This document shows, in pieces, positions 1 through 64,000 of a stretch of DNA of 64,000 bases. Numbering within the stretch: position 1 is the first letter of the stretch; every line of letters starts with the position of its first letter. Source of the stretch: Tunturiibacter empetritectus (lineage in GTDB: Bacteria > Acidobacteriota > Terriglobia > Terriglobales > Acidobacteriaceae); assembly GCF_013410875.1 (NCBI RefSeq), contig NZ_JACCCU010000001.1, positions 992,001-1,056,000 of the forward strand, given 5' to 3'. A program made the translations under genes and the position numbers. The notes beneath the pieces were generated by a model. That model searched no databases and had not been told where the DNA came from. It was given only the letters and a program-made list of their open reading frames with translations.

Positions 1-1801
1 TGCCTGCAGAGGCCTTGCGCCGGTTGGCTCCGGCGTGAGGCTTCTGTGCGGGGCGCGTGCGGACGGGCTTTTTCTTGCTGCCCTTATTTTTTACGGCCTT
101 GCTCTTTCCGGTCTTCGATGTGGCCTTCGATGCGCTGGTGGATGGGCTGACGACAGTGATGAGTTTTGTGCCGATGGGGGAGCCTAGGCCGGTGCAGGCG
201 TCCCAGCCGGGGCCAGCGGTAAAGCCTACGGGAGTGCCGGAGTAGTTGGTGCCGGAGGTGATGTCGTTGAAGGCGGCTTTGCCTTTGGCAGCGTAGAGGG
301 CGGGTTGAATGAATCCTGCGGAGGTTCCGTTTTGCGCATTGGCCAGAGCGATGAGGCCAGCCCAGAGGGGAGCGACAGCGCTGGTGCCGCCGATGGGGAG
401 GGTCTGGCCGTCGACGCGGATGGTGTAGCCGGTGGAGGGGTCGGCGTTGCCGGCGACGTCGGGGACGCCGCGGCCGCCAGTTGATGTGGTGGGGGCGGCG
501 ACGCCTGCGTTGGCCTGCCAGGTGGGCAGAGGGAAGAAGTTGCTGACGCCGCCGCCGGTTGCGCCTTCGTTGCTGGCGAGCTCGTTCCAGACGACCTCGG
601 AGGTGATGGTGGAGCCGGTGGCGATGAGCTTGGTGCCTCCGCAGGCGAGGACGTGGGGGCTGGAGGCGGGGAAGTCGACGTGGTTCTGGCCGTCGGTGAC
701 GGTGTCGGTGGAGCCGTTGTCTCCGGCGGCGACGGTGATGGTGATGCCGAGGGCGGCGGCGGACTGGCAGGCGGCGTCGAGGGCGTTGAGGGATTGGGTG
801 GTCCAGGAGGATTCGGGGCCGCCCCAGCTGATGGAGATGACGCTGGGCTTGTTGGTGGTGTCGTGGACGGCGGTGGAGACGGCGTCGATGAAGCCCTGGT
901 CGGTGTTGGGGGCGAAGTAGACGACGATGTTTGCGCCGGGGGCTACGGCGGCGGCGACTTCGATGTCGAGCATGACTTCGCCGTCGGCGCTGTTGACGTT
1001 GGTGGGGGTGTTCTTGCCGCCGTCGACGGAGATTGCGGTGACTTTGGGGGCCTTCTGGTTGAGGGTCTTGAAGTAGGCGGTGAGGTCAGCGGTTTTGTAG
1101 CCGCCGCCGAGTTCGATGAGGCCGATGGTTTGGCCGGCGGCAGAGGCGTTGGCGGGGAACTGGTAGAGTGCGGCGACCTGGGGTGGAGTGTAGGAGATGT
1201 TGGTGGCGGCGGCGTGGGCTACGGCGGAGTGGGGTTGGGCGAAGCCTCCGCCCTGGGCTAGCTTTGAGGCGAGGTCGCCGGTCTGGCCTGCGATGCGAAA
1301 GTGAGGCTGGGCCTGGGGGCGGTTGTCGAGTCCGAGGACAGCTTCGACGGGGCCGACGAGTTGTGAGGGAAGGGTGATGCTGCCCTCGCGGACGCGGTAG
1401 GTTGCGCCGTCGTAGGTCGTGTGGACGAGGGTGACGCCGAAGGCCTTTTGCATGGCGGCTGAGGTGCCGGAGAGCTTGATGGTGCGGCACTCGAGGCTGA
1501 GGGGGTCGGGCACGACGGTGAGGCCGAACTCTTTGGCGAAGGCGCGGACGAGTTTGACGGCGGCGTGGTCGGCGGCGTGGCTTTGCTTGTATTGGGCGCG
1601 GGTGAGGCGCTGCTTGCCGAGGCGGCTGGCGGCTTTGAGGGGGGTCTTGCGGCGGACGATGACTGAGACGGTGATCTTACCGCTGGAGGGTGCGGGCTTT
1701 TCGGTGGCAGGCTCAGCCGTAGAGGGTCGGAAGAGCTCTCTTTCGCTGCCGGGTAGGGTGGTTCGGGGGGACGCTGCGAGGGTTTTCTTTTGGGTTGCCA
1801 T
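1..1801 (-). CDS. Sedolisin-family (S53) serine-carboxyl peptidase, kumamolisin-like, 3' end beyond window
   Basis: Six hundred codons are open from the ATG at 1801 down to the window edge, with no stop, so the C-terminus is missing. It is a kumamolisin-type acid endopeptidase. A pro-domain covers roughly residues 40-170 and a subtilisin-like catalytic domain roughly 190-550. The catalytic set is visible: Glu275 and Asp279 in GEVMLD, Asp361 in AAGDNGSTD, and nucleophile Ser474 in GGTSAVAP. The calcium-site pieces FNDITSG (Asp513) and GWDACTGLGSP (Asp534) follow. After about residue 552 the chain becomes a Ser/Thr/Lys-rich basic tail that runs off the window. I see no classical signal peptide; some known sedolisins also lack one. 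GGAG lies about nine bases before the ATG. The family normally acts outside the cell at low pH after self-cleavage of the pro-domain. The gene uses C-ending codons and seems to stand alone. Confidence 0.93.
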   Translation of the reverse strand, partial: MATQKKTLAASPRTTLPGSERELFRPSTAEPATEKPAPSSGKITVSVIVRRKTPLKAASRLGKQRLTRAQYKQSHAADHAAVKLVRAFAKEFGLTVVPDPLSLECRTIKLSGTSAAMQKAFGVTLVHTTYDGATYRVREGSITLPSQLVGPVEAVLGLDNRPQAQPHFRIAGQTGDLASKLAQGGGFAQPHSAVAHAAATNISYTPPQVAALYQFPANASAAGQTIGLIELGGGYKTADLTAYFKTLNQKAPKVTAISVDGGKNTPTNVNSADGEVMLDIEVAAAVAPGANIVVYFAPNTDQGFIDAVSTAVHDTTNKPSVISISWGGPESSWTTQSLNALDAACQSAAALGITITVAAGDNGSTDTVTDGQNHVDFPASSPHVLACGGTKLIATGSTITSEVVWNELASNEGATGGGVSNFFPLPTWQANAGVAAPTTSTGGRGVPDVAGNADPSTGYTIRVDGQTLPIGGTSAVAPLWAGLIALANAQNGTSAGFIQPALYAAKGKAAFNDITSGTNYSGTPVGFTAGPGWDACTGLGSPIGTKLITVVSPSTSASKATSKTGKSKAVKNKGSKKKPVRTRPAQKPHAGANRRKASAG

Positions 1802-1970
1802 GTTTTGATTCTCCAAATTTGGGGATGAATTTGTGAGATGGGTCGGATTGGATGGCGAGTGGTCATCGAGATTTACGAGGACCTATAGTATGCCCGTGTT
1901 GGTTGAGAGGGAAGCTGGGTCGACTATTTGGTTTGGAAGGTTCGGATGGTATGGGTGGGTGGATGGTGTC

Positions 1971-2004
1971 GGGATCCTTCACTCCGTTCAGGATGACGGC
2001 GAAG
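1971..2004. repeat. Short palindromic intergenic element (REP-like)
   Basis: In the gap between the sedolisin and the channel-like gene, ATCCT and AGGAT arms enclose TCACTCCGTTC. The wording (GGATCC, then CTTCACTCCGTTCAGGATG) resembles short dispersed repeats that recur between genes in many bacteria. Only this copy is visible here, so repeat status is inferred from form. Confidence 0.35.
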
Positions 2005-2036
2005 GGCGCACAACGGCTGCTGCTGCGACAAGGTGG

Positions 2037-2783
2037 TTAGAAGTGGCGGAGGGGTTCGGTGGTGGTGGTGGATTTGAAGTCGGGATCGTTGGGGATGGGG
2101 TCGAGGTTGGAGCGGAGGTCGGCGCTGCGTTCCAGGGAGCGGCTGACGATGTCGCGGGAGCCTAGACCGACGGCGAGGGCGAGGGTGAGGACGATGCCGC
2201 CGAAGAGGATTCCAAAGGCGAGTTCGACGACGGCGCCGCCGATCTGGAGATGGTCGAGGACCATGGCTGCGGTGAGGACCAGGACGAGCCACTTGATGCC
2301 GAGAGAGAGGAAGCGGGCGTACTGGAGTTTGGCGTTGACGGCTCCGATGAGGACGGAGCGCTCGAGGAAGCGGGCGATGAGGGTGCCGGCGACGAGGAGG
2401 AGGACGGCTCCGATGGAGTGGGTGAGGTAGGGCAGGACGTATAGGGAGATCTGGGATTCGCCGGGGAATGCGGCGTCGAAGGCGGAGATGCCGATGAAGC
2501 AGCCGATGGCGACGCATCCCCAGAAGACGACGCGGGCGAGCAGGGCGGTCGGGCTGTGGGCGGGGGACCAATCGGAGATGGTGGCGGAGGAGTTGCGGGC
2601 GAGGCGCTCATCGAACTTGGCGGCGGTGAGCGAGCGGCGAAGGAGCGCGGCGAGGCCCATGCCGATGGCGGTCATGATGACGAGCGCGAGGAGAAGGGCG
2701 ATGAGGGCTGGGAGAAAGCTCGCCAGTTTATAGAGGACCTGTTGGGCGGATTGACGGAGTGCCTGTTCGACTTGTTGCCACAT
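2037..2783 (-). CDS. Small polytopic membrane protein, mechanosensitive-channel-like (conserved TM helix family)
   Basis: The protein has 248 residues and starts at an ATG preceded by AAGGAGA. Hydrophobic segments lie near residues 20-48, 84-102, 112-142 and 160-212. The last one contains the glycine-rich stretch GILFGGIVLTLALAVGLGSR, which resembles the pore-lining helix of the MscS/CmpX-type conserved TM-helix family. The soluble beta domain and large C-terminal cage of true MscS are absent: after the last helix only about 35 polar residues remain, ending in a Thr-rich tail. It is therefore best called a channel-like inner-membrane protein, perhaps involved in osmotic or envelope stress; substrate and gating are unknown. 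It lies downstream of the GT-like gene on the same strand, with a 75-base gap. Confidence 0.72.
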   Translation of the reverse strand: MWQQVEQALRQSAQQVLYKLASFLPALIALLLALVIMTAIGMGLAALLRRSLTAAKFDERLARNSSATISDWSPAHSPTALLARVVFWGCVAIGCFIGISAFDAAFPGESQISLYVLPYLTHSIGAVLLLVAGTLIARFLERSVLIGAVNAKLQYARFLSLGIKWLVLVLTAAMVLDHLQIGGAVVELAFGILFGGIVLTLALAVGLGSRDIVSRSLERSADLRSNLDPIPNDPDFKSTTTTEPLRHF

Positions 2784-2858
2784 GAGAGGGTCTCCTTACG
2801 GGTGCTGGTCTTTGTTGATTGCCGCTATTTCTTAGAGCCTTTTGTTGGAATGCTTTCT

Positions 2859-4067
2859 CTATGGGTTGAAGCGGTCGGGCCAGCGCCAGCGTGATACGAG
2901 ATAGGGTTTGTCGGCTTCAAAGGCTACGGCTAGATCCTGGATGTGTTTTTCGGGCGGAGTGCCTGTGCTGATGAGCGTGAGATGAGAGGCGACCCAGGCG
3001 AGATAGAGCGGGGTGAGCGCGCCGAGGAGGTGACCGCGGTTGATGGTGCGGAGGCGGTAGGCGAGGATGAAGTCATAGACGATGCGGGCCCAGAGATTGT
3101 CGGGCATGCGGAAGCTCTCGGGTTGAAGCATGGAGAGCTTCTTGAGGCCGAGGAGCGAGTTGGGCGGCAGGACGAGGGACCAGATCTCGTGGAGGTTGGT
3201 GTAGGCGAGACGGAAGGCGTCAAGCATGGACGCGGTGTCTGGCGGCTCGGCGACGTGATTGGTTTGCGGAAGGGGCTGGACGGGCTGGGTGCCGCGGGCG
3301 CGCTGCCAGAAAGAGGCTTTAGCGTCGACGTCGGAGAAGAGGGAGCCGGCGATGAGGGCGAGGAGGCTATTGAGGTCGCGATTCGCGGGTTGAGGAAAGG
3401 TACGAGGGGTGGCCTCTACTTCGGCGATGGTGAAGTTGGCGGTTGCTGCTTCGGCTAGCGGCCAGAGGAAAGAGTCGTCCTGGGAGGTGGCGGTGAAGCG
3501 TTGCGCAGTGGAGGCGAGACGGTTGGCCATGCGGAGGGAGAGGCCAAGGTCGATCGCCAGGGGGAAGCGTGGACGCGTGCCGAAGAGGGCGCGGGTGACG
3601 GGATAGAGGATAGCGGAGTTGACGAGGCCTTCACGGGGGCCGAGCTCGTAGTGGGCGACGGAGAGATCGCAGGTGAGGGCGGATTTGGCGAGGGCGCGGA
3701 TGGTCTCGGGTTGGAGGGACTGGCACTCGGCGCCGAGGAGGAGGCAGGTGGTGGCGCGGTTTTCCTGCGCAAGTTTGTAGGTGTTGAGATAGTCGGCCGC
3801 GGTGAGAACCCAGGGGGTGGCGGAGACGGCGGTGGGGGTGTAGGGGATGATGCGCAGGGGGCTGCCGGAGGAGAGCTGGGGCGCGGTGTCGGGGGTGGCG
3901 ACTAGGACGGTGTCGTTGGGGAAGGCGAGGGCGAGGTTCGAGAGGGTGGTTTCGAAGGCGTCCTGCGAGAGGGGAACGAGGCTGACGAGCGTGCTGCTCG
4001 TGGTGGTGGTCGCAGACGTCGCGCTGGCGTTGGAGGAGAGGTCGATATTTGTCTGCGCGGAGGCCAT
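2859..4067 (-). CDS. Degenerate GT-A-fold glycosyltransferase-like protein (mannosylglycerate-synthase-like architecture)
   Basis: The protein has 402 residues. After a Ser/Thr-rich N-terminus (1-27), a Rossmann-like start (VSLVPLSQDAFET) leads to the position where GT-A enzymes carry the DxD metal motif. Here LLLGAECQSLQPETIRAL (about 109-126) has no DxD. Further on, NSAILYPVTRALFGTR and AIDLGLS (about 171-177) match in layout the NxxVYPLTRALYG and GDFGFS elements of the mannosylglycerate-synthase/GT2-like group, again with altered key residues. An alpha-helical C-terminal half follows (about 240-400). I infer descent from a nucleotide-sugar transferase with probable loss or change of metal-dependent catalysis. 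No clear Shine-Dalgarno is seen before the ATG. No partner gene points to a pathway. Confidence 0.5.
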   Translation of the reverse strand: MASAQTNIDLSSNASATSATTTTSSTLVSLVPLSQDAFETTLSNLALAFPNDTVLVATPDTAPQLSSGSPLRIIPYTPTAVSATPWVLTAADYLNTYKLAQENRATTCLLLGAECQSLQPETIRALAKSALTCDLSVAHYELGPREGLVNSAILYPVTRALFGTRPRFPLAIDLGLSLRMANRLASTAQRFTATSQDDSFLWPLAEAATANFTIAEVEATPRTFPQPANRDLNSLLALIAGSLFSDVDAKASFWQRARGTQPVQPLPQTNHVAEPPDTASMLDAFRLAYTNLHEIWSLVLPPNSLLGLKKLSMLQPESFRMPDNLWARIVYDFILAYRLRTINRGHLLGALTPLYLAWVASHLTLISTGTPPEKHIQDLAVAFEADKPYLVSRWRWPDRFNP

Positions 4068-4398
4068 CGTGCGATGTGGACTTTCTCGGTTCGGTTGGCG
4101 GTGGCTCAGGTTGCGGATAGGTGGAGGTTACTTATTGTCTAAAGAGGCGCTGCTGCCGTGAGTGTACTGCCCATTGTAAGGCTGCGCGAGGGGAGGAGCC
4201 TGCGGGGTGGAAAGTTTTTGCGATGGAGGTTGCATGAAGGCGGTTTTCATAGACTTCCTTCCATGTCCGGTCTCAATTCCTCGTTTTGCGCATCTGAGGT
4301 CTTTATAGGTTTCAGGTAGAACGCTCATTCTTTAAAGAGATGCGTTGTGTGGTGGATGTGGTTGCTGGCAGGTTGCAGACGGCAGCTGGGAGGATTTT
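4068..4398. other. Intergenic region upstream of the GH15 gene
   Basis: These 330 bases separate two divergently oriented genes and should hold both promoters. I found no convincing -35/-10 pair. A 66-codon frame on the minus strand (4128-4328) is open but has no good ribosome site and an unremarkable composition, so I do not call it a gene. Confidence 0.5.
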
Positions 4399-6354
4399 GT
4401 GGCAGAACGGAAGAAGGTGGCAGGACGGAAGAAGAGAGACGATGTGGCGTTGCATGGGACGGTTGGCGAGACAGCGCCGCGTGGCTCGCACGATGGCCTG
4501 CTGCATGGAGCACTCCATGGATCGTTACATGGAGCTTTACACGGAGCAAGGATTGAAGACTACAGCATGATCGGGGACTGTGAGACGGCGGCGCTGGTCT
4601 CTCGGGAGGGGTCGATTGACTGGCTGTGCTGGCCGTCGTTTCCGGCTCCGGCGTGCTTTGCTGCGCTATTGGGGACGCGGGATCACGGCTTCTGGCAGAT
4701 TGCTCCGAAGGGGAAGGTGAAGGCGATCCGGCGGGAGTATGAGGGACACACGCTGATCGTGCGGACGACGTTCGAGACGCCAGAGGGAGAGGTGTGCCTG
4801 ATCGACTTTATGCCGCCGCGAGAGAAGCACTCGCATGTGGTGAGGATCGTGCAGGGAGTTCGCGGCAGGGTGAAGATGCAGATGGATCTTGCGATTCGTT
4901 TTGACTATGGAAGGACGGTGCCGTGGGTGACGAGCACGAAGGACGGACTGCGGGCGATCGCAGGGATGGACATGGTTTCGCTCAGGACGAAGGCGCGGCT
5001 GCGCGGGGAGGGGATGACGACGCGGAGTGAGTTCACGGTGCGGAAGGGGGAGACGATGAGTTTTACGCTGACCAACTCTTCATCTCTTGAGAAGTTGCCG
5101 CGTGAGCTGTCGGTCGATAAGGCCCTGGCGGAGACGCAGCGGTTCTGGACGAAGTGGAGCCGGAGGAGTGCGTATAAGGGGCCGTATGCCGAGGCTGTCG
5201 AGCGCTCTCTGATTACGTTGAAGGCGATGACGTATCGGCCGTCGGGCGGGATTGTGGCGGCGGTGACGACGTCGCTGCCGGAGAGGATCGGTGGATCGCG
5301 CAACTGGGACTATCGCTTCTGCTGGCTGCGCGACACTTCGTTTACGCTGCTGATTTTAATGCAGGCGGGCTTTACGGAAGAGGCCGTGGAGTGGCGGAGG
5401 TGGTTGCTGCGAGCTATCGCCGGGGCGCCGGACCAGGTGCAGACGATCTATGGGATCTGCGGCGAGAGGCAGCTGGTGGAGTGGGTGGCGGACTGGCTGC
5501 CGGGCTACGAGAATTCGCGGCCGGTGCGAATTGGGAACGCGGCGGTGGATCAGTTTCAGCTGGATGTGTTCGGCGAGGTGTCGGCGGCGCTGTCGAGAAT
5601 TCCGCAGGCCGACGAGGAGATACGCGTCTCCGCTACTTCGGTGCAGGCGGGGCTGATCGATCATCTGTGCACGGTGTGGCCGAATCCTGATGAAGGGATA
5701 TGGGAGACACGCGGCGGCGCGGAGCACTTTACGCACTCGAAGGTGATGGCGTGGGTGGCGCTGGATCGGGCGATCAAGCATCATGAGCAGTTTGATGGGA
5801 AGGGCGATGTAGAGCGATGGAAGAAGAACCGCGAGATGCTGCATCGGGAGATTTTGAGGAAGGGGTTCGATAAGAAGCTGAACAGCTTTGTACAGTCGTA
5901 TGGATCGAAGCAGCTGGATGCGTCGTGCCTGCGGATTGGGCTGGTGGGATTTCTGCCGATGGATGATCCGCGGATTATCGGCACGGTGGAGGCGATCGAG
6001 CGGCGGCTGATGAAGAATGGTTTTGTGGAACGATATGACACGAAGAAGACTGACGATGGATTGGCCGGAGGCGAGGGCGCGTTTCTGGCTTGCAGCTTCT
6101 GGATGGTGACGAATCTGTGGCTGATTGGAAGGAAGGAAGATGCGAAGGCGATGTTTGAACGGCTGCTTGCGCTGCGTAACGATGCCGGGTTGCTGTCGGA
6201 GGAGTACGATCCTATTGGAAGACGAATGGTGGGGAACTTTCCCCAGGCTCTCTCGCATATTGCGTTGATCCATTCTGCATTTGCGATGTCGGGTTTGTGG
6301 TCGCCCGATCAGAATGCTGCGGCAAAACCGAAGCAGCGTCGCGGGGCTAAGTAG
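4399..6354 (+). CDS. GH15-family glycoside hydrolase (glucoamylase/trehalase-like)
   Basis: The predicted protein has 651 residues from the GTG at 4399, chosen because GGGAGGA precedes it; a TTG at 4345 is the longer alternative and a GTG at 4417 the shorter one. The conserved start IEDYSMIGDCETAALV (about 52-67) opens the N-terminal beta-sandwich. The (alpha/alpha)6 barrel follows. It carries GSRNWDYRFCWLRDTSFT, the acid region GIWETRGGAEHFTHSKVMAW, and the base region LLSEEYDPIGRRMVGNFPQA. These are hallmarks of bacterial GH15 enzymes that release glucose from alpha-glucans or split trehalose; which one cannot be read from sequence. It lies 199 bases upstream of treY and treZ on the same strand, so a role in glycogen/trehalose turnover is likely. 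Oddities are two 18-base tandem copies at the start (4399-4434) and a Leu-His-Gly repeat at residues 34-50. Confidence 0.88.
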   Translation: MAERKKVAGRKKRDDVALHGTVGETAPRGSHDGLLHGALHGSLHGALHGARIEDYSMIGDCETAALVSREGSIDWLCWPSFPAPACFAALLGTRDHGFWQIAPKGKVKAIRREYEGHTLIVRTTFETPEGEVCLIDFMPPREKHSHVVRIVQGVRGRVKMQMDLAIRFDYGRTVPWVTSTKDGLRAIAGMDMVSLRTKARLRGEGMTTRSEFTVRKGETMSFTLTNSSSLEKLPRELSVDKALAETQRFWTKWSRRSAYKGPYAEAVERSLITLKAMTYRPSGGIVAAVTTSLPERIGGSRNWDYRFCWLRDTSFTLLILMQAGFTEEAVEWRRWLLRAIAGAPDQVQTIYGICGERQLVEWVADWLPGYENSRPVRIGNAAVDQFQLDVFGEVSAALSRIPQADEEIRVSATSVQAGLIDHLCTVWPNPDEGIWETRGGAEHFTHSKVMAWVALDRAIKHHEQFDGKGDVERWKKNREMLHREILRKGFDKKLNSFVQSYGSKQLDASCLRIGLVGFLPMDDPRIIGTVEAIERRLMKNGFVERYDTKKTDDGLAGGEGAFLACSFWMVTNLWLIGRKEDAKAMFERLLALRNDAGLLSEEYDPIGRRMVGNFPQALSHIALIHSAFAMSGLWSPDQNAAAKPKQRRGAK

Positions 6355-6553
6355 ATTTGCATCACCGAGGGCGACGACGGTTCGTCGAAGTTGAGAGGAC
6401 CGCTCGAAAGTTTCCGGGATTGTGTTGTCGACTGTTGGAATGCAACCAACGAGTGCATATGAGGCTCTAACAAACGACCTGGATCTTTTTTGTGCGGGAT
6501 ACCCGTGTGAGTTTTACTGCCTTGTTTCCTGAACGCTAACTTTCGATTGGTTG

Positions 6554-9247
6554 ATGATGCTACGAACTCCAGGTTCTACTTACAGACTGCAACTGCATAA
6601 AGACTTTACGTTCGACGATGCGGCGAGGATCGCCGACTATCTGCATGAACTCGGGATCTCACATGTCTACAGCTCTCCTTATCTGCAGGCTGCGCCGGAG
6701 AGTATGCATGGATACGACGTGGTCGATCATCAGAAGGTGAACCAAGAGCTGGGGGGCGCGGCGGCGCATGAGCGGTTCTGCAAGAAGCTGGGCGAGGCGG
6801 GGCTGGGGCAGGTGCTGGACATCGTGCCGAATCATATGTCGCTGGGCAAGGAAAATCGTTTCTGGTGGGATGTGCTGGAGAATGGGACGTCGAGCCGGTA
6901 TGCTTCGTTCTTCGATATCGACTGGCAGCCGCAGGAGGAGCGGCTGCGAGACAAGGTGCTGGTGCCGATTCTTGGGGATCAGTATGGGCGGGTGCTGCAG
7001 ACGGGTGGAATCAAGGTGGTGCGGCGAGCGGTGAAGTTTCAGGTGGAGTGTTCGGGGCAGTCGCTGCCGGTTTCTCCGCAGTCGCTGCCGGTGATTCTGA
7101 CGCGGGCGGCGGAGTATGCGAAGTCGGATACGTTGAGTTTTCTTGCGGCTTCGTTTGGGCGGTTGCCGGCGCCGGAGTATGTGGACCGGCGAACGATTCT
7201 GGCTCGGCATCGCGACAAGGTGGTGCTGTTTACGCTGCTGGACCGGCTGTGCGCGGAGGAGCCGGCGATCCTAGAGGGGATGGACCGGTCGGCGGCGGAG
7301 TTGAACGAGAACCTTGATGCGCTGGATGATTTTTTGAACCAGCAGAACTATCGGCTGGCGTACTGGAAGACGGCGGATCAGCAGTTGAGCTATCGGCGGT
7401 TCTTTGATGTGAATACGCTGATCGGTCTGCGGGTGGAGCGGGAGTATGTGTTTGAAGAGACGCATGCGCTGGTGCTGGACTGGCTGCGGCGAGGGGTGCT
7501 CGATGGGGTGCGGGTGGATCATCCGGATGGGCTGCGGGATCCGAAGGAGTACTTCAAGCGGCTGCGCGAGCGGGCTCCCGATGCGTGGGTGATTGGGGAG
7601 AAGATTCTTGAGCCGGGTGAGTTTCTGCGCGAGGACTGGCCGGTTGAGGGCACGAGCGGGTACGACTTTCTGAATGTTGCGGGGGCGGTGCTGGTGGCGC
7701 CTGAGGGCCTGATGGAGTTGTCCACGCTGTATGCGGATTTTACGGGGCAGCCTACGGACTTTCACGCGATTGCGCATGAGAAGAAGATCAACGTGTCGCA
7801 GGAGGCGCTGGGCAGCGATGTGAACCGGCTGACGTCGATCTTTGTGGAGATCTGCGAGGCGAATCGCGATGAACGCGACTATACGAGAGCGGAGGTGAGG
7901 CGTGCGATTCGGGAGGTGGCGGCTTGCTTTTCGATCTATCGGACGTATGTGGTGCCGGAGCGTGAGGAGATTACCGAGGAAGATCGCGAATACATTACGC
8001 AGGCTGCAGAGTGCGCGAAGGAGACGCGGCAGGATATCGACGGGGGGCTGTTTGATTTTCTTCGGGACGTGTTGACGATGCAGGTGAAGGGGAGACTGGA
8101 GAGCGAATTTTTGCTGAGGTTCCAGCAGTTCACCGGGCCGGTGATGGCGAAGGGCGTAGAGGATACGGCGTTTTATTGCTACAACCGGTTGACGGGAATG
8201 AACGAGGTGGGGAGCGATCCGGGTCGCAATGGATTGAGCGTGGAGGAGTTTCACTCGTACTGCAGGAAGATGCAGGAGACGCATCCTTGCACGATGACTA
8301 CACTGTCGACGCACGATACCAAGCGCAGCGATGATGTGAGGGCGCGGATGGCGGTGCTGTCGGAGATACCGGAGAAGTTTGGCGCGGCGATCCAGCGGTG
8401 GTCGCGGATGAACAATGCGTTTCGCGCACGCAAACCCGGAGTCGATCCGCTGCCGGACAGGAATACGGAGTACTTCTACTACCAGACTTTGATTGGGGCG
8501 TGGCCGCTGCCGATGGATCGTGCGCAGGCCTATATGTTGAAGGCGATGCGTGAGGCCAAACAGCAGACGACCTGGGTGGCGAATAATAAGGAGTTTGAAG
8601 AGGCGCTGAAGTTATTTATTGAGTTCACTTATAGCTACGCGCCGTTTCAACGGGAGCTGCAGCAGTTTGTGGAGAGGATTCTGGAGGCGGGGCGGGTGAA
8701 CTCGCTGGCGCAAACACTGCTGAAGTACACGGCGCCGGGTGTGCCGGATCTTTATCAGGGGACGGAGTTGTGGGACTTGAGTTTGGTCGATCCGGATAAC
8801 CGGCGGCCGGTAGACTATGCGTTGCGGCAGCGGCTGCTACAGGAGTTGAAGCAGATGAACGGCGGCGATGCAGCGGCGCAAGTGATGGCCAGAGCCGACG
8901 ATGGACTGCCGAAGATGTGGACGATTCATAAGGCGCTTCACCTGCGGCGCGAGCGGCCGGCGTCGTTTGGCACGGAGGCTGACTATGTTCCGTTGATGGT
9001 GGATGGAGCAAAGCATGATCATGTGATTGCGTATCTAAGAGGCGAGGATGTGGTGACGGTGGTGCCGAGGTTGATGATGAAGCTGGGCGGAGCGTGGAGG
9101 GATACTGTGGTGACCTTGCCTGAGGGACGATGGAGAAATCGCCTGACGGGAGTGGTGGTGGAGGGCGGCGAGGTTGAGGTAAGGGAGCTGTTGAAGGATT
9201 TTCCAGTGGCGCTGCTGGCGCGCGAAGAGGTTGGGGGAGATCGCTGA
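6554..9247 (+). CDS. treY: Maltooligosyltrehalose synthase
   Basis: This GH13 enzyme of about 897 residues converts the reducing-end alpha-1,4 bond of a malto-oligosaccharide to alpha,alpha-1,1, forming maltooligosyltrehalose in the cytoplasm. Visible motifs are DIVPNHMSLG, GVRVDHPDGLRDP, WVIGEKILEPGE, the TreY signature GPVMAKGVEDTAFY, STHDTKRSDDVRAR, and LYQGTELWDLSLVDPDNRRP near the C-terminus. Two adjacent ATG codons (6554, 6557) follow a TTG at 6551; I chose the first ATG, although no strong Shine-Dalgarno is present. The stop overlaps the treZ start by one base (TGATG), so the two are almost certainly translated together. Codons end mostly in G, in keeping with the G-rich plus strand of this part of the window. 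Confidence 0.96.
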   Translation: MMLRTPGSTYRLQLHKDFTFDDAARIADYLHELGISHVYSSPYLQAAPESMHGYDVVDHQKVNQELGGAAAHERFCKKLGEAGLGQVLDIVPNHMSLGKENRFWWDVLENGTSSRYASFFDIDWQPQEERLRDKVLVPILGDQYGRVLQTGGIKVVRRAVKFQVECSGQSLPVSPQSLPVILTRAAEYAKSDTLSFLAASFGRLPAPEYVDRRTILARHRDKVVLFTLLDRLCAEEPAILEGMDRSAAELNENLDALDDFLNQQNYRLAYWKTADQQLSYRRFFDVNTLIGLRVEREYVFEETHALVLDWLRRGVLDGVRVDHPDGLRDPKEYFKRLRERAPDAWVIGEKILEPGEFLREDWPVEGTSGYDFLNVAGAVLVAPEGLMELSTLYADFTGQPTDFHAIAHEKKINVSQEALGSDVNRLTSIFVEICEANRDERDYTRAEVRRAIREVAACFSIYRTYVVPEREEITEEDREYITQAAECAKETRQDIDGGLFDFLRDVLTMQVKGRLESEFLLRFQQFTGPVMAKGVEDTAFYCYNRLTGMNEVGSDPGRNGLSVEEFHSYCRKMQETHPCTMTTLSTHDTKRSDDVRARMAVLSEIPEKFGAAIQRWSRMNNAFRARKPGVDPLPDRNTEYFYYQTLIGAWPLPMDRAQAYMLKAMREAKQQTTWVANNKEFEEALKLFIEFTYSYAPFQRELQQFVERILEAGRVNSLAQTLLKYTAPGVPDLYQGTELWDLSLVDPDNRRPVDYALRQRLLQELKQMNGGDAAAQVMARADDGLPKMWTIHKALHLRRERPASFGTEADYVPLMVDGAKHDHVIAYLRGEDVVTVVPRLMMKLGGAWRDTVVTLPEGRWRNRLTGVVVEGGEVEVRELLKDFPVALLAREEVGGDR

Positions 9248-10998
9248 TGCATGAGTTTACGGTTTGGGCGCCTGAGGCGTCGAAGGTGGGCGTGAAGATT
9301 GGGGATGCGGCTTATCCAATGAACGGGCCTGACGAGCATGGATGGTGGCGCGCTCCGGTGAGAGAGGCAGGCGTTGGGACCGACTATGGGTTTGTGATCG
9401 GAGACGATCCGAAGGAGTGGCCCGATCCGCGGTCGGAGTGGCAGCCGAATGGAGTGCATGGATTGTCGCGGGTATATGACCGGGAGACCTTCCAATGGAG
9501 CGACAGAAGCTGGAGTGCGCCTGCGCTCTCGCATGCTGTGATCTATGAGCTGCATGTGGGGACGTTTACGCCGGGGGGGACCTTTGATTCGACGATTGAG
9601 AGGCTTGGATATCTGGTGGAGCTTGGCATCACGCATGTGGAGCTGATGCCGGTGGCTGCATTTCCGGGCGGCCAGGGTTGGGGCTATGACGGCGTTGCGT
9701 TGTTCGCGGTGACTGAGCAGTATGGCGGCCCGGATGGGTTGAAGCGGCTGGTGGATGCGTGCCACGCGCGTGGATTGGCGGTGTTGCTGGATGTGGTCTA
9801 CAACCACTTTGGACCGGTGGGGAACTACTCGGGCAAGTATGGGCCTTACATCACGGAGAGACACCACACTCCGTGGGGCGGCGCGATTAACTTCGAGGGC
9901 GAGGGAAGCGATGAGGTGCGGCGATTCTTCTGCGACAACGCGCTGATGTGGATGCGGGAGTATCACATCGATGGACTTCGTTTGGACGCGGTGCACGAGT
10001 ATATCGATCGCTCCGCGGTTCATTTTATGGAGCAGTTGTCGTCCGAGGTGAAGGCGTTGTCGGAGAAGCTGAGACGCAGGCTGGTGTTGATCGCAGAAAG
10101 TGATTTGAACGATCCCAGGATTGTTACGCGTGTAGAGAGCGGCGGGTACGGGATGGATGCGCAGTGGAGCGATGACTTTCATCATGCGCTGTTTACGGTG
10201 CTTACGGCGGAGGAAGAGGGGAAGGGGTACTACTCAGACTTCGGCACGATGGCGAAGCTGGCGAAGTCTTTGACGAAGAACTTTGTGCAGGATGGGACGT
10301 ATTCGCAGTATCGGCGGCGATCGCATGGGCGGCCGGCGGATGAGTTGTCGCCGCATCATTTTCTTGGCTACATCCAGAATCACGACCAGGTGGGCAATCG
10401 TGCGATCGGCGACAGAGTGGATCAGACGGTGGGGTTCGACCGCGCGAAGGTGGCGGCGGCGCTGGTGTTGACGGCGCCGTTTCTTCCGATGATCTTTCAG
10501 GGGGAGGAGTATGCGGCTTCGACGCCGTTTCTCTACTTCGCGGACCATGAGGATCCGGAGATGGCGAAGGCGGTCAAGAATGGGCGGCGGAGTGAGTTCG
10601 CTGCGTTTGGATGGAACCCCGAGGAGATTCCCGATCCGGAGAATGTCGAGACCTTTCTGCGTTCGAAGTTGAATTGGGAGGAGGTTCATGAGGGTCGCCA
10701 TGCGGAGATGCTGGATTGGTATCGCAGGCTGATTGAGTTGCGGCGCGGGTCGGTGGCGTTGAACGATGGAGCGGTGGGGCACGTGAAGGCGGCGTTTGAT
10801 GAGGAGCGGCGCTGGCTAGTGTTTGAGCGTGGGGCGGTGATGTTGATGTGCAATCTTGGAGCGGAGAAGGTGGAGCTTCCTCATTCGAGGCGGGCGCAGT
10901 TGTTGCTGGCTTCGAAGGCTGAGGTTGTGGTGAAGGGTGATTCGGTGGAGTTACCTGGTGATAGCGCGGCGATCCTTTCGAGTGAGGCGATGCGGTAG
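9247..10998 (+). CDS. treZ: Malto-oligosyltrehalose trehalohydrolase
   Basis: This 583-residue GH13 enzyme releases trehalose from the TreY product. The N-terminal domain begins HEFTVWAPEASKVGVKI. The barrel carries LLDVVYNHFGPVGNY, the nucleophile region DGLRLDAVHEYIDRS, the acid region LIAESDLNDPRIV, and NHDQVGNRAIGDR. All expected catalytic residues are present. It overlaps treY by one base and ends before a 350-base gap. With the GH15 gene this gives a three-gene glucan-to-trehalose group; a dedicated debranching enzyme (treX) is not in the window. Confidence 0.96.
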   Translation: MHEFTVWAPEASKVGVKIGDAAYPMNGPDEHGWWRAPVREAGVGTDYGFVIGDDPKEWPDPRSEWQPNGVHGLSRVYDRETFQWSDRSWSAPALSHAVIYELHVGTFTPGGTFDSTIERLGYLVELGITHVELMPVAAFPGGQGWGYDGVALFAVTEQYGGPDGLKRLVDACHARGLAVLLDVVYNHFGPVGNYSGKYGPYITERHHTPWGGAINFEGEGSDEVRRFFCDNALMWMREYHIDGLRLDAVHEYIDRSAVHFMEQLSSEVKALSEKLRRRLVLIAESDLNDPRIVTRVESGGYGMDAQWSDDFHHALFTVLTAEEEGKGYYSDFGTMAKLAKSLTKNFVQDGTYSQYRRRSHGRPADELSPHHFLGYIQNHDQVGNRAIGDRVDQTVGFDRAKVAAALVLTAPFLPMIFQGEEYAASTPFLYFADHEDPEMAKAVKNGRRSEFAAFGWNPEEIPDPENVETFLRSKLNWEEVHEGRHAEMLDWYRRLIELRRGSVALNDGAVGHVKAAFDEERRWLVFERGAVMLMCNLGAEKVELPHSRRAQLLLASKAEVVVKGDSVELPGDSAAILSSEAMR

Positions 10999-11348
10999 AT
11001 TCTGACGATATTTTTGAAGATTGCTTTGTTCCGCAGATGAATTTTGTTTCGTAATGAACTTAGTTGGCTTAGGCAGTGTGAAGGGTTTCATCACGTGGTA
11101 ATCGGCACAGACGGAGACACGTTACGAGAGAGTGTCTGGCTATGGATTGCGTGACGCACGGAGCTGCAAAGCGTTTAGCATGAAGAGCGGGTTGAAACCG
11201 GGGTCTCCGGTTTTGCCCTCTTCAACAACGCTCTTCTCCCGGGAAACTTTTGCGTTGCTAACTCGTCTTCCGTAGTGGATGGCGACCTGGATGAGTCAAT
11301 TTCAGGCGACCGACGAGGGCAACTGGATTTAATTTGAGGAAGAGAACC
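10999..11348. other. Intergenic region between treZ and the DUF5666-like gene
   Basis: This 350-base gap has no convincing reading frame. It contains the long imperfect inverted repeat described separately at 11182-11236. The rest shows no recognisable element. Confidence 0.5.
11182..11236 (+). promoter_or_regulatory. Long nested hairpin in the leader of the DUF5666/receptor pair (terminator, leader RNA or small RNA)
   Basis: Three nested arms pair. GAAGAGCG (11182-11189) pairs with CGCTCTTC (11229-11236). GTTGAA (11191-11196) pairs with TTCAAC (11221-11226). ACCGG (11197-11201) pairs with CCGGT (11207-11211) around the loop GGTCT. One nine-base bulge lies on the 3' side. No T-run follows directly, so a simple terminator is not certain. 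It ends 112 bases before the next start codon. Confidence 0.5.
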
Positions 11349-12512
11349 ATGTTGAAAAACTCTGGGATTTTTCGCGGGGCGGTGTTGTGTGCCGGCATTC
11401 TCCTTTCGAGTGCCGCGCCTTTCGCGAGCAGCCTGAGTGTTCTGGCGCAGACACCGGCTGCGGCGCCTGCAGCCTCGCGGCAGATTGGCACGGTGAAGGC
11501 TACGGCAGGGAACAGCCTGACGCTAACGACGGATGCGGGGCAGGAGGTTGTGGTGAGTGTGGCCGATGGGGCGCGCATTCTGCAGCTCGCGCCAGGCAGC
11601 ACCGACTTGAAGACAGCGCAGACGATTGCGTTGACTGATATTGCAGCAGGGGACCGTGTGCTGGTAAGCGGTAAGGCAGGCGACGGTGGTGTGGGACTCA
11701 CGGCTTCGCGGGTGATTCTGATGAAGTCGTCGGAGATTGCGCAGAAGCACGAGGCGGAGCAGGGCGACTGGCAGAAGCGTGGGACGGGCGGCATTGTGAG
11801 CGCGGTGGATGCCGGGGCCGGCTCAATTGTGTTGTCGGTGGGTGCGAAGAAACTGACAGTGACTACGTCGAGTGCGACGAAGTTTCGGCGGTATGCGGGC
11901 GACTCGGTAAAGTTTGAAGATGCGAAGCCGGGGACACTGGCGCAGATCGAGGTGGGCGATCAACTGCGGGTGCGCGGGGCCAAGTCAGACGATGGTTCGT
12001 CGATGCAGGCGGAAGAGGTGGTGAGCGGATCGTTCAAGAATCTGGCTGGTTTGATTGGGACCGTCGACACCGCTGGCGGAACGCTGACGCTGAAGGATCT
12101 TTCGACGAAGAAGACAGTGATGGTGAAGATTACGGACAACTCCAGTTTGAAGGCTTTGCCGCCACAGGCTGCAGCGCGGTTTGCTGCTCGCGCAAAGGGC
12201 GGGGCCGCTGCTGGCGGGGGCGCGCAGAGTGGAGGGCAGGGGAGCGGTGGCGAGGGAGAACGGGCTGAGGGACGCTCTGCTGGAGCCGATCTCTCTCAGC
12301 TGGTGAGCCGGCTGCCCAGCCAGACGGTTGCGGACCTGAAGGCGGGAGACGCGGTGATGATCGTTGCGTCGCAGCCTGATCCCAATGGCCATGTAACTTG
12401 TGTGACTCTGCTCTCGGGAGTGGAGCCGATTCTGGCAGCGACGCCGAACGGTGGACCGGCGTTGACGCTGTCTCCGTGGAGCCTTGGCGGCTCTGATAGC
12501 AGCGCGCAGTAG
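11349..12512 (+). CDS. Secreted DUF5666-like repeat protein
   Basis: The protein has 387 residues from the ATG at 11349, preceded by GAGGAAGAG; a TTG five codons upstream is less likely. A signal peptide is clear: a basic start, a hydrophobic core to about residue 32, then Ala-rich sequence with a likely cleavage near SVLAQTPA. Three similar beta-rich units follow, each starting with a Gly-x-Val pattern: QIGTVKATAGNSLTLTT, GGIVSAVDAGAGSIVLSV and LIGTVDTAGGTLTLKD. This resembles DUF5666-type small-barrel repeats. A Gly/Ala-rich spacer separates the third unit from a C-terminal part with DLKAGDAVMIVASQ. Function is unknown; an exported or periplasmic location is likely. It sits 42 bases upstream of the receptor gene on the same strand and is probably co-expressed with it. 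Confidence 0.75.
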   Translation: MLKNSGIFRGAVLCAGILLSSAAPFASSLSVLAQTPAAAPAASRQIGTVKATAGNSLTLTTDAGQEVVVSVADGARILQLAPGSTDLKTAQTIALTDIAAGDRVLVSGKAGDGGVGLTASRVILMKSSEIAQKHEAEQGDWQKRGTGGIVSAVDAGAGSIVLSVGAKKLTVTTSSATKFRRYAGDSVKFEDAKPGTLAQIEVGDQLRVRGAKSDDGSSMQAEEVVSGSFKNLAGLIGTVDTAGGTLTLKDLSTKKTVMVKITDNSSLKALPPQAAARFAARAKGGAAAGGGAQSGGQGSGGEGERAEGRSAGADLSQLVSRLPSQTVADLKAGDAVMIVASQPDPNGHVTCVTLLSGVEPILAATPNGGPALTLSPWSLGGSDSSAQ

Positions 12513-12554
12513 CTCGATCGCGGCTGCAACAAAGAAAGACCTTTAGGAGAAGTA

Positions 12555-15503
12555 ATGTCATTTCGCGCAGGGTTGAGGTTTGTTTTACTTTTTTTGGTTG
12601 CATGGATGCCGGTGGTGACAAGCGCTCAGCAAACGGGCGCGACGGTGCATGGGCTGGTGGCGGATCCTGAGAGCGCTGTGATTCCGGGTGCGACCGTGAC
12701 GCTGACTCCTGCTTCGGGCAAGCCTTTAATGACGCAGTCGCAGAGCGATGGAAGTTATATGCTGCAGGGTGTTCCTGCGGGGACCTATTCGGTGACGGTG
12801 ACGATGCCTGGGTTCGCCTCGTACGTGAAGCTGGGGGTGAGGATTGCGGCGGGGCAGAACCTGGCGCTGGATGCGAAGATGGCGATCGAGGAGCAGAAGC
12901 AGCAGGTGAACGTCAATGCGCAGGGTGCGCAGGTGAGCGTAGACTCCGACAGCAATGCCAGCAGCACAGTAATCAAGGGGAAGGATCTGGAGGCGCTTTC
13001 GGATGATCCGGATGAGCTTTCTTCGGAGTTGACTGCTTTGGCGGGGCCTGCCGCGGGGCCGAACGGTGGCCAGATTTATGTGGACGGATTTACCGGCGGG
13101 CAGCTGCCTCCGAAGTCTTCGATCCGCGAGATTCGCATCAATCAGAATCCTTTTTCAGCGCAGTACGACAAGCTGGGTTATGGGCGAGTTGAGGTGTTTA
13201 CGAAGCCGGGCACGGACAAGTTTCACGGCAGCCTGAGTGTGCAGGGTGGGGATAATGCGTTTAACACGTCGAATCCGTTTTTGGGTGCGTCGAATACGCA
13301 GCCACCGTATTACACGACCTTCATTCTGGGCAGCGTAAGCGGGCCGATCAACCGGTTCTCTTCGTTTACGGTGGGGGGCTCGCACCGGACGATTCAGGAC
13401 AACAATATCGTCAATCCGAGTGGCTTCTACGCGAGTTCTGCCAGTTCGCTAACGCCCTGTTCGCCTGGGGATTTGAGCTGCTCGTATTTTTCTTCGTATC
13501 CGGAGTCAGCGCGTGCGGTGTCGCATCCGCAGACGCGCAGCGATGTGAGTCCGCGCGTTGATTTTGCGCTGGGGGAGAAGAACACGCTGACGGTGCGGTA
13601 CCAGTACAACGTGAATGGGCAGCAGAACAACGGCATCGGGAATACGAATCTTCCGACCGCGGGCTACAACACGGAGACGACGGAAAATACGGTTCAGATC
13701 AGCGATACGCAGATCTTGAGTCCTCGGGTGATCAATGAGACGCGGTTTGAGTATCAGCGCGACTACTCGACGCAGGACCCGGTAAGTACGGATCCTACGT
13801 TGTCGGTGCAGGGAATCTTTACGTCGGGTGGGTCGAGCCTGGGGACGCAGAGAAGCACCAGTACGCATCTTGAGGTGCAGAACTATAGCTCGATTGCGCT
13901 GGCGAAGAACTTTATTCGGTTTGGCGTCCGGGTGCGCACGACGAACGAATCGCTGTCGTCGAATGCAGGATTGAATGGGACGTTTACTTACTCGTATCTG
14001 CTGGACCCGTGCACAGACCCGAATCCGAGCATCAAGCGGCCGAGTAACTGTAATGCTCAGGCGACGAAGCCTTGCGATGCTCTGAATGCAGGCATCTCTT
14101 CCTATCAGTGCGGGCTGCCGGGGCAGTATGCTGCGACCGCGATCAATAAACTGGAGGTGGATGGGCGCCTGACCGATGTGGGGTTCTATGCGGAGGATGA
14201 CTGGAAGCCGAGGGGGAACCTGACGATTACGTACGGCATTCGGCTAGAGGCGCAGAACGTGATTAACAGCGGGCATGATTTTGCGCCGCGGGCATCGTTC
14301 GCTTACGGGATTCCGCGGGGCAGCGGGAAGTCGCCCACGACGGTGGTGCGAGGCGGATTCGGCATCTTTTACGATCGTTTTACGCTCGCGAATTATCTGA
14401 CGACGTTGCAAGAGAATGGCGTCAATCAGGTGACCTCGACGGTGATCAATCCTGGGGCGGTGTGCACGCCGGAGAATCCTGCTAACTGTGGCGCTTCGGT
14501 TGCGAACAAGATTACGACCTATGGATTGGGCAATGGAATTCGCAGCTCGTACACGATGCAGGAGGCGGTTGGGGTCGATCAGCAGCTTGGGCGTGCAGCG
14601 ACGATGTCGGTGAACTACCTTTACGCGCGCGGCGATCATCAGTATCTGAGCAGGAACTTCATCGTCGACAATGGGTTCGATCAGCAGTTTCAGTCGGGCG
14701 GCGTCTATAAGGAGAACCAGCTGCTGATCAATGGCAATGCGCGGTTGAAGAAGCTTACGCTGTTTGGTTTTTATTCGTTGAACCTTGCGGATGCGAATAC
14801 TTCGGGGGCGGGATTCTTTCCGACCAGCAACACGGATACAAAGGTGGACTATGGGCGCGCTTCGTTTGCCCACGCGAGCTTTGGGGTTGTCGGAGGGAGC
14901 TGGCAGCTTCCTTATAGTTTTACTGCGAGTCCGTTCATTATTGCGCAGTCGGGGACGCCGTATAACCTGACAACGGGCCTTGATCCTGCGGGTACTTCGA
15001 TCTATAACCAGCGGCCGTTCTTTGCGAGTGGGGACAGTGGGGCCTGCAGGGTTTCGAGTGCCTTCAGCTCCACGCAGACTGGCAGTTTGACGCCTGTTCC
15101 GATCAACTACTGTAATGGTCCAGCGAATTTTACGTTCAACCTTCGTGCTTCGCGGACGTTTGGATTTGGAGAGAAGACTCGCAGTGCGGCTTCGGCGACG
15201 AGCGGGAGTGGGCCTGGCGGACCTGTAGGTGGTCCGGGCGGCGGGCCAGGTGGAGGTCCTCGGGCTGGCGGGCCGGGTGGGGTTCGCGGTGGGTTTGGAC
15301 CTCAGGGGGCAAGTTCAGGTCATCGGTATACCTTTACGCTGGGAGCGCAGGCGTTCAATCTGTTCAATGTGATTCCTTATGGGACGCCTACGAGTAGCTT
15401 GAGTTCGCCGCGATTCGGTCAGTTCACTACGCTGGCTGCTGGGCCGTTCAGTTCGGCTACGGCTTCGCGGCGGATTACTTTGCAGGCTACGTTTAATTTC
15501 TAA
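12555..15503 (+). CDS. TonB-dependent-receptor-like outer-membrane protein with N-terminal carboxypeptidase-regulatory domain
   Basis: The protein has 982 residues, with AGGAGAAG just before the ATG. A signal peptide (1-25) is followed by a CarboxypepD_reg-like beta-sandwich (about 28-115: ATVHGLVADPESAVIPGATV, DGSYMLQGVPAGTYSVTV), then a plug-like segment (about 130-230) and a long beta-barrel that ends RITLQATFNF with the terminal aromatic residue typical of outer-membrane proteins. This architecture is the Oar-like receptor family that is expanded in Acidobacteriota and thought to import or bind large organic molecules; the ligand is unknown. A Gly/Pro-rich run (about 890-925) interrupts the last strands, probably as an exposed loop. 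No classical TonB box is obvious. The gene follows the DUF5666-like gene closely. Confidence 0.88.
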   Translation: MSFRAGLRFVLLFLVAWMPVVTSAQQTGATVHGLVADPESAVIPGATVTLTPASGKPLMTQSQSDGSYMLQGVPAGTYSVTVTMPGFASYVKLGVRIAAGQNLALDAKMAIEEQKQQVNVNAQGAQVSVDSDSNASSTVIKGKDLEALSDDPDELSSELTALAGPAAGPNGGQIYVDGFTGGQLPPKSSIREIRINQNPFSAQYDKLGYGRVEVFTKPGTDKFHGSLSVQGGDNAFNTSNPFLGASNTQPPYYTTFILGSVSGPINRFSSFTVGGSHRTIQDNNIVNPSGFYASSASSLTPCSPGDLSCSYFSSYPESARAVSHPQTRSDVSPRVDFALGEKNTLTVRYQYNVNGQQNNGIGNTNLPTAGYNTETTENTVQISDTQILSPRVINETRFEYQRDYSTQDPVSTDPTLSVQGIFTSGGSSLGTQRSTSTHLEVQNYSSIALAKNFIRFGVRVRTTNESLSSNAGLNGTFTYSYLLDPCTDPNPSIKRPSNCNAQATKPCDALNAGISSYQCGLPGQYAATAINKLEVDGRLTDVGFYAEDDWKPRGNLTITYGIRLEAQNVINSGHDFAPRASFAYGIPRGSGKSPTTVVRGGFGIFYDRFTLANYLTTLQENGVNQVTSTVINPGAVCTPENPANCGASVANKITTYGLGNGIRSSYTMQEAVGVDQQLGRAATMSVNYLYARGDHQYLSRNFIVDNGFDQQFQSGGVYKENQLLINGNARLKKLTLFGFYSLNLADANTSGAGFFPTSNTDTKVDYGRASFAHASFGVVGGSWQLPYSFTASPFIIAQSGTPYNLTTGLDPAGTSIYNQRPFFASGDSGACRVSSAFSSTQTGSLTPVPINYCNGPANFTFNLRASRTFGFGEKTRSAASATSGSGPGGPVGGPGGGPGGGPRAGGPGGVRGGFGPQGASSGHRYTFTLGAQAFNLFNVIPYGTPTSSLSSPRFGQFTTLAAGPFSSATASRRITLQATFNF

Positions 15504-15520
15504 GTGTCCTGCCGGACGGG

Positions 15521-15600
15521 CCCACTGCGCGTGGGGCGGTCACTTCGTGACTTGTATACCTTGTTTTGGCGCACAAAAATGCTTGGCCTCCCGTTGGTCG
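15521..15600 (+). repeat. Intergenic two-hairpin repeat, copy A
   Basis: CCCAC-TGCGC-GTGGG (15521-15535) is followed by GTCAC-TTC-GTGAC (15539-15551), then TTGTATACC and, after a variable middle, CTCCCGTTGGTCG. The same order occurs at 17077-17142. The first stem differs by one compensated pair between copies. The element lies between the convergent receptor and hmgA genes. Confidence 0.8.
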
Positions 15601-15633
15601 GAGACTGGATGCGGTTTTCGGCTTGTGTGAGTG

Positions 15634-16932
15634 CTACGGTTTGAAGTTCTTCTTCAAGGTCTGCCAGCAGGTGTAGTACTCGTTTTGGCGGGCTGCGGTG
15701 TCCATCGCGAACTTAGTGGGACGGCAGACGAAGCGGGTTTCGAACATGAATGCCAGCGTGCCATCTAGTTTGACGGGCTTGAGTTCGGCTTTGCTGGCGC
15801 GGTCGAAGGTTTCGGCGTCAGGGCCGTGCCCGCTCATGCAGTTGTGCAGGCTGGCTCCGCCGGGGACGAAGCCTTCGGCCTTGGCGTCATACTCGCCTGT
15901 GACGAGGCCCATGAACTCGTTCATGAAGTTGCGATGGAACCAGGGTGGGCGGAAGGTGTGCTCGGCGACGATCCAGCGTGGAGGGAAGATGGCGAAGTCT
16001 ACGTTGGCGGTTCCTGGGATCTCGCTAGGCGAGGTGAGGACGGTGTAGATGGAGGGGTCGGGGTGATCGAAGCTGACGGAGTTGATGCAGTTGAAGCGCG
16101 CAAGGTCGTACTTGCAGGGGGCGTAGTTACCGTGCCAGGCGACGACGTCGAGAGGGGAGTGGTCGAAGTCGGTGGCCCAGAGATTGCCCTGGAACTTTGC
16201 GACTACCTGGAATTTGCCGTTGTCTCGGTCGTCGTATGCGGCGTGCGGAGTGAGGAAGTCGCGGCTGTTGGCCAGGCCGTTAGCGCCGATTGCGCCGAGC
16301 TCGGGCAGGCGAAAGCTGGCTCCGTAGTTTTCTAAGAGGTAGCCGCGGGCTTGCGGGTCGAGCAATTCCACGCGGAACTTGATGCCGCGGGGGATGAGGG
16401 CGACTTCGCCGGGGGTGAGGTCGAGGATGCCGAGTTCGGTGTGGAGCAGGAGGCGGCCGAGCTGCGGGACGAAGAGTAGTTCGCCGTCGGCGGTGTAGAA
16501 GAAGCGGTCGGTCATGCTTTTGTTTGCGGAGTAGATGTGGATGGCGACGCCGGAATGCATGGTGAGGTCGCCGTTGCCGGCGAGGGTGGTGAGGCCGTCG
16601 ATGAAATCCACTCCTCCCGGAGTGGTGGGTAGTGGTAACGGGTCCCAGCGGAGCTGGCTGGGCGTGGTTTCGACCTCGTTGAAGGGAGTGGAGCGGACCA
16701 TGCCGTTGGCGATGCGCTCGTAGGGTTTGTGCATGACGGAGGGGCGGATGCGATAGGTCCAGGTTCGGCGGTTGAGCAGGCGCGGCGCGGTGAAGGGGCT
16801 GCCGCTGAGCTGCTCGGTGTAGAGCCCGAGCGGGGCCTTCTGCGGGGCGTTCTGGCCGACGGGAAGGGCGCCGGGATGGGCCTCGGTGGCGAACTCATTT
16901 CCGAAGCCGCTGGAGTACTTGAGATCGGGCAT
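15634..16932 (-). CDS. hmgA: Homogentisate 1,2-dioxygenase
   Basis: This 432-residue Fe(II) ring-cleavage enzyme opens homogentisate to maleylacetoacetate in tyrosine and phenylalanine catabolism. The start ATG at 16932 ([14 protein letters not shown]) is preceded by AGAGGA and matches the conserved family N-terminus; an upstream in-frame start would add 15 unrelated residues. Iron-ligand regions are present: [15 protein letters not shown] with the first His and the Glu, and [10 protein letters not shown] with the second His. Other landmarks are [20 protein letters not shown] and [19 protein letters not shown]. Length agrees with the family. The usual partners (fumarylacetoacetase, maleylacetoacetate isomerase, HPPD) are not in the window. 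Confidence 0.96.
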
Positions 16933-17076
16933 GGTGATCCTCTTGGTAAAGATGTGTCTGGTTGACGAGAGCTTCACGACGAGCGGAGATGGCTTCTCGA
17001 CGACACAGAAGCTTAGCCGAAAACTGGTGTCTCGTGTTGGGGGGTGCTATGGCGATTTTCAGTAAAAAGACAAATG

Positions 17077-17142
17077 CCCGCTACGCGCGGGGCGGTCACT
17101 TCGTGACGGGTATACCCCTTCGGTCGGCGCTCCCGTTGGTCG
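17077..17142 (+). repeat. Intergenic two-hairpin repeat, copy B
   Basis: CCCGC-TACGC-GCGGG (17077-17091) and GTCAC-TTC-GTGAC (17095-17107) are followed by a GTATACC box and CTCCCGTTGGTCG. It is a shortened version of the copy at 15521-15600 in the same orientation. It lies between hmgA and the dehydrogenase downstream of it on the map. Confidence 0.8.
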
Positions 17143-17183
17143 CGAGGAAGATATCTTCCGCCGAGCAGGGCAGCGCAATAGCT

Positions 17184-18620
17184 CTAGGTGGTTTGGGCAG
17201 GGTCGGCGGTGGAGACTAAGTATGGCTTGGTGGCGGGTTCGTTGGCCGTGGTTGCGGAGGAGATGACAACGGTCTTTGCGTTGAGAAACTCGCGCATGCC
17301 TGCGGCGGAGAGTTCGCGGCCGTAGCCGGAGCGCTTGATGCCGCCGAAGGGAAGGCGCGGATCGCTGGCGACCATGGCGTTGAGGAAGACGCCGCCGCAC
17401 TGCAGCTCGGAGATGAAGCGCTGTTGTTCGGCGGGGTCGCGAGTCCAGGCGGAGGCGCTGAGGCCGAAGGGCGTGTCGTTGGCGATCTCGATGGCCTCGT
17501 TGATGTCCTGAACGCGGAAGAGCATGGCGACGGGGCCGAAGAGTTCTTCGCGATAGACGGCGGAGGTGCGTGGAACGTTGGTGAGGACGGTGGGTTCGAA
17601 GTAGTTGCCGGTGCCAAGCATGCGTTCGCCGCCGGTGAGGATGCGTGCTCCGGCCTTGGCGGCGGCCTGGACTTGTTGTTCGAGCAGGTCGACGGCTCGT
17701 GCGGTGGCGAGCGGGCCGATGTCGGTGCCGTCCTTCATGGGGTCGCCTACGTGCATGGCTTCCATGCCAGCGACGAAGCGGGATTCGAAGACGTCGTAGA
17801 CCTCGTCGGCGACGAGGAAGCGTTTGGCTGCAATGCAGGATTGTCCACTGTTGACGCAGCGAGCGCGGATTGCGGTCTCGATTGCGGCATCGAGATCGGC
17901 GGAGGGCATGACGATAAAGGGATCGCTGCCGCCGAGTTCGAGGACTGATTTTTTGATGAGCCAGCCTGCTTGCGCGCCTACGGCTCGGCCGGCGGTCTCG
18001 CTGCCGGTGAGCGTTACAGCGGCTACACGTTCGTCGCCCAGGACGGTCTCCACTTGAGGGATGTCGATCAAAAGGGTTTGGAAGGTGCCTCGGGGAAAGC
18101 CGGCGCGACGGACCAGGGATTCAATGGCGATCGCGCACTGCGGGACGTTGTTGGCATGTTTGAGGAGAGCGACGTTGCCGGCCATCAGCGCGGGTGCGAG
18201 GAAGCGGAAGACCTGCCAGAGAGGAAAGTTCCACGGCATGACAGCGAGGACGACGCCGAGCGGGTCCCAACGGACGTAGCTGTAGCGATCCTCGGTGGGG
18301 ATGGACTCCGGTGCGAGGATGCGTGCGGCGTGCTCGGCGTAGTAACGGCAGGCGTCGGCGCATTTGAGGATCTCGAAGCGGGCGGCGTCGAGCGGCTTGC
18401 CCATCTCCTGGGTGATGAGGATGGAGAGGTCGTCGATCTCGTGTTCGAGGATGGAGGCGAGCTTGCGCATCCACAGGGCACGGTGTTCGAGCGGCACTAG
18501 AGAGTAGGTGCGAAAGGCGTCGGCGGCCAGGGCGATCTTCTGGCGCGCGGCTTCGTTGGTGAGCGGGTCGAAGCTGCGCAACAGCTTGCCGGTGGCGGGA
18601 TTGATGGACTCGATGGCCAT
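17184..18620 (-). CDS. NAD(P)-dependent aldehyde dehydrogenase, succinate-semialdehyde dehydrogenase type
   Basis: The protein has 478 residues and the full ALDH fold. Visible motifs are [31 protein letters not shown], the general-base region [12 protein letters not shown], the catalytic cysteine in [11 protein letters not shown], and [13 protein letters not shown]. The subgroup with [12 protein letters not shown] at the N-terminus and [13 protein letters not shown] near the C-terminus is that of short succinate-semialdehyde dehydrogenases of the GabD/Sad kind. This would feed succinate semialdehyde into the TCA cycle, but substrate choice cannot be proved from sequence. It lies 12 bases downstream of the ureidoglycolate hydrolase gene on the same strand and may be read through from the purine operon. 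Confidence 0.9.
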
Positions 18621-18632
18621 GCTGGTGCGGAG

Positions 18633-19907
18633 TTACTCTGACGCCAGTTTAGCAAGAACCGAGGCAAGCACCTGTACCCCGAGAGTGGTATCCGCCGGGG
18701 TGGCGTATTCGTCCGGTCTGTGGCTTACGCCGTTGCGGCAGGGGATGAAGATCATGGCGATGGGCGCGATGCGGGCCATGAAGAGCGAGTCGTGATAGGC
18801 ACGGCTGACCATCTTTTTGGAGGAGATGTCGTGGGCGGCGCAGACCTCTTCGAGGAGTTCGACGATGTGTGGGGAGGATTGCGCAGGGGCGTCGGCGTTG
18901 ATGAGCTGCTCGGTGATGATGACGCTGCGTCGCTGGCGGAGTTCTTCGATGTCGCGGCGGACGGCTTGCATGACGGACTCGCGGCGGGCGGGGTCGGTGT
19001 CGCGGATGTCGAGTTGCAGGATGACGCGGCTGGGGACACTGTTGACCGCGCCGGGATAGACGTCGCAGGTGCCGACGGTAGCTACGGTGTCGATGGTGTG
19101 TGTGGCGAGGGCGTGTCTTTCGATGGAGAGGATGAGCTCGGCCGCGGCGCAGAGTGCGTCTCTGCGGTCGGGCATGAGGAGTGCTCCGGCGTGGCCGCCG
19201 AGGCCGGTGATGGTGAAGCGATAGCTTGCGGGCGCGGCGATGCTGGTGACGATGCCGAGGGGGATGCCTTCGCGTTCGAGCAGGGGGCCTTGTTCGATGT
19301 GGAGTTCGAGCCAGGCGTGGTAGTGATTCGGCGGAAGCCTAACCGAGGCCAGGTCGCCGGTGAAACCTGCGGCGGTGCGAACTTGTGCTAGGGTCTGGGC
19401 GGTGTCGGCTGGCTCGTTGGCCTCGCGGAGGGCGTCGGCTTGTTTGGGATCGAGGGTCCCGGAGATGAGGCGGCTGCCGAGACAGCCGATGCCGAAGCGG
19501 GTGGGCTCTTCGGAGGTGAACATGACGAGTTCGATGGAGCGGCGTGGGCGGAGACCGCTGCGTTTGAGCGCGCGCATGGCTTCTAGGCCGCCGAGGACGC
19601 CGACGGTACCGTCGTACATTCCAGCGTGAGGGATAGCGTCGGTGTGGGAGCCGGTGGCGACGGCGGGTAAGTCGGGATCAGTGCCTGACCAGCGGAGGAA
19701 GAGGTTGCCTACGGCGTCGTCGCGGACATCGAAGCCTTCGGCGGTGGCTAGTTCTTTCAGCCACGCGCGGGCGTGGAGATCGTCTGGAGAGAAGACGACG
19801 CGGGTGACTGCGGTGCCGTTGTCTGCGGGCTCGGCGTCGGTGAAGGTGGCGAGGGTTGCGAGTTCGCTCATCAGCCGTGATTGATCGATCTGAATCTGCT
19901 GTGCCAA
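18633..19907 (-). CDS. M20-family ureidoglycolate amidohydrolase (or N-carbamoyl-amino-acid hydrolase)
   Basis: The predicted protein has 424 residues from the TTG at 19907, chosen because AGGAGG lies eight bases upstream and because the longer start would run into the allE gene. It is a di-metal amidase of the M20/AllC-UAH group. Metal-binding regions are visible: GSHTDAIPHAGMYDGTVGVL, SEEPTRFGIGCLGSR, LHIEQGPLLE and YHDSLFMARIAP. The inserted dimerisation domain contains GGHAGALLMPDRRDAL. Its place directly after allE, with a distinct allantoate hydrolase upstream, argues that it finishes the pathway: ureidoglycolate to glyoxylate plus ammonia and CO2. The alternative, a hydantoin-type carbamoylase, is less likely in this context. 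Confidence 0.85.
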   Translation of the reverse strand: MAQQIQIDQSRLMSELATLATFTDAEPADNGTAVTRVVFSPDDLHARAWLKELATAEGFDVRDDAVGNLFLRWSGTDPDLPAVATGSHTDAIPHAGMYDGTVGVLGGLEAMRALKRSGLRPRRSIELVMFTSEEPTRFGIGCLGSRLISGTLDPKQADALREANEPADTAQTLAQVRTAAGFTGDLASVRLPPNHYHAWLELHIEQGPLLEREGIPLGIVTSIAAPASYRFTITGLGGHAGALLMPDRRDALCAAAELILSIERHALATHTIDTVATVGTCDVYPGAVNSVPSRVILQLDIRDTDPARRESVMQAVRRDIEELRQRRSVIITEQLINADAPAQSSPHIVELLEEVCAAHDISSKKMVSRAYHDSLFMARIAPIAMIFIPCRNGVSHRPDEYATPADTTLGVQVLASVLAKLASE

Positions 19908-19945
19908 AACTGCTGCCTCCTTTTGGTCGAGGGTCGATGTGGATG

Positions 19946-20680
19946 CTACGCCAACGGGTGCCGGTTCCAGTCTTTGTAGATGAGGTACTTTGCGGGACGC
20001 TTGCCGATGGCTCCGAACCACTGTGGACAGAAGGGGCCCATCCAGATGAAGTCGCCGGCTGTGACTGGATACCAGCTGTCGCCGAGGCGATAGATGCCGC
20101 CGCCTTCGAGCATGAGCAGGCCGTGTTCCATGATGTGGACTTCGACCATGCTGAGCGCGGCGCCGGGCTGGTAAGTCATGGTGTTGACGGCGAAGTCGAA
20201 CGATGGCGAGCCGGGCAGGAGACTGCGAACCTGGAGTTCGGGGTCGTCGTTGAGGGGGACGGAGAGGGTTTTGTCTTCGTGGCCTACGAGGACCTCTGGG
20301 TGAGGAACGGAAGCAAGCGCTTCGTAGGGTTTTTCGATGATGGCAATCCGCGTGGGCTGTTGCGCGGTGAGGGTGTGGGCGGCGTCTTCGGGGAGGTAGG
20401 CGAAGCTGCCGGGGATCAGTGTTTGAAATGTGCTGTCGGTTGCGAGATCGGCTGTGCCTTCGAGGGTGTAGAGGAATCGCTGGTTGGAGGTGGGGCCAAG
20501 TTTGCCGCCGGGTTCGAGCTCTGCAGTGTACTGGGTGAAAGCTGCGCCTGCAGCGGGAGAGATGTGGACGATGGCGGTAGCGAGTTCCATGCCGGGGAGC
20601 ACGGTGCGGACGAAGGTGTCCGGGGTGTGGAGGAGGTGGTCGCGCTGATTGGTGCTGCGGGTGCGTCCCAGATTATGCAT
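19946..20680 (-). CDS. allE: (S)-ureidoglycine aminohydrolase, bicupin
   Basis: This 244-residue double-cupin protein releases ammonia from (S)-ureidoglycine to give (S)-ureidoglycolate. The start ATG at 20680 overlaps the allC stop by eight bases and has AAGGA five bases upstream; an ATG at 20701 is an alternative. The first cupin spans about 50-120 (NQRFLYTLEGTADLAT, GSFAYLPEDAAHTL). The second spans about 150-235, with the metal-ligand pattern MVEVHIMEHGLLMLEGGG and a late GDFIWMGPFCPQWFGA. Position between the two M20 hydrolases fits the plant-type allantoate pathway exactly. Confidence 0.93.
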   Translation of the reverse strand: MHNLGRTRSTNQRDHLLHTPDTFVRTVLPGMELATAIVHISPAAGAAFTQYTAELEPGGKLGPTSNQRFLYTLEGTADLATDSTFQTLIPGSFAYLPEDAAHTLTAQQPTRIAIIEKPYEALASVPHPEVLVGHEDKTLSVPLNDDPELQVRSLLPGSPSFDFAVNTMTYQPGAALSMVEVHIMEHGLLMLEGGGIYRLGDSWYPVTAGDFIWMGPFCPQWFGAIGKRPAKYLIYKDWNRHPLA

Positions 20681-21935
20681 GGCTGTCCTTGGTCTTATCA
20701 TCGCTCAACTCATCGCTAAGGAGCGCGAGGAACTCCATTGCAGTTGAGAGTGCGGCTTCTACGTCCTGAGGGAGCACGGCTTCGTCGGGATGGTGGCTGA
20801 GGCCTCCGGGGCTGCGGAGGAAGAGCATGGTGGAGGGGACGGCAGGGGCGAGGATCATCGCATCGTGGCCGGCTCCGCTGGTCATTCTGCGGCTGGGGAA
20901 ACCGGCTTGTGCAGCGGCGGTGTGGAGCATGGTTGTCAGGTGCGGATCGAGCGGGACGGCGGACTGCTCCATCTCGGTGCGGAGGGTGAGGGTTACGCCG
21001 CGTCTGGAGGCTGCGGTCTTTGCGATTTGCGTTAGAGCGTCGACTGCAGCGTGGCGGGTCTGGTTGTTTGCGTGGCGAATGTCGAGCGACGTTGTTACTC
21101 TGCCGGCAATGACGTTTCCGGCGCCGGGTGAGGCCTCAAGCTTGCCGACGGTTGCGACCAGACCAACGTGCGAGGTGGCGTAGGCTTCGACGGCTACGAT
21201 CGCTTCTGCGGCGGCGGCCATTGCGTCATGTCGCAAGCGCATCGGCGTGGTTCCGGCGTGGTTTGCCTGGCCTTCGAAGAGGAGTTGCATGCGGGTCTGT
21301 CCTACGAGCGCTTCGACGACGCCGAGCGATGCTCCCTCGCTCTCGAGGATGGGGCCCTGTTCGATGTGAAACTCGAGATAGGCGAAGGCGTCGCGGGATA
21401 AGACTGCTGCGGGAAGGCTTGCGGGATCGAGGCCGTAGCTGCGTATAGCTTCTGCGATGCTTATGCCATCCTGATCGGTGCGCTGCAGTGTCTCCGGGTC
21501 GAGTTTTCCTACAACGGCGAGGCTGCCGAGGAAGGGTTTGCTGAAGCGGACTCCCTCCTCTTCGGAGAAGCCGATGACTTCGATGGAGAAGGGAGGTTGA
21601 TGCTCGTGGAGCTCTTCGATGAGGGCAATGCCAAGGATGACTCCGAAGATGCCGTCGAAGGCTCCGGCGTTGGGTACGGTGTCGAGGTGAGAGCCGATGA
21701 TCAGGCGGGGGGCGTTAGCGACGGGGTAGAGCCATAGCCCGCGCAGGTTGCCGATGGCGTCGATGTGCACTGTCATTCCGGCGGCTTCCATCCACAGGCG
21801 CAGCAATGAGTGGACGGTGTGCATGGGATGGGTGAGGAAGCGGCGCGTGATCTCGCCGGGGATCTCGGTGTGGGTGGCGATCTCTCGGCAGCGGGCGATG
21901 ATGCGTGTGGCGCAATCTATATTTGTGTCTGTCAT
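20673..21935 (-). CDS. allC: Allantoate amidohydrolase
   Basis: This M20-family di-metal enzyme of about 420 residues hydrolyses allantoate to (S)-ureidoglycine, CO2 and ammonia. Motifs are GSHLDTVPNAGAFDGIFGVI, GFSEEEGVRFSKPFLGS, LEFHIEQGPILESEG, NHAGTTPMRLRHDAMA and SGAGHDAMILAP. I chose the ATG at 21935; a GTG at 21956 that overlaps the uricase stop (GTGA) is also possible, and neither has a strong Shine-Dalgarno. Tight packing with uricase upstream and allE downstream shows one transcript. Confidence 0.94.
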   Translation of the reverse strand: MTDTNIDCATRIIARCREIATHTEIPGEITRRFLTHPMHTVHSLLRLWMEAAGMTVHIDAIGNLRGLWLYPVANAPRLIIGSHLDTVPNAGAFDGIFGVILGIALIEELHEHQPPFSIEVIGFSEEEGVRFSKPFLGSLAVVGKLDPETLQRTDQDGISIAEAIRSYGLDPASLPAAVLSRDAFAYLEFHIEQGPILESEGASLGVVEALVGQTRMQLLFEGQANHAGTTPMRLRHDAMAAAAEAIVAVEAYATSHVGLVATVGKLEASPGAGNVIAGRVTTSLDIRHANNQTRHAAVDALTQIAKTAASRRGVTLTLRTEMEQSAVPLDPHLTTMLHTAAAQAGFPSRRMTSGAGHDAMILAPAVPSTMLFLRSPGGLSHHPDEAVLPQDVEAALSTAMEFLALLSDELSDDKTKDSHA

Positions 21936-21952
21936 AAGTACATTATTCTGCT

Positions 21953-22813
21953 TCACGATCTGCGACGGACGCGCGCCTCGATGTATCCATGAGGCTCGTC
22001 GGTGGGGACGAAGATCTCGTTAGGATTGTCCTGGTTAAAGCGGGAGAGGTCGACGAGAAGGCAGTGCTTGTTGGGCATGGTGATCTCGATCTCGTCGATT
22101 TGCGGGACGGCTTCGAGGGCGCTCTCTGCCATGGCGTAGAGAGTCTGCTGTACGGATTTGCTGTTGTGGTTGGCGAAGGTGCGCAGCATGGCCTCGCGAA
22201 TCTCTGTACGCACTGCGTCAAAGTCCAGGTTCGGTGAGGTGTAGCACCAGTCGGCAGTGACAGCGGTTCCGAAGAGACGGTCTTTGGTCTCGGGCAGGGT
22301 GGTGAGGGAGTCTTTGATGTAGCCCTCGAAGCCGGAGTTTGCGGTCTTAAGCAGAACGAGGTTGTCGAGGCCGGAGAGGATGTGAAAGCTCCCGGCCTGC
22401 GCACGTTCTACGCTGGTGGTTTGAAGCTCGCCGCTGCCGCGCATGAAGGCGCTGGGATGAGGTTCTCCGTCTACGGTAAGGCGTTTCCACATCGTGCTTT
22501 CCACGCGAACCGAGGCGGAGGAGACTTGCGGATTTCTTGTCAGGAGGAAGTCGACCAACTCTTTGGCGTAGTCCTCCATGGCGATCGCCTTTGAAGTTCG
22601 CGCGAGCGAGTAGACGGTGTTCTTCATCGTGTCAGTCGGCAGGATCTTGCTGTTGTCGCCCTCAAGGTGGGCGGTTTCGAAATCCCCCTTCAGTAAGACT
22701 TGAACCGTCCATTCGCGCAGGTCGTGAGTGTAAGTCTGGCCATGAGCGTGGCGGGTGACCTTCATCAGACGGATGCGGGATTTTCCGTAACGATTTTCAG
22801 CCAGCTCGATCAT
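21953..22813 (-). CDS. Urate oxidase (uricase)
   Basis: This 286-residue cofactor-free oxidase turns urate into 5-hydroxyisourate. The start ATG at 22813 has GAGGAAG before it and gives the conserved MIELAENRYGKSRIRLMKV opening, where the catalytic Lys-Thr system lies in the first tunnel-fold repeat. The second repeat has DWCYTSPNLDFDAVR, and the C-terminal part carries NKHCLLVDLSRFNQDNPNE and EPHGYIEARV. The start lies two bases after the hiuH stop. This makes the pathway oxygen-dependent through the soluble uricase rather than a flavin or membrane version. Confidence 0.95.
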   Translation of the reverse strand: MIELAENRYGKSRIRLMKVTRHAHGQTYTHDLREWTVQVLLKGDFETAHLEGDNSKILPTDTMKNTVYSLARTSKAIAMEDYAKELVDFLLTRNPQVSSASVRVESTMWKRLTVDGEPHPSAFMRGSGELQTTSVERAQAGSFHILSGLDNLVLLKTANSGFEGYIKDSLTTLPETKDRLFGTAVTADWCYTSPNLDFDAVRTEIREAMLRTFANHNSKSVQQTLYAMAESALEAVPQIDEIEITMPNKHCLLVDLSRFNQDNPNEIFVPTDEPHGYIEARVRRRS

Positions 22814-22815
22814 CG

Positions 22816-23154
22816 TCAGCTTCCTCGGTAAGTGGTGTAGCCGTTCGCAGTCAGGAGTAGCGGGATATGGTAGTGCTGCTCGCCTTCGGTGACTGTAAAG
22901 ACGACTTCTATATATGGATACAGGCCGCTTAGCTGATGCCGGTTGTAGTAAGCGATGGTTTCGAAGTGAACGCGATAGTTGCCAGGCTGCAGAGCTTCGG
23001 TTGCGGGAAGGAGATGTTTGCAGCGGCCGTCGGCGTCGGTGGTCGCTACGTTGAGGGACGACCACTTGCCGTCAGTAAGGCGAGCGAGGGTGATGGGAAC
23101 GCCTGTGGCCGGCCGTCCCAGCGCGGTGTCGAGAATGTGTATGGAGATGCCCAT
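22816..23154 (-). CDS. 5-hydroxyisourate hydrolase (transthyretin-like)
   Basis: The 112-residue protein has the family N-terminus SIHILDTALGRPATGVPI with its active-site histidine, and ends in the diagnostic YRGS tetrapeptide. It hydrolyses 5-hydroxyisourate to OHCU. Spacing is two bases to both the decarboxylase upstream and the uricase downstream. Length is typical for a bacterial enzyme without a targeting peptide, so it acts in the cytoplasm. Confidence 0.96.
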   Translation of the reverse strand: MGISIHILDTALGRPATGVPITLARLTDGKWSSLNVATTDADGRCKHLLPATEALQPGNYRVHFETIAYYNRHQLSGLYPYIEVVFTVTEGEQHYHIPLLLTANGYTTYRGS

Positions 23155-23156
23155 GG

Positions 23157-23672
23157 TTACTTTGACTCCAGCCAGTGGTGAAGACGAAGCTGTGTGATCT
23201 GGCGTTGTTGTTCGGCTGCTTCGTGCAGCTCGGTTGCGGCGTCGTTTTGCATTCGTGCTTGCAGAGTGGTGAGGATCTCTGCGGATGTTTTGCCTATGGC
23301 GCAGATGATGAAGATTCTGCCGAAGCGCTGCTCGTAGAGGCGATTTGCGGCTTCGAGAGCTAGTTTGGCGGCGTGGTCATCGGTGAGTAATGCGCGTTGT
23401 TCCTGGGCGGACCAGCGCAGAGACTCGTCGGTTGCGTGGGTTTGTGCGTGATTTTGTCCGATGCGGGGATGGCTGTCGAAGGCTTCCTGCCACGCCTGCT
23501 CCGGCAGATTCTGCCAAATGGCGGCGGAGGTTTCGATGAGGGAAGACTCGTCTGCGACGGGGCGCGCCGAGGCCAGCCCAGTCGCCCACGCATGCGAACC
23601 GCAGCAAGGGAGGGCCTCGCGGGCTGCTGTGGCGTGGTCGAGCGAGTTCCATCGGGCGAGGACTTTGTTCAT
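23157..23672 (-). CDS. uraD: OHCU decarboxylase
   Basis: This 171-residue helical enzyme decarboxylates 2-oxo-4-hydroxy-4-carboxy-5-ureidoimidazoline to (S)-allantoin. It shows FDSHPRIGQNHA (catalytic His region), WSAQEQRAL, and FIICAIGKTSAEILTTL near the C-terminus, all in family order. It follows allB after 13 bases; the Shine-Dalgarno is weak, so coupling to upstream translation is likely. Confidence 0.95.
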   Translation of the reverse strand: MNKVLARWNSLDHATAAREALPCCGSHAWATGLASARPVADESSLIETSAAIWQNLPEQAWQEAFDSHPRIGQNHAQTHATDESLRWSAQEQRALLTDDHAAKLALEAANRLYEQRFGRIFIICAIGKTSAEILTTLQARMQNDAATELHEAAEQQRQITQLRLHHWLESK

Positions 23673-23685
23673 GCGTGTGTGCCTA

Positions 23686-25032
23686 CTATAACTTGACCTC
23701 TCGACCCTGAGGAGTGGGAGCGAAGGCGCCTTCGTGATACACCAGCTCTCCGCGGAGATAGGTGGCCTTTACTATGCCGCGCAGGGTTTCGCCGAGGTAG
23801 GGCGAGATGGCGTGGCGGTAGTGCAGTTTGTCGGGTGTGACGGCGAAGGTTGCCTCGGTGTCGAAGCGGATGAAGTTGGCGTCTCGACCAGGTTGGAGTG
23901 CGCCCGCCTGATGAGCGAGGCCGGCCAGGGCTGCGGGTGCGCTGCTCATCCAGCGTGTGATGTCTTCGAGCGTGTCGCCGCGATTGAAGCACTCGGTGTG
24001 GATGATCGAGAGCGCAAGAGAGAGGCTGGCGATGCCGCCCCAGGCTTGATCGAAGCGGCCGGTGTCGGTGCGCTTCATGTCGGGTGGACAGGGGGAGTGG
24101 TCGGTGACAATCATGTCGATGGTTCCGTCGTGCAGTCCGCGCCAGAGGCCACGCTGATTTTCCTTGCTGCGAATGGGAGGCGCACACTTGAGTAGCGTGT
24201 TGCCGTCGGCGATCTCTTCTGCAGCAAAGTGTAGATAGTGAGGGCAGGTCTCGACTGTGATGGGGAGGCCTGCTTTGCGGGCGGATTTCAACTCGGCCAG
24301 GGCGAGCGCGGTGGAGAGGTGAACGATGTGCAGACGGAAGCTGTACTGGCGGCAGAGGCGGATCATCAGGCGAATGGCCTGAAGTTCGGCTTCGTCGGGG
24401 CGCGACGCCAGGTAGGTCTGGTACTGTCGCCAGTCTGCGTTGCGCAGTGATTGAGTTGCAGCATCGATCGGAGCTGCTAACTCTGCGTGCACTAGTAACG
24501 GAAGGCCGGATTGGGCAACGGATGGCAGCGCGGCTTCCAGTTGTTGCTGGTCGATCATGGTGAAGCCGTCGCAGCCGGGATAGATGAGGAAACATTTGAA
24601 GCCGAGGACTCCGGCCTGTGCGAGGGGGAGGATGTGTTGCTGATTGTCTGCGACTGCTCCTCCCCAGGGTGCCCAGTCTACGAAGCACTCGCCGCTTGCG
24701 GCCTCGCGCTTTTCTTCGAGGGCGGCAACGGTGGTGGTCTCTGGGAGGCAGTTGAGTGGCATGTCGACGAGTGTGGTGTAGCCTCCTGCGGCTGCGGCGC
24801 GGGTTGCCGTGCGGAAGCCCTCCCATTCGGTGCGCCCCGGCTGGTTGATGTGGACGTGGGAATCGACGAGACCGGGGAGGAGAGCATCATTGCCGCAGTC
24901 GTCAACGATGGTGTCAGCGGGGATCTCTGACTGGCGGCAAATGGCGCATATGGTTCCGTCGTCTACGAGGAGCGCGCCGGGCTGCGTGCCCTGTGGGGTG
25001 ACGATGCGTTTTGAGAGAAAGGCATGTGCCAT
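23686..25032 (-). CDS. allB: Allantoinase
   Basis: This 448-residue amidohydrolase opens allantoin to allantoate. The bimetal site is complete: DSHVHINQPG for the HxH pair, the carbamylated lysine in LGFKCFLIYPG, LLVHAEL and LHIVHLS for the bridging histidines, and VTDHSPCP for the catalytic aspartate. It is the first gene of the minus-strand ureide operon. Its ATG is 57 bases from the divergent guanine deaminase start, so one short region must drive both. Confidence 0.96.
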   Translation of the reverse strand: MAHAFLSKRIVTPQGTQPGALLVDDGTICAICRQSEIPADTIVDDCGNDALLPGLVDSHVHINQPGRTEWEGFRTATRAAAAGGYTTLVDMPLNCLPETTTVAALEEKREAASGECFVDWAPWGGAVADNQQHILPLAQAGVLGFKCFLIYPGCDGFTMIDQQQLEAALPSVAQSGLPLLVHAELAAPIDAATQSLRNADWRQYQTYLASRPDEAELQAIRLMIRLCRQYSFRLHIVHLSTALALAELKSARKAGLPITVETCPHYLHFAAEEIADGNTLLKCAPPIRSKENQRGLWRGLHDGTIDMIVTDHSPCPPDMKRTDTGRFDQAWGGIASLSLALSIIHTECFNRGDTLEDITRWMSSAPAALAGLAHQAGALQPGRDANFIRFDTEATFAVTPDKLHYRHAISPYLGETLRGIVKATYLRGELVYHEGAFAPTPQGREVKL

Positions 25033-25089
25033 AATTTGATTATTCCGTTTACTTCCGCTGCGCCGTGTGGCTTAAGGATACCGAGTCAA
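25033..25089. promoter_or_regulatory. Divergent control region between allB and guaD
   Basis: These 57 bases must contain the start signals for the ureide operon (minus) and for guaD (plus). It is the only AT-richer stretch here. I could not fix -35/-10 boxes, and no operator or riboswitch is evident. This call rests on position alone. Confidence 0.4.
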
Positions 25090-25563
25090 ATGCAGGGCAA
25101 CCCAGTCTTTATGCAGAGAGCGATCGCGCTGGCAACGGAGAACGTCACCTCCGGTCGCGGAGGGCCGTTTGGCGCGGTGATTGTGCGCGACGGCGAGATC
25201 GTTGCTACAGGCGCGAACCTGGTCACAGCGACCAATGACCCGACGGCGCATGGCGAGATTGTAGCAATCCGCAATGCGTGCCAGATGCTTGGGACGTTTC
25301 AGCTGACGGGATGCCATATCTATACCAGCTGTGAGCCTTGTCCGATGTGTCTTGCTGCGATCTACTGGGCGCGTTGCGAGGCGATCTTTTATGGGAACTG
25401 CGCCGCTGATGCTGCTGCAGCCGGCTTTGACGATGCTTTTCTGTACGAAGAGATGAAGCTGCCGGTTGATCAGCGAAAGATTCCGGCGTTCAATCTTCTG
25501 CCGGAGCAGGCGATCTCCAGCTTTGAGGCCTGGCGCGAGCGCGCCGGCAGAATCGACTACTGA
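25090..25563 (+). CDS. guaD: Guanine deaminase (cytidine-deaminase fold)
   Basis: The 157-residue protein starts at the ATG at 25090, which has AAGGA about ten bases upstream and gives the size of the Bacillus-type enzyme; a longer frame from 25024 would overlap allB. Zinc and proton-shuttle motifs are TAHGEIVAIRNAC and SCEPCPMCLAAIYW, and GGPFGAVIVRDGEIVA matches the family. The position usually written HAE reads HGE. It converts guanine to xanthine. Together with the operon opposite, only xanthine dehydrogenase is missing from the window for full guanine breakdown. Confidence 0.94.
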   Translation: MQGNPVFMQRAIALATENVTSGRGGPFGAVIVRDGEIVATGANLVTATNDPTAHGEIVAIRNACQMLGTFQLTGCHIYTSCEPCPMCLAAIYWARCEAIFYGNCAADAAAAGFDDAFLYEEMKLPVDQRKIPAFNLLPEQAISSFEAWRERAGRIDY

Positions 25564-25566
25564 GAC

Positions 25567-26883
25567 ATGACGACGAAACAGAAGAAGAGGGTTGCGGCCA
25601 AAAAAAGTAAATCGGACTCCGTCGTGAAGGTTGCGCTGCTTGGGTTTGGCACGGTCGGTGGTTCAGTGGCGCGTGTGCTGGCGGCGTCGAGGTTTCCGGG
25701 TGTGCAGCTGACGCATATCTTCAACCGCAATGTGGATCGGAAGCGTAGCTCTGAGGCTGCAAAGTTGGTGCCGGGCTCGGTGGTGTGGACCGACAATATC
25801 GATGTGATTTTGCGGTCGGATGTTGATGTTGTGATTGAGTTGATGGGCGGCCTTAATCCTGTAGAAGGATGGTTGCGCAAGGCTCTTGCTGCGGGCAAGT
25901 CGGTGGTTACGGCGAATAAGCAGCTCATCGCTTATCGGGGTACGGGACTGGCGAAGATTGCGGCGCAACATAACGTTCACCTGTTGCATGGAGCGGCTGT
26001 TGCGGGTGGTGTGCCGGTGATTCCGGGGATGTTGCAGGGGTTGTGCGGCGACCAGGTGACGAGACTCAGCGGCATTGTGAACGGCACTTGCAACTACATT
26101 TTGAGCCGGATGGAGGCTGGGGCCGACTACGCGACCGTTCTGGAGGATGCGCAGCAGCTTGGCTATGCTGAGGCTGATCCGTCTGCTGATGTAGATGGCT
26201 ACGATGCGCGGGCGAAGCTCTGCATTCTGTCGCGCATTGCGATGCACGCTGAGCTGGACCCGGATGCGGTTGCGATGCAGACGATCTCGGCGATTGAGGC
26301 GATCGATTTTTCTTATGCCAAGGAGTTGAACTGCACGATTCGCCAGGTGTCGCGCGCTGAGCTTGATGGAAGAATAGTGCATGCGCGGGTTGCGCCGATG
26401 CTGGTTCCGCTGGCCTCGCCGATGGCGTGGTCGCACGGTACGCAAAATATGGTGGTGGTGAGCGGGAAGTTTGGCGGTGATGTTGTTTTTTCGGGACATG
26501 GTGCTGGTGGCGAACCTACGGCGGTTGCTGTGGTGTCGGATCTACTGGCTGTTGCGCAGGATTGCAAAACGGTGCAGCTGCCGGTGCGAAGGCGCGAGGT
26601 GACCGGAGATTTTTTTGCGCCGCACTATCTGCGATTTGTCGTCGACGACAAGCCGGGAATTGTCTCGGCGATCTCGGGGGCGCTTTCGAAGGTGGGGGCT
26701 AATATCGATTCGCTGCTGCAGCGGCGGGGATATCCGAAGCATCGGCTTCCGTTTGTGGTGACGACGGAGCCTTGCCTGAGTTCGACGATTGAGCGGGCTT
26801 TGGCTTCAGTAGCTCGCATGGATTGCATGCTGGAGAAGCCACTGTGCTTGCAGATGCTGGAAGTGGAAGACAAAGCAGAGTAA
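25567..26883 (+). CDS. hom: Homoserine dehydrogenase
   Basis: The 438-residue enzyme reduces aspartate semialdehyde to homoserine for threonine and methionine synthesis. It begins with a Lys-rich stretch, then the NAD(P)-binding ALLGFGTVGGSVARVL. Catalytic-domain motifs NGTCNYILSRM and EADPSADVDGYDARAKL follow, and a C-terminal ACT domain (about 345-425, FVVDDKPGIVSAISGAL) points to allosteric control by threonine or a related amino acid. The start lies three bases after the guaD stop, an unusual pairing of purine and amino-acid genes. Confidence 0.95.
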   Translation: MTTKQKKRVAAKKSKSDSVVKVALLGFGTVGGSVARVLAASRFPGVQLTHIFNRNVDRKRSSEAAKLVPGSVVWTDNIDVILRSDVDVVIELMGGLNPVEGWLRKALAAGKSVVTANKQLIAYRGTGLAKIAAQHNVHLLHGAAVAGGVPVIPGMLQGLCGDQVTRLSGIVNGTCNYILSRMEAGADYATVLEDAQQLGYAEADPSADVDGYDARAKLCILSRIAMHAELDPDAVAMQTISAIEAIDFSYAKELNCTIRQVSRAELDGRIVHARVAPMLVPLASPMAWSHGTQNMVVVSGKFGGDVVFSGHGAGGEPTAVAVVSDLLAVAQDCKTVQLPVRRREVTGDFFAPHYLRFVVDDKPGIVSAISGALSKVGANIDSLLQRRGYPKHRLPFVVTTEPCLSSTIERALASVARMDCMLEKPLCLQMLEVEDKAE

Positions 26884-26914
26884 CAATTTCTCAAATTTTT
26901 CTGCGGAGGGTGTG

Positions 26915-27280
26915 ATGGCACCGACGATCGCTAACGGCAAGATCTGTTATGTCGAGATACCGGCGACGGATGTGCCGCGTTCGGCTGAGTTTTATAACCA
27001 GGTCTTTGGGTGGGAGGTTCGTAAGCGAGGTGATGGTGCTACTGCTTTTGATGATGGCATCGGCGAGGTAAGTGGGGCGTATGTGACGGGCAGGCCGCCA
27101 ATGTCGGTGCCTGGAGTTTTGGTTTATGTCATGGTCGACAGCGTGGCTGCTGCGATTGAAGCGGTTGTCGCCGCAGGAGGTAAGATTGTGCAGCCGATTG
27201 GGGTCGATGCGCCGGAGATTACCGCGAGATTCGAGGATCCCGCGGGAAACGTATTCGGGCTTTACCAGAATCCTTCGTGA
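26915..27280 (+). CDS. VOC-superfamily (glyoxalase/bleomycin-resistance fold) protein
   Basis: The 121-residue protein starts at the ATG at 26915, just after GGAGGG. It has one betaalphabetabetabeta pair of the vicinal-oxygen-chelate fold: YVEIPATDVPRSAEFYNQVFGW at the start and ARFEDPAGNVFGLYQNPS at the end, with a plausible Glu metal ligand. The substrate cannot be told. It follows hom after a 31-base gap and ends at a bidirectional terminator. Confidence 0.85.
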   Translation: MAPTIANGKICYVEIPATDVPRSAEFYNQVFGWEVRKRGDGATAFDDGIGEVSGAYVTGRPPMSVPGVLVYVMVDSVAAAIEAVVAAGGKIVQPIGVDAPEITARFEDPAGNVFGLYQNPS

Positions 27281-27310
27281 GATGTTGTTTGACTCATTTT
27301 GAGAAAAAAG

Positions 27311-27343
27311 AAGAGGCCGCGAGATGGATGCTCGCGGCCTCTT
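27311..27343. terminator. Bidirectional rho-independent terminator
   Basis: A perfect 13-base-pair stem (AAGAGGCCGCGAG with CTCGCGGCCTCTT) encloses ATGGATG. An A-rich run flanks it on the left and a shorter T-rich one on the right, so it can stop both the VOC transcript and the convergent sulfur-carrier operon. Confidence 0.9.
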
Positions 27344-27358
27344 TGTAACTGCTTACTG

Positions 27359-28582
27359 CTAGTACTTTGGCAGGGACGGGTCGATCTTGTCTGCCCAGGC
27401 GAGGATGCCGCCGGTTAAATTCGATACGTTGGTGAATCCGGCTTGTTTGAGGGCGACCGCGGCTCTCTGGCTGCGGGCGCCGGACTTGCAGTGGACGACG
27501 ATCTCGCTGTGTTTTTTGTCGGCTAATTCGGCGGAGCGAAGAGCTATTTCGCCGACCGGGATCAGCGGTGCGCCGAGGTTTACGATCTTGTATTCGTGCG
27601 GCTCGCGGACGTCGAGGACGAAGACGTCTTCCTTGGCGTCGAGCTTGCGCTTCAACTCCTGGACAGAGATCTGCGGGATGCCATCGACGACTGGAAGATC
27701 GCTGACTGCCTTATCGCGGGCGACTTCGAGAGGACCGACTTCGCTGGGCGGAGTGATGCCGCAGAACTGGTCGTAGTCGATGAGTTCGGTCACGGTGGGA
27801 TTGGGACCGCAGACGGGGCACTCGGGATTCTTGCGCAGCTTGAGAGTGCGGAAGCTCATGCCGAGGGCGTCTACGAGTAGCAGGCGGCCGATTAATGGCT
27901 CGCCGATGCCGAGGATCAGCTTGATGGTCTCGGTTGCCTGGATGATTCCGACGAGGCCGGGGAGAATGCCGAGCACGCCGCCTTCTGCGCAGGAGGGGAC
28001 GAGGCCCGGCGGTGGCGGCTCGGGGTAGAGGCAGCGGTAGCAGGGGCCTTCCTTGGTGCCGAAGACGCTGGCTTGTCCCTCGAAGCGGAAGATGGAGCCG
28101 TAGGCGTTGGGCTTACCGAGCAGGACGCAGGCGTCGTTGACTAGGTAGCGGGTCTGGAAGTTGTCGGTGCCGTCGGCGATGACGTCGTAGTCCTTCAGAA
28201 TCTCGAGCGCGTTGGCGCTGGTGAGCATAGTGTTGTGTTTGATGACTTTGACGGTGGGGTTGAGGCCCTTGAGCATGATCTCGGCGGAATCGACCTTGAG
28301 CTTGCCGACGGTCGCGGTCGAGTGGATGATCTGGCGCTGCAGGTTGCTGGCGTCGACGGTGTCGAAGTCGACAAGGCCGATGGTGCCTACACCTGCGGCC
28401 GCGAGATAAAGTGCGAGAGGTGCGCCGAGCCCACCGGTGCCGACGCAGAGTACCTTGGCGGCCTTCAGCTTCTGCTGGCCCTCCATCCCAACTTCGGGAA
28501 GTATCAGGTGCCGGGAGTAACGGGCGATCTCATCATTGGAGAGCTTCGGGAGTTCTACGGTCTCTTCTATTGCTGTTGGCAT
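27359..28582 (-). CDS. MoeZ-like adenylyltransferase/sulfurtransferase (E1 domain plus rhodanese)
   Basis: The 407-residue protein starts at the ATG at 28582, preceded by GAGGAAAAG. The N-terminal ThiF/MoeB domain (about 10-265) has GTGGLGAPLALYLAAAGVG for ATP, NLQRQIIH, and zinc cysteines in CYRCLYP and CPVCG. The C-terminal rhodanese (about 300-405) has VLDVREPHEY and the catalytic cysteine in VVHCKSGARS. Such fusions activate the C-terminal glycine of a ubiquitin-fold carrier and load it with sulfur. It sits about 100 bases downstream of the CysO-like gene on the same strand, so that carrier is the natural partner; it may also serve molybdopterin or thiamine synthesis. Confidence 0.92.
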   Translation of the reverse strand: MPTAIEETVELPKLSNDEIARYSRHLILPEVGMEGQQKLKAAKVLCVGTGGLGAPLALYLAAAGVGTIGLVDFDTVDASNLQRQIIHSTATVGKLKVDSAEIMLKGLNPTVKVIKHNTMLTSANALEILKDYDVIADGTDNFQTRYLVNDACVLLGKPNAYGSIFRFEGQASVFGTKEGPCYRCLYPEPPPPGLVPSCAEGGVLGILPGLVGIIQATETIKLILGIGEPLIGRLLLVDALGMSFRTLKLRKNPECPVCGPNPTVTELIDYDQFCGITPPSEVGPLEVARDKAVSDLPVVDGIPQISVQELKRKLDAKEDVFVLDVREPHEYKIVNLGAPLIPVGEIALRSAELADKKHSEIVVHCKSGARSQRAAVALKQAGFTNVSNLTGGILAWADKIDPSLPKY

Positions 28583-28680
28583 TGTCTTTTCCTCTGCCTC
28601 ATGTAGAGGCGTCAAAAAACCTTCATCTCGTAAAATCGTCTTCGAACCGATTTCCATAGACGGTTACAAATAGGAAAATT

Positions 28681-28968
28681 TTAGAGTCGACAGCTCGTTC
28701 CGCCGGCGATGGAGGGGATGATCGTGAGTTCGTCCGCGTCGGTTGCCGGGGTCTCTTCCTTGTTTGGGAGGTAGCGGATGTCATCGTCGTTGAGATAGAC
28801 GTTGACGAACGAGCGAAGCTTGCCTTCCGGGGTAAAGAGATGGGGCTTGAGTTCAGGATATTGGACGGTGAGCTGCTGAAACACCCTGCTGACGGTTGTT
28901 CCCGCGACGCTGACGGTCTCGAGTCCGCCGGTGTAGGCGCGCAGCGGGGTGGGAATGTGAATGTTCAT
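28681..28968 (-). CDS. CysO/MoaD/ThiS-type ubiquitin-fold sulfur carrier with masked C-terminus
   Basis: The 95-residue beta-grasp protein begins MNIHIPTPLRAYTGG and carries FVNVYLNDDDIRYL and ADELTIIPSIAGG, close in layout to mycobacterial CysO. In active carriers the diglycine is the last residue pair. Here residues 89-90 are followed by TSCRL before the stop, so the carrier must be trimmed before adenylation. The overlapping upstream gene encodes a JAMM protease able in principle to do that. ATG and upstream TGA overlap (ATGA), showing translational coupling. Role: donor of thiocarboxylate sulfur to CysM; a role in molybdopterin or thiamine is the alternative. Confidence 0.88.
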   Translation of the reverse strand: MNIHIPTPLRAYTGGLETVSVAGTTVSRVFQQLTVQYPELKPHLFTPEGKLRSFVNVYLNDDDIRYLPNKEETPATDADELTIIPSIAGGTSCRL

Positions 28969-29486
28969 GCCTGACCTTTCTGAGTTTGCGCCGCTGCTTC
29001 GGCGACGTTAGGGGCGATGTCGATTTGAATTGGTTGGTCGTCGAAGTTCTTGTCGTCCTCTCCTGTTCCGCTCAGCAGAAAGGAGTTTGTCAGGACAGCT
29101 TTGCCCTGTTCAACACTGGTGATGATGTACGAACAGCCGAGCCAATGAGCTTCGGCGAAGTCGGTCTTGGACCACTGGGCGGGATGGTCGGGATGCGAGT
29201 GATAGAAGCCGACGATGTCCAGACCAAGGCCGCGTGCCTGGCGCTGGATCTTGACGAGCTCCTGGGGGGCGATGTGGTAGCGGTTGTGGGCGGAGTCGGT
29301 GCGGGTGTTGCCGGCGCGGACGATCTGCTGGACGTAGTTGACTGCCGCAGCGCTATTGACCGCCACAGTGCCATTGTCTTCGCCAGCGATGTTCTTTCCG
29401 AGCAGGACGCCGCAGCACTCGTTCGGGTAGGTCTCTTCGCCGTGGGCGCGGAGGGCTTCGTAGTCAGCGTAGTGGATGCGTAGCAT
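28965..29486 (-). CDS. JAMM/MPN+ metalloprotease, Mec-like
   Basis: The 173-residue protein starts at the ATG at 29486 with GAGGG nine bases upstream. The full JAMM zinc motif is present: Glu23 in NECCGVLLG, then His96-x-His98, Ser106 and Asp109 in YHSHPDHPAQWSKTD. In mycobacteria the homologue Mec releases cysteine from CysO. In other pathways JAMM proteases remove residues after a carrier's diglycine. Here both duties are possible. The gene begins five bases after cysM and overlaps the carrier gene by four. The C-terminal tail (about 145-173) is acidic, then Ala/Gln-rich. Confidence 0.92.
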   Translation of the reverse strand: MLRIHYADYEALRAHGEETYPNECCGVLLGKNIAGEDNGTVAVNSAAAVNYVQQIVRAGNTRTDSAHNRYHIAPQELVKIQRQARGLGLDIVGFYHSHPDHPAQWSKTDFAEAHWLGCSYIITSVEQGKAVLTNSFLLSGTGEDDKNFDDQPIQIDIAPNVAEAAAQTQKGQA

Positions 29487-29491
29487 CTGGG

Positions 29492-30427
29492 TTAGCCCTC
29501 CTGCCAGAAGCGTTCGCTCATGTACTTCTCTGCCGAGTCGCAGAGGATGGTGACGATGACGGCCTCGCGTCCAGCGCTGGCCTCCTGCTCGCCAATCTGC
29601 AGGGAGGCTGCGACAGCGGCAGCTGCGGAGATTCCAATCAACAGGCCTTGATTGCGCGCCAGATCTTTCACCATCTCGTAGGCGGTTTCGGTGGGCATGT
29701 CGATATTCGCGTCGGCGAGCGATGGGTCGTAGATGCGCGGCACGATCGCGGTCGCCATGTGCTTCAGGCCTTCGAGGCCGTTGAACGGCGAGTCCGGCTG
29801 CATCGAGACGCAACGGATCGACGGGTTCAGCTCCTTCAGGCGGCGGGTTGTCCCCATGAAGGTGCCGCTGGTTCCCAGGCCCGCGACAAAGTGCGTCACC
29901 TGGCCTTCGGTCTGCTCCCATATCTCGTTTGCGGTCGTGCGGTAGTGCGCCTTCCAGTTCTCGTCGTTGGAGTATTGATCAGCGTAGTAGTACTTGTCCG
30001 GCTCGGCTGCAGCGAGCTCTCGTGCTTTGCGGATTGCGCCGTCGGAGCCGTTGGCGGGATCGGTCCAGAGGACCTCTGCTCCGTAGGCGGCGAGATAGCG
30101 TTTGCGCTCAGGCGAGACGTTTGACGGCATGCAAAGAGTGACGCGGAAACCCAGTGCAGCGCCGAGCATGGCGTAGGCGATACCAGTGTTGCCGCTGGTG
30201 GCATCGAGCAGGCCGCGTGTGTCGCTGAGGAGGCCTCTGCGCTGTGCATCGGTGACGATGGCGGAGGCGGCGCGATCTTTCACCGAGCCGCCCGGGTTCG
30301 CCCATTCGGCCTTGCCCAAAATCTGGACTCCGGGCAGATGAGCATTGAGCCGCTCGAGCCTCACCAGGGGAGTGTGGCCGACGCGGTCTAGAATGCTTGT
30401 TCCAAACGGTTTGAGGGTGGCGATCAT
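29492..30427 (-). CDS. cysM: Cysteine synthase, CysM type
   Basis: This 311-residue fold-type II PLP enzyme has Lys50 in NPGGSVKDRAAS as the cofactor lysine, ATSGNTGIAYAML for the substrate loop, GLGTSGTFMGTTRRL for phosphate binding and ISAAAAVAA near the end. It replaces an activated serine side chain with sulfur. The neighbouring sulfur-carrier and JAMM genes suggest protein thiocarboxylate rather than free sulfide as sulfur source, as in the mycobacterial CysM-CysO-Mec set. It is the first gene of the operon, 104 bases from a divergent hypothetical gene. Confidence 0.94.
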   Translation of the reverse strand: MIATLKPFGTSILDRVGHTPLVRLERLNAHLPGVQILGKAEWANPGGSVKDRAASAIVTDAQRRGLLSDTRGLLDATSGNTGIAYAMLGAALGFRVTLCMPSNVSPERKRYLAAYGAEVLWTDPANGSDGAIRKARELAAAEPDKYYYADQYSNDENWKAHYRTTANEIWEQTEGQVTHFVAGLGTSGTFMGTTRRLKELNPSIRCVSMQPDSPFNGLEGLKHMATAIVPRIYDPSLADANIDMPTETAYEMVKDLARNQGLLIGISAAAAVAASLQIGEQEASAGREAVIVTILCDSAEKYMSERFWQEG

Positions 30428-30531
30428 GCGGCTTCCGTTTTCTTTTGACTCATTTGAACCGTTGTGTGCCGCTGCGATTGAAGGACTTTCGCGGATGTGC
30501 GACAGTTAATCGAGTCTAACGTATTGCACTT

Positions 30532-30945
30532 ATGGCGAAAAAGATCCCACAACGAAGCTTCAATGACGTTCTCGGTCTCCTCGGCGGCCAGAGATTCGAT
30601 GTTGCCCCCGCTCAGGAGGGTGCAAAGCGAACGCCAAATGCCGTCCAGGTAAGGAAATACGGCTGTGCGGCTGAGATCGCTGCGGCGCCGGACGGTACGG
30701 TCGAGATCCTGGCCCGGCCGGGGTGGCTGCTGAATGGCGAGATCGCGCGCCTGCTCGACAGGGGGTATCAAAAATTCCTCAAGACGAGCAAGCTGGAGAT
30801 TCCCGCGTCGGCGGATCATCTGCGGTCGATCCATGAGTTCAGCGAAGAGCTGAAGGAAGCGATCGGCGCCACGGTCCTCTACAACGAGGCACTGGGCACT
30901 ACAAGCAACGTCTACCAATACGATCGGGTCAAAGGGCGGGATTAA
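30532..30945 (+). CDS. Conserved-looking hypothetical cytoplasmic protein
   Basis: I do not recognise this 137-residue protein. It has no signal peptide or membrane segment. It begins AKKIPQRSFNDVLGLL, has a beta-rich middle (VRKYGCAAEIAAAPDGTVEI) and a helical C-terminal half (LLDRGYQKFLKTSKLEIPA, IHEFSEELKEAIGATVLYN). The layout resembles a small globular domain with one helix-rich lobe. It is divergent from cysM and has no close partner. The opposite strand is also open (30424-30918), but that frame is Ser/Arg-rich and unconvincing. Confidence 0.65.
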   Translation: MAKKIPQRSFNDVLGLLGGQRFDVAPAQEGAKRTPNAVQVRKYGCAAEIAAAPDGTVEILARPGWLLNGEIARLLDRGYQKFLKTSKLEIPASADHLRSIHEFSEELKEAIGATVLYNEALGTTSNVYQYDRVKGRD

Positions 30946-30980
30946 GTCTTCGTGGGGAATAGCCGAGAGCAGGACGAGAC

Positions 30981-31865
30981 TTAGCGTCGCCGATTCTGCT
31001 CCCGTTGTAGTTCGCGGTAGGCTTCGCTCTTGCCGATGCCGCGTTCGCGAGCGACTCGCTTCAGGGCATCCATCTCGCTGATACCTTCTGACTTCATCAT
31101 TGCTGAAACCTCGGCGGCGAGAGTGATCTTCCGCTTTTCAGCGGTGTTCTCAATTGGGGCCAGGGTGAGCATCAGTACGATCTCACCGCGGACGCTGGCG
31201 CGCGCGGCTAGTTGGGTCCGTAGATCAGCGACTGTTCCCCGCAAAAACTCTTCATGCAGCTTGGTCAGTTCTCGCGCGATGACGACGTGTTGCTCAGGAC
31301 CGAAGACGGCGTCAATATCGGCTAGGGTGTCGAGGATGCGGTGCGGGGCTTCGTAGAAGACGTGGGTTACCTCGCCTCGCATAAGATCTTCGAGCGCGGT
31401 CTTGCGCTGGCCTGCCTTGGCGGGGAGGAAGCCGTGGAAGGTGAAGCGTTCGGTGGGAAGGCCGCTTGCGATCAGGCCGCTGATTGCGGCGTTCGCGCCT
31501 GGGATGGGGAAGACATCGACTCCTGCGGCGAGGGCTGCGGTGACGATCTGGCCGCCGGGATCGGCAATGCCGGGGGTTCCGGCATCGCTGACGACTGCGA
31601 TGCGGGCGCCGGTCTTCAGCTCGGTGATGAGCTCTTCGGTACGCGAGCCCTCGTTGTGCATGTGATAGCTGACGGTGGGCGTGCGGATCTCGAAGTGATT
31701 AAGCAGCTTCTGCGTCTGCCGTGTGTCCTCGCAGGCGATGCGGTCCGCTTGACGCAAAACTCGCAGCGCCCGGAGCGTAATGTCTTCGAGGTTGCCGATG
31801 GGAGTGGCGACGAGGTAGAGCCCCGGCGCCAGTGGCCGGTCGTCCTTGTCGTGGGTTGCGGGCAT
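30981..31865 (-). CDS. rsmI: 16S rRNA (cytidine-2'-O)-methyltransferase
   Basis: The 294-residue protein modifies C1402 of 16S rRNA with RsmH. The tetrapyrrole-methylase fold is clear: GLYLVATPIGNLEDITLRAL, ACEDTRQTQKLLNHF, VSDAGTPGIADPGG and PIPGANAAISGLIASG. A helical, basic C-terminal tail ends QREQNRRR. Start ATG at 31865 overlaps the stop of the membrane-protein gene upstream by one base (TAATG), so the two are coupled. Confidence 0.95.
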   Translation of the reverse strand: MPATHDKDDRPLAPGLYLVATPIGNLEDITLRALRVLRQADRIACEDTRQTQKLLNHFEIRTPTVSYHMHNEGSRTEELITELKTGARIAVVSDAGTPGIADPGGQIVTAALAAGVDVFPIPGANAAISGLIASGLPTERFTFHGFLPAKAGQRKTALEDLMRGEVTHVFYEAPHRILDTLADIDAVFGPEQHVVIARELTKLHEEFLRGTVADLRTQLAARASVRGEIVLMLTLAPIENTAEKRKITLAAEVSAMMKSEGISEMDALKRVARERGIGKSEAYRELQREQNRRR

Positions 31866-32971
31866 TATTCCGGTTGCCGCAGCTTGCGGCGCTGATTCAA
31901 CATCCCCATGGAGAGGGCGAGATTCTGCGGCGTGATGATGCCGACGATGCGGTCGCCTTCGAGGACAGGAACCATCTGCGCGCCTTGACCGGCCATGATG
32001 CGGCGCAGCGTTTTGACGAGGGAATCGTCGGGCTGTGCGGTCTGGAAGGAGCGTGTCATCACGCCCTGCACGTAGCCGTTGCCGTCGCTTTGCAGGGCGT
32101 CGACGATGCTCTGGCGTGAGACCGCGCCAACGAGATTCGATCCGCGCACCACGGGAAAGACGTCCTGCAGGGTGTGGACGGAGCGTTGGAGCGCGTCTTC
32201 GAGGGTATCCGAGGCCGAGAGCATGCTGAACTGCGTCAGCATCACGTCGCGCATACGCACCGCGTCGACATCGGTTTGCAGCAACAGCCCCTGATCTTCC
32301 ATGTGCGCGCCGATCATGAGGAAGGCGCCGATCATGACCAGCCACATGTTTGGGACGAGGAGGCCGGCGACGATGAGTGCGATGGAGATGAACTGGCCCA
32401 GACCTGCCGCGGCTCGTGTGCTCTTCATAACGCCTTTGGTCTTGGCGAACTCGCCACGAAAGACGCGTCCTCCGTCGAGCGGCGAGGCTGGCAGCAGATT
32501 CACGACGCCGAGCAGGATGTTCATCCAGACTGCGGCCCTCAGCAGGTGCATGGGCGACATCCAGGGCCGCTCGAGGATGCTGACTTCAGGCGCGATCGTG
32601 AGCGTCATCGCGGCCAGCAGCACTCCGAATCCGATGTTCGCTGTTGGCCCGATGACGGCCATGCGCTTTTGCATCTCGGGGGTGGAGGCCTTTTCGGTTG
32701 CTTCGGTGCTGGCATAGCTCATCAAGCCGCCGACGGGAAGCAGAAGGATGCTGCGGAGGTCAAGCCCGAACCAGGCTGCCCCGATGGCGCGGGCTACCTC
32801 GCGAATCACCACGGCGAGCAGCAGAAGAAGCCAGAGAGCAAATCCTCTGCTCCCAGTCGAACCCGTCATGGACGCGTAGCTGATTGACAACCCGAGGATA
32901 AGGAGGAAGAAGGTATGAATGCGAACATCCACGCCGAGAAATCTGCCGATCGGAAAAGACCACCCACGCAT
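31865..32971 (-). CDS. M50 site-2-protease-like membrane protein with CBS pair, HExxH lost
   Basis: The 368-residue protein starts at 32971 (GAGG just upstream). The N-terminal half has several membrane segments (about 17-36, 44-64, 104-125, 142-160, 185-222). Family landmarks PVGGLMSY (about 79-86) and PASPLDGGRVFRG (about 161-173, metal-ligand Asp166) are kept. But the zinc-binding HExxH site reads R57-E-V-A-R61, in a context (LAVVIREVARAIGAAWFG) that otherwise aligns with active enzymes. Two CBS domains (about 233-290 and 297-355) follow. It is therefore likely a non-proteolytic relative that binds partners or nucleotides. It is translationally coupled to rsmI. Confidence 0.88.
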   Translation of the reverse strand: MRGWSFPIGRFLGVDVRIHTFFLLILGLSISYASMTGSTGSRGFALWLLLLLAVVIREVARAIGAAWFGLDLRSILLLPVGGLMSYASTEATEKASTPEMQKRMAVIGPTANIGFGVLLAAMTLTIAPEVSILERPWMSPMHLLRAAVWMNILLGVVNLLPASPLDGGRVFRGEFAKTKGVMKSTRAAAGLGQFISIALIVAGLLVPNMWLVMIGAFLMIGAHMEDQGLLLQTDVDAVRMRDVMLTQFSMLSASDTLEDALQRSVHTLQDVFPVVRGSNLVGAVSRQSIVDALQSDGNGYVQGVMTRSFQTAQPDDSLVKTLRRIMAGQGAQMVPVLEGDRIVGIITPQNLALSMGMLNQRRKLRQPE

Positions 32972-33054
32972 GTCCTCTATTGTATGCGCTGCCGTTAACG
33001 GATTCGCGTGTTGGCGGCTTACCATAGGCTCGCTTGCGTCTTACTATAGGAAAG

Positions 33055-33654
33055 ATGCGCGTCATTGCAGGTACTTACCGCTCTCGCCAGCTCGCCGCTC
33101 CACGTGGTCTCGAGACTCGTCCGACCAGTGACCGTCTACGAGAGACGCTATTCAACATCCTCGCGCCACGACTTGAGGGTTGTCGTTTTGTCGATCTTTA
33201 TGCGGGAACCGGGGCGGTGGGGATTGAAGCGATAAGCCGTGGCGCGGAGCACGTCTGGTTTGCGGAGAATGCTGAGCCGGCGCTGGCTTCGCTGCGACAG
33301 AATCTTGCCGCGCTGAAGATTGGTCGCGGATTTACGCTGGAGGATCGCGGTGTGGGAGCGATTCTGCAGCGGCTTGGCAAGCTCACGCAGCCGGTGGATA
33401 TCGTCTATCTTGATCCACCCTACGAAGCTGAAGACGAGTACTCGGGCACGCTCAATTTTTTCGGGAGTGTACGTGGTCGCGCGATTCTAGGTGCGGATGC
33501 AGTGGTGGTTGCCGAACATGGGAGCAAATCGAAGCTTGCTTCACGCTATGGCGTGCTCGAACACACTCGTTTGTTGAAGCAGGGCGATGCCGCGCTCAGT
33601 TTTTTTGCCGCTGCGGCGGCTGAGCAAACCCTCCGCCCTGATGATGGCCAGTGA
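33055..33654 (+). CDS. rsmD: 16S rRNA (guanine-966-N2)-methyltransferase
   Basis: The 199-residue SAM-dependent enzyme methylates G966 of 16S rRNA. Motifs are MRVIAGTYRSRQL at the start (ATG 33055, with GGAAAG directly before), RPTSDRLRETLFNIL, the SAM site VDLYAGTGAVGIEA and the catalytic IVYLDPPYEAE. Its last 59 bases overlap the end of a convergent gene. The 83-base gap to the M50-like gene holds divergent promoters. Confidence 0.94.
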   Translation: MRVIAGTYRSRQLAAPRGLETRPTSDRLRETLFNILAPRLEGCRFVDLYAGTGAVGIEAISRGAEHVWFAENAEPALASLRQNLAALKIGRGFTLEDRGVGAILQRLGKLTQPVDIVYLDPPYEAEDEYSGTLNFFGSVRGRAILGADAVVVAEHGSKSKLASRYGVLEHTRLLKQGDAALSFFAAAAAEQTLRPDDGQ

Positions 33655-34195
33655 GCAGGTCTACTTCGAAGGCGGTCTCGCGATCGGTCAACAGGTTCCA
33701 GCCCATGCCGTGCAGCGTGTTTCCTTCCACGCCGGTGATGCGGACTCCCTCCCAGCTGAGTCGCGCCGTCTCCCACGCTTGTCCGCTTGCACCCCAGGCG
33801 ATCATCGAATGAAAGCCGACAAATAAGAGGAGTTCCTGGGGGGCGAGGGGGCGTGCTTCGACCACAGGCTTCATCTCGATGTGAGTGCAGTGCTGCGGTT
33901 GTGTGGTATCGACGATGTAGGCGTAGCCGCCGGCCAGCGCGCACATCTCCCGCGGATTGGGACAGGCAAAGACGCCGGTCGGCATGGTGGAGTTGGTAAA
34001 GCCCAGGGCGCAGGTGGCGAGGAATGCTCCGCCGTCGGCTGGGCGAACCATCAGCTGCAACGCACCTCGGGCCAAGGCGTCTTCTTCGCCTGCGATCTGT
34101 TTTGGATAGACAAACTGCCGTGCGGGCGAGATGAGTGGCGCTGTCTTGAGGATCTCGGCGCTCCAGTTCTGAGCAAACACATCGGTACCTTGCAT
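33596..34195 (-). CDS. Hypothetical protein overlapping the rsmD 3' end
   Basis: The predicted protein has 199 residues from the ATG at 34195; a longer in-frame start at 34267 exists, but its extra residues look less protein-like. It has no signal peptide or TM helix. Features are FAQNWSAEILKTAPLISPAR, several cysteines (TCALGF, FACPNPREMCAL, QPQHCTHIEM) and a polar Gln/Gly-rich C-terminus. I do not recognise a family. Tail-to-tail overlap with rsmD by 59 bases is real if both frames are right, and rsmD is certain. Confidence 0.65.
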   Translation of the reverse strand: MQGTDVFAQNWSAEILKTAPLISPARQFVYPKQIAGEEDALARGALQLMVRPADGGAFLATCALGFTNSTMPTGVFACPNPREMCALAGGYAYIVDTTQPQHCTHIEMKPVVEARPLAPQELLLFVGFHSMIAWGASGQAWETARLSWEGVRITGVEGNTLHGMGWNLLTDRETAFEVDLLTGHHQGGGFAQPPQRQKN

Positions 34196-34260
34196 CACGT
34201 CCCGGCCCCCGAAAAATAAATATTGAAAAGTTGGCGTATCTTTCGAGTCCAAAAAGGTGA

Positions 34261-34330
34261 CGTCCAAAACACCACGTCAGCCACGCATCTCACCACAAGT
34301 TCACCACGATTTACCATTCAAAAACACATC
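34261..34330. repeat. Short CACCAC-type direct repeats in an intergenic region
   Basis: CACCACGTCAG, CCACGCATCT, CACCACAAGTT, CACCACGATTT and a partial TACCATTC follow one another with a 10-11 base period, next to an A-rich stretch (34320-34380). It lies between the hypothetical gene and the PLP enzyme. The period matches one helical turn. Confidence 0.45.
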
Positions 34331-34398
34331 GGAATCCGCAAAATCCCCTGCAAAAAACGCACTTTCACCACCGTCAGATTTTTCTCTGGTAAAAACCC

Positions 34399-35535
34399 TC
34401 ATTGCGCCGCGTCCAGGGCTTGCGCCATATCGTCAAGGAGGTCTTCGATGGCCTCGCAGCCGGCGCTCATGCGGATGAAGCCGTCCGGGACAGTGTCGCC
34501 GCCCCATTTCGCGCGACGCTCCGCTGTTGTCGTCACACCGCCGAAGCTGGTGGCTTCGGTTAGCAGCGATGATTTGGAGAGAAACGTGTCGGCGGATTTT
34601 TTGTCGCGCAATACGAAGCTCAATACCGGCCCGAAGTAGCGCATCTGTCTTTTCGCGATCGCGTGGCCGGCATGCGTAGGCAGGCCCGGATACAGGACGC
34701 TCTGTACGTCTTTTCTTGATGCGAGAAATTCGGCGATGCGTTGCGCGTTTTCGCAGGAGCGCTCGAGGCGCAGGGGAAGCGTTGCGATAGAACGCAGCGC
34801 GAGCCATGCCTCCATTGGGCCTAACGCGGCCCCGGTAAGGGTGCGCCATTGATCGAGTTTTGCGCGTAGCTCGAGGTCGCGCACTGCGACGTGGCCGAGC
34901 AGGAGGTCGCTATGTCCGGTCATCGACTTCGTATCCGAGGCGACGGAGAAATCGGCGCCAAGTGCGAGAGGAAGTTGTCCCAGCGGCGTGAGCGTGGTGT
35001 TGTCTACAGCGACCAGAGCACCCGCACGATGCGCTGCTTCGCTGAGCAGGGCGATGTCGCATATCTCCATGCCGGGGTTGCTGGGCGACTCCAGCCAGAG
35101 AAGACGCGCGCCCTCAAGCAGCTCAGCCTGCGCGTTTCCAGCGGTGGGTGCCATACGCAGCGTGATTCCCATGGGAGCGAAGTACTCCTGCAGCAGGACG
35201 CGGGCGGTGTAGTACGCGTTCGATGGAAGAACGACGACGTCACCGGGTCGCAGGATCGCTCCGAAGACCGCGGCACACGCTGCCATGCCAGAGGCGAAGA
35301 CAAGCGCGGTTGCCTGGTAGTTTTCGCCTGAAGCGAGCTGGCCGGACTCCATCTGGCCGATGGCTCTTTCGAGTGCAGTCCAGGTTGGATTGTGCGAGCG
35401 TGCGTACGTGTAGGGGGTCTCCGATGGGTCGCCTGGTGTGTGATACGGCGCTGCGAAGACAGGCCCTGCGTGCAGTGGCTCGCCGGGAACGGTTCGGCTT
35501 AGCGTGGAACGGATGATCTTGGTGGAGTCGCGCAT
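34399..35535 (-). CDS. Cys/Met-metabolism PLP-dependent enzyme (cystathionine gamma-synthase/lyase family)
   Basis: The 378-residue fold-type I enzyme has YTYARSHNPTWTALERAIGQ, ALVFASGMAACAAVFGAIL, the pocket residues VAVDNTTLTPLGQLPLALGAD, the PLP lysine in SDTKSMTGHSDLLLGHV and a late FGGVTTTAERRAKWGG with IRMSAGCE. Family members make or split cystathionine or methionine; the exact reaction cannot be assigned by eye. With hom, cysM and the sulfur-carrier genes nearby it fits sulfur amino-acid metabolism. No clear Shine-Dalgarno is seen; a palindrome lies about 21 bases upstream of the start. Confidence 0.9.
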   Translation of the reverse strand: MRDSTKIIRSTLSRTVPGEPLHAGPVFAAPYHTPGDPSETPYTYARSHNPTWTALERAIGQMESGQLASGENYQATALVFASGMAACAAVFGAILRPGDVVVLPSNAYYTARVLLQEYFAPMGITLRMAPTAGNAQAELLEGARLLWLESPSNPGMEICDIALLSEAAHRAGALVAVDNTTLTPLGQLPLALGADFSVASDTKSMTGHSDLLLGHVAVRDLELRAKLDQWRTLTGAALGPMEAWLALRSIATLPLRLERSCENAQRIAEFLASRKDVQSVLYPGLPTHAGHAIAKRQMRYFGPVLSFVLRDKKSADTFLSKSSLLTEATSFGGVTTTAERRAKWGGDTVPDGFIRMSAGCEAIEDLLDDMAQALDAAQ

Positions 35536-35555
35536 AGATTTTCGAGGTGCAGATT

Positions 35556-35567
35556 CGGTTTGAACCG
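35556..35567. promoter_or_regulatory. Palindromic operator candidate
   Basis: CGGTTTGAACCG is a symmetric 12-mer 21 bases upstream of the PLP-enzyme start and extends loosely (ATT on both sides). It could be a repressor site for a sulfur-metabolism regulator. This is inference from symmetry and position only. Confidence 0.3.
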
Positions 35568-35601
35568 ATTGATGGTAGCAGGCTTAGCGGGGTAGCTTCT
35601 T

Positions 35602-36654
35602 CTACGCTTTTTTCGATTTACTGGCAGGTTTAGAGAAGTGTTCCCAACCGCCGGGCTTCAACTCTGTACGGCTGCCATCTGGCGCTAGCAGAGTCATCAG
35701 TGCGTGTCCGGTGCGTCGTGTCTTGAGAGTGCCGATTCTCGTGAGCGGCACTCCAGCGAGAGTGGATGGCATCTTGACGGAGGATGGCGCGGCGAAGAGC
35801 AGCTCGTAGTCTTCGCCCCCGTGCAACGTTGCTTGCAGGGCAGCGGCGGCATTCAGCTTGCGCGCGAACGGATGAATCGGCAGTGCCTCCTGTTCGATCT
35901 CTGCGCTGACTCCTGAGGCGCGGCAGAGGTGGGACAGGTCTGTCGAGAGCCCGTCGCTGATATCGAGGCAGGCCGTGGCGAGTCCACGTCGCTGGAGGGC
36001 CTCGCCCACGTCCAGACGTGGCTCGGGAAACATGTGGGGATGATCTTCGTTGGTTTGATGATTCAGGGTCCGACGTCTTCTACTCAGCATGGTCGCTAAC
36101 TCTGCGGCCGCGCCACCGAGTTGGCCGGTTACGTAGAGTGCGTCTCCCGGGGAGGCTCCAGAGCGGCGCAGTGCTCTACCCTTTGGAGCGGATCCGATCA
36201 GAACGATGTCGGCGAGGATCAAGGCGCTCCTGCCGCCGGGCGACTCTGAGGTGTCTCCTCCTGCGAGGGGGACGCTGTGCAACTCGGCGAGCGCACGCAG
36301 GCCGTGGAAGAAGCCTTTTGTCCAGGCGCGGCCAGCGGATTTTGTGAGCATGGTGGAGGGAAGCGCGAGGGAGAGGAAGGCGGCGATGGGAGTCGCGCCC
36401 ATGGCGGCGAGGTCGCTCAGTCCACGAGCGAGGCAGCGATGGCCTACCGACTCCGGAGGGTGGGAGTCGCAGCGGAAGTGCCGTCCCTCGAGCGTAAGGT
36501 CTGTGGTTACCAGTACTTCGCATCCAGGGGGAGGGCGGAGGATCGCGCAGTCGTCGCCGATGCCGAGCTTGACCGCGCTGCTGCTGGTGGCAAAATCTTG
36601 GCGGATCTGCTCGATCAGATCGAGTTCTCCAAAGGGTGGGGAAGGTTTTTTCAT
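35602..36654 (-). CDS. thiL: Thiamine-monophosphate kinase
   Basis: The 350-residue enzyme phosphorylates thiamine monophosphate to the diphosphate cofactor. Motifs are FGELDLIEQIRQDF, LGIGDDCAILRPP, VTTDLTLEGRHF, GLSDLAAMGATPIAAFLSL, PLAGGDTSESPGG, ACLDISDGLSTDLSHL and HGGEDYELLFAAP, all in family order. The ATG at 36654 gives the expected N-terminus; a GTG at 36681 is an alternative. The C-terminus is a basic tail rich in Lys and Ser. Confidence 0.95.
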   Translation of the reverse strand: MKKPSPPFGELDLIEQIRQDFATSSSAVKLGIGDDCAILRPPPGCEVLVTTDLTLEGRHFRCDSHPPESVGHRCLARGLSDLAAMGATPIAAFLSLALPSTMLTKSAGRAWTKGFFHGLRALAELHSVPLAGGDTSESPGGRSALILADIVLIGSAPKGRALRRSGASPGDALYVTGQLGGAAAELATMLSRRRRTLNHQTNEDHPHMFPEPRLDVGEALQRRGLATACLDISDGLSTDLSHLCRASGVSAEIEQEALPIHPFARKLNAAAALQATLHGGEDYELLFAAPSSVKMPSTLAGVPLTRIGTLKTRRTGHALMTLLAPDGSRTELKPGGWEHFSKPASKSKKA

Positions 36655-36897
36655 GCTGATGGCAGCATAAACGTTTAGCACAATGTGACTCTTTTGTGGT
36701 AGTTACGGGAAAAAGATCTGGTCTATGCTCGTTTGCATGGCGGGTAACTGCTTTGGTACCCTCTTAGAGGACGCTCAAGAGAGATTTGCAATCAGAAATG
36801 GCGATTGATGAATTCGATTTGCCTTGTGTGATTTTTTGATTGAAATTTCTTCGAGCCGCGATTTGCTTCGCGGTCAAACCTGGGCCAGGGACTCTGA

Positions 36898-37923
36898 TTG
36901 AAGCTGAAAAAACGTCATTACCTCATGCTCGTCAGCCGCGATGAAGAGGGCAACCTAAGTAAGGTGCCGGTGCCTCTGCACTACGCGTATATCTTTGTGG
37001 GCGCGGCAATTATCGGCATGTTCACCATTACCGGGCTGGCCGGGTCGTACTCCCGGATGCTGATCAAGACCGCCCGGTTCAATCAGTTGCGTCAGGACCA
37101 CAACTCACTCCAAAAGGACTATGCACACCTGGAGAAGGCGGCGCACGAAAAAGATATTCAGGCGGCCTCGCTGGGCTCTTTGGCGAGCGAAGTCTCGGTT
37201 CTGTACGGTCTGACGGCGAGCAAGCTTGCGTCGCCTGCGGGCAAGGTGGCTGAGAAGCCTCATGGCAAGTCGTCGGGGGTGGCGGAGGCAATCGCCAAGA
37301 CGCCATTAACCGATGGCACGGACTCTTCGGATAACTCGGAACAGGCTTACTACAAGTCGATCGATGCGTTTTATTCACTGCGCAGCTCGGCGATGAGCGG
37401 CACGGCGACCCGGGCCATCTCCAGTCTGAACGGCCCTGGATATGTCTCTGCCGATCTGCTAGGAGCGGGCAGTCTGGAGCTGGCGTCGTATGTTCCGACG
37501 CTGTGGCCGATCATGGGCCCGATCACGAGCAGCTTTGGCCAGCGTGAGGATCCGATCCTGGGCAATGGCGAAGGCGAGTTTCACACCGGCATCGACATCA
37601 GTGCTCCCAATGGAATTCCCATCCGTGCGACCGGAGACGGCATCGTGAAGCAGGCAGAGATGTCCAATGGCTACGGGCGCGAGGTCGTGATCGACCACGG
37701 GCATGGGGTTGAGACAGTCTATGGGCATATGTCGGGCTTCGCCTGCATCGCGGGGCAGACGGTGGTTCGTGGCCAGGTGATCGGTTATGTGGGCCACAGT
37801 GGGCGCACGACGGGCTCGCATCTGCACTACGAGGTTCGCATCAGGAATACGCCGGTGAATCCGCACAAATATCTGCGGACGACGCTGGCGGACCTGGGTA
37901 CGGAGATAGCGAAGGGGCAGTAG
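36898..37923 (+). CDS. M23-family peptidoglycan endopeptidase, membrane-anchored
   Basis: The 341-residue protein starts at a TTG (36898); no upstream ATG or GTG fits better. A short cytoplasmic N-terminus is followed by one membrane helix (about 27-46), a helical, probably coiled-coil stretch (about 60-95), a linker, and the M23 lysostaphin-like domain (about 205-325). Zinc residues lie in FHTGIDISAPNG and SHLHYEVRI. It probably trims or regulates cell-wall crosslinks in the periplasm. It stands alone and ends at a strong terminator. Confidence 0.93.
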   Translation: MKLKKRHYLMLVSRDEEGNLSKVPVPLHYAYIFVGAAIIGMFTITGLAGSYSRMLIKTARFNQLRQDHNSLQKDYAHLEKAAHEKDIQAASLGSLASEVSVLYGLTASKLASPAGKVAEKPHGKSSGVAEAIAKTPLTDGTDSSDNSEQAYYKSIDAFYSLRSSAMSGTATRAISSLNGPGYVSADLLGAGSLELASYVPTLWPIMGPITSSFGQREDPILGNGEGEFHTGIDISAPNGIPIRATGDGIVKQAEMSNGYGREVVIDHGHGVETVYGHMSGFACIAGQTVVRGQVIGYVGHSGRTTGSHLHYEVRIRNTPVNPHKYLRTTLADLGTEIAKGQ

Positions 37924-37942
37924 CTCTTAGCGATTTCAAAGA

Positions 37943-37983
37943 AACGGCAGAGCTGATGCAGGTTGTCGGCTCTGCCGTTTTTT
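37943..37983 (+). terminator. Rho-independent terminator after the M23 gene
   Basis: AACGGCAGAGC pairs with GCTCTGCCGTT around a 15-base loop, followed by a six-base T-run. The stem sequence is the same as that of the rpoC terminator at 63104. Confidence 0.92.
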
Positions 37984-38219
37984 GTGCCCCGAAACCGGTT
38001 GATCGAAACAGGGTGAGACCGAGAGGCATGCCAAGGTCCATTCCCGTATTGGGAAAGCTCCTGGGGGCAATCGTGTTGTGCACCATTTGGGTAATACCCA
38101 CCCCGGTTTGCCGCCGATATATTCACCATGAACACTGAAGTCCTGCAACAGATCGCGTCTGTCAGCCCTGGAAGAAGATCTTAATTCCAATCTGGCTTTT
38201 ACGAGAGAACGAGACACGC

Positions 38220-39716
38220 ATGATGCAGACCTCAGCGGCTTTTCCCAGGAATATGCAGAGCTTTGATGGATCCATCTCCCTGTCGGAGATCATTTCGGCA
38301 CTCTCTTACGCGCTTGACCTGACTGAAGGCGCGGTGCATGGACATGCGCTTCGCAGCTGCCTGCTGGGTATGCGCATCGCCGAAGAGGTGAAGCTTCCTT
38401 CCGACCAGACCAGCAGCCTCTACTTTGCCCTTCTGCTGAAAGATATCGGTTGCAGTCGCAGCGCCGGCCGCATAAGTCAGATTCTAGGCGGAGACGATCG
38501 CGCGGCCAGGAGGGCGGTGAGTCTCGAAGACTGGAGCAGACCGCACAAACCGAGTCTGTCGACCCTGAAGCTCCTCTGGAGCCAGGTTCTTCCGGACGCA
38601 GGTCGCGTTGTCAGGACCGCCAGATCCTTCAAGAACGGAATTACGCGTCACCAGAGTTTCGAGAGGCTATCGCCCCGTTATGACCGGGGAGCCAGCATTT
38701 TAAACGAACTCGGCATGGGGTCTATCGCCGCCGAGGCGGTCCGCAGCGTGGACGAACGATGGGACGGGAGCGGCTATCCCGACAGCTTGAAGGGAGAGCA
38801 GATTCCCTTGTTGGCCCGCATCTGCGCGATTGCGCAGCATCTGGATATTGTCTCGGCCGCAGCCGGAACGCAGAGCGCGATCGACACGCTCGAAGAGCGC
38901 AGCGGAACCTGGTTTGATCCGCAGCTGGTCCGCATCGCACGATCGCTGCACCGTCGGGGGGCGCTCTGGAATCACTGCTCGCCCGCTGATGTAGAGCAGG
39001 ATACACGGCAGGCTGTTCTGGACCTTGACTCCGGCAAGCGGCACCAGTTGGAGTCGAGCCAGATCGATCGAATCTGCGAGGCGTTTGCGGATGTGGTGGA
39101 TGCGAAGTCTCACTTTACCTATCGCCACTCTCAAGGGGTTGCGGACGCGGCGTTTGGCATTGCGCAGGCGATGGGACTTGCGGCAGACCGCGCGCAACTG
39201 GTTCGCAGAGCGGCTTTGCTGCATGACATCGGCAAGCTGGGAGTCGCCAATGCGATCCTCGACAAAAAGGGTCAGTTGAGCTCGGAAGAGTGGAAGGCAG
39301 TGTACGAGCATCCGCGGATTACGCGACGGATTCTAGAGCGGGTTGCACCCTTCCGCGAGATGGCGGTGATCGCAGGCGAGCATCATGAAAAACTTGACGG
39401 CTCGGGCTACCCCGATCATCTGAAGGGGCCGGATCTTTCGACTGAGTCACGCATCGTTGCGGTCGCGGATGTGTATGCGGCGCTCTCGGAGGATCGTCCC
39501 TACCGAGCGGGTATCGAGCTTGACGAGACGCTGTCGATCATGTCGAAGCTCATTCCGGTACAGCTCGATGCAGACTGCTTCGAGGCCCTGGTCTCAGTGG
39601 TTTCAAGCAAGCGGGAGGTCGCTTCTGTCCAGGCGCCCCAGGTTGCGAGCGCGACGCTGGGCTATTCCTTCAAAAACAGGGGCTTCAAAAACGCAGCTTT
39701 TGAAAGTGCTTTCTGA
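38220..39716 (+). CDS. Tandem HD-GYP protein: degenerate N-terminal copy plus intact cyclic-di-GMP phosphodiesterase domain
   Basis: The 498-residue protein has two related halves. The first (about 20-245) keeps HGHALRSCLLGMRIA and WDGSGYPDSLKGEQIPL, but the HD pair reads KDIGCS (Lys74 for His) and the HHE position is VDERWDG. The second (about 285-460) has the full set: YRHSQGVADAA, LLHDIGKLG (His335, Asp336), EHPRITRRIL, GEHHEKLDGSGYPDHLKG and VADVYAALSEDRPYR. The second half should hydrolyse c-di-GMP; the first probably binds or regulates. No signal-receiver domain is present. It is a lone gene ending at a good terminator. Start is one of two adjacent ATGs. Confidence 0.92.
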   Translation: MMQTSAAFPRNMQSFDGSISLSEIISALSYALDLTEGAVHGHALRSCLLGMRIAEEVKLPSDQTSSLYFALLLKDIGCSRSAGRISQILGGDDRAARRAVSLEDWSRPHKPSLSTLKLLWSQVLPDAGRVVRTARSFKNGITRHQSFERLSPRYDRGASILNELGMGSIAAEAVRSVDERWDGSGYPDSLKGEQIPLLARICAIAQHLDIVSAAAGTQSAIDTLEERSGTWFDPQLVRIARSLHRRGALWNHCSPADVEQDTRQAVLDLDSGKRHQLESSQIDRICEAFADVVDAKSHFTYRHSQGVADAAFGIAQAMGLAADRAQLVRRAALLHDIGKLGVANAILDKKGQLSSEEWKAVYEHPRITRRILERVAPFREMAVIAGEHHEKLDGSGYPDHLKGPDLSTESRIVAVADVYAALSEDRPYRAGIELDETLSIMSKLIPVQLDADCFEALVSVVSSKREVASVQAPQVASATLGYSFKNRGFKNAAFESAF

Positions 39717-39744
39717 CACAACAGCTCAGAGATGCCTACAAAAC

Positions 39745-39780
39745 AAGAACGGCCGAAGATCTCGGCCGTTCTTTTATTTT
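39745..39780 (+). terminator. Rho-independent terminator after the HD-GYP gene
   Basis: AAGAACGGCCGA pairs perfectly with TCGGCCGTTCTT around AGATC and is followed by TTATTTT. The convergent sorbosone-dehydrogenase gene ends about 24 bases further on, so it may act in both directions. Confidence 0.92.
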
Positions 39781-39803
39781 CGAGGCGTTTTGTTGAGACG
39801 GCC

Positions 39804-41123
39804 CTACTTTCCGGTATAGCTGACGTGCCAGATGGTCTTCGAGCCATCGTCGGTTACGAAGAGCGAACCATCCTTGGCTACGGTAACGCCGACGGGGCGG
39901 CCCCAGACCTTGCCATCTGAGGTGACGAATCCGGTCAGGAAGTCCTCGTACTCTCCGGTGGCGTGGCCGTCGTGCATGGGAATGCGGATCACTTCGTAGC
40001 CGGAGCGGTGGGCGCGGTTCCACGAGCCATGCTCGGCTGCGAAGCCGTCGCCGTCATAACTAGAGGGAAACTGCTTGCCGGTGTAGAAGGCTAGCTCGAG
40101 TGAGGCGAAGTGCGGCTGCAGGATGACGTCGGGCGTGAGGACCTTGTCCTTCAACTCTGGGTGAGTGCCCATGAGGCGCGGGTCCTGATGGCCGCCCATG
40201 TAGTACCAGGGCCAGCCGTAGAAGCCGTCCTCCTTGACGCTGGTGATGTAGTCGGGGACGAGGTTGTCGCCGAGGCGGTCACGCTCGTTGGTGGAGCACC
40301 AGAGCTGGCCCGTGGTTGGGTTGATGGCCTCGCCGACGCAGTTGCGGATGCCGCTGGCGTAGACCTTGACGAACTTTCCTTCGGGCGTGAACTCGAGTAC
40401 GTCGGCGCGATGCAACTCATTGGGGTGAGTGTCAGGATCGTCCGCGTTCGAGGCGGATCCGACCGAGACCAACATCTTGGTGCCGTCGGGAGAGAAGACG
40501 ACGTCGCGTGTCCAGTGTCCGCCGCCACGGAGCTGGGCGAAGCCAGGAAGCTGGGCGACGATGGTCTCAGGCTTTCCGGTTGCAACCAGGTCACCGGATT
40601 TGTACGGAAAGCGGACCACGGTTTTGGTGTTGCCGACATAGACCCACTTGGGGTTGGGGCCGCTGGGATAGAAGGCGATGCCGAAGGGAAGATCGAGATC
40701 GGAGGCAAAGGTGGAGACGGTCGCTGCTTTACCATCAGGGCCCACGCCACGGAGGACCATGATCTTGTCGCCGTGGGAGTCGGCGAGGAAGATATCGCCA
40801 TTGGGAGCGGTGCGCATCAGCCGAGGCTCTTTGAAACCCTGCGCGTACATCTCAACCTTGAAACCTGCAGGCGCGACCGGCCATGCACCCTCAGGGCGGG
40901 GAACGAGGCTGGGGCCGTTGTCGACGGACTCGTCCGGCTTCGGCTGTGGCAGGTCGGCGAGCGTGATCTTGCGGCGGACGCCGGGATGCTCCTGTGTGTA
41001 GTCGGTGAAGGCGGACGGCCCGGTGATGACTGAGCCGGACTGTGCGAATACAGAAGCCGGCAGCGCAGAGACGAGGGACGCCAGAGCCAGGACTCGAAGA
41101 ACGGAGGGAGTAGAGCTATGCAT
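39804..41123 (-). CDS. Secreted PQQ-type sugar dehydrogenase (sorbosone dehydrogenase family)
   Basis: The 439-residue protein has AAGGAGAAAC before the ATG. A signal peptide (1-27, ending in VFAQ) leads to a six-bladed beta-propeller. Landmarks are GFKVEMYAQGFKEPRLMRT, GDIFLADSHGDKIMVL, LPFGIAFYPSG, GGGHWTRDVVFSPDGTKMLV, GIRNCVGEAINPTTGQLW, NERDRLGDNLVPDYITS and FYGWPWYYMGGHQDPR. This is the L-sorbosone dehydrogenase/soluble-aldose-dehydrogenase group, which binds PQQ in the periplasm and passes electrons to the respiratory chain. The substrate is unknown. Its first eight bases overlap the upstream phosphatase gene. Confidence 0.9.
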   Translation of the reverse strand: MHSSTPSVLRVLALASLVSALPASVFAQSGSVITGPSAFTDYTQEHPGVRRKITLADLPQPKPDESVDNGPSLVPRPEGAWPVAPAGFKVEMYAQGFKEPRLMRTAPNGDIFLADSHGDKIMVLRGVGPDGKAATVSTFASDLDLPFGIAFYPSGPNPKWVYVGNTKTVVRFPYKSGDLVATGKPETIVAQLPGFAQLRGGGHWTRDVVFSPDGTKMLVSVGSASNADDPDTHPNELHRADVLEFTPEGKFVKVYASGIRNCVGEAINPTTGQLWCSTNERDRLGDNLVPDYITSVKEDGFYGWPWYYMGGHQDPRLMGTHPELKDKVLTPDVILQPHFASLELAFYTGKQFPSSYDGDGFAAEHGSWNRAHRSGYEVIRIPMHDGHATGEYEDFLTGFVTSDGKVWGRPVGVTVAKDGSLFVTDDGSKTIWHVSYTGK

Positions 41124-41799
41124 GAGACGTTTCTCCTTGGAGCGTGAAAGTGGTTAGATGCTGTTGCCCGACCATGCGAAGTTGACCGTTGAGGACCTCG
41201 AGCTCAATTGCCTGGAGGTTTTCTATAAAGTTGACGAAGTGAAAGCGCCGAAAGTTTGACATTAGTTGCCGGTCGGTCGCGCGGGGGAAGAGGAAGAGAA
41301 GGCGAATGGCCTGCATAAAGAGGCCGTGGGTGAAGACGGCAATGCATCCCTCTGATTTCAATTGGGCGAGCCGGCGGATGGCGTCGCGGGCGCGGCCGAT
41401 AAAGTCGCTGAACGACTCAGCTCCGGGGCCGTCGGAGTAGGACGGATCGTCTCGCTCCCAGAACTCCAGGATGTGCGGCATCTGCTGCTCTTCGCTGGTA
41501 CCGTTGTGTCGCGCAGGGTTTAGATAGTGGAACTCCTGGATCGGCCACTCCTCGATCGGCACCTTGGGGTAGCGCTCTCGAAGCGGGACCGCAGTCTGCT
41601 GAGCACGGAGATACGGCGAGAGCAGAAACAGGGTCGGGTCACAGGAGAAGCCGTCGGCGAAGGCCTTTGCCTGGGCGCGGCCGAGCTCTGTCAAAGGATT
41701 GATGATGTGGTCCGGCGGGATGCCGCCCGCATTCGCGACACTCTGGCCGTGGCGAATGAGCAGGATTCGGGTGGGCTGTTGGATGGTGGCGTCGGTCAT
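41116..41799 (-). CDS. Histidine-phosphatase (phosphoglycerate-mutase-like) family protein
   Basis: The 227-residue protein has the phosphohistidine motif LLIRHGQSVANAGG, LTELGRAQAKAFADG and the second active-site histidine in AVFTHGLFMQAIRLL. Substrate cannot be told; members act on sugar phosphates, nucleotides or proteins. It overlaps the following propeller gene by eight bases and lies 13 bases after a membrane-anchored hypothetical gene, so the three form one unit. Confidence 0.9.
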   Translation of the reverse strand: MTDATIQQPTRILLIRHGQSVANAGGIPPDHIINPLTELGRAQAKAFADGFSCDPTLFLLSPYLRAQQTAVPLRERYPKVPIEEWPIQEFHYLNPARHNGTSEEQQMPHILEFWERDDPSYSDGPGAESFSDFIGRARDAIRRLAQLKSEGCIAVFTHGLFMQAIRLLFLFPRATDRQLMSNFRRFHFVNFIENLQAIELEVLNGQLRMVGQQHLTTFTLQGETSHA

Positions 41800-41812
41800 C
41801 TCGTCTCAGTCG

Positions 41813-42823
41813 TTATGGCTGAAGGTCGGGGTTTGGCGATGCGAATTGCTTAACTAACTCAAGCGGGATGTTTGCAGTTAGAACGGCGCGATCTTTATGC
41901 TGTTCGATCTTCGTGGAGTCGGTCAGCTCGCGAAACGCCGCATCGGTGGCGGGGTGAGGCTGCATCTGCGCCTGTGCCTGCTCTACGGTCTTCATGAGCG
42001 TGAGCAGCGAGGTTAGAGTCTCGGTGGCCCGGGCTGCGTCGGCGTCGTTCGGAGCAATCTGCTCGAGGCGCAGGTGCAGGGTTCCGAGATAACGCAGGCT
42101 GGCGACGAAGGTGGTGTCCTCCGACATGGGCAGTTGCAGGCCGAAGATGCTGATTGCGCCGCGCTCAGAGAAGGGGAGACCGATGTGGCCGATGCCCCAG
42201 GCGCTTGAAAACGCGGGCACGTCGCGATAACGTGCCGATAAGAGCGATGAGCCTGAAAACGGCGATGCAGCGGCGCGATGCCGGTCCAGGATGGAGTGAA
42301 TCTGCTCGGCCGTCGGCATGTTGGAGGCGGCGATGGTGTCGTAACCGAGCTGCGTGATGCGCAGGGGCCGCGTAACGCTCTCGTCACCGACGCGAATGGT
42401 GAAGATATCGTGATCGGCGTAGCTCTCTTTCGCCGTGGCGATTGAGGCAAGGTAGTGTGCCAGACGCTCCCCATCGAAACGGCCTTCGAAGACCTCGGAG
42501 TAGCCGACCGGACCGTTCGGGCCGTTGGGGTCGTCCATGCGGTGCAGGGCAAAGGCCACGGAGTCGAGATCCCGCTCGGGGACGATGCCGGTGGCGTCGA
42601 TGAACTGCTGATACTCAGGGGTGCGATTGACCGGAGATCGATCGAAGTGAGTAGCAGCCCGCAGCGGCTTTAGATTGGCGTAGACGATCGCGTCGGACTC
42701 GGGCAGCAGGCGCGCGACCTCTGGCGGAGCGGCCTTTCGCAGCACCAGTGCGACTACCAGCGCAGACATCAACGCCAGCATCAGCAAGAAGGAGTAACGG
42801 GTGCGCTTACGCATCAGGGACAT
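41813..42823 (-). CDS. Membrane-anchored hypothetical protein
   Basis: The 336-residue protein has a single N-terminal membrane segment (about 11-29) after a basic start, so the rest is periplasmic or extracellular. It continues VARLLPESDAIVYANLKPLR, a phrase seen in large acidobacterial families of unknown role, then DRSPVNRTPEYQQFIDATG and FALHRMDDPNGPNGP. A helical region (about 235-290) precedes the C-terminus. I assign no function. An ATG three codons in (42814) is a possible alternative start. Confidence 0.75.
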   Translation of the reverse strand: MSLMRKRTRYSFLLMLALMSALVVALVLRKAAPPEVARLLPESDAIVYANLKPLRAATHFDRSPVNRTPEYQQFIDATGIVPERDLDSVAFALHRMDDPNGPNGPVGYSEVFEGRFDGERLAHYLASIATAKESYADHDIFTIRVGDESVTRPLRITQLGYDTIAASNMPTAEQIHSILDRHRAAASPFSGSSLLSARYRDVPAFSSAWGIGHIGLPFSERGAISIFGLQLPMSEDTTFVASLRYLGTLHLRLEQIAPNDADAARATETLTSLLTLMKTVEQAQAQMQPHPATDAAFRELTDSTKIEQHKDRAVLTANIPLELVKQFASPNPDLQP

Positions 42824-42960
42824 GGCCGGTCGGGCAAAGTGTCAGCATGGTCAGTACGATTCACGAACTGCAGCGCCTCAAGCAATAAGCATAGCCCATC
42901 TTGGGGTATGGCCTCCGGTTGTGGCTTATCGTCGTGCGAGGTTGAAGAGGAGTGGCGAGG

Positions 42961-43782
42961 TTATTCCACGATGGCGAAGGTGTAGATCTTTCCGCCGTTT
43001 GTGACGTTGCCGGTGCCGGGTGGCAGAATGCCGAACTCGCCGCCAGCGACGCCATCTCCGACGGTGAACTCGTAGGTGCGCGGAGCGGTTCGCACCGGCT
43101 TGAAGGGAACCTCGTCGCGGTCTGCTCCACCGCTCGAGTGGAAGACGCCGCCGGTAAGGATGCGGAACTCGCGGTTGCTCGAGTTGAGGCGGAAGCGAAC
43201 GAAGGTGTACTCCGTGGCGGCGACGCCTTCAGGCGTGTAGAGCAGAACTTCGATTGGGCGCTTGAGTGCGAGCGCCGATTCGCGGCCATTGACGCGGCCG
43301 TTGCGATCCTGCTTGATGATGCCGTTGGTTACGGTTGACTTGATAAATCCGCCCGACTTGATGTGGACAATCTCCGGGTCGATCGCGGTCCACCTTCCTG
43401 AGCGGTCTTTGTAGTAGACGCCAATCTCGTTGACGTCGGAGAGGACGATGGGTTTTTCAGTCTCCGGCACGTTGGTGAGCTGCCGGCGGCTCTTGTTCAT
43501 CATCGCAGTGAGGACGCGGTCGGAGAGCCCTGCCGTTTTGAGGGTCACGAGGGAGTCAGCGTCTGTGTTGTATCTTCCGGGTTGCGTGTTGATGGTCTGG
43601 ATGATGAGGTCTTCGCCCAAGCCTGCTTTTGCCATGCGGATAACCGAATCGTTGTTCATAGCGGCGGCTTTTGGAGGAGACGCGCTTTGTGGGCCTTCGA
43701 TCAGCTGGGGGGCGTCGCCTGAGTTCTGTGCCACTATCGGCAGGGTGCTGAACAGAAGAGAGAGTAGAAGCAAAAGGCGCAT
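42961..43782 (-). CDS. Secreted hypothetical protein
   Basis: The 273-residue protein starts at the ATG at 43782, which gives a clear signal peptide (MRLLLLLSLLFSTLPIVAQN); a longer frame upstream would bury it. A short helical region (about 45-90: DSVIRMAKAGLGEDLIIQTI, KTAGLSDRVLTAMM) resembles domains that occur before other modules in secreted bacterial proteins. A beta-rich part follows (about 110-273), ending GGKIYTFAIVE. No catalytic motif is seen. It is the last minus-strand gene before the tRNA cluster. Confidence 0.78.
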   Translation of the reverse strand: MRLLLLLSLLFSTLPIVAQNSGDAPQLIEGPQSASPPKAAAMNNDSVIRMAKAGLGEDLIIQTINTQPGRYNTDADSLVTLKTAGLSDRVLTAMMNKSRRQLTNVPETEKPIVLSDVNEIGVYYKDRSGRWTAIDPEIVHIKSGGFIKSTVTNGIIKQDRNGRVNGRESALALKRPIEVLLYTPEGVAATEYTFVRFRLNSSNREFRILTGGVFHSSGGADRDEVPFKPVRTAPRTYEFTVGDGVAGGEFGILPPGTGNVTNGGKIYTFAIVE

Positions 43783-44025
43783 GAATTTGATCGACCTGGG
43801 TCCCGGAATTTCCAACAGGCTGAAACTGAAAATGCTGGCATAGCCTAGCACGGAGGCGAGCTTTGGACGTATTCCCCGGTGGGTCGGTAAGCGGAGGAGA
43901 TCCGCCCCTTGCAACCCATTGCTCCAGTGTTCCCGCTATGCTAAAGTTAGGTCTGCGGCGCACTCTGCGCGGGCACTGCTGCGCGTTGGGCGGCTGAGCT
44001 TACAGAGGGCAAAATTGCTGTTTGG

Positions 44026-44101
44026 GCTGGCGTAGCTCAGCTGGTAGAGCATCTGATTTGTAATCAGAGGGTCGGGGGTTCAAGTCCCTTCGCCAGCTCC
44101 A
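44026..44101 (+). tRNA. tRNA-Thr (anticodon TGT)
   Basis: The acceptor stem GCTGGCG pairs with CGCCAGC, the anticodon arm is TCTGA-TTTGTAA-TCAGA, and the T arm contains GTTCAAGTC. CCA is encoded. It is the first of the four-tRNA group before tuf. Confidence 0.97.
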
Positions 44102-44291
44102 GTTTCAAGCAGCGGGAAAAGAAAGACGGATTTGGTTGTACTGCTTGCCGTTCTGGCTATGCAGACCTCCTCTTCATTCTTCAAGGTCATTCCTTCAAGG
44201 GTGAGTACGCGCCCGATTCGCGGTTTAGAATCGAGGTGCGGACTTGAGAGATTGAGATGAGGGCTGCGCGCTGGAGTTCAAAGCAGGATGT

Positions 44292-44378
44292 GCACAGGTG
44301 GCCGAGTGGTTAATGGCAGCAGACTGTAAATCTGCCACTCTTCGAGTTACGGAGGTTCGAATCCTCCCCTGTGCACCA
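44292..44378 (+). tRNA. tRNA-Tyr (anticodon GTA), long variable arm
   Basis: The acceptor stem GCACAGG pairs with CCTGTGC, the anticodon loop is CTGTAAA with GTA, and a long variable arm and encoded CCA are present, as expected for class II tRNA-Tyr. Confidence 0.97.
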
Positions 44379-44417
44379 TAAATTTTGTACTGCGGTCGTG
44401 GAAGGTTGCTGTAACTG

Positions 44418-44600
44418 GTGAGTGTTGTGGATCTGAGTCCGGCAAGCAGCGGAAGGATGTGGATTGCGCTGGTTGTACTGGGGTTGTTGGGGATAGCGGT
44501 CTGGCAGACAATGGAGCCAGGCAAGTATCAGCAGCTAACCTGGATCCTGTTAGGTTTTTTTGCCTTTCGTGTCATACTCGGACGGTTGCGTTCGCGGTAA
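44418..44600 (+). CDS. Small predicted membrane protein
   Basis: The 60-residue protein from a GTG has two hydrophobic segments (about 14-30 and 41-55) joined by a short polar loop and ends with LRSR, a positive-inside arrangement. No family is recognised, and the Shine-Dalgarno is weak. It lies between tRNA-Tyr and tRNA-Thr and might be part of the tRNA transcript or a chance frame; the membrane pattern argues for a real gene. Confidence 0.5.
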   Translation: MSVVDLSPASSGRMWIALVVLGLLGIAVWQTMEPGKYQQLTWILLGFFAFRVILGRLRSR

Positions 44601-44650
44601 GATTGTTTGGTAAAAAGTTTTAGCAGATTGTTTGGCGTGTTTTGTACGAC

Positions 44651-44725
<75 letters not shown>

Positions 44726-44761
44726 GATCTTTGAAGTAAAGGGCTCGGTCCCTGCAGGCAA

Positions 44762-44836
44762 GCGGGAGTAACTCAGTGGTAGAGTCACAGCCTTCCAAGC
44801 TGTTGGTCGCGGGTCCGATTCCCGTCTCCCGCTCCA
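44762..44836 (+). tRNA. tRNA-Gly (anticodon TCC)
   Basis: The acceptor stem GCGGGAG pairs with CTCCCGC, the anticodon loop is CTTCCAA, and CCA is encoded. It lies 36 bases after tRNA-Thr, probably on the same transcript. Confidence 0.97.
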
Positions 44837-44885
44837 AAGATTGATAGATTGATAGAAGCGGTCAGGCAGTAGATCGCAGGAGAGT

Positions 44886-45206
44886 GTGTTGAGCAGTCTG
44901 TATCAGCAACCCATACTTACCGTCTCCGATCCGGAGACCTTCAACGCGGTGAAGACAGCAGTGGAAGCCTCCTTCTCTTCCGGTCGTGTCGCGGAGTTCC
45001 TGAAGTCGCTGGAGCGGTCGAAGCTGCGCATACGCGACTTCGAGACGGTTCTGAGCAAGGGAAACCTGGGAGTGACTGCGCAGGCTGAATACAACAAGCT
45101 GGGTAACTCCGACCAGGGCCAGATTCGCGAACTCTATCTCGCCAGCCTGGAGCAGGTTGCACCGGAGCTGCGAGAGAAGTTCTTCAAGTTGTACGCATAT
45201 TACTGA
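44886..45206 (+). CDS. Small helical hypothetical protein
   Basis: The 106-residue soluble protein is mostly helical (TFNAVKTAVEASFSSGRVAE, QIRELYLASLEQVAPELREK) and ends KLYAYY. AGGAG precedes the start, and both a GTG at 44886 and a TTG at 44889 are usable; the TTG has the better spacing. I do not recognise it. It sits between the tRNA cluster and tuf in a conserved neighbourhood. Confidence 0.65.
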   Translation: MLSSLYQQPILTVSDPETFNAVKTAVEASFSSGRVAEFLKSLERSKLRIRDFETVLSKGNLGVTAQAEYNKLGNSDQGQIRELYLASLEQVAPELREKFFKLYAYY

Positions 45207-45313
45207 GACAACCCCCCGCTTCTCAAGTTTAGTTTTTCGCTTTCAGTTTTTCGTTTGAAGTATTCACCTGAACCCCGGTGCACGCGCCGGCCAACACGAG
45301 GAGACGAGCAGTC

Positions 45314-46501
<1,188 letters not shown>

Positions 46502-46514
46502 AGATTCGAACGAA

Positions 46515-46550
46515 AGGCGGCAGGAGCAATTCTGCCGTCTTCTTGTTTTA
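46515..46550 (+). terminator. Rho-independent terminator after tuf
   Basis: AAGGCGGCAG pairs with CTGCCGTCTT (one G-T) around GAGCAATT and is followed by TTCTTGTTTT. Confidence 0.85.
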
Positions 46551-46774
46551 CTGCTTCCTTGTTCTATTTGGCGGCCACCGTTCTGGCAGTTCGGAGCCGT
46601 GGCTTTCCTGAAACACTGTTTTAAGAGATAATTTGAGAGGACGAGCGTGGCCTGACCGCTTTTCTTCCGTCTCACAATCAGGATTTGGTTGCAGGGGCCA
46701 TTGCCCTGTGTCGCGGCGTGTCACTACGCTGCTTGCCAGCCGAGGTGGCTGGCCACGTTAGAAGGAGATTTACT

Positions 46775-46924
46775 ATGCGCGAGATCATTACTCTTCAGTG
46801 CCCGGATTGCAAGAACCGGAACTACTCCACCACGAAGAACAAGAAGACGACCACCGGTCGCCTCGAGTTCTCGAAGTTCTGCAACACCTGCCGGAAGCAC
46901 ACGGACCACAAGGAAACGAAGTAG
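46775..46924 (+). CDS. rpmG: 50S ribosomal protein L33
   Basis: This 49-residue protein starts [19 protein letters not shown] and has GAAGGAGAT before the ATG. Two CxxC pairs (CPDC, CNTC) show the zinc-binding form. A small GCCAGCC-GAGGT-GGCTGGC hairpin (46735-46753) lies just before the ribosome site and may affect expression. Confidence 0.97.
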
Positions 46925-46973
46925 TCTCCAGCCGGATTCTGGGGTGAGACGCAGGTCTCACTCCGCACAGCCT

Positions 46974-47049
46974 GGGGGAGTAAGCTCAACGGTTAAACTG
47001 TCGGTCTCCAAAACCGAACTTCTCGGTTCGAATCCGAGCTCCCCCGCCA
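46974..47049 (+). tRNA. tRNA-Trp (anticodon CCA)
   Basis: The acceptor stem GGGGGAG pairs with CTCCCCC, the anticodon arm is TCGGT-CTCCAAA-ACCGA, and CCA is encoded. It lies between rpmG and secE, as in many bacteria. Confidence 0.97.
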
Positions 47050-47114
47050 GTTTGCCCGGTCCCTCAAGTCCGGGAACAGACACCACAACGCACCACGAAG
47101 ATTGAGGCAGTACT

Positions 47115-47375
47115 ATGGCCAAGACAATAGCGGTAACCGAACAGCCCAGCACCGGATTGCAGCAGTTGAAGTCGCAACCAGCACGTCTCGGCGAGTTCCT
47201 CAAGGATGTTCGCAGCGAGATGCGCAAGGTGATCTCGCCTTCGCGCGCCGAGGTTCAGTCGACTACGATCGTTGTCCTCGTCACCGTCTTCATCTTCGCG
47301 GCGTACTTCTGGTTGGTGGACAACATCATCGGCCGGGCGATCGAGGCCCTGTTGCACCGGCTTACCCAGCACTAA
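47115..47375 (+). CDS. secE: Preprotein translocase subunit SecE
   Basis: The 86-residue short SecE has the amphipathic segment LGEFLKDVRSEMRKVISPSR followed by one membrane helix (about 50-70). It clamps SecY in the inner-membrane translocon. Single-helix size is typical outside the gamma-proteobacteria. nusG follows after 43 bases. Confidence 0.96.
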   Translation: MAKTIAVTEQPSTGLQQLKSQPARLGEFLKDVRSEMRKVISPSRAEVQSTTIVVLVTVFIFAAYFWLVDNIIGRAIEALLHRLTQH

Positions 47376-47418
47376 AGAGATTTGATTCCCGAGCAAAAGC
47401 GGTAGAGAGAAGTACACG

Positions 47419-48057
47419 ATGCGTGAAAAAGGCACAACGATGGCAGCAGAAGAGCAAAATCCGGAAGAGCAGAATCCTCAGGGAGACCCCTCTGAGCAGT
47501 TGGCTCCCCCGGTCAATGAGAACTTCAAGTGGTACATCATTCATGCCTACTCGGGCTTTGAGCGCAAGGTGCGCGAGTCCCTCGAGAGCCGCATCACGGC
47601 CTTTGGTTTGCAGAACCGCATCGGCCGCATCATGATTCCGACTGAGCCGGTCACTGAGCTGCGCAATGGCAAGAAGTACACCATCGAGCGCGTCTTCCTA
47701 CCTGGCTATGTTTTGGTCGAGATGGAACTCGACAACGACCTGTGGCACGTCATCAAGAACACGCCGCGCGTCACCGGCTTTCTGGGCACAGGCGACAACC
47801 CGGTCGCGCTCTCCGAGCAGGAAGTAAGCTCCATCCTCTTCCGCACCGAGACTGCAGGCAACAAGCCGACCATGAAGGTCAAGTACGAGAAGGGCGAGCA
47901 GGTCCGCATCAACGAGGGCCCCTTCGCCAACTTCACCGGCGCGGTCGACGATATCAACGAGGACAAGCAGACCCTCAAGGTTATGGTCAGTATCTTTGGC
48001 CGCTCGACTCCGGTCGAGATCGAGTTCTCCAAGGTCGACAAGGTTGTCGACGAGTAG
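47419..48057 (+). CDS. nusG: Transcription termination/antitermination factor NusG
   Basis: The 212-residue protein starts at the ATG at 47419 (AGAGAAG upstream); an ATG at 47440 is possible. An acidic N-terminal extension (1-35) precedes the NGN domain (KWYIIHAYSGFERKVRESL, FLPGYVLVEMEL) and the KOW domain (VRINEGPFANFTGAVDDI). It binds RNA polymerase and couples it to Rho or the ribosome. Confidence 0.97.
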   Translation: MREKGTTMAAEEQNPEEQNPQGDPSEQLAPPVNENFKWYIIHAYSGFERKVRESLESRITAFGLQNRIGRIMIPTEPVTELRNGKKYTIERVFLPGYVLVEMELDNDLWHVIKNTPRVTGFLGTGDNPVALSEQEVSSILFRTETAGNKPTMKVKYEKGEQVRINEGPFANFTGAVDDINEDKQTLKVMVSIFGRSTPVEIEFSKVDKVVDE

Positions 48058-48079
48058 TTTGAGAGTTTTGAAATAATTA

Positions 48080-48114
48080 AGCAGCAGGCGTTCGGAGGTA
48101 ACAACGCCGCTGCT
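48080..48114 (+). promoter_or_regulatory. Hairpin in the rplK leader
   Basis: AGCAGC-A-GGCGTT pairs with AACGCC-GCTGCT around a ten-base loop that contains GGAGGT. It ends 25 bases before the rplK start. The position is that of the ribosomal-protein L1 control site in other bacteria, but I cannot confirm L1 recognition from sequence. Confidence 0.45.
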
Positions 48115-48139
48115 GGAAGAGTAAAGAGGATTTACCCGA

Positions 48140-48574
48140 ATGGCACCGAAGAAGATCACTGGATACGTCAAGCTTCAGATTATGGCCGGCAAGGCCACCC
48201 CTGCACCTCCGGTCGGCCCTGCGCTTGGCCAGGCCCAGGTCAACATCATGGAGTTCTGCAAGCAGTTCAACGAGCGCACCAAGGCGCCTGATATGGCCGG
48301 ACTCACCATCCCGGTCGTCATCAGCGTCTACGCAGACCGCACCTTCAGCTTCATCACCAAGACCCCTCCGGCTCCGGTGCTCCTGTTGAAGGCTGCTGGT
48401 ATCGAGAAGGGCTCCGGCACTCCGAACAAGGAGAAGAAGGGCAAGGTGACCGAGAAGCAGATCATCGCAATCGCCACCCAGAAGATGCCGGACATGAACG
48501 CGACCACGGTCGAGGCAGCAGCGAAGAGCATTCGCGGCACGGCACGTTCGATGGGCATTGAAGTTGTAGGCTAA
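48140..48574 (+). CDS. rplK: 50S ribosomal protein L11
   Basis: This 144-residue protein has the full length and sequence landmarks: [58 protein letters not shown] and [12 protein letters not shown] at the end. It forms the GTPase-associated centre with 23S rRNA. The usual downstream neighbour rplA is displaced by 2.9 kb. Confidence 0.98.
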
Positions 48575-48713
48575 CTCAAAGCAGTTGCACCGAATGAGCT
48601 TTCTACAAGCGAGGACGCAGGGAATCATCACCGACTATGTCAGTCGACGATGATCTCCAGGCGTCTTTTCTCCTCATTAAGTTACTGCTCGCACTCCTGC
48701 TCTATTCTGCCTT

Positions 48714-49811
48714 CTACGCAAAGAGTCTTTGCTGTCTCGCCGTTGTTCCCACACCCAGCGTCGGCCTCTTGCCCCCGCCCTCCTCGTTTCGAGTGAGCAG
48801 GGCGTCGCTCGAACGTTTTCCCAGGCCGTACCGTCGGCATGCGCTATCAACCATCTTTGCAAGGCGTTCGCGATACTCTCTTCCGGCAAAGTCGGCGGTG
48901 GCGAAGCGTTTGGCATAGTCGGCCTGAAGGGCAGGGAAGTGCTCACGAACGAAGCTCAGGTAAGTAGGACGTGAGCACGGCTTGAGGAAGAGTGGGTGCG
49001 CGGCGAAGAAACTCGCTCCCACGGCTGCGGACCGTTGAGCCATGCCGTCCAGCGCCTCTTCATTGTCGGTAATGCCGGGGAGCAGCGGCGAGCCGAAGAC
49101 ACCTGCGATGATTCCTGCTTCCCGCATGCGCCGGACAGCCTGAAAGCGAAGATCCGGCCGAGGCGCCCGTGGCTCCAGCAAGCGCGCAAGCTTAGCATCG
49201 GGCGTCGTAATCGTCACATGGACAACGAGTGTGTTGTGACGCCCAATCTCCACAAGTAGATCAATATCGCGTTCAATCAGCCGTGACTTCGTCACGATCC
49301 CGAGCCGATAGCCCTCCTTCCGCGAGAAGACCTCCAGAATGCTGCGCGTAATCTTCGCCCGTCGCTCGATCGGCTGGTAGGGGTCGGTCGCGGTGCCCAG
49401 CGCGACCTCGTCCGCCGGGTCAATCTTCTTCAACTCTTGCTCCAGCAGCCACGCCGCATTCTGCTTCAGAAAGATCATTCGCTCGAACGACAAAGGATCC
49501 CGCATATCGATCGTGTTGGTCGTGACCTCTGCGCTGATCTCTGCCGCAGCCTTCGGAGCCATGAACTCATGCGTATAGCGCGCATAGCAGTACTTGCAGC
49601 CGAACTCGCATCCCCGGTACGGATTGATGCTGTACGCCAGTGACAGCTGTCTCTTCGACACAGATTTATTCAGAATGCTGCGCACCTTCAACATCTTGAA
49701 TTCAATCAGGTGGCCATCCTCGGCGTGCTCTGCCTCAGCTGCCATGCGGGCGATTCCCACAGGGCTTGGGGGAAGGATTGGGAAGAGGGACGTGCTGTCT
49801 TGTTTCTCCAT
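48714..49811 (-). CDS. Radical SAM protein of the SplB-like/PA0069 type
   Basis: The 365-residue protein carries the 4Fe-4S motif CEFGCKYCYARY (Cys68, 72, 75) in the context SINPYRGCEFG, then LGTATDPYQPIERRAKITR, IVTKSRLIERDIDLL and GSPLLPGITDNEEALDGMA. This belongs to a family related to spore photoproduct lyase and annotated as PA0069-like; its reaction is not established. It is antisense to the ribosomal genes and sits between rplK and rplA, where nothing is normally found. Confidence 0.9.
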   Translation of the reverse strand: MEKQDSTSLFPILPPSPVGIARMAAEAEHAEDGHLIEFKMLKVRSILNKSVSKRQLSLAYSINPYRGCEFGCKYCYARYTHEFMAPKAAAEISAEVTTNTIDMRDPLSFERMIFLKQNAAWLLEQELKKIDPADEVALGTATDPYQPIERRAKITRSILEVFSRKEGYRLGIVTKSRLIERDIDLLVEIGRHNTLVVHVTITTPDAKLARLLEPRAPRPDLRFQAVRRMREAGIIAGVFGSPLLPGITDNEEALDGMAQRSAAVGASFFAAHPLFLKPCSRPTYLSFVREHFPALQADYAKRFATADFAGREYRERLAKMVDSACRRYGLGKRSSDALLTRNEEGGGKRPTLGVGTTARQQRLFA

Positions 49812-49993
49812 TTGTTCGCCCTATTAAAGGCAAATATAGCTCCGTCTTATCCCTTCGTCAAGCATGTTTCTTCGCCAACAGCTCGAAGGCCACCAAGTTT
49901 GGTGTGTAGTAGCCTCTTGTCCAAACGAAATAAGGCGATTTTTCTGGCCAATATTCATCTTGCAGAAGATACGGATGTTTGTAGAATTCCGAC

Positions 49994-51355
49994 ATGCTCG
50001 ACAAGTTGGCATGGCGGAAGATGAAGTACGTTCTTTTGTTTGCGCTCGTCGTCTTTTTGTCTTATCGAGCTCGTTACGCTCAGATCGACGATGCATTGAT
50101 CTACGCGCGTTACATCAACAACGCCTTATGGGGCAACGGCTTTGTCTTCAATCTAGGAGAGAAGGTGAATGGGCTTACCTCCCCTCTGTTCTGCTATCTC
50201 TTGTTCGCTGTCTCATGGATGCTTCACGGCAACATTATTCTCGCGTCAGTTCTCATCTCTGCGATATTTCTGTTCCTCGCAAGTGTTCTTGCCGAGCGCA
50301 TGGTCCCGGTTGCCGGTTTTCTGATAGCTAGCGTGGGATATTTTTATGTCCAGGTGGGCATGGAGACTGCGTTGTTCCTCTTCATGTTGATACTCACGGT
50401 CACGCTCTGCCGGGAGGAAAAGTACAATTGGCTGCCTTCGGTCTTGGCGCTTTTAGTGCTTACACGCTTTGAAGGCGGCATGATGCTTCTGGTGGTTTGC
50501 GCGCATCTTTTTCGTCGTCGACGCTGGCCGGCTCTATCGTCGTTTCTTCCGCCTTTGGCAATTGCGGCCGGTTTTCTTCTTCTGAACTATCGTGTCTATG
50601 GTCAGATTCTTCCCTCTTCAACCACCGCGAAGATCGGACAGGGTCTTTCTGGTGCTTTAGGACCCTGGCCGACGGCCTTCTTCGGAATGGCGTGGCAATT
50701 GGATAAGGACTTCAAACCGACGATCTATTTCGTGTTCGCGGTGGTAGCACTTGCCTTCATCGGGGTGAAACGTCTGCGCGGAACGGTCCTGAATGAAACG
50801 GTCTTACCCTTCTGCGCTCTGCTCCTTGCGTTCTATGTTTTATTGAATATCCCGGGGTATCGCTGGTACTTCGCCCCGTTTATCTTCTTTGGCCTTGTCT
50901 ACGGAGCCGAGGGCATCCCTCGGAGTCGAGTTGGATATTCCGTCGCAGCCGTCGTTATAGCTGCAGTCGCCCTTACGAACGTCTTTGTTGTGCAGAGATT
51001 TAACGAAACGCCGGAAACCGACTACCGGGTATTGGCCGAATGGTTGAATCGAAATACTCCTCAAGAGGCAACGATCGAAGCCGTGGAGACTGGGCGACTC
51101 GGCTACTACTGCAGCCATCGATATATCTTCGATATAATGGGCCTGACGACGCCCAAGAACGCCGACCACGTAACTCACGGAGATTGGGTCTCCTGGGTGG
51201 CTGAAGACAAGCCGGACTATATCGTGATGCATACACCGGCACTGAAATGGGAGAGGGCGGCCCTCAAAGATCCACTCTACGAGCAGACGCCATTTCTCTA
51301 TCGTGGGGTCTATGTTTTGCGGCGAAAACCAGGGTTGCAACCAGGTAATCCTTGA
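49994..51355 (+). CDS. Polytopic GT-C-like glycosyltransferase (mannosyltransferase/arabinosyltransferase fold)
   Basis: The 453-residue protein has about ten membrane segments and a soluble C-terminal part (about 355-453). After the first helix comes IDDALIYARYINNALWGNG, then VFNLGEKVNGLTSPLFCYLL. This is the DD-containing external loop of GT-C enzymes that use lipid-linked sugars, similar in layout to mycobacterial-type arabinosyltransferase relatives. It probably adds a sugar to an envelope polymer or lipid; donor and acceptor are unknown. It lies between rplK and rplA; an ATG nine codons in (50021) is an alternative start. Confidence 0.75.
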   Translation: MLDKLAWRKMKYVLLFALVVFLSYRARYAQIDDALIYARYINNALWGNGFVFNLGEKVNGLTSPLFCYLLFAVSWMLHGNIILASVLISAIFLFLASVLAERMVPVAGFLIASVGYFYVQVGMETALFLFMLILTVTLCREEKYNWLPSVLALLVLTRFEGGMMLLVVCAHLFRRRRWPALSSFLPPLAIAAGFLLLNYRVYGQILPSSTTAKIGQGLSGALGPWPTAFFGMAWQLDKDFKPTIYFVFAVVALAFIGVKRLRGTVLNETVLPFCALLLAFYVLLNIPGYRWYFAPFIFFGLVYGAEGIPRSRVGYSVAAVVIAAVALTNVFVVQRFNETPETDYRVLAEWLNRNTPQEATIEAVETGRLGYYCSHRYIFDIMGLTTPKNADHVTHGDWVSWVAEDKPDYIVMHTPALKWERAALKDPLYEQTPFLYRGVYVLRRKPGLQPGNP

Positions 51356-51466
51356 CGTGATATTGCCTTTCCGGCATACTTATAAGAGTGCCTCAATGTC
51401 CAGTTGAGGCCAGTCGAGAACCACGCCCGGAGAGTTCAACTCCAGAGGGGTGGGAGACGAGGAAAA

Positions 51467-52177
51467 ATGGCAAGGAAGCTCTCTAAGAATCTAGTAAAGG
51501 CGCGTGCGCTCGTCGAGCCCCGTCCTTATCTGTTGGCGGACGCTGTTCCGCTCCTGCAAAAAGCAAAGTACGCGAAGTTCGACGAGACCGTCGATCTGAC
51601 CATGCGTCTTGGCGTCGATCCCCGCCACGCGGACCAGATGGTTCGTGGCACTGTTGTGCTCCCACACGGCCTTGGCAAGTCCAAGATCGTTGCCGTCATC
51701 ACCTCAGGCGATCGCATCAAGGAAGCAGAGGCTGCCGGCGCTGAGTTTGTCGGTGGTGAGGAGTTGGTCGAGAAGATCCAGAAAGAAAACTGGACTGCCT
51801 TTGACGCTCTGATCGCGACCCCTGACATGATGCGTTCCGTTGGACGTCTCGGCAAGGTGCTCGGCCCCAAGGGTCTGATGCCCAACCCGAAGACTGGCAC
51901 CGTAACCACTGACGTTGCCGCTGCGGTCAAGGAGATTAAGGCCGGTAAGGTCGAGTTCCGCACCGATAAGACCGCGCTGGTTCACGTTCCAGTCGGCAAG
52001 CTCTCATTCGATCCGCAGAAGCTGGTCGATAACGCGATGACTGTGATTACGAGTGTCGTGAAGGCCAAGCCGTCGGCCGCCAAGGGCAAGTACATCAAGG
52101 GCGTCACACTGAGCTCGAGCATGGGCCCTGGCATTCAGCTCGACTACGCCGCTGCTGAACTAGCAGGCAAGGCCTAA
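51467..52177 (+). CDS. rplA: 50S ribosomal protein L1
   Basis: The 236-residue protein starts [16 protein letters not shown] with GACGAGGAAA before the ATG. It has [40 protein letters not shown] and [13 protein letters not shown] at the end, all typical. It binds 23S rRNA at the L1 stalk and in many bacteria represses its own operon. Confidence 0.98.
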
Positions 52178-52254
52178 TCAATTTTTAGTTAGCACGAAAC
52201 CCCCTCTGGCGCGGAAGCGAGGAGCGGGCAAGCGAAAGCGAAGAGGATTCAGTC

Positions 52255-53040
52255 ATGGCATTGACCAGAGCATCAAAGACGGAGAAGGTGAAGCAGCTCG
52301 CGATCGAGCTCGAGCACTCGACCTCCGCTATCATCGGCACCTTCAAGGGCCTCACCGCCGCGAAGGACTTCGAGCTGCGTAAGACTGTTCGCGCCGCCGG
52401 TGGAAACTACCACGTTGTGAAGAACAAGCTGGCTGCACGCGCCAGCGAAGGCACCAAGATCGAGTCGGCGCTGCAGGGCCTCAAGGGCGTATCGGCTGTT
52501 GCCTACACCTCGAGCGATCCTGTTGCTCTCGCTAAGGCGCTTTCGACCTGGGTCAAGGACAACGCTGAGTTCACCTTCAAGCTGGGCATCGTCGACGGCA
52601 AGGTGATCGACGTTCGTGAGATTGGCGATCTCGCCACCATGCCGGGCAAGGAAGAGCTCTTCTCTAAGCTTCTCTTCCTCATTCAGTCGCCTGCGCAGCG
52701 TTTGGCCACGGTCATCAACGCTACCGGACGCGATCTCGCGGTTGTCATCAACCAGGGCGTAGAAAAGGGCAAGTTTGCAGGCGCAGCCGCTCCGGCAACT
52801 GTCGAAGCGACGAAAGCAGAGGCTGTCGAAGCTCCTAAAGCAGAGGCCAAGGTTGAAGAGACTCCTGTCGCAGAGGCCGCAGTCGTTGAAGTTCCTGCTG
52901 CTCCCGCCGCTGAAGGTCAGCTTGTAGCCGAGGCGCACGCCGTCGAAGCTCCCGGCGCCGATGCCACCGCTGAGCAGCCTGAGAACTCCACCGCATCGCA
53001 GGGTGGGGAAGCCGCGACCACCGACCCGGTCGAAGGCTAA
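52255..53040 (+). CDS. rplJ: 50S ribosomal protein L10 with long acidic C-terminal extension
   Basis: The 261-residue protein has the L10 core in residues 1 to about 172: SAIIGTFKGLTAAKDFELRK, NYHVVKNKLAARA, LLFLIQSPAQRLATVINATG. It then continues with an Ala/Glu/Val/Pro-rich tail of about 85 residues with imperfect VEAPKAEA-type repeats. Usual L10 length is about 165-180. The core should anchor L7/L12 dimers; the tail's role is unknown and it is likely disordered. No classical L10 leader structure was recognised in the 77-base gap after rplA. Confidence 0.96.
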   Translation: MALTRASKTEKVKQLAIELEHSTSAIIGTFKGLTAAKDFELRKTVRAAGGNYHVVKNKLAARASEGTKIESALQGLKGVSAVAYTSSDPVALAKALSTWVKDNAEFTFKLGIVDGKVIDVREIGDLATMPGKEELFSKLLFLIQSPAQRLATVINATGRDLAVVINQGVEKGKFAGAAAPATVEATKAEAVEAPKAEAKVEETPVAEAAVVEVPAAPAAEGQLVAEAHAVEAPGADATAEQPENSTASQGGEAATTDPVEG

Positions 53041-53177
53041 ACAAGTTTCGCCTGGTCTTCCCGGGGGCGCTGGTCTGGGCGCAACGGAAACCCTGGAAGG
53101 CATAGGCAGCCGAAGCGCAGTCAGGCTTTGGAAGAGCAATAGGCACCACAAAGTTCAGTTCTAATTGGAGAAATAAC

Positions 53178-53552
53178 ATGGCAGACATCCAGCAGTTGGA
53201 AGATTCAATCGTTAGCCTCAGCCTCCTCGAGGCTTCGGCTCTGGTCAAGAAGCTCGAAGAGCGTCTCGGCGTTTCAGCAGCAGCGGCAGTTGCAGCCCCG
53301 GCAGCCGGCGGCGGCGCAGCGGCAGCGGCTCCGGTCGAAGAGAAGACCGAGTTCACCGTTATCCTCAAGGATGCCGGCGCGAATAAGATCAACACCATCA
53401 AGGCTGTACGCGAAGTTACCGCTCTTGGGCTGAAGGAAGCCAAGGATCTGGTCGACGCCGCTCCCAAGCCCTTGAAGGAGAACATCTCGAAGGATGATGC
53501 AGCTGCAATCGCCAAGAAATTCGAAGGCGTTGCCACCATCGAAATCAAGTAG
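53178..53552 (+). CDS. rplL: 50S ribosomal protein L7/L12
   Basis: The 124-residue protein has the N-terminal dimer region ([20 protein letters not shown]), an Ala/Gly hinge (about 35-52) and the C-terminal factor-binding domain ([35 protein letters not shown]). It recruits translational GTPases. Confidence 0.98.
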
Positions 53553-54187
53553 TTAACTGCCAGCTTGCACTATAAGGCGGAACGCGATATTCTTGACGTT
53601 AGAGAAAATTCGTTCCGCCTTGACGTGCTCATTGGCGGCCAGCGGTATCCAGAAAAAACTTCGTTGTACCCGGATCATCCTGTCTTCATAGGTTAAGGAA
53701 CCGGCCACTATACGCTTCGAGCGGCGGATGCGCATAGTGCAATAAGAATCATGCGAGCGGCGCAACTTTGGGGTAGGCGAACCTCAATGGCGGCAGGCAT
53801 TAACACTACTCATATAGAAACAGTGCACAAGTCGACCTTTGCGCTCATGGGGCATGCTGTCCCCGCGAGCGCTTTGCCGTGTTTATCGGCATTGTCTCCG
53901 CTATAGGAGCCAACAGTACGCTGCACGCGTTCTTTATAGCAGCTTCGAACGCCTGTAGGTAGTAAAAGTTTCAAGATTTATCCGTGCCGCGGACCATTAC
54001 GGCAAGACGTTTTGCGCACGGGGCTCGCTGCCATCGAGGACAGCAAGACCCGAAGATCATAAACACTGCGCGATCAGAAGCAAACCCGGAGGGCCTGACC
54101 GAAGCCCTCCCCTAACGAGTGAAGCCAGCAATACGATGCCGGCAGACGCACTCGGGAGGCCTCGAAGGTCAGTTTTCAGGAGAGAGC
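53553..54187. other. Long rplL-rpoB intergenic region
   Basis: This 635-base gap holds no convincing gene. It has a long-loop 11-bp hairpin at 53574-53621 and a GGAGGGC/GCCCTCC hairpin at 54088-54110 about 80 bases before rpoB. Its length leaves room for a separate rpoB promoter, but I cannot fix one. Confidence 0.6.
53574..53621 (+). promoter_or_regulatory. Hairpin after rplL: attenuator or RNase processing site candidate
   Basis: AAGGCGGAACG pairs perfectly with CGTTCCGCCTT around a 26-base loop. No T-run follows, so it is not a standard terminator. In Escherichia coli this spot carries an attenuator and an RNase III site that set the ratio of L7/L12 to RpoB; this element could do the same. 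Confidence 0.5.
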
Positions 54188-57100
54188 ATGTCTGGCGAGT
54201 CCAACAACAGCGAAATGCGCGCGATCCGAAGCCGTCTTGATTTTTCCAAGATCCCCACATCCATCCAGATCCCTAACCTCATTGAAGTCCAGCGCCGCAG
54301 CTATGAGCGCTTCCTGCAGATGGACAAGCTCCCGCAGGAGCGCGAAGACAACGGCCTGCAGTCGGTCTTCACCTCAGTCTTCCCCATCACCGACTTCCGC
54401 AACGTCTCCGAGCTCGAGTTCGTCGACTTCTCGATCGGCAACTGGGAGTGCAAGTGCGGCTACCTCAAGGGCCTCAACCACCTGCGCACGGCCTGCACCA
54501 ACTGCGGCCACATGGTCATTACCGACCCCTTCCACCCGGGCGACGTCCTCTGCAACTTCTGCGGAACCTACAACAAGAACACCCCTGACTTCTGCACCAA
54601 GTGCGGCGACCCTGTCGGCCTGCAGCTGAAGTACGACCAGGCAGAGTGCGAAGAGCGCGGCATGACCTATTCTGCACCTCTCAAGGTCACGATTCGCCTC
54701 AAGATTTATGACAAGGACCCCGAGACCGGCGTCAAGAGCCTACGCGACATGAAGGAGCAGGAAGTCTTCTTCGGCGACATCCCGCTGATGAGCCAGAACG
54801 GCACCTTCATCGTCAACGGCACCGAGCGCGTCATCGTGTCGCAGCTCCACCGTTCGCCCGGCGTCTTCTTCGAGACCGCAAACAACCGCACCTACTTCCT
54901 CGGCAAGATCATTCCGTACCGCGGCAGCTGGGTCGAATTCGAGTACGACCAGAAGAACACCCTCTACGTCCGCATCGACCGCAAGCGCAAGTTCCTCGGC
55001 ACCATCTTCCTGCGCGCGCTCGGCCTGCGTACCGACGAGGAGATCCTCAAGACCTTCTACACCGTCGACACTATCAACGTAGCCGACGGCAAGCTGCACT
55101 GGAAGGTCGTTCCCGAAGGTCAGCTCAGCAACCTGCAGGGCACCCGTCCCGCGCATGCCGTCACCGTCAAAGGGGAAGAGATCGCTCCTGCCACACGCAA
55201 GATCTCTGCTCACACCATGAAGGGTCTGCGCAGCCACAAGATCGACTCGGTCGAAGTTGAGACCAGCGAGTTCGATGGCGCTATGACCGCCGCTGACGTG
55301 GTCGATCTCACCACCGGCGAGTTGCTCTACGAAGCCAACCAGGAGTTGACCGCCGACAAGCTGCACAAGATCATCCAGTCCGGCGTCACCAGCATCGAGG
55401 TCTTCTTCCCAGAGCGCGACGACGTGGGCAACATCATCACCAACACCCTTCGTCGCGACTCCGTGCGCAAGCCTGAGGAAGCTCTCATCGAGATCTACCG
55501 CAAGCTGCGTCCCGGCGACCCACCGACGCTCGACACCGCGACTGCGCTCTTCGAAGGTATGTTCTTCGATCCGCGTAAGTACGACTTCTCGCGCGTCGGC
55601 CGCCTCAAATTCAACATCAAGCTCTACGAGAACCAGGATCCGTCTGGCCTCGACAAGCGCACGTTGACCCCCGAGGACTTCTACGGCACCATCCGCTATC
55701 TGCTCAAGCTGCGCAAGAACATCGGTGTCGTCGACGACATCGACCACCTTGGCAACCGCCGCGTTCGCGCCGTCGGTGAGCTGATGGAGAACCAGTTCCG
55801 CATCGGCCTCGTCCGTATGGAGCGCGCCATCAAGGAAAAGATGTCGGTCTACCAAGAGATGTCGACCGCGATGCCGCATGACCTCATCAACGCCAAGCCA
55901 GTCATGGCCGCGATTCGTGAGTTCTTCGGCTCCTCGCAGCTCTCGCAGTTCATGGACCAGACCAACCCCCTGTCGGAGATCACGCACAAGCGTCGCCTCT
56001 CCGCCCTTGGGCCCGGTGGTCTCTCCCGTGAGCGCGCCGGCTTTGAAGTCCGCGACGTGCACCCCACTCACTACGGCCGCATCTGCCCGATTGAGACACC
56101 GGAAGGCCCGAACATCGGTCTCATCTCGTCGCTCTCCTGCTTTGCGCGCATCAACGAATATGGCTTCATCGAGTCTCCCTACCGCCGCGTGAAGGAAGGC
56201 CGTGCGCTAGACTACGTCTCCGTCTCGAACGCCGGTGAGTCCGGTCTGCGTCAAGGCGACTACCTCGAGATCGAAGAGGCCCGCGCCAAGAACGCAGAGT
56301 TGAAGAAGGCCGGCAAGCGCACTATGGACCTCGCCCCCTTCAGCTTCTACCTCTCGGCCTGGGAAGAAGATCGCCACACCATCGCGCAGGCGAACATCGA
56401 GCTCGATGAGAAGTTGAACATCGTGCAGGATGTCGTCGACGCTCGTCGCCAAGGCAACTTCGTCCTCGTCAACAAGTCCGAGGTGGACTACGTCGACGTC
56501 TCGCCGAAGCAGCTTGTCTCAGTAGCCGCATCGCTTGTCCCGTTCCTCGAGCACGACGACGCCAACCGCGCTCTGATGGGTGCCAACATGCAACGGCAGT
56601 CGGTTCCTCTGCTCGTCGCTGAGGCTCCGTTCGTCGGTACCGGTATGGAAGGCGTCACCGCCCGCGACTCCGGCGCCGTCATCCTGGCCAAGCGTAACGG
56701 CATCATCGACTCAGTTGACTCCGAGCGCATCATCGTGCGCGTAGAAGGCGAGCACCACCCCACGCAGCTCTCGCGTGAGGTCGGCTCGGACATCTATCAG
56801 CTCACGAAGTTCAAGCGCTCCAACCAGAACACCTGCATCAACCAAAAACCGATCGTTCGCAAGGGCGATCGCGTCATCAAGGGTCAGGTCATCGCCGACG
56901 GTCCTTGCACTGAGCAGGGCGAACTCGGCCTCGGCCGTAACGTTCTGGTCGCCTTCATGCCATGGCGTGGTTACAACTTTGAGGACGCGATCCTTATCTC
57001 GGAGAAGCTGGTCCGCGAGGACTACTACACCTCGATCCACATCGAGGAGTTCGAGATCGAAGCCCGCGACACCAAGCTTGGACCGGAAGAGATCACGCGC

Positions 57101-58675
57101 GATATCCCCAACGTCAGCGAGCACGCACTGCGCGATCTCGATGACTCAGGCATCATCCGCATCGGAGCGAAGATCGGTCACAACGACATCCTCGTCGGCA
57201 AGGTAACGCCGAAGGGTGAAACTCAGCTGACGCCGGAAGAGAAGCTTCTCCGCGCCATCTTCGGAGAAAAGGCCGGCGATGTTCGCGACGCTTCCCTGAC
57301 GTGCCCTCCGGGTATCGAAGGCACTGTCGTCGACGTCCGCATCTTCTCCCGCAAGGGTCAGGAGAAGGACGAGCGCGCCAAGCAGATCGAGCAGGAGATG
57401 ATCGAGAAGCTCGAGCGCAACCTCGCCGACGAGATTCGTATTCTCACCGACGAACGTCTCAAACGTCTCGAAGCGATCCTGGGAGCCAAAGAAGTTTTGG
57501 CTGATCTCCACGATGAGCGCACCAACAAGAAGCTGCTCAACAAGGGCGACATCCTCGACCGCGACACCATTGAGCTCATCAGCACTCGTAACCTCAAGCG
57601 CATCCGCTACGCTGACAAGGATCCGCGTGTGAACGAGCAGATCGATGAGATCGAGGAGATGACCTCACGTCAGATCGATGTTCTCCGCAAGATCACCAAC
57701 GAGAAGATCAGCAAGATGCAGAAGGGCGACGAACTCTCGCCTGGTGTCATCAAGATGGTCAAGGTCTACATCGCCATGAAGCGCAAGCTCTCTGTCGGTG
57801 ACAAGATGGCCGGCCGCCACGGGAACAAGGGTGTTATCGCACGAATCCTTCCTGAGGAAGACATGCCGTACCTCCCCGATGGAACGCCGGTGGAGATCGT
57901 GCTCAACCCGCTCGGTGTGCCTTCGCGTATGAACGTCGGTCAGATCCTTGAGACACACCTTGGGTGGGCTGCACACACCCTTGGCGCGCAGATCGCCGAG
58001 CTTGCCGCCACGATGGAGTCGGCCAACGAAGTCCGCGAGCTCTTCAAGGCGCGCTTCGCCGGTACCGCCGCACTCAACCAGCTTCTTGACCTAGACGACG
58101 AGCAGACTCTGCGCATTGCCGCCGGCATGAAGCGCGGTATCTGGTTCGGCACGGCAGTCTTCGACGGTGCACGCGAGACCGAGATCAAGGCGCTCCTCAA
58201 GGCCGCTGGTCTCCCCAGCTCGGGCAAGTCGCAGCTCTACGATGGCATGATCGGAGAACCCTTCGAACAGCCTGCCACCGTTGGCTACATCTACATGCTC
58301 AAGCTGTCGCACCTTGTCGACGACAAGATCCACGCTCGTTCCATCGGACCGTACTCGCTCATCACTCAGCAGCCGCTGGGTGGTAAGGCGCAGTTCGGCG
58401 GACAGCGCTTCGGTGAGATGGAGGTCTGGGCCCTTGAAGCTTACGGCGCCGCCTACATCCTGCAGGAGCTGCTCACCGCCAAGTCTGACGACGTCTTCGG
58501 CCGTACCAAGATCTACGAGGCCATCGTCAAGGGCGAAGCTGCCATCGAGCCGGGTGTTCCAGAGTCCTTCAACGTTCTTATCCGCGAACTACAGTCCCTC
58601 TGCCTCGACGTCGAACTGATCAAACAGGCCGACCAGAAGAAGCAGCCGCTGCCAGCCATCGCCGCAGCAGATTAG
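54188..58675 (+). CDS. rpoB: RNA polymerase beta subunit with N-terminal zinc-finger insertion
   Basis: The 1495-residue protein starts at the ATG at 54188 (TCAGGAGAG upstream). The core is standard: [37 protein letters not shown], the rifampicin region around [20 protein letters not shown] with a Ser in RLSALG (so no obvious resistance change), and [19 protein letters not shown] near the end. Between FVDFSIGN (about 78-85) and [12 protein letters not shown] (about 151-162), where Escherichia coli has only a few residues, about 55 extra residues are inserted. They carry Cys88, 90, 103, 106, 122, 125, 136 and 139. The first four, with W86, E87, K94 and H98, follow the RpoC zinc-binding-domain spacing exactly. 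Confidence 0.97.
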
Positions 58676-58873
58676 TCGATACCGCTCCACCCCAGGCACG
58701 GTCCTTCTGAATGAGGCTTACGCTCAACATTCACGAAGGGCCGGCCAAAAGGGAAGAGCAACAAAGAGAAGCAGGCGACGGACCTAACCACCCACCGCCC
58801 AGCAGAAGTAAAGCAGCAGTAACCAGCAGCAAGGCGCAAAAAACGCCAGACACTGCATACGGAGACGCCAAAT

Positions 58874-63064
<4,191 letters not shown>

Positions 63065-63103
63065 TACTTCGTACTGTTCTCGACGCTTCGCGTGAAACAA
63101 CAA

Positions 63104-63140
63104 ACAACGGCAGAGCTTCGGCTCTGCCGTTGTTCTTTAA
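63104..63140 (+). terminator. Rho-independent terminator of the rpoBC operon
   Basis: A perfect 13-bp stem (ACAACGGCAGAGC with GCTCTGCCGTTGT) with a TTCG tetraloop is followed by TCTTTAA. Its core repeats that of the terminator at 37943. Confidence 0.95.
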
Positions 63141-63231
63141 TGCGTCGTAAGTCTAACGATTTAGGTTGCTTATTGGTTGATACCTTGTAAACTTACTGCG
63201 CACTCAAAACCATATTATCGAGGCGAATTTG

Positions 63232-63699
63232 ATGAGCACTACCGCTTCTTTCAACCTAAAAATCGGCAGCATTGACATTCAAGTTTCGGGCTCTGAGGAA
63301 TACCTCAAGGAGCAGATACCGATCGTTCTCGAGTATGTAAAGCCTCATGTGACTGGTATGGCTTCAGTGCCGCATACACCGGCAGCGGACAGACCGCATA
63401 CTACCCATAAAGAGATGGGCTTGAATACTATCGCAGCAAAGTTAGCAGTTAAATCTGGGACAGATTTAATTATGGCTGCAGTCATCGGCCTTTCACGGAA
63501 GGGAAAGTCAACCTCTTCCCGAAAAGAATTGATGGATGAGATGAAATTGGCTACTAGCTATTACAAAGTGACCTACGCTGGCAACATGACCTCATACCTA
63601 AAGACTTTGGTGACACAGCAACGACTCCTTGAGCAGTCAGCCGACAACTATGCATTGCCGGCTGCGGTTTTGACTGAACTGGATCAGAAGTTGTCATAG
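63232..63699 (+). CDS. Unrecognised protein, possible accessory/defence gene
   Basis: The 155-residue protein starts at the ATG at 63232; a TTG one codon earlier is possible. The N-terminal part is beta-rich (FNLKIGSIDIQVSGSEEYLK), then comes a Pro/His/Thr linker (about 43-62), then a helical C-terminal part (LAVKSGTDLIMAAVIGLSRK, MTSYLKTLVTQQRLLEQSAD) that looks like a winged-helix or helix-turn-helix-type fold. I cannot name the family. Base composition is clearly less GC-rich than rpoC, and a second unfamiliar gene follows after 24 bases, so the two probably work together. Horizontal origin is an inference from composition. Confidence 0.7.
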   Translation: MSTTASFNLKIGSIDIQVSGSEEYLKEQIPIVLEYVKPHVTGMASVPHTPAADRPHTTHKEMGLNTIAAKLAVKSGTDLIMAAVIGLSRKGKSTSSRKELMDEMKLATSYYKVTYAGNMTSYLKTLVTQQRLLEQSADNYALPAAVLTELDQKLS

Positions 63700-63723
63700 A
63701 AGCACGAACGTTGAATGTCACCT

Positions 63724-64000
63724 ATGATTTCCAAACTTGCACTTAACGATGTACCAGACGTTCTGCGTAAGCCACTTCTAGTGGAGTACAAAAGGATTAT
63801 TGGAAACTATCTCGAACGAAACTGGTTGGCCTCAGAGCTAAGCGGCGGTCGTTTTGCCGAACTTGTGTTCGCAATTCTTGAAGGATATGCCACAAAAAGC
63901 TATCCCACTAAGATTCCTCCGAAGCCAAGAGACTTTGTGGCAGCATGCAAGAAGTTAGAGAGTTACACGAACGTACCTCGAAGTTTTCAGATTCTTCTCC
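63724..64000 (+). CDS. Unrecognised protein, cut by the window end
   Basis: Ninety-two codons are open from the ATG at 63724 to the window edge. The visible part is soluble and helical (VPDVLRKPLLVEYKRIIGNY, GRFAELVFAILEGYATKSYP, CKKLESYTNVPRSFQILL). The helical, charged pattern would suit a HEPN-type or similar nucleic-acid-acting domain, but the diagnostic region is not in the window. It follows the previous gene closely and shares its lower GC. Confidence 0.6.
   Translation, partial: MISKLALNDVPDVLRKPLLVEYKRIIGNYLERNWLASELSGGRFAELVFAILEGYATKSYPTKIPPKPRDFVAACKKLESYTNVPRSFQILL

Follow-up and report, generated by a model that had tools for sequence, protein, structure and literature searches.

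How can a ubiquitin-like sulfur carrier serve in cysteine synthesis when its diglycine is covered by further residues? The question is raised by four neighbouring genes in the window, by which we mean the whole stretch of 64,000 nucleotides analysed here, from an acidobacterium. The genes, and the parts of the carrier gene on which the argument turns, are the following.

29492..30427, minus strand: CysM-like cysteine synthase, 311 aa (Pfam PALP, 232 bits)
28965..29486, minus strand: JAMM/Mov34-type metallopeptidase, 173 aa (Pfam Prok-JAB, 81 bits)
28681..28968, minus strand: CysO-like sulfur carrier, 95 aa (Pfam ThiS, 43 bits)
28699..28704, minus strand: diglycine of CysO, internal rather than C-terminal (from the translation)
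28684..28698, minus strand: masking tail of CysO, TSCRL, five codons (from the translation)
28690-28692, minus strand: the single Cys codon of the window cysO tail, TGT
27359..28582, minus strand: MoeZ-type E1 adenylyltransferase with C-terminal rhodanese (Pfam ThiF, 270 bits; Rhodanese, 57 bits)

Read 5′ to 3′ on the minus strand the order is cysM, JAMM, cysO and E1-rhodanese. The cysM stop codon lies 5 nt from the JAMM ATG, the JAMM stop and the cysO ATG overlap as ATGA, and 98 nt separate cysO from the likely E1 start, which is placed at 28582 where GAGGAAAAG stands ahead of the ATG (the longest open reading frame begins at 28657). All the Pfam matches at the locus exceed their cut-offs. 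A preliminary description had placed cysM, JAMM and a CysO-like gene head to tail with a MoeZ-like E1/rhodanese next, and coordinates and Pfam agree with it; its span of 28681-30427 is correct for cysM-JAMM-cysO, with the E1 gene falling outside.

The top NCBIfam model for the synthase is cysM, under its cut-off (337/394 bits); its best solved relative is cysteine synthase B 2bht, and the CysM of 3dwg, a partner of CysO, is also matched (1e-53). JAMM proteins share the pattern HxHx7SxxD, and the window protein, whose solved relative is 2kcq, retains a motif, HSHPDHPAQWSKTD, that fits it. A whole-genome profile search with PF14464 (Prok-JAB) gave a single match, the JAMM of this locus, in a genome with four ThiS-fold carriers and two ThiF-type E1s. 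Among four matches of the carrier to solved structures the best is 3dwg_C (7e-17), which we take to be M. tuberculosis CysO. The chains of 3dwg_C and 4n6e_B, the two nearest solved CysO relatives, end at GG. For cysE, no match above cut-off was found in the window's genome (best 102/211 bits), and 6 of 14 matching control genomes were also below it; as a sign of an O-phosphoserine route this is only suggestive.

The window CysO ends in IPSIAGG-TSCRL. The translation thus bears out the earlier reading of the end as IAGGTSCRL, with five residues over the diglycine. Because adenylation by E1 enzymes of this superfamily takes place on a free C-terminal Gly, the masked carrier should be inert until it is cut. 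Three more genomes of the genus, including one of the same species, also have TSCRL as the tail. CysO was read in 17 genus genomes, giving 16 free tails and one fusion to E1; each of the 16 free tails has at least one Cys, and [TK][SN]C is conserved in nine.

For the family, 120 genomes were sampled, of which 94 had a CysO or CysO-like match, and the C-terminus was read for the 86 with a true CysO. At least one residue follows the GG in 85; one ends in GG. These carriers comprise 77 free tails of 1-32 aa (25 of them a single residue), seven in-frame CysO-E1 fusions and one cupin-like fusion. The CysO of locus L248 has a 126-residue extension resembling the cupin of L277, and Pfam confirms the domains of the CysO-E1 fusion L135, from Acidipila rosea, and of the cupin fusion L277. 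A further 79 loci, partly from the same assemblies and so not independent of the family sample, gave 75 readable carriers, all masked and none GG-ended; the other four had no readable CysO and were left out. A fused CysO is also present at L201, labelled Gemmatimonadota. Masking of CysO in the family is conserved, while the sequence and length of the tail are variable. The preliminary description had allowed that homologues mostly ending in GG would count against it, but one in 86 does so. It had also proposed checking whether the five-residue tail is conserved: masking is kept in 85/86, the tail itself is not, being 1-32 residues long or a whole protein.

Masking is not confined to the cysteine route. 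The window's genome yielded four carriers, each of them masked: the CysO above (TSCRL), a second CysO-like carrier that adjoins a PALP enzyme and ends GG-CI, MoaD, which ends GG-VGRR with MoaE next, and ThiS, which ends GGG-V. Tails are present on 23 of the 29 family ThiS that were read (not a random draw), with no common motif by eye. Family MoaD often continues in frame with a MoaE-length extension, confirmed by Pfam as MoaE on one example (L046). Outside the family, three ThiS have extensions of 258-265 residues, and the extension in G126 is ThiG.

Masks were then compared with the presence of JAMM outside the family, in 60 of 297 phylum genomes: 30 with strong JAMM matches (E ≤ 1e-20), 20 of the 69 without a match and 10 with weak matches. 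In the group lacking a strong match, 25 of the 30 genomes were readable (16 with no match, nine weak), three having no carrier match and two having carriers left unread. Over both groups 128 carriers were read, other carrier matches being left unread. Masked carriers made up 50 of the 85 read in JAMM-bearing genomes and 0 of the 43 read in the others, which agrees with the idea that masked carriers go with JAMM; without CysO-type carriers the figures are 26/56 and 0/42. By genome, a masked carrier was found in 29 of 30 JAMM-bearing genomes and 0 of 25 others. The exception, G180, had one of its three carriers read. Five families with both JAMM states among the genomes read (f7, f20, f25, f27 and f33) all agree. 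Fisher values overstate independence because genomes with and without JAMM form related groups, so the by-carrier p = 9e-13 is only a guide. Unmasked carriers also occur with JAMM (35 of the 85 read).

JAMM is kept where CysO is missing: of 17 good-quality family genomes that lack a CysO match, 16 have it, and nine of those 16 were read as having MoaD extended in frame by a stretch of MoaE length. In G103, the one CysO-less genome without JAMM, the sole carrier match is a ThiS that ends in GGG; the single carrier of its JAMM-bearing sister, G046, is likewise unmasked. Within the family, masked carriers where JAMM was not found were read in G042 (98% complete, 6% contaminated), with a MoaE-length extension on MoaD, and in five incomplete genomes (G037, G068, G087, G107 and G118; 53-74%). 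JAMM does not always adjoin CysO, for example in G027 and G053.

We propose, with a probability of about 0.78, that the locus encodes a CysO-type cysteine route with an inactive precursor carrier, in which JAMM acts as a general sulfur-carrier maturase and then releases cysteine. CysO would be made as an inactive, masked precursor, and JAMM would cut it, most likely just after the diglycine, so that Gly-Gly becomes the C-terminus. The MoeZ-type E1-rhodanese would adenylate and then thiocarboxylate the unmasked CysO, CysM would pass the sulfur from CysO to activated serine, and the CysO-cysteine adduct would be hydrolysed by the same JAMM. Within the lineage JAMM would mature CysO, ThiS and MoaD as well as the MoaD-MoaE, ThiS-ThiG and CysO-E1 fusions. 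Masks would arise and drift because JAMM is present, after which JAMM could no longer be lost. We infer JAMM as the cutting enzyme, this order of steps and the release of cysteine from the sequences. Twelve of the 77 free family CysO tails begin with Cys, and in these unmasking would break a Gly-Cys amide identical to the one that Mec hydrolyses. Where Cys is the whole tail, nascent CysO-Gly-Gly-Cys would, on chemical grounds, be the CysO-cysteine adduct itself, and unmasking would need no new activity. A single JAMM for carrier maturation and cysteine release would thus be the simplest account.

Several known systems resemble parts of this scheme. In thioquinolobactin synthesis the JAMM protein QbsD removes the residues after the GG of the carrier QbsE. 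Window CysO likewise combines residues after GG with a JAMM encoded in the genome, the two marks of a JAMM-matured carrier; QbsE/QbsD is a siderophore pathway without a cysteine-release step. In Wolinella, the carrier HcyS is reportedly masked by one alanine after GG and trimmed by the JAMM protein HcyD, which is said also to release the amino acid, in this case homocysteine with MetY as the partner. The window differs in its product and partner (cysteine and CysM) and in the longer, variable masks of its lineage. The HcyS/HcyD paper is cited in PMC5764234 and PMC6225789. In Deinococcus radiodurans, according to PMC8832034, DRJAMM cuts fused MoaD-MoaE so that a C-terminal Gly results, and it is described as essential for activating the fusion. 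That case concerns molybdenum cofactor rather than cysteine, and MoaE-length MoaD fusions are also common in the window's family.

The gene set has itself been catalogued. According to the part of Iyer et al. 2006 available to us (PMC1779556, Table 1), operon type 4c joins ThiS/MoaD, E1-rhodanese, JAB and cysteine synthase, Acidobacteria included, which is the gene set of the window, and the same source suggests that JAB could release carriers fused to other proteins. C-terminal tails, a CysO-E1 fusion of this kind and poly-cysteine tails are not mentioned in that portion of PMC1779556. The mycobacterial CysO-CysM-Mec+ pathway, with MoeZR, has Mec+ hydrolysing CysO-cysteine (PMC3227635). Carrier, cysteine synthase, JAMM and E1-rhodanese are common to both, and here are encoded together. 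Unlike the GG-ended mycobacterial 3dwg_C, however, window CysO is masked, its GG being followed by TSCRL, and unlike in the mycobacterial system the acidobacterial E1 gene directly follows cysO or, in relatives, is fused to it. The preliminary description had spoken of an activation step absent from the textbook pathway. The masks are real and nearly universal in relatives; the novelty of such a step is reduced by the precedent reported for HcyD, in which one JAMM trims and releases, and by the listing of the operon type in 2006.

The masks could instead be neutral, a reading to which we give slightly less than even odds. With JAMM present, a carrier gene could lose the stop codon behind GG without cost, and random tails would accumulate as by a ratchet, with no function of their own. 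Such a process accords with tails of 1-32 residues that mostly lack a shared motif by eye, about a third of which (25/77) are one residue long, with the equally motif-free ThiS tails, and with 0/43 masked carriers in the phylum genomes read without JAMM. It sits less well with the enrichment of CysO tails in Cys and their preference for a rare codon (both described below), with the [TK][SN]C kept in 9/16 free genus tails, and with the single GG end among 86, as drift might be expected to give more. Another peptidase might trim the tail, leaving JAMM to hydrolyse the CysO-cysteine adduct only; a precedent is the M. tuberculosis MoaX fusion, cut after Gly82 by a protease that the authors call unidentified (PMC4326299). 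We think this improbable, for it leaves unexplained both the restriction of masked ThiS and MoaD to JAMM-bearing genomes in the phylum sample (26/56 against 0/42 of the carriers read) and the retention of JAMM without CysO. Still less probable, to the point of being very unlikely, is that CysO is a ubiquitin-like protein modifier which JAMM deconjugates, as in archaeal SAMP1 and desampylase. These are indeed the top NCBIfam matches of CysO and JAMM, at 50.2/60 and 78.6/130 bits and so below the curated cut-offs, on which ground a SAMP1/desampylase system was rejected; the CysO operon includes a cysteine synthase and a rhodanese-E1, and the nearest solved relative is the CysO chain 3dwg_C.

The preferred reading, a masked precursor matured by JAMM, leaves room for a further role of the tails, whose composition is unusual. 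The CysO tails are rich in Cys and can be replaced by adjoining poly-cysteine ORFs, which the preliminary description did not see. Cys accounts for 77 of 540 residues in the tails and for 8 of 540 in an equal in-frame stretch after the stop; the other two frames have about 2%, and base composition predicts 15.8. In ThiS tails the count is 3 of 113. The Cys codons of the CysO tails are TGT 51 times and TGC 26 times, compared with 138 and 715 (n = 853) in the E1, JAMM and CysM ORFs; 14 of the 16 free genus tails together have 25 TGT and two TGC. Examples of tails are CCCCCCL, SACCSCCPLL, CCWYCCCR and GCRCLGGCCCCPR, and an example of a free-standing poly-Cys ORF between cysO and E1 is MPRYSACCCCCPSCCCR.

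Clusters were sought between the GG of CysO and E1 in 68 family genomes, that is, the 86 with CysO minus 10 without E1 within 600 nt and minus eight fused. A looser criterion of at least three Cys in 10 residues gave 28 genomes on the sense strand, 16 antisense and 9.2 after shuffling, of 80, and was judged too loose; at least four in 10 was therefore used. By this measure a cluster occurs in 24/68 genomes in the sense direction and 3/68 antisense. Nine of the 24 lie in tails and 15 in separate ORFs that replace the tail cluster. The other 44 genomes have none, and the window tail has its single Cys. The cluster lies 48-76 nt from the E1 start in 22 of 27 loci. The DNA pattern for CCCxxCCCR has 16 matches in 15 of the 120 family genomes. 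Six of these fall between cysO and E1, preceding the E1 start by 49-61 nt. The remaining 10 are overlain by longer ORFs of 211-619 aa that use another frame; a longer frame also covers three of the six junction matches, in one case on the sense strand. A reversed control gave six matches, four of them overlapping the same junctions.

Five consecutive Cys codons were also searched for in five genomes, with 30 matches in the window's genome and four for the reversed control. Reading 21 of these places showed 14 to be contained in an ORF of 90 aa or more, two of them in the Cys frame. The remaining seven are two known E1 junctions, one place before a peroxiredoxin gene, one before an ATPase-like gene (presumably a type II secretion/PilT ATPase) and three others. 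Of 19 stretches in viral contigs that matched a pattern, none was a relative. Among the open-licence PMC papers listed, none dealt with CysO tails or poly-cysteine ORFs of Acidobacteria.

Two hairpins precede E1 in the window.

28634..28665, minus strand: hairpin AACCGTCT...AGACGATT followed by T residues, in the cysO-E1 gap (six genus members aligned)
28596..28610, minus strand: small hairpin G-CCTC...GAGGC, directly upstream of the E1 ribosome-binding site

The larger looks terminator-like by eye. Its stem has seven pairs and its loop varies from 16 to 4 nt across the six genus members; the window and G249 each have one broken pair, and G204 lacks the innermost. Neither hairpin has a pair changed on both sides in the six-sequence genus alignment, that is, no compensatory changes. 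An RNA switch was sought at 27 loci, where blocking the Cys tract raised the accessibility of the E1 start by 0.77 kcal/mol as against 0.60 for shuffled sequences; on average the real loci showed no effect beyond the shuffles (four of the 27 at or below 0.1). The only Rfam matches in the window are tRNAs, and four other loci gave none.

These features raise the possibility, which we consider doubtful, that the cysO tail or the free poly-Cys ORF is a cysteine-responsive attenuator of E1, in addition to the unmasking by JAMM. When Cys-tRNA is scarce the ribosome would pause on the rare TGT codons just upstream of E1, expression of E1 would change, and JAMM would later strip the sensing peptide from the carrier. 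A parallel exists in mycobacteria, where polycysteine leaderless short ORFs act as cysteine-responsive attenuators (Canestrari 2020, as cited in PMC9094748 and PMC13236596). As there, strings of Cys codons stand in a short ORF or tail ahead of a sulfur gene in 24/68 family genomes, though not in the window; the acidobacterial runs differ in lying within an operon, some of them as the last codons of cysO itself, and in that no RNA switch was found. In favour are the Cys enrichment of the tails with TGT for 51 of their 77 Cys codons, the excess of sense over antisense clusters with their narrow spacing from E1, and the placing of 6/16 CCCxxCCCR matches at the junction. On the other side stand the similar accessibility gains of real and shuffled loci, the lack of an Rfam match at the locus, the 44/68 family genomes without a cluster, and the lone Cys of the window tail, even if every free genus tail has at least one; a stall within cysO would, besides, slow the production of CysO too. 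The wider claim, that a removable CysO tail or an interchangeable ORF is a ribosome-read cysteine sensor which JAMM erases, freeing the 3′ ends of carrier genes, is tentative and rather unlikely to hold in full. If JAMM does erase the sensor peptide, a regulatory leader can belong to a gene of the enzyme system at no cost.

The locus most probably makes cysteine through a sulfur carrier whose end is masked, in a lineage in which masks and JAMM occur together; precedents exist for the operon and for maturation by JAMM. From the Acidobacteriota genomes read a rule emerges: masked carriers are found where JAMM is encoded and, a few exceptions aside, not where it is missing. If the rule is true, JAMM would be an enzyme that matures the ubiquitin-like carriers of prokaryotes in general, as other enzymes do with ubiquitin precursors, which would explain its retention in genomes without CysO. 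For annotation, ThiS, MoaD and CysO without a GG end are to be expected. Tails rich in cysteine codons suggest that a biosynthetic protein holds a regulatory element and, if the sensor reading is true, a peptidase leaves sulfur-carrier genes with 3′ ends that are open to fusions, leaders and drift.

CysO fused to E1 was found in the order CysO-rhodanese-ThiF, not CysO-ThiF-rhodanese; Pfam was run on L110, while the order in L367 and L374 was judged alike from the beginning of the extension. Other carriers continue in frame into a cupin domain or a long extension. The cupin domain is a Pfam match for L277, and L248 was assigned by likeness. The extension of the ThiS in L331 is ThiG, and a strong JAMM match was found in all three genomes with long ThiS extensions.

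L110, L367, L374 (phylum genomes G210, G194, G132): CysO fusions in which the rhodanese precedes the E1
L277, L248 (family genomes G061, G113): CysO-like carriers with a cupin domain in frame after GG
L331, L332, L333 (phylum genomes G126, G140, G205): ThiS that runs on in frame for another 258-265 residues
L285 (G000:C1:2340836-2341099, minus strand): second CysO-like carrier of the window genome, tail CI

GG forms the C-terminal end in five of the seven L285-type carriers read in other genomes. A gene for a PALP-family enzyme (Pfam PALP), which we take to resemble threonine synthase, immediately precedes L285 in the window genome.

The window itself holds tRNA genes, four of them within ~0.8 kb.

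Plus strand of the window, 44026-47046: tRNA genes, five in all
L394 (G053:C65, family genome): poly-cysteine short ORF, MRIGSARLCCCCCMAPECG

In G053, a 1-Cys peroxiredoxin gene starts 131 nt downstream of the L394 ORF, which is possibly a further cysteine-responsive leader.
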